From Altererythrobacter sp. (GTDB taxonomy: Bacteria > Pseudomonadota > Alphaproteobacteria > Sphingomonadales > Sphingomonadaceae), in assembly GCA_013002295.1 (NCBI GenBank), contig JABDKI010000041.1, positions 1 through 42,291 of the forward strand: a DNA stretch of 42,291 nucleotides, in the 5' to 3' direction. The notes beneath the pieces are model-generated. The model saw only the letters and a program-made list of their open reading frames with translations, had not been told where the DNA came from and did not search any database. Made by a program: the position numbers and the translations under genes. Of this stretch, positions 1 to 42,291 are shown one piece after another (the stretch's first letter is position 1; the number at the start of each line of letters is the position of its first letter).

Positions 1-569
1 CCTTCGATCCGCGTGACACCTTGTGCTTCCGCGATTTTCCTCAGGTGCCGTCCATAGGCGATGGCATCGAAATGGTATGCATGTGGCAGCAGCTCGCTGA
101 GTCGTCCCGGGTTGCGGGGATCGAACCCGAAACGGGCAAGGTCGGTCGCTGCGCGGCCCAAGAACAATTCTTCCCATCTGGGATAGTCGGCTGCGCCCGC
201 CTGCTGTCCAAGGCGCCACCAATGATGCATCCTGACCAGCGCGTCGAGCTCTTGCCCGACACGTCCGAAAGCATGAAGGTACCGATCACCCACATTGCCC
301 CAGTTCTCGAACTGGATTCCCGCTTTGAAGGTGCCCTGCGTGTCGCGCAGAAAGGCAGCTTCATCGACGCCGCAGAAATTGTTGAACTTGCGGATCGGCG
401 GGATGGTCGCTTCGCCTACACCAACGACGCCGATCGCATCGCTTTCTAACAGCTCGATTTCGGCTATGCGACCGAATATGCGCGACAGGAATGTTGCAGC
501 CATCCAACCGGCCGAACCACCGCCGACGATGAGAATCTTGCGCAAAGGATCGCTGCGAGGATCAGTCAT
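1..569 (-). CDS. Flavin-dependent tryptophan halogenase-like protein, N-terminal part (runs off the window at base 1)
   Basis: Reverse-strand translation from ATG at 567-569: MTDPRSDPLRKILIVGGGSAGWMAATFLSRIFGRIAEIELLESDAIGVVGVGEATIPPIRKFNNFCGVDEAAFLRDTQGTFKAGIQFENWG...; GGGSAGW dinucleotide-binding motif and GVGEATIPP are typical of tryptophan halogenases. Missing from the ORF track because it has no stop inside the window. Confidence 0.88.
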   Translation of the reverse strand, partial: MTDPRSDPLRKILIVGGGSAGWMAATFLSRIFGRIAEIELLESDAIGVVGVGEATIPPIRKFNNFCGVDEAAFLRDTQGTFKAGIQFENWGNVGDRYLHAFGRVGQELDALVRMHHWWRLGQQAGAADYPRWEELFLGRAATDLARFGFDPRNPGRLSELLPHAYHFDAIAYGRHLRKIAEAQGVTRIE

Positions 570-2331
570 GCGCAAATTCTCCCAAAGCATCGCGCAATGG
601 GCCTAGCCAAGGTCCATAGGCTTTCCAAGCGCTGATGCCCTTGCGATTGAGCGGCTTGCGCACTTGCTCACTGCTCGCGGTTGCAACGGGTTCTTTGGAA
701 AGGTGGAACTCAAGCACTTGCGGCTCGAACGGGATATCGATCGCTGAGAACATGGAACTGGTCTCACTCTCGGCTGAATCCACCAAAGCTTCGTAGCCCT
801 GAAGATGGATTCGCCCCGGGAAGCGTCGTGACAATGTGTCCGTCTGGCGAACATAATCCCCGTAAAACAGGCCGATATCGGATAGATCGCTGGCGGCTGG
901 ATGCCCTCTGGCGAACAGCGTCTTGAAGTTTGACCAGCAACAATCCATCGCGTCGCGCCGAATGTCTATGATGCGCGCCTGTGGCAACATGCGCAGGATC
1001 AAGGGCAAATGGCGCCAGTTCATGTGAAGCTTGTCGACAAAGAAGCCGGCATTGGTCTTCATGCGCTCTTTCGCGCGAGCGACATACCATTGCCCCATAT
1101 TGGCAAGAGCGGCATCGCTCAGACCTGCGATAGCCTGTTCTAGCTTATCCTCGCCTGCATCTTGGCGCAGCCGATCGACCATATGCGGCACGATAGAGAG
1201 TTCGCCTAACGCCTCGATGCCGGAGTGCTGGCCCAACATCCTCTCGACCAAGGTTGAGCCGGCTCGCGGCATACCCAGAACGAAGATCGGTACTGGCTCA
1301 GCGGGGTCGGGCCTGTGCGCAGATGGTTCTGGATCGTCCCCTAGTGCGCCAAGGTATCGATCAACTTGCGATGTGATGTCATGCGCGTCATAGGGCTGCG
1401 CCAGGCGGCGAAGCCTGTTGCCCGCTGCGAACTGAGCAAAGGCCTGTTCAGCCGCACCTTGTGCGTCGTGCGCAATGCCCAGCGCGAAATGAAGATTGCC
1501 AGCGTGCTCGGGCTGGTCACCGCGTTGTGCAAGCGCCTGCTCAATCTGCGTGACATCACCCGCTGTAAGGACAGATGCATCCAGATCAGCAAGACTCCAC
1601 CACGCGCGGCCATGACAGGGATCCTCTGCAATCGCGCTACGATAGGCTTCCGTGGCTTCTTCACGCTTGCCATCAAAACGCAGGCTGTCGCCAAGGTTGG
1701 TCAGCGCGTCGGGTGATCGCGGATCGAGCCGAACCAGTTCCCGATTGGCCTTGGTCGCGGCAGCATAGTCACCGCGCTCAGTGTGAATGCGCGAAAGCAG
1801 ATTGACCAGCTCGGCATCATCGCGGCGTTTTTCAGCCACTGGCTGGATGACACGCAAGGCATCGGTCAACCGATCGGTCAGCATCAATGCATTAGCATAG
1901 AGAATGCGCGCACGCAGGAAACCCGGGGCGCGGCTGAGCACTTTTTCCAGCATAGGCAGCACTTTGTAGGCTACGCCCAGCGCAATTCCGGCCTCCGCCG
2001 ACAGTGTCAATGCGGCCAGATCATCGGGTTCATGCTGCAAATGTTCAGCCAAGATCCGGCTGGCTTCGCCAAATTCCTGCGCAGTCATCTGCTGTGCGGC
2101 CTTGGTCAGCGCCGGCACCGCAGAGCTGTGATGGATAGCGGCGATTTCTGCCTGCTGTGCTTCAGCGGCCTCACCTAGCTCTCGGTGTGCAGCTGCCGCA
2201 GTGCGCAAGAGCCTGGGATCGCTAGGCGACTGTTTCAAGCGCCCTTGCGCCTCCGCCAGTACAGAACGGATGTCGGCTTCACTCTTACCGGAAGTTGCAT
2301 TCCCGTTAGTCACGATGTCATGCTCATTCAT
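562..2331 (-). CDS. TPR-repeat sulfotransferase family protein
   Basis: ORF 562..2379 with likely start MNEHDIVTNG at 2331; N-terminal TPR-like helical repeats, then sulfotransferase PAPS-binding motif FVLGMPRAGSTLVERMLGQHSGIEALGEL. Confidence 0.88.
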   Translation of the reverse strand: MNEHDIVTNGNATSGKSEADIRSVLAEAQGRLKQSPSDPRLLRTAAAAHRELGEAAEAQQAEIAAIHHSSAVPALTKAAQQMTAQEFGEASRILAEHLQHEPDDLAALTLSAEAGIALGVAYKVLPMLEKVLSRAPGFLRARILYANALMLTDRLTDALRVIQPVAEKRRDDAELVNLLSRIHTERGDYAAATKANRELVRLDPRSPDALTNLGDSLRFDGKREEATEAYRSAIAEDPCHGRAWWSLADLDASVLTAGDVTQIEQALAQRGDQPEHAGNLHFALGIAHDAQGAAEQAFAQFAAGNRLRRLAQPYDAHDITSQVDRYLGALGDDPEPSAHRPDPAEPVPIFVLGMPRAGSTLVERMLGQHSGIEALGELSIVPHMVDRLRQDAGEDKLEQAIAGLSDAALANMGQWYVARAKERMKTNAGFFVDKLHMNWRHLPLILRMLPQARIIDIRRDAMDCCWSNFKTLFARGHPAASDLSDIGLFYGDYVRQTDTLSRRFPGRIHLQGYEALVDSAESETSSMFSAIDIPFEPQVLEFHLSKEPVATASSEQVRKPLNRKGISAWKAYGPWLGPLRDALGEFAHD

Positions 2332-3109
2332 AGCCCAGGATCGTGCGGAGGCCCGGGCTTGCGAAGTCGACCATCGCACGCTGTTGCTGGCTCAGCTCAT
2401 CGGGGAGAGAGGTGATCTTGCCCGACAAGTTCTGCTTGGCCGTACCGCTGTTCGCAGGGTCTGAACCGATCTTCACCCGCGCACGCCAGTCGCTTGGCAT
2501 GGCGATACCGCAAGCCTCAAACAGATCGCGGAAATATGCCTCTGACGCGGGCGTTTCCAAATCACGGAGCGCAGCTACCAGCTCTTCATATCGTACCAGG
2601 TGAACACCGGTGCCGAGCCACGCCACTGCGTTGTGGGCATAGGTTTCCTTTAAGGCAGGCAGGGCGCGTGGAATACCGAAAATGACCATGCTGATCAGGT
2701 CATCAGCGCTGATCGGAGCTGACTTCAACATTTCAAGCTCGCCGGTAAACTCGTCGGAGAGCATGAAGCGCGCCTTGGAAAGCACCCAGCTATAGGGATC
2801 GCGCACCAGCAGCAGTTTGCGCGCGACGCTAGTCGAAATGGCGGAAACGTCCGAATGGAACAGGTGCCCCCAGCTCAGTTTGGCTGGCGGGCCATCAAAT
2901 GCGGCCAGATGATCACGCAGGTTTCCGTACTGAATGAAATCGCGGTCATAGTGCTGCTCGACCGGGACAAACATTCGGATGATATTGCGCAGCAAATGGC
3001 TGCCTGACTTTGGCACTGAGTTCAAAAACAGATGCTGTTCCAGCGGCGCTTGCTCGAATTCAGCATTGCGCGCATTCAAATCGTCAGGTTTCAGGTGAAT
3101 CTCAGGCAT
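2324..3109 (-). CDS. Sulfotransferase domain protein
   Basis: 261 aa; 5'-PSB-like motif NSVPKSGSHLLRNIIRM and LLVRDPYSWVLSKARFM; stop overlaps the start of the TPR-sulfotransferase. Confidence 0.8.
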   Translation of the reverse strand: MPEIHLKPDDLNARNAEFEQAPLEQHLFLNSVPKSGSHLLRNIIRMFVPVEQHYDRDFIQYGNLRDHLAAFDGPPAKLSWGHLFHSDVSAISTSVARKLLLVRDPYSWVLSKARFMLSDEFTGELEMLKSAPISADDLISMVIFGIPRALPALKETYAHNAVAWLGTGVHLVRYEELVAALRDLETPASEAYFRDLFEACGIAMPSDWRARVKIGSDPANSGTAKQNLSGKITSLPDELSQQQRAMVDFASPGLRTILGYE

Positions 3110-3149
3110 GATCTATTTCAATGTAACGGGTCAATGAGGCCAAGCCCAA

Positions 3150-3184
3150 TAAAAAAGGGGTGACGGACAATGCCCGCCACCCCT
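3150..3184 (-). terminator. Rho-independent terminator downstream of the TonB-dependent receptor gene
   Basis: AGGGGTG (3156-3162) / CACCCCT (3178-3184) stem with an A-run on + (T-run on -) at the 3' side; begins ~25 nt after the receptor stop codon. Confidence 0.7.
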
Positions 3185-3207
3185 CTATTGTCCGCTAAGC
3201 GTTCGAC

Positions 3208-6200
3208 TTAGAACTTCGCGCGGGCTTGCAGGAAGGCGCGACGACCAAGGAAGTCATACTGCGATGCCTGCGGCACATTTGCGAAAGCAGTCACGAGACC
3301 GGAAACCTGCGGGGGTTCTGTATCGAACAGGTTCGCAACACCCAGCGTGATCTCAAAGCGATCATCGTCGAAGCTCTGCGTGATCGAGGCATTGTGATAC
3401 CAGACTGCATTCGTGCGCGGCACGACACAGTATGGTTCGCCATAGACCACCTCGAACGAAGGTGTTGGGTTACACAGACCGCCGAAGTCTTCGATGTAGT
3501 CTGCTTCACTCGACGAGGCGCCGATAACCGTGACACCATAGAGAAGTGTCGTGTTACCCTTTTCCCATGTCGTGATGAGATTGCCAGTGAACTTGGGATC
3601 GCCAACGTCACCGTTCAGTTTCTCATCTTCTGTCAGGTTTGCTGCATCAGAACCGAACGTAATGATCTGGTCCTTGGTTTGCAGTGTCGCTTGGCCAAGC
3701 AATGACAGTTCACCCAAATCACCAAGATCGTGGCGAACACGCAGGGTAAAGTCGATGCCCTTGTTGCTCTGTTCGTCAATGTTGATGAACTGACGGTTCA
3801 CGAAACGAATATTGTTGATGTCGCCATCCTGACCGCGCTCGAAGAACGAACAGAAAGGATTGTTCGGGAAATCAACCGAATCGTAGCAACCTGACACGAT
3901 CTGGAATGGATTGAGTTGTGAAATCTCACCTTCAACCGTAATGTCGAAGTAGTCGATCGTCAGCGCGATGTCCGTATCCGGCAAGAAGTCGAATGACGGT
4001 GTCAAGATCATGCTAGCCGTAAAAGCAGTCGACGTTTCCGGTTCAAGTACACCCAGACCGCCTGAAGTGAATACAGATACCTGAATACCTGCACCCGTGT
4101 GGTCAGCAGGAATACCAGTGGCTGGACCGTTCAGGAAGCTCTGGTCGGCCTGGCAATTGGTTGCGATACGCTGTGTGATCGTGCCGTCATCCAACTGTTC
4201 CTGCCAGCGGACACAAGGGTCCACATTACGCTGACGCGCACCGCTTGCCTGACTGCCAAGGAATTGCTCGAACAAGGCTGGTGCGCGGTAAGACGTACCA
4301 TATGTCGAACGCAGACGCAGCCAATCGGTCACGGTCCAGTTGCCAGTTAGCTTGTAGGTCCAGTTGCCGTTGCTGGCGTCGCTACGGCCATCGGGAGCGG
4401 TTGCGCTCACATTGGTGACACGAGCAGCGGCCGAGATTTCAAGGTTCTCGACCAACAGCTTGTCGCGGATCAGCGGAAGGTTGATTTCGGCAAAGGCTTC
4501 CTTCGTCGTTGTCCGGCCGCGAGTGGGCGTCGACGAGAAGTTGTTCGCAAAGCCGTTATCGACAAAGTCATCCGGATTGTTCGGATCACCACCTGGAACC
4601 AACGCATTGGTAATATCGCCTGGCGTATCATCGATCTCGTCGCGCCGAATTACCGCACCCAGAGCGAAGCCAAACGGACCAGCGGGCAGTTCGAACAGCT
4701 CGCCAGAAACAGACGCTTCTGCAAACATTTGCTCGTAAATTGTTACGCCAGTCTCCTCACCGACCAGATACTCGACTTCCTCGGGAGTGAGGTCACCGGC
4801 CATGACCCGCGGATCAACCCAGTTGATCTGCAGGCACGGCTTGTTCTCGATAGCTGTAAACAGTCCGGCGCAACCGTATCCATAAGCACGATCAGTCTGC
4901 TGTGTGATACTGTCCTGCAAGATTTGCTGCAGAGTGTATTTGCCTTCAGACCGGCTGTATTGGCCATGCACATCATAAGACAACTTGTCTGTCAGGTCAC
5001 CACGAACGCCGAGGACACCGCGATAGTAGTCGACATCGATCCAGTTGTCGTATTGATCGAGGATACCAGTCGGGCTGATGAAAGCTCCCAGACCGCCAAA
5101 AGAAGTCCAACCCGGGAACGGATCGTCCGGATCGCCCGGAGCATAAAGGTCTGTGTAGCCGAAGTTATAGAACTGCGAGTAGGTATCAACATAAGTCTCG
5201 CGACGGTTGAAAAGCCCTTCCGCGTAAACTTCCACGCCTTCGGTCAGTTCGAATGCCGCATCGGCATACAGCGTGAAACGCTCGGTTTCCGGAATGACAG
5301 TGCTGGCCTGCTCAAACGGGTGATAGGCGTTACGCAGAATGTATGCGTTAGGGTCTTCATAGCTGACCGCGAACCAGCCCGGAGGCGTGATTACGTTGCC
5401 AGGATTGACCGCAGGGCCGGGAGGTGGAATGAAATTACCAAGGTTATCGTTACCATAGCTGAACTGCAGCAGCGAGACGATGGTTGGGTTGAAGAAGTTG
5501 GGATCCTGATCCTGAAGGTTGTCTGAGAAATATGTCCATACATGGCCCCAGAGCGTTCCATTCGGGCAGCCCAGTTCGCCTGTTCGCGGATCGATCAGAT
5601 CAAGCCGACGCTGGCCATCTTCGCTGAAGACATAATCTTCAGGACAGCCAAGGAAATCGCGGTCCTGTCGCTGCAGTTCGCGCTGCTTGTAATAGTCGCC
5701 TGCGAGAAGGATGTGACCGCGGTCAAACTCCTTGCCCCAGGCAAGGCTTACGCTGGTTTCTTCACCGCCTTCTTCGAAAGTTTGCGAACGGAAGAAATCG
5801 AACTCAAGACCATCCGTCTGCTTTTTCGTCCGAATGTTGACCACACCTGCCACAGCGTCTGAACCGTAGATCGAGGATGCGCCGTCTTTGAGCACATCAA
5901 CTTGCTCAATGATAATGCCCGGCAGAACGTTGAGGTCAAAGGCCGAAACAGCACCACGCGTACCAGCGGGGCCAGCGCGGCGGTCATTCAGCAAGACGAG
6001 CGTACGTTCTGCACCCAGTCCACGCAAAGACACCGTCTGCGCACCGGGACCACCATTCGAGATGGTGTTCGCAGAGATCGCTGACGTAATCTGGGTCGAT
6101 CCATTGGCAATCGGAGACTGCTGGATGATTTCCGCAGCAGAATTCAAACCTTGTTTGCGCTGCAAGTCTGGATCGATGATTGTTAGCGGCGAAGCGCTGG

Positions 6201-6411
6201 TCGTTTCATTCCGGCGAATACGGGAGCCGGTAACGATGATCGCCCCCTCGTCCGCTGCCTGTGTGGAATTGTCATCCAAAACCACTGCTTGATCTTCATC
6301 GGCGTCCTGCGCAACCGCTGGCGTTGCCAGCGTGATGGCCAGGGCCGAAACCCCGGCGCTGGTCAGCCAGCGCACGGCCTTTGGATCCGAGAATCCGGCA
6401 CAACTTTTCAT
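3208..6411 (-). CDS. TonB-dependent receptor, outer membrane
   Basis: ORF 3208..6465, likely start MKSCAGFSD at 6411; signal peptide, plug-domain sequence (IIVTGSRIRRNETTSASPLTIID...AERTLVLLNDRRAGPAGTRG...IEQVDVLKDGASSIYGSDAVAGVVNI) and C-terminal aromatic beta-barrel end ...FLGRRAFLQARAKF. Confidence 0.95.
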   Translation of the reverse strand: MKSCAGFSDPKAVRWLTSAGVSALAITLATPAVAQDADEDQAVVLDDNSTQAADEGAIIVTGSRIRRNETTSASPLTIIDPDLQRKQGLNSAAEIIQQSPIANGSTQITSAISANTISNGGPGAQTVSLRGLGAERTLVLLNDRRAGPAGTRGAVSAFDLNVLPGIIIEQVDVLKDGASSIYGSDAVAGVVNIRTKKQTDGLEFDFFRSQTFEEGGEETSVSLAWGKEFDRGHILLAGDYYKQRELQRQDRDFLGCPEDYVFSEDGQRRLDLIDPRTGELGCPNGTLWGHVWTYFSDNLQDQDPNFFNPTIVSLLQFSYGNDNLGNFIPPPGPAVNPGNVITPPGWFAVSYEDPNAYILRNAYHPFEQASTVIPETERFTLYADAAFELTEGVEVYAEGLFNRRETYVDTYSQFYNFGYTDLYAPGDPDDPFPGWTSFGGLGAFISPTGILDQYDNWIDVDYYRGVLGVRGDLTDKLSYDVHGQYSRSEGKYTLQQILQDSITQQTDRAYGYGCAGLFTAIENKPCLQINWVDPRVMAGDLTPEEVEYLVGEETGVTIYEQMFAEASVSGELFELPAGPFGFALGAVIRRDEIDDTPGDITNALVPGGDPNNPDDFVDNGFANNFSSTPTRGRTTTKEAFAEINLPLIRDKLLVENLEISAAARVTNVSATAPDGRSDASNGNWTYKLTGNWTVTDWLRLRSTYGTSYRAPALFEQFLGSQASGARQRNVDPCVRWQEQLDDGTITQRIATNCQADQSFLNGPATGIPADHTGAGIQVSVFTSGGLGVLEPETSTAFTASMILTPSFDFLPDTDIALTIDYFDITVEGEISQLNPFQIVSGCYDSVDFPNNPFCSFFERGQDGDINNIRFVNRQFINIDEQSNKGIDFTLRVRHDLGDLGELSLLGQATLQTKDQIITFGSDAANLTEDEKLNGDVGDPKFTGNLITTWEKGNTTLLYGVTVIGASSSEADYIEDFGGLCNPTPSFEVVYGEPYCVVPRTNAVWYHNASITQSFDDDRFEITLGVANLFDTEPPQVSGLVTAFANVPQASQYDFLGRRAFLQARAKF

Positions 6412-6771
6412 GAGTTTTCCCCTGTCGGGCTGATAAGCATCAGCTAAGTGTCCAATGTTCGCCAAAAAAGGCTTTCAGCCCATTCAACGTTCAGTCCCGA
6501 ACTTTGACTAGACTACAAAATCACCCATTCCGCAAGGCTCTCCAGTCACTTATGACATAATGAAGGGTTTGCTGTGTCTCGGCGGCAACACGCGCATGCC
6601 GCGGGAAGGGTCAACATGTAACGGCATCCGTTCTATCATAATGGTTTCACTACGAATTGGTTTGGGGCGCTAGTCAGAATACGATACTTCTTTGGGAAGA
6701 AAACGCCTACTGGCCATGCGGCGAGAATGAGCCCTGCACCAAGCAGCTGGTTACGAAAAAGGACATGCTCA

Positions 6772-7866
6772 ATGGGTAAGCTTTCCGGCATTACAGTTAT
6801 CGATCTGACGCAGTTCCTACCGGGACCGATGATGACGGTCATGATGGCGGATCAGGGCGCGGACGTTATCAAGGTCGAACCGCCGACCGGGGATCCTGCG
6901 CGCGTGCAGGAACCATTCGATACGTATGACGAGACCGAGCATTCGATCTGGTTCGCAAATTTGAACCGCGGAAAGAGAAGCGTGGTTCTCGATCTGAAGA
7001 GCGAGGATGGTAGATCCTCACTGCGAGAACTTATCAAAAGCGCTGACGTGTTTGTCGAAGGCTTTCGTCCTGGGGTAATGCAGCGGCTGGGCTTTGATTA
7101 TGATTGCGTCAAAGCGATCAAGCCTGACATTGTTTATTGTTCGATTTCGGCGTTTGGCCAGGAAGGTGCGTTGGCGCATCACCCCGCTCATGACATGGCG
7201 GTCCAGGCGCTCGCAGGTTTTCTGGCGGTCAACGACGGCCCAGATGGCACGCCAGTGGTGCCTGGCGCAGCGAGCGCCGATCTCGCAGCTGGTCTCACCG
7301 CATTGTCAGCGGTGCTGATGGCGCTGCTTGGGCGTGATCGTACTGGCGAGGGCGCCTATATCGATTGCGCTATGTTCGATAGTTTGCTGCCGTGGTGCGC
7401 TCACACCGCTGGGAGCGCCATTGCAGGCGGCGCGAGCCCCGTCAGCCAGCGTCAGCGTTCGCTTGGCGGCGCGGGCTTCTATCAGATCTACATGACCAGT
7501 GATGGCATGCATGTCGTGCTGGGTGGGCGAGAGATCAAATTCGCGCAGAATCTTCTGAAGGCACTTGAGCGGGAAGATTTGCTGGCCGTGGCAGAGGCGC
7601 CGGCGGGCGAACAAGATGAATTGATCGCATTCTTGCGCGACACCTTCGTCACCAGAACCCGGGACGAATGGGTCGCCTGGTTCGCAGACAAAGACGTAGC
7701 GTTCGCTCCCGTGCTGAATTTCCGTGAAGCCCTGGACGAGCCGCACATCGCTGAGCGGGGTCTCTGGATCGAAGCAGCAGGCGGGGGCCATCACATTGCG
7801 CCTTCCATCCGCTTTGCAGGCGAGGACTGGATACCGGGCAAAGTACCGGGTCTAGGTGAGAGCTGA
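6772..7866 (+). CDS. CaiB/BaiF (family III) CoA-transferase
   Basis: ORF 6727..7866, likely start MGKLSGITVIDLTQFLPGPM at 6772 behind an AAGGA-like RBS; ADVIKVEPPTGDPAR, RGKRSVVLDLKS, HDMAVQALAGFLAVNDG motifs. Confidence 0.92.
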   Translation: MGKLSGITVIDLTQFLPGPMMTVMMADQGADVIKVEPPTGDPARVQEPFDTYDETEHSIWFANLNRGKRSVVLDLKSEDGRSSLRELIKSADVFVEGFRPGVMQRLGFDYDCVKAIKPDIVYCSISAFGQEGALAHHPAHDMAVQALAGFLAVNDGPDGTPVVPGAASADLAAGLTALSAVLMALLGRDRTGEGAYIDCAMFDSLLPWCAHTAGSAIAGGASPVSQRQRSLGGAGFYQIYMTSDGMHVVLGGREIKFAQNLLKALEREDLLAVAEAPAGEQDELIAFLRDTFVTRTRDEWVAWFADKDVAFAPVLNFREALDEPHIAERGLWIEAAGGGHHIAPSIRFAGEDWIPGKVPGLGES

Positions 7867-8062
7867 ACGCAAGTGCACGCCATACCTTGGGCGTCGACAT
7901 ATATCGCGCCAGTTCGCCTGGTTCAGACTCATTTCCTCGCGAAAGAAATGGAGACGGTCACAGCTCAACAAGACCGACAACAAAACCAAGCACTAGCTTG
8001 TGGCGATGCTTTGTGTTGGTCTAACACTGTGCGCGGAGACTAATCGTCGGCAGCTATTCCTG

Positions 8063-9907
8063 ATGGCGATTTCACTGGACGGGGGATTTGGCGGCGTGAG
8101 CAATGATCTGGCAAGTGATTGCTTCCGGCCACGCCTCGCGTTGCGGTTCGGGATTACGGGGCATCGGCCACCGCGGCTAAAGTCAGAACATCACCAGCAT
8201 GTCCGCGATCACTGCGCGCAGTTGTTCGAACTGGCTGCCAAATCGCTCTCTGACATTGTCGAAGAGCATCCCGGCATTTTTTCATCTGAGCCGGCCGAAA
8301 CTGTACTAGTTTCATCGCTCGCAGAAGGAGCAGACGTTCTTGCTGCGGAAGCTGCGCTGGGAAGCGGTGTCCGTTTGGCTGCATGTTTGCCATTTCCCGC
8401 CGAAGTATATGCAAAAGACTTCGGTGAAGTTGAATGGCGCAGCACGTCCTCTTTGCTTGATCAGGCGCAATCGGCCATGGCGCTGGCTGACTTCAATGGC
8501 GGTGACGAGGCGGCATATGAACACGCCGGGCGCCTCGTTCTCTCGCAATCGGATATATTGATCGCGGTTTGGGATGGAGAAGCCGCGCGCGGTAGAGGAG
8601 GGACCACGCAAGTTATTGCAGAAGCGGTCGCTCTGCATCAGCCGGTCATCCATATCGATGCCTCCGGAAAATCGCCTCCTGAATTGCTGTGGAGCGGTTT
8701 GCACGATGTTGTGCCAGACCGCCCGTCATTGGACGGCGTAGAGCGAACCGACGCGAAAGAAGCGTTGCCGCGACTGATCCACGCGCTTTGCGCACCGCCT
8801 TCAGGAGAGGAGCAGGCTGCGCTTAGAAAATTCGTTCAACCGCATCCCGACAGAAGTGAACGCCATTTTGCGTGGCCGGCGCTTTTGGCTGCAACAGGCG
8901 CTAAGAAGTTGCGCAAAACCTCTTTTCACCCTCCGAAACCGAGCGACAGCGTGGAATCTTTGCGCAATCATGTGGGGGCTTTCGCGGGGCAAGAGCGTTT
9001 TGGGGCACAATTGACTGAAGAGGTTGCGCGCCGGTTTGGACGGGCAGATGCCGAAGCGGGCTATTTCGCGCTGCGTTTCCGATCAAGTTTTGTGGCCAAT
9101 TTTGCCTTGGCTGGTCTCGCGGTCATGCTAGCCTTGTCAGGGCTGTTGTTCCCCGACGGGAAGAAATGGCTGATAACGGCTGAGTTGATCGTCATTCTGG
9201 TGATTATCATCAACACGCACGGAGCCAACCGGTCAAATCTCCACCAGCAATGGCTAAATCTGCGCCACCTGGCAGAGCGACTGAGGCTGCTGGCCATGTC
9301 TGCGACGCTTGGGCAACTTTCTCTTAGAGCGGTGGAAGATGGCACAACGCAACCTGGCTGGGTTAGTTGGTACGCCAGAGCGACCGCGCGAGAATTGGGG
9401 CTGGCGGGTCAAACATACGACCAAGCCTACCTCACTAAGGTACGCGCATCGATGCTGGAGCTCATTGATGATCAGGCGAGTTATCACGAAGCGAATGCGC
9501 ATTCGATGCATCACGCCAATCATGCGCTGCACCGGATGGGCGACGCGTTTTTCGTCGGCACGATTCTGGCCTGCCTTGCCTATCTTGGCACAGCAATTTT
9601 TGTTGGCAAGCCGGGCAACCTCGGCCCCTTCGGCGTGACAGAATTGGTCACTTTTGCAACCGCACTTTTTCCGGCTCTCGCTGCAGCGCTCTACGGCATC
9701 AGGATGCAGGGCGATTTCGCTGCGACAAGCGAACGATCAACGGTCATCGCCCGACAACTTGCTCAGCTGCGCAGCGCGATCGAGCGCGATCCACTAAGTT
9801 ACGAACGGCTGATTGATCGTTCGCGCAGGCTTGGCGAGATCATGCTGGCTGAAATCCACCAGTGGCGCTTGCACTATGAGACGCGTCCACTGAGCCTTCC
9901 GGGTTGA
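8063..9907 (+). CDS. Orphan SLOG-like nucleotide-binding domain fused to a SLATT-like transmembrane region (hypothetical membrane protein)
   Basis: ORF 8000..9907; start uncertain (8000, 8063 or a later GTG). N-terminus has RFGITGHRPPRL, VLVSSLAEGADVLAAEAAL and SDILIAVWDGEAARGRGGTTQVIAEAVALHQPVIHID (Rossmann/SLOG-like). C-terminal half has two TM hairpins with the W-x-x-L-R-x-L-A-E-R-L-R pattern after the first. Confidence 0.65.
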   Translation: MAISLDGGFGGVSNDLASDCFRPRLALRFGITGHRPPRLKSEHHQHVRDHCAQLFELAAKSLSDIVEEHPGIFSSEPAETVLVSSLAEGADVLAAEAALGSGVRLAACLPFPAEVYAKDFGEVEWRSTSSLLDQAQSAMALADFNGGDEAAYEHAGRLVLSQSDILIAVWDGEAARGRGGTTQVIAEAVALHQPVIHIDASGKSPPELLWSGLHDVVPDRPSLDGVERTDAKEALPRLIHALCAPPSGEEQAALRKFVQPHPDRSERHFAWPALLAATGAKKLRKTSFHPPKPSDSVESLRNHVGAFAGQERFGAQLTEEVARRFGRADAEAGYFALRFRSSFVANFALAGLAVMLALSGLLFPDGKKWLITAELIVILVIIINTHGANRSNLHQQWLNLRHLAERLRLLAMSATLGQLSLRAVEDGTTQPGWVSWYARATARELGLAGQTYDQAYLTKVRASMLELIDDQASYHEANAHSMHHANHALHRMGDAFFVGTILACLAYLGTAIFVGKPGNLGPFGVTELVTFATALFPALAAALYGIRMQGDFAATSERSTVIARQLAQLRSAIERDPLSYERLIDRSRRLGEIMLAEIHQWRLHYETRPLSLPG

Positions 9908-9942
9908 ACCCTTCAAGGCATTAACTGTGATTGGTTAGGCGC

Positions 9943-10719
9943 TTAGGCGCTACATCCCTTGCATGCTGCATCCTTTGCGATGGTGAGGGTGCGCATGCCG
10001 GGTTTCATCCCGTCCAAAATGTGCAGCTTGCCGAATTGCGGATCGCCAAACGCGCTCACCCCTTGGAGCAGCGCGCGCACGGCCTGCATTGCGCCGAAAG
10101 TGCCGGCCCATCCGGCCATTGCGCCCAGCATTCCGTCCTCAGCGCAGGTGTCGCAGTCTTCTGCGTCGAAAGCGTCACCTACGAAACAGCGATAGCAGGG
10201 CTGGCCAGGCAAGTGGCCTGCAAAGGCACCGACTTGACCCTGAAAGCGACCCACGGCGGCGCTGAGCAACGGAACTCCTGCAGCAACAGACGCATCTGAT
10301 ACGGCGAGCCGGGTGGCAAAATTATCTGTCCCGTCAAACACAAGATCAGCGTCGCCGATCAGAGCCCCAGCGTTGTCCGAACCAATGCGGGTGTCGCTGA
10401 TCTCGACCTGCAAGGTTTCGTCAAAGTTGGCGAGCCAGCGTCGCGCACTGGTGGCCTTGCCATGGCCGACATCACGGCTGGTGAAGATCGTCTGGCGCTG
10501 CAGATTGCTGGCATCGACTGCATCGTCATCGATCAGAGTGAAGCGCCCGATCCCGGTTGCAGCGAGATATTGCAGGGCAGGGGAGCCAATGCCGCCAAGG
10601 CCTACGACCACAATATGTTTCTGCGTCAGCGCGACCTGCCCAGCGCCGCCGATCTCCGGCAATACAATATGGCGCGCAAAACGGTCCAAACGCTGTGGAG
10701 AGAGCGGTGCAGAAGTCAT
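9943..10719 (-). CDS. moeB: ThiF/MoeB/HesA-family adenylyltransferase
   Basis: RFARHIVLPEIGGAGQ, VVVGLGGIGSPALQYLAATGIGRFTLIDDDAVDASNLQRQ, DNFATRLAVSDA, plus zinc-binding CYRC...CDTC and CKGC cysteine pairs. Confidence 0.88.
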   Translation of the reverse strand: MTSAPLSPQRLDRFARHIVLPEIGGAGQVALTQKHIVVVGLGGIGSPALQYLAATGIGRFTLIDDDAVDASNLQRQTIFTSRDVGHGKATSARRWLANFDETLQVEISDTRIGSDNAGALIGDADLVFDGTDNFATRLAVSDASVAAGVPLLSAAVGRFQGQVGAFAGHLPGQPCYRCFVGDAFDAEDCDTCAEDGMLGAMAGWAGTFGAMQAVRALLQGVSAFGDPQFGKLHILDGMKPGMRTLTIAKDAACKGCSA

Positions 10720-10727
10720 GGGACAAG

Positions 10728-10771
10728 CTGTTTACAGCCTGTGCACAGCCTGTCGACAGCCCTGTGAATAG
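10728..10771. repeat. Array of 10-bp palindromes CTGTNNACAG at 11-12 bp spacing
   Basis: CTGTTTACAG (10728-10737), CTGTGCACAG (10739-10748), CTGTCGACAG (10750-10759), then a degenerate CTGTGAATAG (10762-10771), in the dnaA-moeB intergenic region. Confidence 0.8.
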
Positions 10772-10816
10772 AGCTGTCGATCAATCCGGGCATTTCATGT
10801 TGAAATTGTGTGCGAA

Positions 10817-12280
10817 TTAACTCTCTAGCTGGCGCAAGAGGCTGCGTACGTCGCCGTCCATATCCGCATCGCGTTTGCGCAAATCTTCGATCAGGCGCAC
10901 TGCGTGGATAACCGTCGAGTGATCGCGACCACCAAACTTGCGGCCGATTTCAGGATAGCTGCGCGGCGTGAGAACTTTCGACAGATACATCGCTACCTGA
11001 CGCGGGCGAACCACGGCACGCGCGCGGCGCTTGGATGACATCTCGCTGCGGTCGATCCGATAGAATTGGCAAACCGTCCGCTGGATTTCGTCGATCGTGA
11101 TCCGGCGTCGATTAGCCGACAGGATATCGGTCAATTGTTCTTCCGCAAGATTCAGCGAAACTTCTTGTCCCGTCAGCTGGGCATAGGCGATCAGCTTGTT
11201 AAGGCCGCCCACCAGCTCGCGCACATTGCGTGTGATCGTGCGAGCGAGAAAATCGACCACATCGTCCGGCACGTTCAGAGGCGCGAAACGCGACAGTTTG
11301 GAGACGAGGATCTTGCGACGCAGTTCTATATCGGCGGGCTGAATATCTGCCACCAAGCCCATCGACAAACGGCTCAAGAGACGTGGCTCCACCCCGTCTA
11401 GCGCTTGGGGTGCACGGTCAGCAGCGAATACCAGGCGCTTGCCTTCAGCGAGCAGCGCATCAATCGTGTAGAGCAGCTCTTCCTGAGCGCTCGCCTTACC
11501 AATAATGAATTGGATGTCGTCCACCAGCAGCAGATCAAAACTGCGCAGGCGCGCTTTGAATTCGATCATCTGGTTAGCTTTGAGCGCCTGGACAAACTCG
11601 ACCATGAAACGCTCTGCGCTGCAGTAAAATATGCGCGCGCGGGGGTGCGCCTGAAGATAAGCGTGACCGATAGCGTGCAGCAGGTGCGTTTTGCCCTGGC
11701 CGGTCGCGGCCTTGAGATAAAGCGGCGAGAACTGCGGCTGCTCGGTTGCGGCCATGCGCTCTGCGGCATTCTTGCCCAAAATGTTGGTTTCACCGGTTAC
11801 GAAGGCGGCAAACGTCAGTGAGGGGTCAAGGCCCACGGAACTGGTGAAGCCAGCTTCGCCAATGGTTCCAGCTGCAACTGCGATGGCGCTGGTGTCCGCA
11901 TCATTTGCAGGGCGACGGCCATTGTCGAGCATCAGCTCAGGCAGTTGGCGACGGCCCGGGTGAACAGAGATGCGTACCTTGCGAACTTCGCTGCGCACAA
12001 TCTTCCAGGCGAGCTGCAAGCGGTCATGAAAACGATCATTGACCCAGTTAGCGCTGAATTCGGTCGGGAGGAAAAGATCGAGTGTGCCCGATTCCTTGCA
12101 TACACTGCCCAGCTGGATTGGTTTTATCCATTGGCTGTGCAGTTGGTGGCCCAAATCCTTGCGCAGGCCCTGGCTAATGTCAGCCCAGTCTGCAGCCAAG
12201 TTTACGGCTTCTGCATCTTCCATCAAATCTTCATCGATCTTGCGCTTTGTCGAACTGCCATTGTCATTATTTTGCGCCAT
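10817..12280 (-). CDS. dnaA: Chromosomal replication initiator protein DnaA
   Basis: Likely start MAQNNDNGSSTKRKIDEDL at 12280; LYLKAATGQGKTHLLHAIGHAYL (Walker A), LLLVDDIQFI (Walker B), C-terminal GGRDHSTVIHAVRLIEDL DnaA-box binding signature. Confidence 0.97.
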   Translation of the reverse strand: MAQNNDNGSSTKRKIDEDLMEDAEAVNLAADWADISQGLRKDLGHQLHSQWIKPIQLGSVCKESGTLDLFLPTEFSANWVNDRFHDRLQLAWKIVRSEVRKVRISVHPGRRQLPELMLDNGRRPANDADTSAIAVAAGTIGEAGFTSSVGLDPSLTFAAFVTGETNILGKNAAERMAATEQPQFSPLYLKAATGQGKTHLLHAIGHAYLQAHPRARIFYCSAERFMVEFVQALKANQMIEFKARLRSFDLLLVDDIQFIIGKASAQEELLYTIDALLAEGKRLVFAADRAPQALDGVEPRLLSRLSMGLVADIQPADIELRRKILVSKLSRFAPLNVPDDVVDFLARTITRNVRELVGGLNKLIAYAQLTGQEVSLNLAEEQLTDILSANRRRITIDEIQRTVCQFYRIDRSEMSSKRRARAVVRPRQVAMYLSKVLTPRSYPEIGRKFGGRDHSTVIHAVRLIEDLRKRDADMDGDVRSLLRQLES

Positions 12281-12630
12281 TCCCCAACCCAATACCTCTT
12301 TATCCTCGGAGTCGACCCGAGGTTGCATTTTTGCCCAAAACTTGGCCAAGCTTCGCCATTGCGCGGAGTCACCTTCTCTGCGCTTTGCCCCTGTGTCCAA
12401 AACTGTAAATGTCCGAGATGTCCCGCCTCAGACAGCTATGTTTTATGAAGCTCTAACGCTTAAGCGCAAGGACGTTTTCGTAAAAAAAGCGAAATATTTC
12501 GGTTGACTCGGCTCTAACCCGCAGGCTTGCGTTGATGTCGTTGATATACCTACATTTTCGCGATTTGAGCGATGCGAATCGTGGAAAGTCCTAGGTTTAG
12601 CGCTATCGGCCTTGTCGCACGCCGCGCAAA

Positions 12631-12668
12631 ACAAAAGGGCCGCACCCGTATCGGGCCGGCCCTTGTGC
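12631..12668 (-). terminator. Rho-independent terminator of rpsT
   Basis: AAGGGCCG (12635-12642) / CGGCCCTT (12657-12664) stem with ACAAAA on + (TTTTGT on -) at the 3' side. Confidence 0.7.
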
Positions 12669-12714
12669 ATGTTTCACGCAATTCCGAAGCGCCGTTTGAC
12701 GCCTCAACGCCGAA

Positions 12715-12975
12715 TCAAAGTGCAGCGACTCGCTTCGAGAGGCGCGACATCTTGCGAGCAACTGTGTTCTTGTGCATCACGCCGCGAGCAACGCCGCGCG
12801 CCATTTCAGGCTGTGCAGCTTTCAAAGCTTCGGCTGCCGCCGCCTTGTCGCCTGCTTCGCATGCTGTTTCGACTTTCTTGACGAAACCACGGATACGGCT
12901 GACGCGCGCGGTGTTTACGTCCGCGCGGCGATTGTTGCGACGAATGCGCTTCTTTGCTTGTGGCGAATTGGCCAT
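12715..12975 (-). CDS. rpsT: 30S ribosomal protein S20
   Basis: [36 protein letters not shown]...[22 protein letters not shown]; start at 12975. Confidence 0.97.
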
Positions 12976-13115
12976 GTTTGTCCTTGCTTCTCGATCACCC
13001 AACGTGACCGGATCTGAATTATCTAGTGTGTTCGAAAACGGCGATTCACTGCCGGAAAGGCGCGCACATAGTCCTGCCCTCGCGAATCGTCAACCTATTC
13101 TGGGGGAGTGATAGC

Positions 13116-13931
13116 CTACTTTTGGCACCTGGCGCAGAACCATGTGCTGCGTCCGCCTTGAGCAAAGCGGCGGATGATGCCGCCATCTTCGCGGCGGCAA
13201 GCTTCTCCCTCGCGTCCATAGACATCAAAGCGTGTGGCAAAATAGCCGAGTTCGCCATCCGGTGCAGCGTAATCGCGCAAGGTAGAGCCGCCATCATGGA
13301 TCGATTGAGTGAGCACTTCCTTGATATGCGGAACAAGCCGATCAAGCTGGGGCCTGGTCACTTTGCCGCCAGCCTTGCGGGGATGAATCCCCGCGCGCCA
13401 AAGTGCTTCGCACACATATATATTGCCGAGACCCGCCACGATCCGCTGGTCGAGCAGGCAAAGCTTGATGGCTTGCTTGCGGTCTCTGAGCGCGGCCTTG
13501 AGATAGGCAGGGTCGAGATCCTCACTCAGCGGCTCTGGCCCCAAGGCGGCAAACGGCGCCCATTCGCCCAGCGCATCTGTCGCGATCAGATCAACCGAAC
13601 CAAAGCGGCGCGGATCGCACAGGGCAAAATGATGGCCACCTGACTCCATGATCAGGTGGTCGTGTTTGTCTGGCTTGGCCGGATCGATCCGCCACCGGCC
13701 GCTCATGCCCAGATGGAAAACCATCGTCTGATCGCGGTCGGTATGGATCAGGCCATATTTTGCGCGGCGCGACAGGCCGGTTACGGTTGCGCCGGTCATC
13801 ACTTGAACCAGCCCATCCGGAAATGGCCGGCGCAAATTGGGTCGATTGAGCACCAAGCGATCGATCCTTGCGCCATCAAGGAACCGGGTAAGCCCGCGAA
13901 CCGTTGTCTCTACTTCTGGAAGTTCAGGCAT
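13116..13931 (-). CDS. mutM: Formamidopyrimidine-DNA glycosylase (Fpg)
   Basis: MPELPEVETTVRGL N-terminus, RRAKYGLI, LGNIYVCEALWRAGIHP, C-terminal GGRSTWFCARCQK. Confidence 0.96.
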   Translation of the reverse strand: MPELPEVETTVRGLTRFLDGARIDRLVLNRPNLRRPFPDGLVQVMTGATVTGLSRRAKYGLIHTDRDQTMVFHLGMSGRWRIDPAKPDKHDHLIMESGGHHFALCDPRRFGSVDLIATDALGEWAPFAALGPEPLSEDLDPAYLKAALRDRKQAIKLCLLDQRIVAGLGNIYVCEALWRAGIHPRKAGGKVTRPQLDRLVPHIKEVLTQSIHDGGSTLRDYAAPDGELGYFATRFDVYGREGEACRREDGGIIRRFAQGGRSTWFCARCQK

Positions 13932-14035
13932 GTTTGTTTGTGTAACCTATGTGCCCAAGGAGATCAGGCTTTCAAATCAGAAATGCCCCATAACACCCTT
14001 TGCCATGCTCGCAATTCATCCTAAGGCGCCCCGCT

Positions 14036-14767
14036 ATGACTGATAAGGTTTCTTTCGGCTACGAAGATGTCGATCCACAAGAGAAGACGCAGCGTGTTGG
14101 TGCGGTCTTTTCCAATGTCGCGCGCAAATATGACATAATGAATGATGCCATGTCTGGAGGTATGCACCGGGTCTGGAAGGACAGGTTCGTTCGCCGGGTC
14201 AAACCGCAGCCGGGCGAAGCCACTCTGGACATGGCAGGCGGCACAGGCGACATCGCCTTTCGCATGGCCGCACGCGGGGCCGAGGTTGTGGTTGCTGACA
14301 TCAATCAGGACATGCTCGACGTCGGTATCGAACGCGCGATGGAGCGCGGGATTGATGGCCTGTCATGGTCGTGCCAGAATGCCGAAACGTTGAGTTACCC
14401 GGCAAACCAGTTTGACGCTTACACCATTGTGTTTGGCATTCGGAACGTGACACATATCGACAAGGCCCTGGTTGAGGCGCACCGCGTGCTGCGGCCCGGC
14501 GGTCGCTTCTACTGCATGGAATTCGGCACGACCGACTGGCCAGGCTTCAAAGAGATCTACGATTTATATTCGCACCAGATCATGCCCAAGCTGGGTAAGG
14601 CGATCGCCGATGACGAAGACAGTTACCGTTATCTGGCAGAGTCAATCCGCCGCTTCCCGCTTGCGCATGTATTCGAAGCTATGATCAAGGATGCGGGTTT
14701 CAGAAATACGCGCGTCGAGAAGATTTTGGGCGGGGCCGTGAACATCCATTCGGGCTGGAAAGTGTAG
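14036..14767 (+). CDS. ubiE: Ubiquinone/menaquinone biosynthesis C-methyltransferase
   Basis: MTDKVSFGYEDVDPQEKTQRVGAVFSNVARKYDIMNDAMSGGMHRVWKDRFV..., LDMAGGTGDIAFRMA, GIRNVTHIDKAL. Confidence 0.97.
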   Translation: MTDKVSFGYEDVDPQEKTQRVGAVFSNVARKYDIMNDAMSGGMHRVWKDRFVRRVKPQPGEATLDMAGGTGDIAFRMAARGAEVVVADINQDMLDVGIERAMERGIDGLSWSCQNAETLSYPANQFDAYTIVFGIRNVTHIDKALVEAHRVLRPGGRFYCMEFGTTDWPGFKEIYDLYSHQIMPKLGKAIADDEDSYRYLAESIRRFPLAHVFEAMIKDAGFRNTRVEKILGGAVNIHSGWKV

Positions 14768-14769
14768 GG

Positions 14770-16329
14770 GTGACAAGACCCTCAACCCATATCTGGCGCT
14801 TGCTCAAGTGGGGGCGCAAGCTCGCAAAGCATGGCGCTTTGCGCGGGATCGAAGCCGATCCTAACGCGCCGGTGCAGGTCAAACGATTGGTTCGGCTTGC
14901 GCGTATTGGCACATTCCAGCCTACGACGCCTGACTATGCAACCGCGTTCAAGGCTATTGGACCAGCGGCGATCAAGCTGGGGCAAACGCTGGCCACACGG
15001 CCCGATTTGGTGGGCGAGGAGGCCGCACACAATCTGCTCGGATTACAGGACGATTTGCCGCCGGTCGCTTTCAGCGAGATTGAAGCGTCGATCGCGGCCA
15101 CTTTTGAAAAGCCGCTGAGCGAGCTGTTTCAGGAAATCGACCCCAAGCCAGTCGGCGCCGCATCCATCGCGCAGGTTCACCGCGCGGTGACAAGCGACGG
15201 CCGCAAGGTTGCCTTGAAGGTGTTGCGCCCCGGCATTCGCGAACAGTTCGCGCGGGATATCGAGACCTATGAATGGGCCGCTGCGCATTTGGAGGCATTG
15301 GGCAGTGACGAAGCGCGCCGGCTGCGTCCGCAGCTTACCATTGCCAATTTCAAACGCTGGACCAATCGCGAGCTTGATCTGCGGCGTGAGGCCGCGTCCG
15401 CTTCCGAGCTTGCGGAGAATATGAAAGGCTTTGCGGGTTACCGTGTCCCGGAAATCGACTGGGATCGCACCAATGGCCGGGTGATGACAGTCGAATGGAT
15501 CGACGGCACAAAGATCAGCAAAGTCGAGGAGCTGAAGGCCAAGGGCCATGACATGGACGAACTGGCGAACCGGCTGGTTCTGGCGTTCCTGACGCAGGCG
15601 ATTAGCGGCGGCTATTTCCATGCAGACATGCATCAGGGCAATCTGTTCGTCGAAGATGACGGCACGATTGCCGCGATTGACTTTGGCATCATGGGACGGA
15701 TCGATCGCCGTGCGCGCCAATGGTTGGCGGAGATATTGTATGGCCTAACCACGGGCAATTACCGGCGTGTGGCGGAAATCCATTTTGAAGCGCAATATGT
15801 GCCGAGCTATCACTCGGTTGACGAATTCGCGACCGCCCTGCGCGCGGTTGGGGAGCCAATGCGCGGCAAGCCAGTGAAGGAATTGAGCGTCGGGCAAATG
15901 CTTGATGGCTTATTTGCGATCACCCGCGACTTTGACATGCAGACACAGCCGCATTTGCTGCTGCTGCAAAAGACCATGGTAATGGTTGAGGGGATCGCGA
16001 CGCAGCTCAATCCCGAAATCAACATGTGGGACACGTCTGCGCCCTATGTGCGCAATTGGGTGCGCGATGAGCTTGGCCCCGAAGCGGCGCTGGCCGACGC
16101 TGTGAAAGAGAATTTCTCGACCTTGCTCAAGCTACCCGATTTGCTGCGCCGGATGGATGAGAAATTCCCGGCCAAAGGCGGTGCGCCAGAAGCGCCCCCG
16201 CTGCCGGAAATCGAGCTGATCGTCGGGCCCACTGCGCCCAAGCGACGCAGCTGGCTGGGCTATGTCGCTGCAGCCGCGGCCGGAGCAGGCGTGCTTTACG
16301 GCGCGACGATGCTCGGCTGGATTGCTTAG
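14770..16329 (+). CDS. ubiB: ABC1/UbiB-family protein (ubiquinone biosynthesis regulatory kinase-like)
   Basis: AIKLGQTLATRPDLVG, KPVGAASIAQVHRAV, GYFHADMHQGNLFVEDDGTIAAIDFGIMGRID; two hydrophobic stretches at the C-terminus. Confidence 0.95.
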   Translation: MTRPSTHIWRLLKWGRKLAKHGALRGIEADPNAPVQVKRLVRLARIGTFQPTTPDYATAFKAIGPAAIKLGQTLATRPDLVGEEAAHNLLGLQDDLPPVAFSEIEASIAATFEKPLSELFQEIDPKPVGAASIAQVHRAVTSDGRKVALKVLRPGIREQFARDIETYEWAAAHLEALGSDEARRLRPQLTIANFKRWTNRELDLRREAASASELAENMKGFAGYRVPEIDWDRTNGRVMTVEWIDGTKISKVEELKAKGHDMDELANRLVLAFLTQAISGGYFHADMHQGNLFVEDDGTIAAIDFGIMGRIDRRARQWLAEILYGLTTGNYRRVAEIHFEAQYVPSYHSVDEFATALRAVGEPMRGKPVKELSVGQMLDGLFAITRDFDMQTQPHLLLLQKTMVMVEGIATQLNPEINMWDTSAPYVRNWVRDELGPEAALADAVKENFSTLLKLPDLLRRMDEKFPAKGGAPEAPPLPEIELIVGPTAPKRRSWLGYVAAAAAGAGVLYGATMLGWIA

Positions 16330-16727
16330 GCGTCTTCGTCAGGAACCAGAGCGGTATGCGGCAGCATCCGGCTGCCAAACAAGGCCAGGATCACTGTTAC
16401 CGATTCAACGATGATCGGCAGAAACCAGCCATCATGCGAACCATCGACGGTCAAAGTGTAGAGCCGACCGATGATCGCGATGCCCATCAGGGCAGCCGAC
16501 ACCAGCAATGGATCGCCTTTGCGCGCCCATGCGCCCCAGATCATGCACCCGCCAGCCACAACAAAGAACGCGGTCATATCCGCGCGAATAGAAGCCAATC
16601 CCTGCGTTCCTTGGGGTGCAATTCCGAAATCAGCGCCCGAGCCGACTGGATCGAGCAGGAAACCGATCCCCATCAGCACGAAGAACAATCCACCAACAAA
16701 CAGCAAAGCGCGTAAAACCAACGCCAT
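16326..16727 (-). CDS. Small integral membrane protein (DUF4345-like)
   Basis: 133 aa with about four hydrophobic segments; convergent with and slightly overlapping ubiB. Confidence 0.6.
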   Translation of the reverse strand: MALVLRALLFVGGLFFVLMGIGFLLDPVGSGADFGIAPQGTQGLASIRADMTAFFVVAGGCMIWGAWARKGDPLLVSAALMGIAIIGRLYTLTVDGSHDGWFLPIIVESVTVILALFGSRMLPHTALVPDEDA

Positions 16728-16845
16728 ATCGTCTCTCCCCAGAAACCGTTTGGCTTTAGTTAGCCTGTTGTTAGGAAAGCGCTAGGCAAAACTTAACCAC
16801 TCTGCTGCAAGGGTTGGCTGGGCTTTGCTGTGCGGCTAGGCTCAA

Positions 16846-18672
16846 ATGGCTTATGCGAAACAGGGAGCTTTTGGCCAACATGCGTCTATCGCAGCTGACT
16901 GCAATCGGGGGGAACTCTTGAGCGGCACTGGACCGAGGATTTTGCTCGTGGTGGGCGGCGGTATCGCTGCCTACAAGTCATGCGAGCTTGTTCGCCTGAT
17001 CCGCAAGGGCGGGGGCGATGTCACTTGCGTGTTGACGCAAGGCGGACAGCAATTCGTGACACCTATGGCGCTGGCTGCATTGAGCGAGAACGAGGTTCAC
17101 ACCACGCTTTGGGACCTCAAGAACGAAGCCGAGATGGGGCATATTCAGCTCAGCCGGGAAGCCGATCTGGTTGTGGTCTGCCCTGCGACAGCCGATCTGA
17201 TGGCAAAAATGGCTGCCGGGATCGCTGATGACTTGGCGACAACGCTGATCCTCGCGACAGACAAGCCGGTGATGATTGCACCTGCGATGAATGTCCGCAT
17301 GTGGGAACACGAAGCGACCCAGCGCAACTTGCAATGGTTGCAGCAAGCGGGCGTTAAAGTGCTGCACCCGGATGAAGGCGCGATGGCTTGCGGCGAGTTT
17401 GGCTATGGCCGTCTGCCCGAACCGGAAGTTATCTGGAGCGAGATCGCCGGCCACTTCGGCATCGAAGTCGAAGTGCCAGGGAAAGCTGAACCAGCAGTTC
17501 TCGAAGCTCCGGTTGAAGAAGAAATTCTCGAGGAAGAGGCGGAAGCCGAGGTCGAAGCGATCGAGTCAGAGGCGGCGCCAAGAGGCGGCGGATTGGGCGG
17601 ACTGCTGGCGTCGATTATCCCGCGCTCGACCGCCAAACGCACCGCCGATCAGATCGAAGCAGAATATCTGGAAGAGCAGGAAGCTGCTGCTGCCGCCGCC
17701 GAAGAAGAAGCTGCCGAAGGCGAGTGTGAAGCTGAAGGCAGCGAAGAGACATGCGATGCAGCCGAGGAAGAGGTTGCGGCCGATCCTGTCGCTGACGCTG
17801 GACCCCTGCTTGCATCAAAGGGTGGGGCAAGCTCCGCCCCGCCAACCGATCCCGCTGCGATCAATCATACAGTCAAAACCGGAACCGGCGATGCCGAACC
17901 CGAACCCATCGATGGCGACGAATTTGAGGGCGCACCGGCCATGCCGGCTGATGTCGAAGTGGCTGAAGACGACGCGCTCGGCGGCGGTGCCTTCAAGGTC
18001 AAGAAGGGGCATCAGCCGCTCAAGGGCAAGCATATGCTGATCACAGCGGGCCCGACGTGGGAAGCGATCGATCCGGTGCGCTACATCGCGAACCGTTCGT
18101 CGGGTAAACAAGGTTTTGCCATCGCGGCAGCCGCAGCGGCACTTGGAGCCAAAGTCACGCTGGTTGCCGGCCCGGTCTCGCTGCGCACGCCTGACGGTGT
18201 TGACCGTGTGGACGTCGAAAGCGCAGTCCAGATGTCAGACGCTGTGAAGAAAGCGCTGCCCGCGGATATCGCCGTTATGGTGGCCGCTGTCGCTGATTGG
18301 CGTCCGAAAGAATATCGCGGCGAGAAAATGAAGAAGCGCGGCTCTGCGCCGCCAGCTCTCGTCCTCGAAGAGAACCCCGACATCCTCACCAATGTCGCGG
18401 CAGGTGAAAACCGGCCAGCGTTGGTAGTTGGTTTTGCGGCTGAGACCGAAGATGTTCTCGACAATGCGAAACGTAAGCGCAAACGCAAGGCGGCTGACTG
18501 GATTGTCGCCAACGATGTCTCAGGCGATGTGATGGGCGGTGACTTGAACCGCGTCCAGATCATCAGCGAAGATGGCGTCGACACGCTGGAAGAAATGCCA
18601 AAGATGGACATTGCCATGGCTCTGGTCGAGAAAATGGCCGAAACGCTGCAGGGTAAGAAAGAAGATGCCTGA
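16846..18672 (+). CDS. coaBC: Bifunctional phosphopantothenoylcysteine decarboxylase/phosphopantothenate-cysteine ligase
   Basis: [43 protein letters not shown] (CoaC) and [35 protein letters not shown] (CoaB). The true start may be TTG/ATG nearer 16918. Confidence 0.95.
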
Positions 18673-19123
18673 TCCCGTAAACGTCCAGGTGAAACGCTTG
18701 CCGCATGGCAATGGGTTGGACTTGCCGCGTTACGCGACGGAAGGCGCGGCGGGCATGGATGTGGTGTCTGCAGAGACTGTGACGTTGCAGCCCGGCGCGC
18801 GGCATGCTGTCGCGACAGGCCTTGCGGTGGCTATCCCGCAAGGGTTCGAGATTCAGGTCCGTCCACGGTCAGGTTTGGCGCTCAAGCACGGGATCACCGT
18901 TCCCAACACGCCAGGCACAATCGACAGCGACTATCGCGGCGAGCTGAAAGTCATCATGATCAATCACGGCGCAGAGCCATTCCCGATCGAGCGCGGTGAC
19001 CGGATCGCACAGCTCGTGCTGGCACCGGTGACCCAGGCCGGGTGGGATGAGGTTGCCGAGCTTGACGAGACGGCGCGAGGGGCAGGCGGCTTCGGCTCAA
19101 CCGGCGGCGCTGCGAAGCTCTAG
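18665..19123 (+). CDS. dut: dUTP diphosphatase
   Basis: [79 protein letters not shown]; overlaps the coaBC stop by 8 bp. Confidence 0.96.
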
Positions 19124-19130
19124 CTAAATG

Positions 19131-19160
19131 AAAAGGGCGGCGCCATACGGTGCCGCCCCA
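19131..19160 (-). terminator. Terminator hairpin between dut and the DUF4136-like gene
   Basis: GGGCGGCGCC-ATAC-GGTGCCGCCC with one G-T wobble; AAAA on + (TTTT on -) after the minus-strand stem. Confidence 0.65.
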
Positions 19161-19184
19161 ATCCAACCCCGTCCAAGGGTAAAC

Positions 19185-19880
19185 TTAGTCGCCTTGGCGG
19201 ACCACTTTGGTCTCTTCCGGCTTGATTGTAATGCGCAAAGTCTCACCTGAATTTCCGGGGAAGTCAGTGAACATCGCCTCAACCAAATTGGGCACCAGAT
19301 GCTGCAAGCGGTTCGAGGTCGAAACGGCCTGCGCCTTGCCTTCGAACAGACGTTCGCCGGTTTCGGCGCGGTCAATCTTCATGTCGATACCGCTGGTGTA
19401 AACGGTATAGCTGCGAACCTCTGGGCCGCCGAACCACGGATCATAAAAGCCATAGCCCCATGCGCCGCGGAAACGGCTGCGATAGAAGCGCGAACGATGA
19501 TAGCCGCGATACCATGGGTCCAAAAACGGATCGTATAAGCCGCTGCCGCCGGTGGTGCGAACCTTCTCGCGGCCATTGTCTACGCCATAGTCAAACCGCA
19601 CAAGCAGGCTGGCGTTCTCCGGCTCAGCCTCTGCATAGCCAAGGCGGGCCATCTGGGCCTCTACCATGTCAGCATAGAGCGCGAACTCAAGGCCGCCTGC
19701 GAGCGCCGGATCGTCGGCCACAACGGCAAAGGTTTCACCCTGGGGTGCTGGCAATTGCGACTGGAAGCGCGACACATCGGCCTTGAAGCCCGGTGATGCA
19801 CATGCTGCGAGGCCTGCCAGCAGCAGGGGCACAGCAGCGAGTTTGAAAGTCCGCGAGCGAACTGATTTGAATACGGTCAT
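19185..19880 (-). CDS. DUF4136-like lipoprotein
   Basis: 231 aa; lipobox LLAGLAACAS; FEYALYADMVEAQMARLGY-type region; secreted. Confidence 0.7.
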   Translation of the reverse strand: MTVFKSVRSRTFKLAAVPLLLAGLAACASPGFKADVSRFQSQLPAPQGETFAVVADDPALAGGLEFALYADMVEAQMARLGYAEAEPENASLLVRFDYGVDNGREKVRTTGGSGLYDPFLDPWYRGYHRSRFYRSRFRGAWGYGFYDPWFGGPEVRSYTVYTSGIDMKIDRAETGERLFEGKAQAVSTSNRLQHLVPNLVEAMFTDFPGNSGETLRITIKPEETKVVRQGD

Positions 19881-20028
19881 TGTTCCACCTTCACATTATC
19901 CACGCGCCTAAAACACGCAGGAGCCGGCACGGTCGCTCAAAATGCAGGCTGTCATCGATAGGGTGTTTTGTAAAGGAGGCGGGCTGAACGAGGATTTAAC
20001 GATCTCTGGTCTTAACTAAGCTTGAAAA

Positions 20029-21048
20029 TCAGCCTCTTACGAGGCCTAAGGCTTTGTAAGTAGCATCCAATGTTGGTGTTCCCAGCTCGCGAGCGCGGGC
20101 TGCACCCCGTGCGAGAATCGCATCCAGGGCTTCGCGATCGTCCTTCAACTCGACAAATCGTGCGGAGATAGGCGCCAGAGATTCGACCAGCAGTTCGCCT
20201 AATGCTGGCTTGAACGTGCCAAAACCCTGGCCGCCAAAATCGGCCAGTACGGTATCAGCGCTTTTGCCGGCCAGCGCGCTGTATATGCCAACCAGGTTTT
20301 GCGCTTCCGCGCGTCCTTCCAGTCCCTCTGCCTCGCTTGGCAGTGGTTCGGGATCAGTCTTCGCCTTCTTCACCTTCTTCATGATGTCGTCAGCTGTGTC
20401 GGTCAGGTTGATCCGGCTCATTTCAGACGGATCAGACTTGCTCATCTTCGCACTGCCATCACGCAGGCTCATGATCCGCGCAGCCTCGGGCGGAATGATG
20501 GGTTCCGGCAGAGTAAATACCGGTGCCTCTTCAGTCGCGAAGTCATTGTTGAACTTCTGCGCAATATCACGCGCCAGCTCGAGGTGTTGTTTCTGGTCTT
20601 CGCCAACGGGCACGTGGGTTGCTTGATACAGCAACACATCTGCGGCCTGTAGCACCGGATAGGCGAAAAGAGCGATCGATTGCCCCTCGCGGTTCTTGCC
20701 GGCCTTGTCTTTCCATTGCGTCATGCGGTTGAGCCAGCCCATCCTGGCGGTGCCATTCAGCAGCCATTGCAGCTCTGAATGCGCCGGGACTTGTGCCTGA
20801 TTGAACAGGATGGCCTTGTTCGGATCCACGCCGCACGCGACGAGTGTAGCAACGAGCTCCAATGTGGATGCGTACAGCTCTTTGGGATCATGTGGCTGCG
20901 AAATCGCATGAAGATCAGCGATGAAGATCAGGCACTCGCCGCCAGCTGCAAGTGCGTCATCCTGAAACTTTACATAATTGCGGATGGCGCCAAGGTAATT
21001 GCCTAGGTGGGGCTTGCCCGTGGGTTGAATGCCGGAAACGACGCGCAT
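20029..21048 (-). CDS. trpS: Tryptophanyl-tRNA synthetase
   Basis: MRVVSGIQPTGKPHLGNYLGAIRN (HIGH-like), YPVLQAADVLLYQATHVPVGEDQKQHLELARDIA, KMSKSDPSE (KMSKS). Confidence 0.97.
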   Translation of the reverse strand: MRVVSGIQPTGKPHLGNYLGAIRNYVKFQDDALAAGGECLIFIADLHAISQPHDPKELYASTLELVATLVACGVDPNKAILFNQAQVPAHSELQWLLNGTARMGWLNRMTQWKDKAGKNREGQSIALFAYPVLQAADVLLYQATHVPVGEDQKQHLELARDIAQKFNNDFATEEAPVFTLPEPIIPPEAARIMSLRDGSAKMSKSDPSEMSRINLTDTADDIMKKVKKAKTDPEPLPSEAEGLEGRAEAQNLVGIYSALAGKSADTVLADFGGQGFGTFKPALGELLVESLAPISARFVELKDDREALDAILARGAARARELGTPTLDATYKALGLVRG

Positions 21049-21069
21049 TTGAGATTCTCTATCGTGTAA

Positions 21070-22647
21070 TTAGGTTTGGCGGCGCATTAGGCGCTGGAGG
21101 GTCGCCTTGTCGAGTACGCCGAGAATGATCGCGGCAATCGCATAGGTGAACATGCCGGTGCCAATGATTGCGACAAGTCCCATTGCTTGCTGGCTAAAAG
21201 TGCCGACAAACCATGTTTCTATCTGCGTCATCAGCCACCACAGCGCCGCGCCCATTGCTGCGGCCGCGATGGTTATGCGCAGGATCCGGCCAAAGATCCG
21301 GCCAGGCATCCGGTAGAATCCGCGAACGTGCAATATTCCGGCCAATAGCGCGATATTGGTCCAGGCCCCCACAGCTCCGGCGATCGCCAGTCCGACCACG
21401 CCGATGCCCATCACGAAAATGAAGTAATAATTGAGCGCCGCGGTGACAGTCAGGCTGATCGCGGCTGTGATCACCGGGGTGCGGGTGTCCTTGCGGGCAA
21501 AGAAATTGGGCGTGAGCACTTTGACCAGCACATATGCAGGAAGACCGATCACAAGTCCGGATACAACCATGCCTGTAGTGCTGGCATCTTCCAGTGTGAA
21601 CGCCTGACCGGCCATGAAGACCTGGACAAACGCAGTACCGGTAAAGAACAGTGCAATGGCGCAAGGGACCGTCAGCAGCATGGATAGCTCGATCGCATTG
21701 GACTGCAGCCGTGCAGCATCCTCATCCTGCTCGCGCCCCAAGTAGCGGGAAAGCGCGGGCAATATAGCTGTGCCCAGCGCGATGCCGATAATGCCAAGCG
21801 GCAACTGGTTCCACCGGTCCGCCATTTGCAGATGGGTGTAGCTGCCGACCGGAAGATTGGAGAGGAAGAATAGGTCGATCACCCGGCTGATCTGATACAC
21901 GCCTGCACCAAAGATCGCGGGCAGCGCCAGGATGCCTAGCTCCTTTACGCCGGATGTGAGTTTGGGTGCGACCAGCGATAGGCTGAAGCCGGCGCGGCGC
22001 ATGAATGTCCACAGCCAGACTACTTGCAACAGACCAGACAACGAAACCGCGATCGCCATCCATTGCGCAATTTCGCGGCGAGCCTCCAAGCCTTCGCCCA
22101 ATGTCAGGCCATACGTCAACGCGATTATCAGGCAGATATTGAGCAGGATCGGCGCAGCGGCAGCGGCGGCGAAACGTGACAAGGAGTTCAGGATCGCCGC
22201 GATTAAAGTCGCGACGCTCATAAACAAGAGATACGGGAATGTGACGCGTGCCATCAAGACAGCGATCTCGAGATTGCCTTCCTGTGCGGTCAGCCCATCA
22301 GTGACGAAGTATTCGACAACCCACGGCATCACGATCAGCGCAATTGCGCCAAAAACGATCAGGATCGGCAGAAGCACGGCGAGCACGTTTTCCGCAAAGG
22401 CACGGGCCTCGCTGATGTCCCCATCATCTTTCATACGCCGGTTAAACAGCGGCACGAATGCGCTTGCGAATGCGCCTTCTGCAAACAAGCGCCGGAAGAT
22501 ATTGGGCAGCATGAATGCCAGCTGCCAGGCGTCGCCCATCGCTGTCGCTCCCAACACGCGTGCGATCAGGATATCGCGTACGAAGCCGAACACGCGGCTA
22601 ACCGCTGTTAGCCCGCCGATCGTTCCGACATTCTTGAGCAAGCTCAT
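21070..22647 (-). CDS. murJ: Lipid II flippase MurJ (MviN)
   Basis: MSLLKNVGTIGGLTAVSRVFGFVRDILIARVLGATAMGDAWQLAFMLPNIFRRLFAEGAFASAFVPLF; many TM helices. Confidence 0.95.
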   Translation of the reverse strand: MSLLKNVGTIGGLTAVSRVFGFVRDILIARVLGATAMGDAWQLAFMLPNIFRRLFAEGAFASAFVPLFNRRMKDDGDISEARAFAENVLAVLLPILIVFGAIALIVMPWVVEYFVTDGLTAQEGNLEIAVLMARVTFPYLLFMSVATLIAAILNSLSRFAAAAAAPILLNICLIIALTYGLTLGEGLEARREIAQWMAIAVSLSGLLQVVWLWTFMRRAGFSLSLVAPKLTSGVKELGILALPAIFGAGVYQISRVIDLFFLSNLPVGSYTHLQMADRWNQLPLGIIGIALGTAILPALSRYLGREQDEDAARLQSNAIELSMLLTVPCAIALFFTGTAFVQVFMAGQAFTLEDASTTGMVVSGLVIGLPAYVLVKVLTPNFFARKDTRTPVITAAISLTVTAALNYYFIFVMGIGVVGLAIAGAVGAWTNIALLAGILHVRGFYRMPGRIFGRILRITIAAAAMGAALWWLMTQIETWFVGTFSQQAMGLVAIIGTGMFTYAIAAIILGVLDKATLQRLMRRQT

Positions 22648-22723
22648 CGCGTTACCGCATCCTTCCCGTCAGCCGCCCTTGTGTCGAAGCGGCTGACCAG
22701 AAGCAAGAGTGCGCGCCGCGTGC

Positions 22724-23269
22724 TTACGCGTTGCCTTCAGGTGCGGCAGGAGCTGTACCGCCCGCTGCTTCTTCCTGTGCGCGTTTGGCTTGCAGCTGCT
22801 GTACATAGAGGCCGTTGAAATCAACCGGGTCCATCATCAACGGCTGGAAGCCGGCATCACGAACCGCATCTGCAACAACTGCGCGCGCAAATGGGAACAA
22901 CAGCCGCGGAGCTTCAGCAAACATGAAAGCGTGCGCCTGATCCTCAGGCACATTGCGAATGCCAACCAGGCCGCAATAAACCAGCTCGACAAGGTATGAA
23001 TTGCCCTGTGATGTCTTGGCTGTGACGTTCACTTTCAGCTCAACTTCAGTCACTTCGTCGCTGATCTTGTTGGCGCCAATGTTGAACTGCAGATCGATCT
23101 GCGGCTGTTCGGTCCATTGGAAAGATCCAGGCGCATTGGGATTCTCGACAGACAGATCCTTCACATATTGCGTGATGATCCCGGCAGTTGGCAGATTGTC
23201 TGCGCCATTGCCGCCAGCAGCTGGATTGGGGTTGTCGAGGTCTGTCAGGATGTCGCCTTCATCGGCCAT
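22724..23269 (-). CDS. secB: Protein-export chaperone SecB
   Basis: YVKDLSVENPNAPGSFQW, GANKISDEVTEVELKVNVTAKTSQGNSYLVELVYCGLVGI, FPFARAVVADAVRDAGFQPLMMDPVDF. Confidence 0.96.
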   Translation of the reverse strand: MADEGDILTDLDNPNPAAGGNGADNLPTAGIITQYVKDLSVENPNAPGSFQWTEQPQIDLQFNIGANKISDEVTEVELKVNVTAKTSQGNSYLVELVYCGLVGIRNVPEDQAHAFMFAEAPRLLFPFARAVVADAVRDAGFQPLMMDPVDFNGLYVQQLQAKRAQEEAAGGTAPAAPEGNA

Positions 23270-23501
23270 GTTGAATGCTCTTTCGCGTCAAATTTTTCAA
23301 GAATTAGGTCGTGTCTGCCGCTCTTTCAGCGGCCTTGCGCGCCGCCTAGCACCCGAATTGCTGGCCCGCAACCGGCCTGACTATCGATGCATGCGTGCAA
23401 TGCCGCGCCAAAAAGGAACGTTCCGCGTGCTTCCAGCGTTGTGAATTTCATTGGAAAGCCCTATCTAACAGGTGAGGGGCGTTTAAGGGCGAGTAACTCG
23501 C

Positions 23502-24191
23502 TTGCCAAAAGACTGGATAGATCAAGTGATTGTCGAAATTGTCATTCTTGCCATGATTGCCGCCTTCTTGGGGCTGCGACTTTATTCTGTGTTGGGCGAG
23601 CGGGCCGAACATGAGGAAGAATCAGTGCCGCATCGCTTTGATGCGAATGACGATGATCGCCCGTCTCAGGTCGCTCCCAAGTCGGGATCCCAGCCGGTTT
23701 CGCCGATTCGCCCTCAACCCCGTTTGAATGGTATGATTCCTGCGGTTGAGCGCGGTATCCGCGATATTTCCGCAGCAGACCCAAGCTTTGACATCACCAT
23801 GTTTCTGGAAGGTGCCAAGGGCGCTTACCGGATGGTGCTGGATGCTTTCTGGGCGGGTGATAGCGAAACACTCAAAGAGCTGTGTGATGATGACGTGTAC
23901 GCCGGTTTCGCCGCTGCGATTGAAGCGCGCGAAGCAGCCGGTCAGACGCTCGATAACAAGCTGATCCGTATTGAAGAAGACCGGATCCATTCGGCAACGC
24001 TCGATGGAAACATGGCGCGTGTCGCAGTTCTGTTTGTGGCGGATATCGCGGCAGTCACGCGGGATAAGGACGGCAATGTTATCGCTGGCTCGCTTGATGA
24101 TGCCGTCGAGAGCCGTGACGTCTGGACCTTCTCGCGCAATATTTCCTCAGGCAGCCCTGACTGGTTGCTGGATGAGACCGACGAAGGCTGA
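23502..24191 (+). CDS. Tim44/TimA-domain protein
   Basis: N-terminal TM, FLEGAKGAYRMVLDAFWAGDSETLKELCDDDVYAGFAAAIEARE; DVWTFSRNISSGSPDWLLDET. Confidence 0.88.
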   Translation: MPKDWIDQVIVEIVILAMIAAFLGLRLYSVLGERAEHEEESVPHRFDANDDDRPSQVAPKSGSQPVSPIRPQPRLNGMIPAVERGIRDISAADPSFDITMFLEGAKGAYRMVLDAFWAGDSETLKELCDDDVYAGFAAAIEAREAAGQTLDNKLIRIEEDRIHSATLDGNMARVAVLFVADIAAVTRDKDGNVIAGSLDDAVESRDVWTFSRNISSGSPDWLLDETDEG

Positions 24192-24223
24192 GCCTTTCGC
24201 GCTTTTACAATAGGGGAAACGCA

Positions 24224-25405
24224 ATGAACTGGCGCCGATGGCAATCAGCGTCAGCGATATTGTGTATGCTCGCGCTGATGGGCTGTGCACGGATAATGCC
24301 TGCACCGCAGCCATCCATCGAAAATGCTGCCGCACTTGGCGTGGTGAGCGGACCTGACCTTGCGGAGTTGCGACTTACCGAGAAAGATGCCTCGGCAGCT
24401 CTCGCCAGTTTCATCGAATCCTGCCCTAAAATTCTCGTGCGTGATGATCAGAGCGGGCTGACACAGCGCGCCGATTGGCAAGATGCGTGCGATGCCGCGC
24501 TGACATGGTCTGCGACAGACCCACTTGGTTTTTTCGTTGCATATCTCACGCCGGTCCGTGTCGGTGATGGTGCGGCCTTTGCCACCGGCTATTTCGAACC
24601 GGCAATCGCAGGATGCCGGGTGCGCCATGCAGGGTGTGAGACACCGGTTTACGCCATGCCCCCGGAATTGGTCCGCGCTTGGCCGGATGATGTGCCCGAA
24701 TCCGAACGCGAGGGGCAACCGCCGCTAGGTCGATATGCCGCCGATGGCAGGTTTGTTCCCTATTACGAACGAGCAGAGATCGAAGCAGGGGCACTGGCCG
24801 GGCGTGGGTTGGAAATCGCCTATGCGGTTGACCCGATTGAGTTGTTTTTCCTGCAAATCCAGGGTTCCGGCCGGATCATCACGCCAGATGGTGAGACCAT
24901 CCGCATTGGTTATTCGGGGCAGAACGGCCGCGAATATGTCAGCATCGGCGGCGTGATGCGCGAACGTGAGCTTTTCGGAGACGAGGTAGGAAAATATGCG
25001 CCTTCCATGCAGGGGATCGTCCAGTATCTGCGCGAAAACCCGGAAGATGGCGCCGCATTGATGCGGCTCAACAAAAGCTGGGTGTTCTTCCGCGAATTGA
25101 GCGGCGATGGCCCCTTGGGTGCATTGGAAGTGCCAGTGCGCCGCGAAAGCTCTGTTGCGGTTGACCCCCGTTTTGTGCCGCTCGGCGCGCCTGTCTGGCT
25201 CGATCTGGACCGTGACGAGGCAGACGGGCTGTGGATCGCGCAGGACACGGGCGGCGCGATCAAGGGCGCCAACCGGTTCGACACATTTTGGGGGGCGGGC
25301 GATGAGGCGCGCGAAATCGCCGGCGGCATGAGCGGGCGCGGCCAAGCTCTGGTAATGCTGCCGAAGGTGTCGGCCGAGCGGCTCAAGCCGGCGAACACAC
25401 AATGA
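24224..25405 (+). CDS. mltA: Membrane-bound lytic murein transglycosylase A (MltA)
   Basis: FATGYFEPAIAGCR, ELFFLQIQGSGRIITPDGETIRIGYSGQNGREYVSIGGVM, DPRFVPLGAPVWL, AQDTGGAIKGANRFDTFWGAGDEA; lipoprotein-type N-terminus. Confidence 0.94.
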   Translation: MNWRRWQSASAILCMLALMGCARIMPAPQPSIENAAALGVVSGPDLAELRLTEKDASAALASFIESCPKILVRDDQSGLTQRADWQDACDAALTWSATDPLGFFVAYLTPVRVGDGAAFATGYFEPAIAGCRVRHAGCETPVYAMPPELVRAWPDDVPESEREGQPPLGRYAADGRFVPYYERAEIEAGALAGRGLEIAYAVDPIELFFLQIQGSGRIITPDGETIRIGYSGQNGREYVSIGGVMRERELFGDEVGKYAPSMQGIVQYLRENPEDGAALMRLNKSWVFFRELSGDGPLGALEVPVRRESSVAVDPRFVPLGAPVWLDLDRDEADGLWIAQDTGGAIKGANRFDTFWGAGDEAREIAGGMSGRGQALVMLPKVSAERLKPANTQ

Positions 25406-25968
25406 GCATTCCTCGCGGTTTGAGCGCAGAAGAAGCGGCCGCCTGGGCGAAACTGGCGTCTAGCGTCACGCCTTTGGAGGGGCGCAAATTGCCGCAAGTC
25501 CAACCAGGCGCATCGCACAAGCCAGCATCAACCGCGGTGCCGCCAAAGCCGATGCCGCAGCATTCCCGGCGCCCCGCAGCACCGGTCAGCAAAAACGCCC
25601 GCCCAGTGCGACCGCATGATCAAGGTGGGCTCGACGGGCATTGGGACCGCAAGCTGAAGGCTGGCGATATTGCGCCAGATTTTACGCTCGATCTGCATGG
25701 CCACAATCTCGACAGTGCGCATGCGCGGCTGATGGACGGGATGGCGCAAGCGCGAGCCATGGGCGCGCGCATGGTGCTGTTGATTGCCGGCCGCTCACGC
25801 CCGGTTGATCCGGCTGATCGCCAGCACCGCAGAGGCGCTATCAGGGCAAAGCTGCTAGATTGGCTTGCGGCCAGCGAACACGGTGATGCAATCGCTGCCA
25901 TACGCAAGGCGCACCAGCGCCATGGCGGCTCCGGTGCGCTTTATCTGGTGCTGCGGCGCGGGCGATAA
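25402..25968 (+). CDS. Smr-domain (DNA/RNA endonuclease MutS2-type) protein
   Basis: DFTLDLHGHNLDSAHARLMDGMAQARAMGARMVLLIAGR...; overlaps the mltA stop by 4 bp. Confidence 0.9.
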   Translation: MSIPRGLSAEEAAAWAKLASSVTPLEGRKLPQVQPGASHKPASTAVPPKPMPQHSRRPAAPVSKNARPVRPHDQGGLDGHWDRKLKAGDIAPDFTLDLHGHNLDSAHARLMDGMAQARAMGARMVLLIAGRSRPVDPADRQHRRGAIRAKLLDWLAASEHGDAIAAIRKAHQRHGGSGALYLVLRRGR

Positions 25969-25969
25969 C

Positions 25970-26506
25970 TCAACCGAACAGCCACACATTCATCAAGCGG
26001 CCCGGCAGCGCGAAAGCTACGACGCCGGGAATGGTCAGGGCGCCGAGATAGAGGCCCAGGATCTCTTTTTTGTGACCTTTGATATCGCCGCGGCGCGCCG
26101 CCACAACAAGCTTGTATGATGCCCAGAACGTCATGGGAATGAACAGGTGAATGAAGCTGAAGCTGCCGCTGGTCTTGATGAAGACTGCAGAGGTAGCGGT
26201 GACGAGCATCAGTGCGACCCAGATCTTGCCGAGCAGCTTGTGCATCTTCGTACCCTTGCGGGCGAGCAGCAGATATCCGCCGAGCGGGATGGCTGGCAGT
26301 ACGGTCGTCACATGGATCATTACCGCCAGGTAACGTGTGGCGATGTGACTTGGAGCAATACCGAGAAGCCCGCGAGCGACAGCGTAGAACGCTGCAAATG
26401 TGAGAGCGGCTGCGACAATCGTGACGATTGAACGCTGCACCGGGGAGATGTCGAAACCGCTTTGGGGGTGGGTGTTTGAAAAGGCTGGTTGGGACAAGGA
26501 AGTCAT
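25970..26506 (-). CDS. DUF2306-like integral membrane protein
   Basis: Likely start MTSLSQPAF at 26506; HVTTVLPAIPLGGYLLLARKGTKMHKLLGKIWVALM, ARRGDIKGHKKEILGLYLGALTIPGVVAFALPGRLMN. Confidence 0.75.
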   Translation of the reverse strand: MTSLSQPAFSNTHPQSGFDISPVQRSIVTIVAAALTFAAFYAVARGLLGIAPSHIATRYLAVMIHVTTVLPAIPLGGYLLLARKGTKMHKLLGKIWVALMLVTATSAVFIKTSGSFSFIHLFIPMTFWASYKLVVAARRGDIKGHKKEILGLYLGALTIPGVVAFALPGRLMNVWLFG

Positions 26507-26601
26507 GTTTCGGCTCCGTTCGAATTCGTGTCGAAGCCAATCTGCTGCGCGCCCGTTTGCCGGCAATATGGAATGCGAGATTGGGCAAGCTGCTTCGTGA
26601 A

Positions 26602-27468
26602 ATGCGCATGCTTCGGGCCGTTTGCCACTTTACGAAGCGCGAACGGGCAGCCACAACGCCGCAAATGAACGCACCCGCCAAATCGCCTCGCAACCGCATT
26701 GCCAGAAAAATCGTGATCGATTTGTCGATCATGACGGCGATCGGCGTTGTACTGGCCTTCATCGGCCCTTTTGGTAGCTTTGCTGAGCCTCTGACTTATC
26801 GCTTGGTAAGCTGGGTCGTTTTCGCGTGGATTGGTTATGCCATTTACAGCCCGATGGGATGGTTTGTTGACCGTTTCCATGTCGCACTTGATTTGCCGAA
26901 TCAGGCGCTTTGGGTTGTGGGCGTTGCGGTTGCGACCATTCCGATGACGGCCATTGTTTGGGTTATGGGGTTCCTGCCTCGCACCGTTCGCATGCCGACG
27001 CTGGACGAGGCGCTGACAAGCTATTTCTATGTTTTCATCGTTGGCGGGGGAGTGACAGCGTTATTCTACATGATCGAATCGCGCGGGCCGGGCGAAGGCG
27101 CAGGGCTGACCGACGTTGCCGTTTCACTGCAACCGACATCAAAGCCCAGCACAGTCAATGCTAGATTGGTCGACCGATTGCCGCCCGAGCTCGGGACTGA
27201 GATCATCGCGTTGGAGATGGAAGACCACTATGTCCGCGTGCACACCGCGCTGGGCAATGAGCTGGTCTTGATGCGCATGCGCGATGCGATTGCAGAGCTG
27301 GACGGGATTGACGGGTTGCAGGTTCACCGCAGCTGGTGGGTGGCGCGCGGTGCTGTTTCCGACGTCCAGCGCGAAGGCCGCAATGTCCGTTTGGCGCTTG
27401 ATACCGGTGTCGAAGCACCGGTCAGCCGCGCCAATGTACAAGTTCTGAAAGACGCTGGCTGGATCTAG
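26602..27468 (+). CDS. Membrane-anchored LytTR-family transcriptional regulator
   Basis: ORF 26428..27468 with likely start at 26602 or 26665; about four TM helices followed by LytTR domain IIALEMEDHYVRVHTALGNELVLMRMRDAIAELDGIDGLQVHRSWWVARGAVSDVQREGRNVRLALDTGVEAPVSRANVQVLKDAGW. Confidence 0.88.
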   Translation: MRMLRAVCHFTKRERAATTPQMNAPAKSPRNRIARKIVIDLSIMTAIGVVLAFIGPFGSFAEPLTYRLVSWVVFAWIGYAIYSPMGWFVDRFHVALDLPNQALWVVGVAVATIPMTAIVWVMGFLPRTVRMPTLDEALTSYFYVFIVGGGVTALFYMIESRGPGEGAGLTDVAVSLQPTSKPSTVNARLVDRLPPELGTEIIALEMEDHYVRVHTALGNELVLMRMRDAIAELDGIDGLQVHRSWWVARGAVSDVQREGRNVRLALDTGVEAPVSRANVQVLKDAGWI

Positions 27469-28082
27469 GCCAGGTCGCGGCGAAGGAGCTTGCGCAGCGC
27501 AAGCAACACTGCGCCCATGGCCACAAAGAACAGGCTGAGCCCGATCATGTTGAGCAGCAATTGCCCCCATCCAAGCGATGGCAAATCCAGAAAGAAATAG
27601 GCATAGAATCCGGTGCTAGCCCCATAGATCAGCGCAAAGGCGGTGTAGATGATCGGGAACACCATCACCCATGGCAGCGAACGCCAGGTGAGATGCGCGC
27701 GGTCAAAAAATACCGCCCACCAGAGAACAAATGTAGCCGGAATGATCGTATGAAAGTTTAGGTTGGTCCACCAATCAAGGCCAACCGGGTGATGATCTGC
27801 CGCTAGCAGCGCGTGATACACCAGTGCGACAATGGTTAGCGCCGTGGCGAGTGCAAAAGTCATGCGCTCGCTGATCGGCCTGCCCGCCGCGATCCACAAC
27901 ATAGCAACGCCGCCTGCAAAATTGCTCCAGATCGTGAAGAAACGGAACAGCAGCGCGAAGTTCTCCAGCGGTGAGGTGCCCGGTTCAGTGTTGATTGTGG
28001 TCTGCAATGCCAAAGTGCCAAGTGCAACGAAGCCGACAATACCCGCACCAGAGCGCCCGAGAGTTGAAACTTGATCTTTCAT
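27465..28082 (-). CDS. Pr6Pr-family integral membrane protein
   Basis: Six hydrophobic segments; FRFFTIWSNFAGGVAML, LDWWTNLNFHTIIPATFVLWWAVFFDRAHLTW, IIYTAFALIYGA. Confidence 0.75.
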   Translation of the reverse strand: MKDQVSTLGRSGAGIVGFVALGTLALQTTINTEPGTSPLENFALLFRFFTIWSNFAGGVAMLWIAAGRPISERMTFALATALTIVALVYHALLAADHHPVGLDWWTNLNFHTIIPATFVLWWAVFFDRAHLTWRSLPWVMVFPIIYTAFALIYGASTGFYAYFFLDLPSLGWGQLLLNMIGLSLFFVAMGAVLLALRKLLRRDLA

Positions 28083-28120
28083 CCGAGCGCATTAGCGCCA
28101 AGCGATGCGTGCGCCTACCC

Positions 28121-28158
28121 GCAAAAGAAAACCCCCGGCCACTGAGGCCAGGGGTTAA
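28121..28158 (-). terminator. Rho-independent terminator downstream of katG
   Basis: AACCCC-C-GGCC-ACTGA-GGCC-A-GGGGTT hairpin with AAAAGAAA on + (T-rich on -) after the minus-strand stem. Confidence 0.7.
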
Positions 28159-28206
28159 CTGCGACCCTGGAAGACAGTGGGCCTTCCGGGCTAGCTAATG
28201 ATCGGC

Positions 28207-30405
28207 TTAGCCGTGGTACTTCGCGTGACTGATGTCGAAGCGATCGGCATCCATGACCTTGGTCCAAGCTGCGACGAAGTCACGCACCAGGCGTTCTTCA
28301 CCGCCGGCCTCGGCATAGGTCTCACCCACAGCGCGAAGCTGTGAGTTTGAACCGAAGATCAGGTCTGCGCGGGTAGCGCGGAACTTCTCTGTGCCGGTTG
28401 CACGGTCGCTGCCGATGTAGAGTTCTTCGTCGCTGTCAGCTGCCGCCCACTTGGTCGACATGTCATATAGATTGACGAAGAAGTCGTTTGACAGCGTGCC
28501 CGCACGGTTAGTCAAAACACCATGGTCGGTGTTGCCGCTAACGGCGCCCATCGCACGCAAGCCGCCAACCAGAGCGGTCATTTCAGGGATAGAAAGGCCC
28601 AGCAGATGCGCCTTGTCGATCAGCAGGTCTTCGGTCTTCACGCTGGCCTTGTTGCGCAGGTAGTTGCGGAATCCGTCTGCAAACGGCTCCAGCGGCCCGA
28701 AGCTTTCCGCATCGGTCTGCTCAGCGCTAGCATCGCCGCGGCCTGTGGTCACGCCAACTGAGACACTGTGGCCGCCATCCTTGGCGGCTTTCTCGACCGC
28801 AGCTGCACCTGCCAGCACGATAGCGTCCGCCATCGACAGATTGCCGCGAAGCTCGTCCAGCTTGGACAATACCTTGCTGAGTTCGTCCGGATCGTTCGCC
28901 GTCCAGCCGCTTTGCGGGGCCAAGCGCAGACGTGCGCCGTTCGCGCCGCCGCGGTGGTCCGAATTGCGGTAAGTTGATGCCGAAGCCCATGCCGCCTTGA
29001 CCAGCTCGCTGACCGTCAGGCCGCTACCCAGAACTACTGACTTGAATGCGGATACGTCGCCATCAGAAGGTTTGGTGCCCGCTGGTACAGGGTCCTGCCA
29101 GATCAGCTCTTCTGCCGGCACTTCAGGGCCGAGGTAACGGACCTTTGGCCCCATGTCGCGGTGGCACAGCTTGAACCATGCACGCGCGAAAGCGTCATCA
29201 AGAAGTTCAGGATTGGCGTGGAAACGCTCAGAGATCTTGCGATATTCCGGGTCCATCTTCAGCGCCATATCGGCGGTGGTCATGATGGTCGGAACCTTCT
29301 TGCTCGGATCGCGCGCATCGGGTGCCATGTCTTCCAGATCGGGATTGACCGGGGTCCACTGCTGCGCACCTGCTGGGCTCTTGGTGAGCTCGTAGTCATA
29401 TTTGAACAGCAGGCGGAAATAGTCGTGGCTCCACGAAGTCGGGTTGTTCGACCACGAACCTTCGATGCCCGAGGTGGTGATATGGCCCGCGTCGATCTCG
29501 GCCTGGTCGGTCAACCAGCCGAATGCCTGATTGTGCAGAGCCTCACCTTCTGGTGCGCCACTGAACGTATCTGACGGAGCTGCGCCATGCGCCTTGCCGA
29601 AAGCGTGACCGCCAGCGGTCAGAGCGACGGTTTCCTCGTCATTCATTGCCATACGTGCGAAAGTCTCGCGCATGTCGCGTGCCGATAGCAGCGGATCAGG
29701 ATTGCCGCCCGGTCCTTCCGGATTGACGTAGATCAGGCCCATCTGGATTGCAGCGAGCGGGTTTTCCAGATCGCGGCCATCGTCTGGGACAATACGGGTT
29801 TCCGCACCTGTATCGACCCACAGCTCTTCCGTGCCCCAATAAACTGTTTCCGGTTCGAACACGTCCTTGCGTCCGCCGCCGAAGCCGAACACTGGGCCTC
29901 CCATGCTTTCGATCGCGACATTGCCGGCTAGGATGAACAGGTCAGCCCAACTGATGTTCTTGCCGTATTTTTGCTTGATCGGCCACAGCAGGCGGCGTGC
30001 CTTGTCGAGGTTGCCATTGTCTGGCCAGCTGTTGAGCGGCGCAAAACGCTGCTGCCCGCTGCCGCCACCGCCGCGGCCATCGCCAGTGCGATAGGTGCCG
30101 GCTGCATGCCATGTCATGCGAATGAAAAACGGGCCATAGTGGCCATAGTCGGCCGGCCACCAGTCCTTGCTGTCTGTCATCAAGGCAGTGAGGTCAGCTT
30201 TCAGTGCATCGTAATCGATCGCATTGAACGCTTCGCAATAGTCAAAATCCTCGCCCATTGGGTCCGCATTGCGGCCGCCCTGCGTCAGAATTTCGGTATT
30301 GGCTGTCTCTGGCCACCAATCCTTGTTGGTACGGCCTAGCAACGGGCGTGTGCCTTGCTCTGCGTGGAAGGGGCAACCGCTCATTTCACCGGTCTTCGCG
30401 TCCAT
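28207..30405 (-). CDS. katG: Catalase-peroxidase
   Basis: Likely start [20 protein letters not shown] at 30405; [69 protein letters not shown]. Confidence 0.98.
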
Positions 30406-30540
30406 AATGTGCTCTCCTATAGGGGTGTCTGAATTCCTGCGCTGGTGCGACTCGCATCGCACCCATTGCTTATTCAACGTGTATAGCAAACGGATCGATC
30501 CCGGCTAAGTGAGATGATCCGATAAGTTTGAGTGAATAAA

Positions 30541-30563
30541 TCAATCAATAGCGGTTTGATTGA
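30541..30563. promoter_or_regulatory. Inverted repeat TCAATCAA-N7-TTGATTGA upstream of katG, candidate operator
   Basis: Perfect 8-bp arms (30541-30548 and 30556-30563) with spacer TAGCGGT in the katG / small-membrane-protein divergent intergenic region. Confidence 0.6.
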
Positions 30564-30682
30564 CTGAATCGATCAAGCGGGAGCCCATGGCAACCCCATC
30601 TTAAGAATGACGAGCAACCACCCGTTACAACCCTTCGGCTACGTTTCATGCCGTATTGATCAACAAGCCATTGGGGTTTTCG

Positions 30683-30913
30683 ATGTCGAAAGTTAGTTTG
30701 GGCACTTTGCTGGCCGCAGTCGCGCTTGTTGTGCTGGCTGTTGTGTTTGACGTGCCGTTTATGCGCGGCGGCAGCGGGGTGATCCTGCTGGTCGGGCTGA
30801 TCTATGCATATACTGTCGCCAAGCGCGAGGTAGAGCTGCTGCAATATGCGGTGAATCATCACGATGATGAAGATGCGGACGAAGATGTGCTCGTTCTGGT
30901 TGAGCAGGCGTAA
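30683..30913 (+). CDS. Small membrane protein with acidic C-terminus (hypothetical)
   Basis: MSKVSLGTLLAAVALVVLAVVFDVPFMRGGSGVILLVGLIYAYTVAKREVELLQYAVNHHDDEDADEDVLVLVEQA; two hydrophobic segments. Confidence 0.6.
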   Translation: MSKVSLGTLLAAVALVVLAVVFDVPFMRGGSGVILLVGLIYAYTVAKREVELLQYAVNHHDDEDADEDVLVLVEQA

Positions 30914-30924
30914 ACCTCAATAAC

Positions 30925-31992
30925 CTAACCGCATTGCGCATTGTGCAGCAGCTTGTGATCGGCCAGCACCAGCGCCATCATCGCTTCCACTACGGGTGTC
31001 CCGCGGATGCCCACGCAGGGGTCATGCCGCCCCTTGGTGCGGATCTGCGTTGCTTCGCCATCCGATGTAATCGTATCGACCGGGGTCAGGATCGAGCTGG
31101 TTGGCTTGAATGCGACGCGGCATACAACCGGTTGTCCGGTCGAGATACCGCCTGCCGTACCGCCTGAGTGGTTGGCGGCAAATTCAGGGCCATTCTCGCC
31201 AGGCCGCATCGCATCGGCATTTTCCTCGCCGGTTAGCCGAGCAGCATCGAAGCCGTCGCCGATCTCTACGCCTTTGGTGGCGTTGATCGTCATCATCGCC
31301 GCAGCCAGATCGCTGTCGAGTTTGGCATAGACAGGCGCACCCCATCCGGCGGGCACACCCTCGGCCACGCATTCGACTACCGCGCCCAGTGACGAACCCG
31401 CCTTGCGCGCGGCGTCGACTTTCTCTTCCCAGCGTTTTGCGGCCTTTGCATCGGGGCAAAAGAACGGGTTATTGCCGATTTCGGCAAAATCGATGTTGTC
31501 GCGATCGATTGTGTCACCGCCGAGCTCGCACACAAAGCCGGTGATCTTGACTTCCGGAATGATCAGCCGCGCAACTGCGCCTGCCGCTACTCGCGCCGCA
31601 GTTTCGCGCGCGCTGGATCGACCGCCGCCGCGATAGTCGCGAATGCCGTACTTCGCGTCATAGCTGTAGTCGGCATGACCCGGACGGTAACTCTTGGCGA
31701 TTTCTGAATAGTCCTTGCTGCGTTGATCGCTGTTTTCGATCATCAGCGAAATCGGCGTGCCGGTGGTCTGTCCTTCGAATACGCCGGACAGGATGCGGAC
31801 AAGATCCGCTTCATTGCGTTGCGTGGTAAAGCGGTTTTGTCCCGGCTTGCGGGCATCCATGAACGGCTGGATATCTTCTTCAGACAGCACGATGCGCGGC
31901 GGGCAGCCGTCCAGTACCGCGCCCAATGCAGGCCCGTGGCTCTCACCCCAGGTGGTAAAGCGCAAAACGCGTCCGAATGTGTTCCAGCTCAT
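30925..31992 (-). CDS. aroC: Chorismate synthase
   Basis: Start [32 protein letters not shown] at 31992; [37 protein letters not shown]. Confidence 0.97.
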
Positions 31993-32108
31993 GTGGCTTC
32001 TAATGTCGCAAGAGTGGGCAAGTGTCCATAATCTCTGGACCAAGCATTTGTTTGCGGGCAAGAACAAAAGGCGCTCAAACAGCAAAGCGGTAGCGCAGAA
32101 GGAAACGC

Positions 32109-32714
32109 ATGATCGCGAAACTGTCAGGCAGGCTGGACGAAACCGGCGACGATTGGGCGATCGTCGATGTTCAAGGCGTCGGCTATCTGGTCCATTGCAG
32201 CACCAAGACGCTTGCCGCGCTGGGTGAAGTGGGTGAAGCATGCACCGTCCACACCGATCTGCAGGTGAGCGAGAATGATATGCGCCTGCTCGGCTTTGCC
32301 GAAAGTGCAGAGCGCGACTGGTTTAGGCTGCTTACTCAGGTTCAGGGCGTGGGAAGCAAGGTCGCGCTCGCAATCCTTTCGGCGCTCTCAACCGGTGAAG
32401 TGCGTGATGCCTGCGCGGGCGGAGACGCCGCAATGGTTGCGCGTGCGAATGGGGTAGGGCCGAAACTGGCCGGACGTATCGTCAACGAGTTAAAGGACAA
32501 GGCTGGCGCGCTTCCTGGTGGCGGCATGGCTGGTGCCGCAATGGGCGCTGTACCAAAAGGTGGTGCGAGCGCCGATGCCGTGAGCGCGTTGGAGAATCTG
32601 GGCTTCAAACCAGCGGTAGCCGCGCAGGCTGTCGCGCGTGCGCAGGCCGAATTAGGCGAAGATGCACCGGAAGCCGATCTGATCCGCGTGGCACTGAAAA
32701 AGGCGGCGGGATAG
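32109..32714 (+). CDS. ruvA: Holliday junction branch migration protein RuvA
   Basis: [70 protein letters not shown]. Confidence 0.96.
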
Positions 32715-32722
32715 GAGAGCGT

Positions 32723-33268
32723 ATGACTTTGAGAACAGGAATTCTGGTTAGTTTGGCGCTGATGACATCGCCACTGTCAGCCCAAGACCTGTCCGCATTC
32801 ACCACCGGACCGGTGTTTGAGGACTACGGCCCCAATGCGCCTGTCGAGGCGGATTTCGATATCCCTGAGGGCGCAGAGTTCAAGGTAGCTTTCGATGTTG
32901 CTGAGGGAGCAGACGCGGGCGAGCTGAACCGGACACTGCAAAGCGCCGCACGTTTCATCAACATGCATGTCCGGGCGGGCGTGCCGCTAGAGAACATCGA
33001 GGTTGCGGTTGTCGTGCATGGTAAAGCGTCGGAAGACCTACTCGGCGCGGCAGAATATGCCAATCGCCGCGAAAGCGCGGAAAACGCAAATATCGCGCTG
33101 ATCGCGGCGCTTAGGGATAAGGGCATGCGCGTGATTATGTGCGGGCAGAGCGCTGTCGCCTACGGCATTTCGAACGACATGCTCGCGTCGGGCGTGGAAA
33201 TGGCGCTGTCGGCCATGACTGCGCATGCGCTGCTCCAGCAAGATGGTTATACGATGAACCCGTTTTGA
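32723..33268 (+). CDS. Secreted DsrE/DsrF-like family protein
   Basis: Signal peptide [94 protein letters not shown]. Confidence 0.75.
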
Positions 33269-33269
33269 G

Positions 33270-34307
33270 ATGACTGATCCTGCCCCCTTCCATACGCCCG
33301 ATCGGCAGCCGGACGATCCAGATGCGGCGCTGCGCCCCAAGAGCTTGCGCGAGTTCATCGGTCAGGAAGGCGCGCGTGAAAACCTGAAGGTGTTCATAGA
33401 GTCCGCCAAGTCGCGCGGCGAAGCGATGGATCACACGCTGTTCTTCGGCCCGCCGGGGCTCGGCAAGACCACGCTGGCGCAGATTGTTGCCAACGAGCTG
33501 GGCGTAGGGTTCCGTGCCACCTCAGGCCCGGTGATCGCAAAGGCCGGCGATCTGGCCGCGCTGCTCACCAATCTCGAACCGCATGACGTCCTGTTCATTG
33601 ACGAGATCCACCGGCTCAATCCGGTCGTCGAGGAAATCCTCTATCCCGCGATGGAGGACCGCGCGCTCGACATCATTATCGGCGAGGGGCCGGCCGCGCG
33701 TAGCGTGCGGATCGATTTGCCGCCCTTCACGTTGATCGGCGCGACTACACGGCAAGGCTTGCTCACCACGCCATTGCGCGATCGATTCGGTATTCCGGTG
33801 CGGCTGAATTTCTACACGCATGACGAACTTGATCTGGTGGTAACGCGGGCTGCGAACCTATTGGGGCTCGACATAGACAAACAGGGCGCGCGCGAGATTG
33901 CGCGCCGTTCGCGCGGTACGCCGCGTGTGGCGGGGCGCTTGCTGCGCCGCGTGCGCGATTTTGCCCATGTTGCGGGGCAGGAAACCGTTACCAAGACGAT
34001 TGCGGACGATTCGCTCACACGGCTCGAGATTGACAGGCTCGGCCTCGACGCGATGGATCGCAAATACCTCTCCATGATCGCCACCACTTACAAAGGCGGG
34101 CCTGTGGGTGTGGGCGCGTTGTCAGCCGGGCTGGGCGAGCCGCGCGATACGGTTGAGGATGTGATCGAGCCCTATCTGATCCAGCTGGGCTTGCTTGCGC
34201 GCACCGAGCGTGGACGCGCGCTTAATGATGCCGGGTGGCAGCATCTGGAAATAGAACTGCCCGCCAAAGTTGATAGCGGGCAGTCTGGTTTGTTCGATGG
34301 CGGCTAA
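33270..34307 (+). CDS. ruvB: Holliday junction branch migration helicase RuvB
   Basis: [102 protein letters not shown]. Confidence 0.98.
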
Positions 34308-34311
34308 CGGC

Positions 34312-34629
34312 TTAGTTGCCCGCTTGGCGGATACCTGCGCCCTTGGCCTGGAATTCGGCAGTGGAGATCTGACCCTTGCGAGCGAGCTCATCCCATTCAT
34401 CCTGAGTGCCGCAAATGCGCTTGGTGAACCTTGATCCGATCACTTGGGTACGGCGACAGATGATTTTGTTCTCGTCAGTAGCCGGCTCTGCTTCTGGCTG
34501 AGACGCAACCTCGGTCTCGGTATTTTCCGCCGCAGTTGTTTCGACTTGGGTTTCCGTGTCGGTTTCGAGAGCGGGCTGAGTCTGTATGGTCAAAAGCAGT
34601 GTAGAGCCTGCAAGAAGAGAGGTAAGCAC
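34312..34629 (-). CDS. Small secreted hypothetical protein
   Basis: Signal-like N-terminus MLTSLLAGSTLLLTIQ, low-complexity TE-rich linker, C-terminal ICRRTQVIGSRFTKRICGTQDEWDELARKGQ with two cysteines. Confidence 0.6.
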   Translation of the reverse strand: MLTSLLAGSTLLLTIQTQPALETDTETQVETTAAENTETEVASQPEAEPATDENKIICRRTQVIGSRFTKRICGTQDEWDELARKGQISTAEFQAKGAGIRQAGN

Positions 34630-34908
34630 AAGAAATACTCCAGTTGGGTCGTGTACAGCGAATTCGGCTAACCCATCACGAAATTTTGCGACAGGTACAA
34701 TCTACGAACTGCATAGCTGGCCGATTGGTGGCTGCCGTTAACGATCGGGCGGCACGAGTCCCGCCTTGGGACAGCGTATTGCAAGGGGCAGTGAATTGGC
34801 AAGTTTTTCGCCGCAAGTCGTATCCAAGACTGGTTAATCACATTGTTTCGAATCGCAAAACGGGGCCACAAGGTTCTCAAGCGATGAGGCTCCTGGCTTT
34901 GTCGTCAC

Positions 34909-34948
34909 GGTGGCTACGGCTCTAGTTTGGGGGTGAGCCGTAGCCACC
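34909..34948. repeat. Perfect 14-bp inverted repeat (long hairpin) in intergenic region
   Basis: GGTGGCTACGGCTC (34909-34922), 12-nt loop TAGTTTGGGGGT, GAGCCGTAGCCACC (34935-34948). Confidence 0.9.
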
Positions 34949-35061
34949 AGTACCCGATTTGGTGCTGCTGCAAGTATTGCGACCCGTGCAAGTGGCAGTT
35001 CCGGATGCGATTGGCGATTTAGTCTCCCGCTGTGCATCGAAAGAGTGAACTTCAAATACAA

Positions 35062-35100
35062 AGGGGTAGCGCTTGCAACCGCAGCGCTACCCCTCTTTTC
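35062..35100 (-). terminator. Strong, probably bidirectional, terminator downstream of the acnA-rhodanese operon
   Basis: AGGGGTAGCGCT (35062-35073) / AGCGCTACCCCT (35083-35094), 12-bp perfect stem; T-rich tracts on both sides (CTTTTCTTT on +, TTTGTATTTG on -). Confidence 0.8.
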
Positions 35101-35115
35101 TTTGTGCGTGCTACG

Positions 35116-35553
35116 TCAGCTTCCCGTCGGCAGCTCGATCGTCAGACCTTCGTCCTGCCATGCGATGATACCGCCTTCCAAGTGGCGAACCTTCGTTCCC
35201 CATTCGGCGGCCAGCATGTCTGCAGCCCGCTTTGACCGGCCGCTAGAGCGACAATAGAGGATCGTCTCGCGCGTTGCGTCTCGCGGAATGGCATCGGCAT
35301 CAAAGGTTTGCACCGGAGCATTGAGCGCGCTCGCAATGCGGCCACCTTCATATTCATCAGGCGTACGGACATCGATCAACACTACTTGGCCGCTTGCAAT
35401 CAATGCTGCGAGCTCCGAAGCTGGTAGAGTTTCGACTTCGGCAACTGATCGCTCTGGCACACCGGCCACGATGCGATCACCGCTGTTGTCGACGATCATG
35501 CAGCCTGACAGAGGCAACATGGCGGCGGCCAATGTGAGAATTGCGACCCGCAT
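35116..35553 (-). CDS. Rhodanese-domain lipoprotein
   Basis: Likely start MRVAILTLAAAMLPLSGCMIVD at 35553 (lipobox LSGC); VLIDVRTPDEYEGGRIASALNAPV and active-site loop YCRSSGRSKRAA. Confidence 0.85.
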   Translation of the reverse strand: MRVAILTLAAAMLPLSGCMIVDNSGDRIVAGVPERSVAEVETLPASELAALIASGQVVLIDVRTPDEYEGGRIASALNAPVQTFDADAIPRDATRETILYCRSSGRSKRAADMLAAEWGTKVRHLEGGIIAWQDEGLTIELPTGS

Positions 35554-35554
35554 T

Positions 35555-38227
35555 TTAGGAGGCCAGCTTTCGCAACACGTAGTGGAGGATGCCGCCATTG
35601 CGGTAATATTCCATCTCGTTTGCAGTATCGATGCGGCAACGTGCGGTGAAGCTGAAGCCGGTGCCATCCTTGCGGGTGACTTCGACTTCAACGTCTTGCT
35701 GCGGGTTCAGGCCGGCAAGGCCCTTAATGCTGAATGTGTCATCCGCGGTCAGGCCCAGCGTCTCACGCGTGTCGCCGTCCTTGAACTGCAGCGGAAGAAC
35801 GCCCATGCCCACCAGATTCGAGCGGTGAATGCGCTCAAAACTCTCAACTACGACAGCACGCACACCCAGCAGGATCGTGCCCTTTGCTGCCCAGTCGCGG
35901 CTTGAACCGGTGCCGTATTCCTTGCCGCCGATCACAACCAACGGCGTACCATCGGCCTTATGCTTCATCGCGGCATCATAGATCGCCATCTGTTCGCCGT
36001 TGTAGGTGGTGTAGCCACCCTCGACACCCGGAACCATTTCGTTCTTGATGCGGATATTGGCAAAGGTGCCACGCATCATCACTTCGTGGTTGCCGCGGCG
36101 CGAGCCGTAGGAGTTGAAGTCTGCCTTCGCGACTTGATTGCCCATCAGATATTCGCCAGCCGGACTGTCTTGCTTGATCGCGCCGGCAGGGCTGATGTGG
36201 TCAGTTGTGACGGAGTCGCCGAGGATCGCGAGCGGCTTTGCATCGGTGATGTCGGTAATCGGCGCGGGTGTCATCTCCATGCCCTCGAAATAGGGCGGGT
36301 TCGCGACGTAAGTGCTACCCGGACGCCACTGGTAAGTGTCGGACGCTTCCACCTGGATCGCCTGCCAGTGCTCGTCACCCTTATAAACGTCGGCATAGCG
36401 GCGCTCGAACATGCCGCGGTCAATGTTTGCCACGCGGTGCTCGTAGACCTCCTTGTTAGTTGGCCACAGATCAGCAAGCATCACGTCATTGCCGTCCTGA
36501 TCCTGACCAATTGGAGTGTTGGTGATATCTTCAGTTACAGTGCCTTTCAGCGCGTAGGCCACCACCAGCGGCGGTGAAGCGAGGAAGTTCGCGCGCACAT
36601 CGGGTGATACGCGGCCTTCGAAGTTGCGGTTCCCTGAGAGGACTGAGGCAGCGACGATGTCATTGCCGTTGATCGCTTTGCTGATTGGTGGTGCAAGCGG
36701 GCCAGAGTTGCCGATGCAGGTTGTGCAGCCATAGCCCACCAGATCGAAACCAATCGCATCGAGATCAGACTGCAGGCCCGACTTCACAAGGTAATCCGTC
36801 ACGACCTGCGAGCCCGGTGCAAGCGAGGTCTTAACCCATGGCTTGGGCTTGAGGCCTTTCTCGACCGCCTTCTTGGCGACCAGGCCAGCGGCGATAAGAA
36901 CATCCGGATTAGAGGTGTTGGTGCAACTAGTGATCGCGGCGATCACAACATCGCCATCGCCAATGTCATGGTCCTTGCCTTCGACCGAAACGCGCGCAGG
37001 TGCAGACTTGCTGTAAACCTTCTGCAAGTCGCCATTGAACAGCTCGTCCACTTCGGAAAGGATAACCTTGTCCTGCGGACGCTTCGGCCCTGCCAGCGAC
37101 GGCACGACCGATGACATGTCGAGCTCAAGCGTGTTCGAGAAGACCGGCACATTCTCCGGCTCGAACCACATGCCTTGCTCTTTCGAATAGGCTTCGACGA
37201 GGGCGATCTGCTCTTCACTGCGGCCGGTCAGGCGCAGATACTCGAGCGTTTTGTCATCGACGCCAAAGAAGCCGCAAGTTGCGCCATATTCGGGCGCCAT
37301 GTTTGCGATGGTTGCACGATCAGCCAGCGACAGGTTTGAAACGCCCGGCCCGTAGAATTCAACAAAGCGGCCCACTACGCCAACTTCGCGCAGCATCTGA
37401 ACACAGGTCAGCACCAGATCGGTTGCAGTTATGCCTTCAGCCATCGCGCCGGTCAGCTTGAAGCCGACGACTTCCGGGATCAGCATGGAAACCGGTTGGC
37501 CCAGCATGGCGGCTTCTGCTTCGATGCCGCCCACGCCCCAGCCCAGAACGCCCAGACCATTGATCATGGTGGTGTGGCTGTCCGTACCGACACAGGTGTC
37601 AGGATATGCGACATTCGCCCCGTCCTGATCCGTGCTGGACCATACGCCTTTGCCGATATGCTCAAGGTTCACCTGGTGGCAAATGCCCGTGCCCGGAGGA
37701 ACCGCGCTGAAGTTCTGAAAGCTTTTTGAGCCCCACTTCAGGAAGTCATAGCGCTCTGCATTGCGCTGATATTCAAGCTCCACGTTCTTTTCGAAAGCCT
37801 TGGGGTGACCGAATTCATCAACCATGACCGAGTGGTCGATCACGAGGTTAACGGGAACCTGCGGGTTGATCTTGGCAGTATCACCGCCAAGCTTTGCAAT
37901 CGCATCGCGCATCGCGGCCAAATCAACCACGCATGGAACGCCAGTAAAGTCCTGCAGCAGCACTCGCGCCGGGCGGTACTGAATCTCGCTGCCTGTGACA
38001 GGATTCTTCTGCCAATCGGCGATCGCCTGAATATCGTCTGTGCCAACAGTGAAGCCGCCATCTTCGAAGCGCAGCATGTTCTCAAGCAGCACCTTCATCG
38101 AAATCGGCAGTTTCGAGACATCGCCAATCGTCTCCGATGCCTTGGCGAATGAGTAATATGCGTATTCCTTGCCGCTTACGTTGAGCGTTGAGCGGGTTCC
38201 GAGCGTGTCCTTGCCGACCTGAGTCAT
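35555..38227 (-). CDS. acnA: Aconitate hydratase (AcnA type)
   Basis: Start [26 protein letters not shown] at 38227; [109 protein letters not shown]. Confidence 0.98.
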
Positions 38228-38423
38228 GGGAGAATTGTGTCCTTTCGTGATTTCGCGTGCCGCCAGCAAGGGTATGCGGGGCACCGCATGTGCTGCGCCA
38301 CCTGCGCTAGTGCACGGGCGACGTCAAGTCGCCGAGTGCCATACAGGGTTTTGCAAGAGTTTACACCGCGAATCATCGCCTTGTGGCAATACGCTGTCAG
38401 TTGCAGGAGGATGGATTAGAGTG

Positions 38424-38531
38424 ATGCAGCAGAGCGATATCAAAACAGGAACTTTGAGCTTCTTTGCAGGCGTTTTCGCCGCTGGCTTGATGGTGTTTGG
38501 ATGTTTCTCAGCTGCTTTGGCTCTGTCTTAA
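38424..38531 (+). CDS. Possible very small single-TM protein (35 aa)
   Basis: MQQSDIKTGTLSFFAGVFAAGLMVFGCFSAALALS*; GGAGG-like sequence at ~38406-38410, one strongly hydrophobic segment. Nested within the longer + ORF 38226..38531. Confidence 0.35.
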   Translation: MQQSDIKTGTLSFFAGVFAAGLMVFGCFSAALALS

Positions 38532-38650
38532 GGAACCTACTAGGCTGTCGCCGACCTACCTGGGGCTTCTTGGTCAGGCGCGCCTTCTCTTCCAGGTTTC
38601 TTGCGGTCGCTCGTGACAGAGGCAAACGCCATCCTTCTGCAATTCTTTTT

Positions 38651-39550
38651 CTAAACAGCAGATTGCTCGGTTTGAACCGGCTTCTTGTCGCGTTTTGCGA
38701 TCAGCAAACACCCAATCACAATCAAAACCGCGCCGGTCAGCGTTGAAGCCGTCACCCGTTCACCGAAGAACAGCCAGCCAAAAAGCGCTGCCCACAGGAA
38801 GCCTGAATACTCCATCGGCACCAGCACTTGTGCTTCGGCGCGCGCATAGGCCCAGGTGAGCACAAATGCCCCTGCTACGGTCAACACAGCTGAGATTGCG
38901 ATGTCGCGCAATGCGGCAGGGTCAGGCAGCGTAAAGAACCACGGCGCGAATAGCAGCAGGACAAGGCACGCTACGCCGCTGTGAAAAGTGGTGGCCTCTG
39001 CCGGGCTTGAGACCAGCGCTTGTTTGCGAATGATGATGAAGTTCACTGCATAGAGCATGGCAGAAAAGAATATCGCCCCAAGCCCCAGCAGTGTTTCAGT
39101 CTGATATTCCGCTTCGCCCAATCGTCCGCTGACAATCACAACTGTCCCGGCAAGGCCAAGAATCGAAGCGAGGATTGATTCCTTGCGTATCACTTCGCCA
39201 AGCCAGACAGCAGCCAGATAAAGCGCAATCAAAGGCGCGATGAAGGAAATGGCAATGGCTTCTGCAAGCGGCAATTTGGTTATCGCATAAAAGAAGCTTA
39301 GCGCCATAAAACCGGACACCGTGCCCCGCAGAAGATGCAGCTTTAGAACAGATGGCGAAGGCCAGCGCCCTCCGCCGCCGAGCCAGATCGGCGCGATAAT
39401 CGCTGTACCCATGGCTGAGCGAAGAATTGATGCGCTATAAGCACCTGCGGCAAGTGCGGCCACTTTCATAAAGGCGTCCATCAAAGAGAGGAGCCCGACC
39501 CCTAGCAATGCAGCTGCAATTGGAAGCAAGATGCTGTGCCGTTCGGTCAT
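38651..39550 (-). CDS. EamA/DMT-superfamily transporter
   Basis: About ten TM helices; two EamA-like halves, LPLAEAIAISFIAPLIALYLAAVWLGEVI and VLVPMEYSGFLWAALFGWLFFGERVTASTLTGAVLIVIGCLLI. Confidence 0.9.
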   Translation of the reverse strand: MTERHSILLPIAAALLGVGLLSLMDAFMKVAALAAGAYSASILRSAMGTAIIAPIWLGGGGRWPSPSVLKLHLLRGTVSGFMALSFFYAITKLPLAEAIAISFIAPLIALYLAAVWLGEVIRKESILASILGLAGTVVIVSGRLGEAEYQTETLLGLGAIFFSAMLYAVNFIIIRKQALVSSPAEATTFHSGVACLVLLLFAPWFFTLPDPAALRDIAISAVLTVAGAFVLTWAYARAEAQVLVPMEYSGFLWAALFGWLFFGERVTASTLTGAVLIVIGCLLIAKRDKKPVQTEQSAV

Positions 39551-39638
39551 GCGGCGGGCATAGCGACGCCCTGGCAGCGCGTCATCTCAATTAATCAATT
39601 CAGCAGTGCGAAAGGGCGCAATTGATAGTGAGAGATAA

Positions 39639-41108
39639 GTGAATTACATTGAATCTAGGGCATTGCTTGGCGCGATGCCGTTACATGGGATCGAACAAAG
39701 AATGCGCGCTAAGTCTGGTAAATGGTTGGTCAGCGCGGCAATGGCTGCGCTCATGATGCATGCGCCAGCGCTTGGGCAGGATGCCGAGCCGGATGATCTC
39801 CTGACGCAGGCTGAAACGCCTCTTGAAACCCAGACGGAATCCAAATCAGAACCGCGCAACATGGAAGAAGCCTTCCCGCGCATGGTCTCCGACCCGATCG
39901 TGCAGGGCGAATACGGCGCTGAAGTTGTCCCACTTACGCAGGAATGGACGCCTGAGCAGGCATCAGCGCTCGCTCTTGTCATTCGAGATATCGACAAAGA
40001 AGGTCTCGATCCGGATGAGTACCGTCTGACAGAGATTATGACCGAGATCGGCCGCGGCGCGTCTGACCGCCTTAGCGAAATTGCGAGTGAAGCCTTCGTC
40101 TGGTTAGTTGAAGACCTGCGTGATGGACGCACACCAATGCAGGCGCGCAAGCAATGGTTCGTGATTGACCCTGATCGCGACGTGTATCGCAGCGGAGAAT
40201 TGATGCGGACGGCGCTAGAAACCGGCGATATCGCCGGTGCGTTTGAACGGATCAAGCCAACGCACCCAGATTACGCACGCTTGCGAGATGCTTTGGCGAA
40301 CACGCCTGAAGACGATGCGGAAACCCGCAAATTGATCCGAGCCAATATGGATCGCTGGCGCTGGCTTGAACGGGATCTGGGTGATCAATATCTGATAACC
40401 AATGTGCCCGAATACCAGCTGCGGCTTACTGTGCGCGATAAGATTATCAGCACATATCGCACCGTCGTAGGCAAGCCAGGCCGCACTGCGACGCCGCAAT
40501 TGGCTGAGGTGGTTGAAGGAGTCGTATTCAACCCGACCTGGACGGTTCCGCAATCGATTGTTGTCGGTGAAGGGCTGGGGGACAAAGTTCTCAACAATCC
40601 CTCTTGGGCTCGCTCGCAAGGCTACACACGTACGCAATACGATGGCTGGGTCAGTGTGGTCCAGCAGCCCGGACCCGCCAATTCGCTTGGCCGGATGAAG
40701 ATACACATGCCCAACGAGCATGCCATCTTCCTGCACGACACACCATCGCGCCATCTGTTCGCAAACGATATGCGAGCGCTAAGCCATGGGTGTATCCGCA
40801 CCGAGCGCGCGCTGGAACTGGCCATTACGATGGCGATTTTGGGGCGCGGCGTGACTAAGGATGAAGCAGTCGAAATCGCTACCTCTGGCAAATATACGCT
40901 GGTGCCAATCGAGCGCCGACTGCCAGTTTACATCACCTATTTTACCATGGCCACGGACATTGATGGTGAACTGGAAACCTTCAAGGATATTTACGGTCGC
41001 GATGCACCTGTCCTCGCGAGTTTCGATCTACCACGCAGAGCCGACCGTGCGCGCCACACCGATGAAGAGGTGATTGTAATCGAAGATGATCTGCAGGACG
41101 CGCCTTAA
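39639..41108 (+). CDS. L,D-transpeptidase (YkuD domain, YcbB-like)
   Basis: Signal peptide around KWLVSAAMAALMMHAPALGQ; WRWLERDLGDQYLITNVPEYQLRL, KIHMPNEHAIFLHDTPSRHLFANDMRALSHGCIRTERALELA (SHGCxR catalytic motif). True start may be downstream of 39639. Confidence 0.92.
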   Translation: MNYIESRALLGAMPLHGIEQRMRAKSGKWLVSAAMAALMMHAPALGQDAEPDDLLTQAETPLETQTESKSEPRNMEEAFPRMVSDPIVQGEYGAEVVPLTQEWTPEQASALALVIRDIDKEGLDPDEYRLTEIMTEIGRGASDRLSEIASEAFVWLVEDLRDGRTPMQARKQWFVIDPDRDVYRSGELMRTALETGDIAGAFERIKPTHPDYARLRDALANTPEDDAETRKLIRANMDRWRWLERDLGDQYLITNVPEYQLRLTVRDKIISTYRTVVGKPGRTATPQLAEVVEGVVFNPTWTVPQSIVVGEGLGDKVLNNPSWARSQGYTRTQYDGWVSVVQQPGPANSLGRMKIHMPNEHAIFLHDTPSRHLFANDMRALSHGCIRTERALELAITMAILGRGVTKDEAVEIATSGKYTLVPIERRLPVYITYFTMATDIDGELETFKDIYGRDAPVLASFDLPRRADRARHTDEEVIVIEDDLQDAP

Positions 41109-41111
41109 GGT

Positions 41112-41810
41112 CTAAAACGTCCCTGGTGCATATCGCTGCATCAGGTTTGGCCTGTCTGGCTGCAAGGGTTCGATACTGACCGATTGGCGCGTGCCGTCGT
41201 CTTCAAGACCTAGACTGTCCGCGAAGAGCAATCTGCCGCCTGACAGGTTGGTGAGAGCGATCCGGAATTGCTCTTCACCCAAGGCGAAACAACCATTTGA
41301 GCGGCCCAAACGACCCCATTGCTCGATATGCGACGGCTCGGCATATTTGGCGCGGTGCATCACGATATAGCGTCTGAGTGCTGCATCATTGGTCGGATCA
41401 AGGCCTCCCAATCGCACGGACGTGCCGAAGCGTCCTTGATACCATTCCCACGTTACATAGGCGCCGCGGCTGGTCGCGTTGGAACCTTCCACATTGGAAT
41501 AGTTATTGAGCCAGCCGTCATGTTCGGGATCAGAGCCGGTGCCGTGGCTGACGTGGAAGCTTTGCACCTCTTCACGTTCCAGATTGACGAAGTGAAAGCG
41601 GCGCTTGGCCGAATGCAGGCCAAAGTCCGCAATGCCCACAATGTCACGTTTCCAGATAGCCTCGCCGGCACGGTCAAGTTCAGCTCTGGCTATTTCGAAC
41701 AATGCTCTGTCACGTACAGAGCCTTTCCGCACCTGCGCGAAAACGCGCGCGGGTGCGGCCAGTGCCGCACCGCTTGCCAAACCGCCAACCAATAGATCAC
41801 GTCGTTTCAT
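41112..41810 (-). CDS. Murein L,D-transpeptidase catalytic domain protein (YkuD_2-like)
   Basis: Likely start MKRRDLLVGGLASGAALAAPARVFAQ (Tat-like) at 41810; VSHGTGSDPEHDGWLNNYSNVEGSNATSRGAY and GRLGRSNGCFALGEEQF. Confidence 0.85.
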   Translation of the reverse strand: MKRRDLLVGGLASGAALAAPARVFAQVRKGSVRDRALFEIARAELDRAGEAIWKRDIVGIADFGLHSAKRRFHFVNLEREEVQSFHVSHGTGSDPEHDGWLNNYSNVEGSNATSRGAYVTWEWYQGRFGTSVRLGGLDPTNDAALRRYIVMHRAKYAEPSHIEQWGRLGRSNGCFALGEEQFRIALTNLSGGRLLFADSLGLEDDGTRQSVSIEPLQPDRPNLMQRYAPGTF

Positions 41811-41854
41811 TGTACTGCCAGTATACCGCAAAACCGTATCAAAGGTGAAGCAAT

Positions 41855-42291
41855 TTAGCCTGCTTCGTGGATAGCCTTTGCTTGCATCCCTAGCCGGATC
41901 AAGTCGGGCATATGCTTCTGCGCCGCTTCGCGGAATTCCTCCAGCACGGCCAGCTTGGGGCTCCCTTCGGTCATAAGGGAAGCGACGACTGGGCCGCCGT
42001 TGTCGAGCCTTGAACGTGCAAGAAACGCCATGATTTCCGGTTTCTGTGACCATGCACCCCGATTCATCATGCTGATCATTTGCGCATAGGGGAATGTAGC
42101 AGGTGTATCGGTAAGCGGCCCCGGACTTGCGATCAGGTTCTTATCGTTATCATCGTCGAAATGGGCTTCGATATAGGCGGTCATTGCTGCGCTGAAAGTG
42201 ACGACTGGCACATGCAACGGCTGCAGAACAATCTCGTCGGCGCGGAACAGCGGCCCGGAGCGTTGCCGCGCTTCGAACGGCACCGCAGAGG
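41855..42291 (-). CDS. C-terminal part of a protein extending past the window (family not certain; possibly an FAD-dependent halogenase/oxidoreductase tail)
   Basis: Open reading frame continues to the window edge; ...SAAMTAYIEAHFDDDNDKNLIASPGPLTDTPATFPYAQMISMMNRGAWSQKPEIMAFLARSRLDN... Confidence 0.4.
   Translation of the reverse strand, partial: SAVPFEARQRSGPLFRADEIVLQPLHVPVVTFSAAMTAYIEAHFDDDNDKNLIASPGPLTDTPATFPYAQMISMMNRGAWSQKPEIMAFLARSRLDNGGPVVASLMTEGSPKLAVLEEFREAAQKHMPDLIRLGMQAKAIHEAG

Follow-up and report, generated by a model that had tools for sequence, protein, structure and literature searches.

A SLOG–SLATT fusion protein of Altererythrobacter sp. is a candidate membrane effector of a Thoeris-like, TIR-linked anti-phage system

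The window, i.e. the whole stretch of 42,291 nt of Altererythrobacter sp. DNA that was analyzed, contains a gene for a protein in which a SLOG domain is connected by a linker to two SLATT membrane hairpins. It probably acts as the membrane effector in an anti-phage system that resembles Thoeris and is linked to TIR genes. Computational analyses established the domain architecture, the transmembrane (TM) hairpins, the linkage of relatives to TIR, channel, and peptidase genes, a patchy and mobile distribution, and the loss in a sister genome. The reading frame is intact from the ATG at 8063 to the TGA at 9907 and encodes 614 aa; an alternative upstream GTG at 8000 would yield a product of 635 aa. 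The features are as follows.

8063 to 9907, forward strand: gene for the SLOG–linker–SLATT–SLATT protein of 614 aa (open frame; full-length relatives; AlphaFold2 pLDDT 82, pTM 0.81)
8138 to 8662, forward strand: YpsA-clade SLOG (Rossmann) domain, residues ~26–200, predicted nucleotide sensor (Pfam, matches of relatives, viral alignment, Foldseek)
8150 to 8179, forward strand: GITGHRPPRL strand-1 loop motif, residues 30–39 (G33 and R35 invariant even in comparison with stand-alone viral SLOGs)
8570 to 8605, forward strand: WDGEAARGRGGT loop, residues 170–181, predicted phosphate/nucleotide-binding loop (invariance in the family and in viral proteins)
8753 to 8983, forward strand: helical linker between SLOG domain and membrane module, residues ~231–307 (AlphaFold2 helices)
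9011 to 9307, forward strand: SLATT hairpin A (DUF4231-like), residues 317–415, two TM helices (NCBIfam SLATT_1; DUF4231 in relatives)
9422 to 9883, forward strand: SLATT hairpin B, residues 454–607, two TM helices (SLATT_1 in relatives; AlphaFold2 helices)
7868 to 9891, no strand: segment missing from the collinear sister genome G795, locus L177 (blastn identity 86–91% on both sides; junction read)
9892 to 9907, forward strand: 16-base 3' end of the gene (..SLPG stop), scar in G795 (GAGCCTTCCGGGTTGA in both sequences)

The gene is flanked upstream by a CaiB-like CoA-transferase gene and downstream by a MoeB/HesA-like gene on the opposite strand, followed by dnaA, so that the neighbours named in an earlier, sequence-only reading are borne out. 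That reading had also seen no nucleotidyltransferase, defence gene, or mobile element beside the gene. Indeed, none of the TIR, channel, trypsin, caspase, WD40, and kinase partner families is present within the window, and by-eye reading of the adjoining ORFs revealed no apparent nucleotidyltransferase or mobile-element gene. An Rfam search beside the gene did not find an RNA, a promoter search for the gene found no match, and a PHROGs search gave no match. The distance to dnaA is ~0.9 kb, and beyond it (up to 16329 in the region 9943–16329) the sequence reads as rpsT, mutM, ubiE, and ubiB; the gene may therefore be located in the chromosomal origin region. Elsewhere in the window, a sulfotransferase-like ORF (2324–3109) adjoins a gene for a TonB-dependent receptor (3208–6465), again by eye.

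By fold, motifs, and the profile matches of its relatives, the protein fits the YpsA/YAcAr clade of the SLOG superfamily. For the window copy alone, the Pfam YAcAr match at residues 57–110 (E 0.027; 14.7 bits vs. a cut-off of 28.2) does not reach the curated threshold, and single-sequence Pfam and PDB sequence searches with it are too weak taken alone. Relatives match the YpsA, YAcAr, and DprA profiles (DprA up to 1.1e-4). The best PDB match of the structural model in Foldseek is B. subtilis YpsA (2nx2; E 1.1e-3, probability 1.00, TMt 0.67), followed by DprA, ShosA, and LOG, and a viral structure library queried with the full model returned SLOG proteins. Stand-alone SLOGs of viral contigs, one of which (L147) exceeds the Pfam YpsA cut-off with 40.8 bits, have the motifs TGHRP, G-x-D, and AVWDG..GGT in common with the window protein, and its alignment with recognized YpsA proteins of viral contigs (A2) contains twelve invariant columns. 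Within the WDGEAARGRGGT loop, W170, G172, G177, G179, and G180 are invariant in a family alignment of 21 members, and W170, G172, G180, and T181 are also invariant when the viral SLOGs are included. The R-N pair that precedes MVD in YpsA-like proteins is replaced by A-G in the SLOG–SLATT family, and therefore its ligand may differ.

The C-terminal half likewise fits the SLATT superfamily by fold, motifs, and the profile matches of relatives. The NCBIfam SLATT_1 match of the window copy is sub-threshold (residues 319–414, E 7.8e-5; 22.6 vs. 41 bits), and SLATT_1 and DUF4231 are each matched by 18 of the 21 aligned members. Relatives exceed the curated SLATT_1 cut-off (46.6, 45.3, and 42.1 bits), with their best stretches in the second hairpin, and the DUF4231 cut-off of 24.7 (25.7, 28.3, and 30.9) on the first, and both hairpins are thus regarded as SLATT-like. 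Four hydrophobic segments are kept in the 21 members (median 19-residue Kyte-Doolittle peaks of 1.9–2.2), and Glu374, inside the second TM helix of hairpin A, is invariant (21/21).

The full AlphaFold2 model (pLDDT 82.4, pTM 0.81), for which the input comprised solely the window protein, one GTDB relative, and viral-contig proteins, shows the Rossmann domain at residues 26–200, linker helices at 231–307, and hairpins at 317–415 and 454–607. Both hairpins are built of long helices, i.e. they have the 2TM form with a long N-terminal helix by which SLATT domains are recognized; the helices of hairpin B span residues 454–514, 525–550, 552–575, and 580–607. When the C-terminal half was modelled alone (pLDDT 71), the top fold matches included several SLATT-annotated proteins of giant viruses, with weak E-values. 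A comparison of hairpins A and B with hhalign detected no repeat similarity, so that the tandem SLATT assignment is based on the individual profile matches of relatives; a scan of viral sequences with the C-terminal half did not find relatives. Profiles and models together thus agree with the SLOG call, the SLATT call, and the two TM hairpins of the sequence-only reading. The motifs quoted there (FGITGHRPPRL, VLVSSLAEGADVLAAEAAL, ILIAVWDGEAARGRGGTTQVIAEA, and WLNLRHLAERLRLL) were all found as written and belong to the best-conserved parts of the family alignment, which has 36 invariant columns including G89, D91, G172, G177, G179, G180, W397, R401, and E405.

The genomic neighbourhoods of the relatives reveal an association with conflict genes, i.e. 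TIR, trypsin, caspase, and K+ channel genes. A TIR gene (TIR_2 search) is found within 6 kb in 19 of the 28 carriers from the same family, with 0.36 expected by chance, and within 10 kb in 20 of 28, with 0.56 expected; the P value of about 1e-30 for this linkage assumes independent genomes, and the genomes are not fully independent. Among the 49 loci on the tree, the fetched stretch contains a TIR gene in 27 cases, a K+ channel gene in 12, a trypsin gene in 11, and a caspase or a Ser/Thr kinase gene in three each. The fetched stretch, which is short for some loci, lacks a TIR gene in 22 cases, and this was counted against the Thoeris-like interpretation. A gene for a small K+ channel (Ion_trans_2) is located at most 250 bp from the SLOG–SLATT gene in 9 of 28 carriers, although there are only about two such genes per genome. 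Genes for trypsin, caspase, WD40, kinase, and PP2C proteins are repeatedly found in the vicinity, and Pfam confirms TIR, Trypsin, Peptidase_C14, Pkinase, PP2C, TIR-FHA, and Ion_trans_2 as partners. The F-I-S-Y motif and the Glu of the W-V-x-x-E motif are retained in 28 of 30 partner TIRs, which therefore look catalytically competent, and one partner exceeds the ThsB_TIR cut-off (42.7 vs. 21.2 bits). An independently annotated beta-proteobacterial plasmid, from Caballeronia, encodes DUF4231, TIR, and WD40 proteins in a row.

The gene had been described as an orphan, single-gene system. This is true for the window copy, but the family usually resides in multi-gene, TIR-linked neighbourhoods. The window genome encodes two TIR proteins, both on other contigs (the assembly comprises 252 contigs and is 88% complete), and an intact channel homologue that is unlinked to the window gene. 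At two loci, a small conserved gene of 124 aa lies between the TIR and the SLOG–SLATT genes (L022, 8641–9015; L002, 9544–9918; the L002 copy has no Pfam match), and a gene of 173 aa occupies a similar position in L026 (8611–9132).

Relatives occur in 37 of the 151 genomes of the family, i.e. the distribution is patchy. Among 61 genomes of the genus, the clade of the window copy was seen only in G000 and G835; the member in G824 falls into a different clade (34% identity), those in G043 and G123 into a third (30%), so that members of the same genus are scattered over separate clades. The G835 copy is full length, 82% identical to the window copy, and located at the same site beside moeB and dnaA, with a K+ channel gene between it and moeB at a distance of 6 bp. 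The gene is not found universally, nor is its inheritance simply vertical, and a universal housekeeping function was rejected in view of the patchy spread and the few members of the window clade in the genus. The collinear sister G795 probably lost the gene by deletion, as judged from the last 16 bases, which were kept as a scar; a recent insertion into the window lineage was rejected for the same reason. The channel gene of G795 has a one-base frameshift, possibly a sequencing error, and is 92–94% identical to the intact channel gene of the window genome.

Several further loci were observed. In G824 (L179, 1711–11736), genes for PP2C, a K+ channel, SLOG–SLATT, and TIR-FHA adjoin genes that read as VirB-type (T4SS-like) secretion, which suggests a conjugative element. 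On a viral contig (L119, 7959–10085), a distant full-length SLOG–SLATT gene (36% identity) follows genes that by eye are phage tail, holin-like, and amidase-like; the site after phage tail and lysis genes is a common place for prophage cargo. A relative in G343 (L106, 9006–11009) is split by a TAA stop and may be decaying. A second, diverged SLOG–SLATT clade (L090–L099; about 30% identity, mostly 640–740 aa) is common in the genus of the window, with TIR and trypsin-like genes frequently linked to it.

The founding paper on SLOG and SLATT is that of Burroughs from 2015. Published predictions have ADPr derivatives regulating SLATT as a membrane effector and cADPR being sensed by YpsA-like SLOG, and phage TIR + SLATT modules were described (PMC9503650). 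SLATT is needed for DRT10 phage defence (PMC12632851), and Thoeris provides precedents for SLOG-sensed TIR signals as well as for membrane-disrupting TM-macro effectors (PMC11204291, PMC12948488). The TIR-linked loci of the family resemble Thoeris in that a TIR gene is linked to an effector composed of a nucleotide sensor and a killing module (PMC11204291, PMC12948488); the sensor is SLOG as in type I (ThsB TIR + ThsA SIR2-SLOG), and the effector is a membrane protein as in type II (ThsB + ThsA TM-macro). In contrast to Thoeris, however, the SLOG belongs to the YpsA clade, tandem SLATT hairpins replace SIR2 or TM-macro (no SIR2 or macro profile matches the window protein), K+ channel, peptidase, and kinase genes are neighbours, and a linked TIR is missing for the window copy. 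With an architecture other than that of ThsA and no TIR linked at the window, the protein is classed as similar to Thoeris in its mode of action rather than as a member of it. SLATT (SMODS and SLOG-associating 2TM effector) is also the predicted membrane effector in other nucleotide-linked conflict systems, namely phage TIR + SLATT modules, SLATT with GAP1 systems, and RT + SLATT DRT10 (PMC9503650, PMC7159879, PMC12632851), whereas in the window protein a SLOG sensor is fused N-terminally to two SLATT hairpins of the same chain.

With the YpsA-like SLOGs, i.e. B. subtilis YpsA and the stand-alone phage SLOGs, the protein shares the fold and the TGHRP...GMALGxD/SLAEGAD...AVWDG..GGT frame, but its SLOG is fused to a membrane module and carries A-G instead of R-N. 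The plasmid-encoded protein WP_165106806.1 (DUF4231 domain-containing, Caballeronia sp. SBC2) has a SLOG-like N-terminus, DUF4231 and SLATT_1 matches over the cut-offs, and TIR and WD40 neighbours, but is only 33% identical over the SLOG part, and its annotated name includes neither a function nor SLOG. PADLOC, which has no model for a SLOG–SLATT fusion, gave ShosA (0.051) as its sole match for the window copy and no match for L178 and L119, and no experiments on a SLOG–SLATT fusion protein were found in the literature. The effector is thus different from the known Thoeris and SLATT effectors, yet of the same general type, and it is absent from PADLOC.

From these comparisons we infer the identity of the signal, the trigger, pore formation, and phage defence. 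A TIR-TPR, TIR-TolB, or TIR-FHA protein would detect the infection and cleave NAD to generate a nucleotide signal, which would be bound by the cytoplasmic YpsA-type SLOG domain. The ligand-bound protein would then oligomerize via its tandem SLATT hairpins and permeabilize the inner membrane, and the cell would be arrested or killed ahead of phage release. The small K+ channel could provide an accessory or an alternative output, as could the trypsin, caspase, or kinase/phosphatase genes that are present at some loci. Having lost the linkage to its partners, the window copy may act with the unlinked TIR and channel genes of the same genome or be a residual stand-alone copy. The sequence-only reading had already proposed an immunity effector, which is partly supported: the SLOG and SLATT domains stand, and the context (TIR, trypsin, caspase, and K+ channel genes, patchiness, mobile carriers) argues strongly for it, but the family is not one of orphan single genes. 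Neither of the two outcomes that would have spoken against this proposal according to the sequence-only reading was observed: the profiles reach both superfamilies, and the gene, besides its uneven and not strictly vertical spread, is associated with conflict genes.

Four other explanations were weighed. The SLOG domain might directly sense a host nucleotide induced by phage or stress and trigger SLATT permeabilization with no TIR involved. Loci without a linked TIR (the window, L030, L031, L033–L035, L100, L103–L104) and the intact genes in G000 and G835, also without one, are compatible with such a stand-alone effector; however, the close relatives L002, L022, L024, and L025 are TIR-linked, so that the solitary copies look derived, and two TIRs are still encoded in the window genome, which together make this option rather unlikely. 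Slightly less probable still is a stress or developmental module (kinase, phosphatase, FHA, TIR, and channel) that controls the membrane potential and does not serve phage defence. It would fit the recurrence of the K+ channel and the STK, PP2C, and TIR-FHA genes in L039, L041, and L179, but less so a patchy, mobile, and clade-mixed distribution, the clean loss in G795, and caspase and trypsin neighbours, which are typical of conflict systems (PMC7159879).

The window copy could also be a relic, i.e. a formerly TIR-linked effector that is partnerless and drifting toward loss as in G795, whose deletion scar and frameshifted channel gene are in line with this idea, as is the absence of a linked partner. 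The intact frame, the 82% identity to the G835 copy over the full length, the conserved residues, and the intact channel homologue in the genome make it very improbable. We give hardly any weight to a membrane-anchored LOG-type nucleotide hydrolase in metabolism. LOG enzymes belong to the SLOG superfamily and the LOG structure 5wq3 is among the weaker fold matches, but YpsA and DprA rank above it, and the linkage to conflict genes also speaks against it. The LOG signature is PGGxGTxxE; the window protein reads GRGGTTQVIAEA, which lacks the leading PG, has GRGGT instead, and contains a Glu187 that is not invariant, and a LOG enzyme was therefore rejected.

The preferred interpretation as a TIR-linked membrane effector can be extended, tentatively and at well below even chances, to an unnamed Thoeris-class system of YpsA-type SLOG and tandem SLATT pores with a dedicated K+ channel, in which the TIR signal, possibly an undescribed ADPR derivative, would open SLATT and the channel would shape or limit the collapse of the membrane potential. 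The recurrence of the K+ channel beside SLOG–SLATT suggests that the membrane potential is the target; no discussion of a K+ channel in a SLOG–SLATT/TIR setting was found in the literature examined. In that literature, SLATT domains are predicted pore-forming effectors with an unproven trigger, and the role of YpsA-type SLOG in immunity is mainly predicted. With SLOG and SLATT in one chain beside TIR genes, the chain of TIR signal, SLOG sensor, and SLATT membrane effector becomes testable with two genes.
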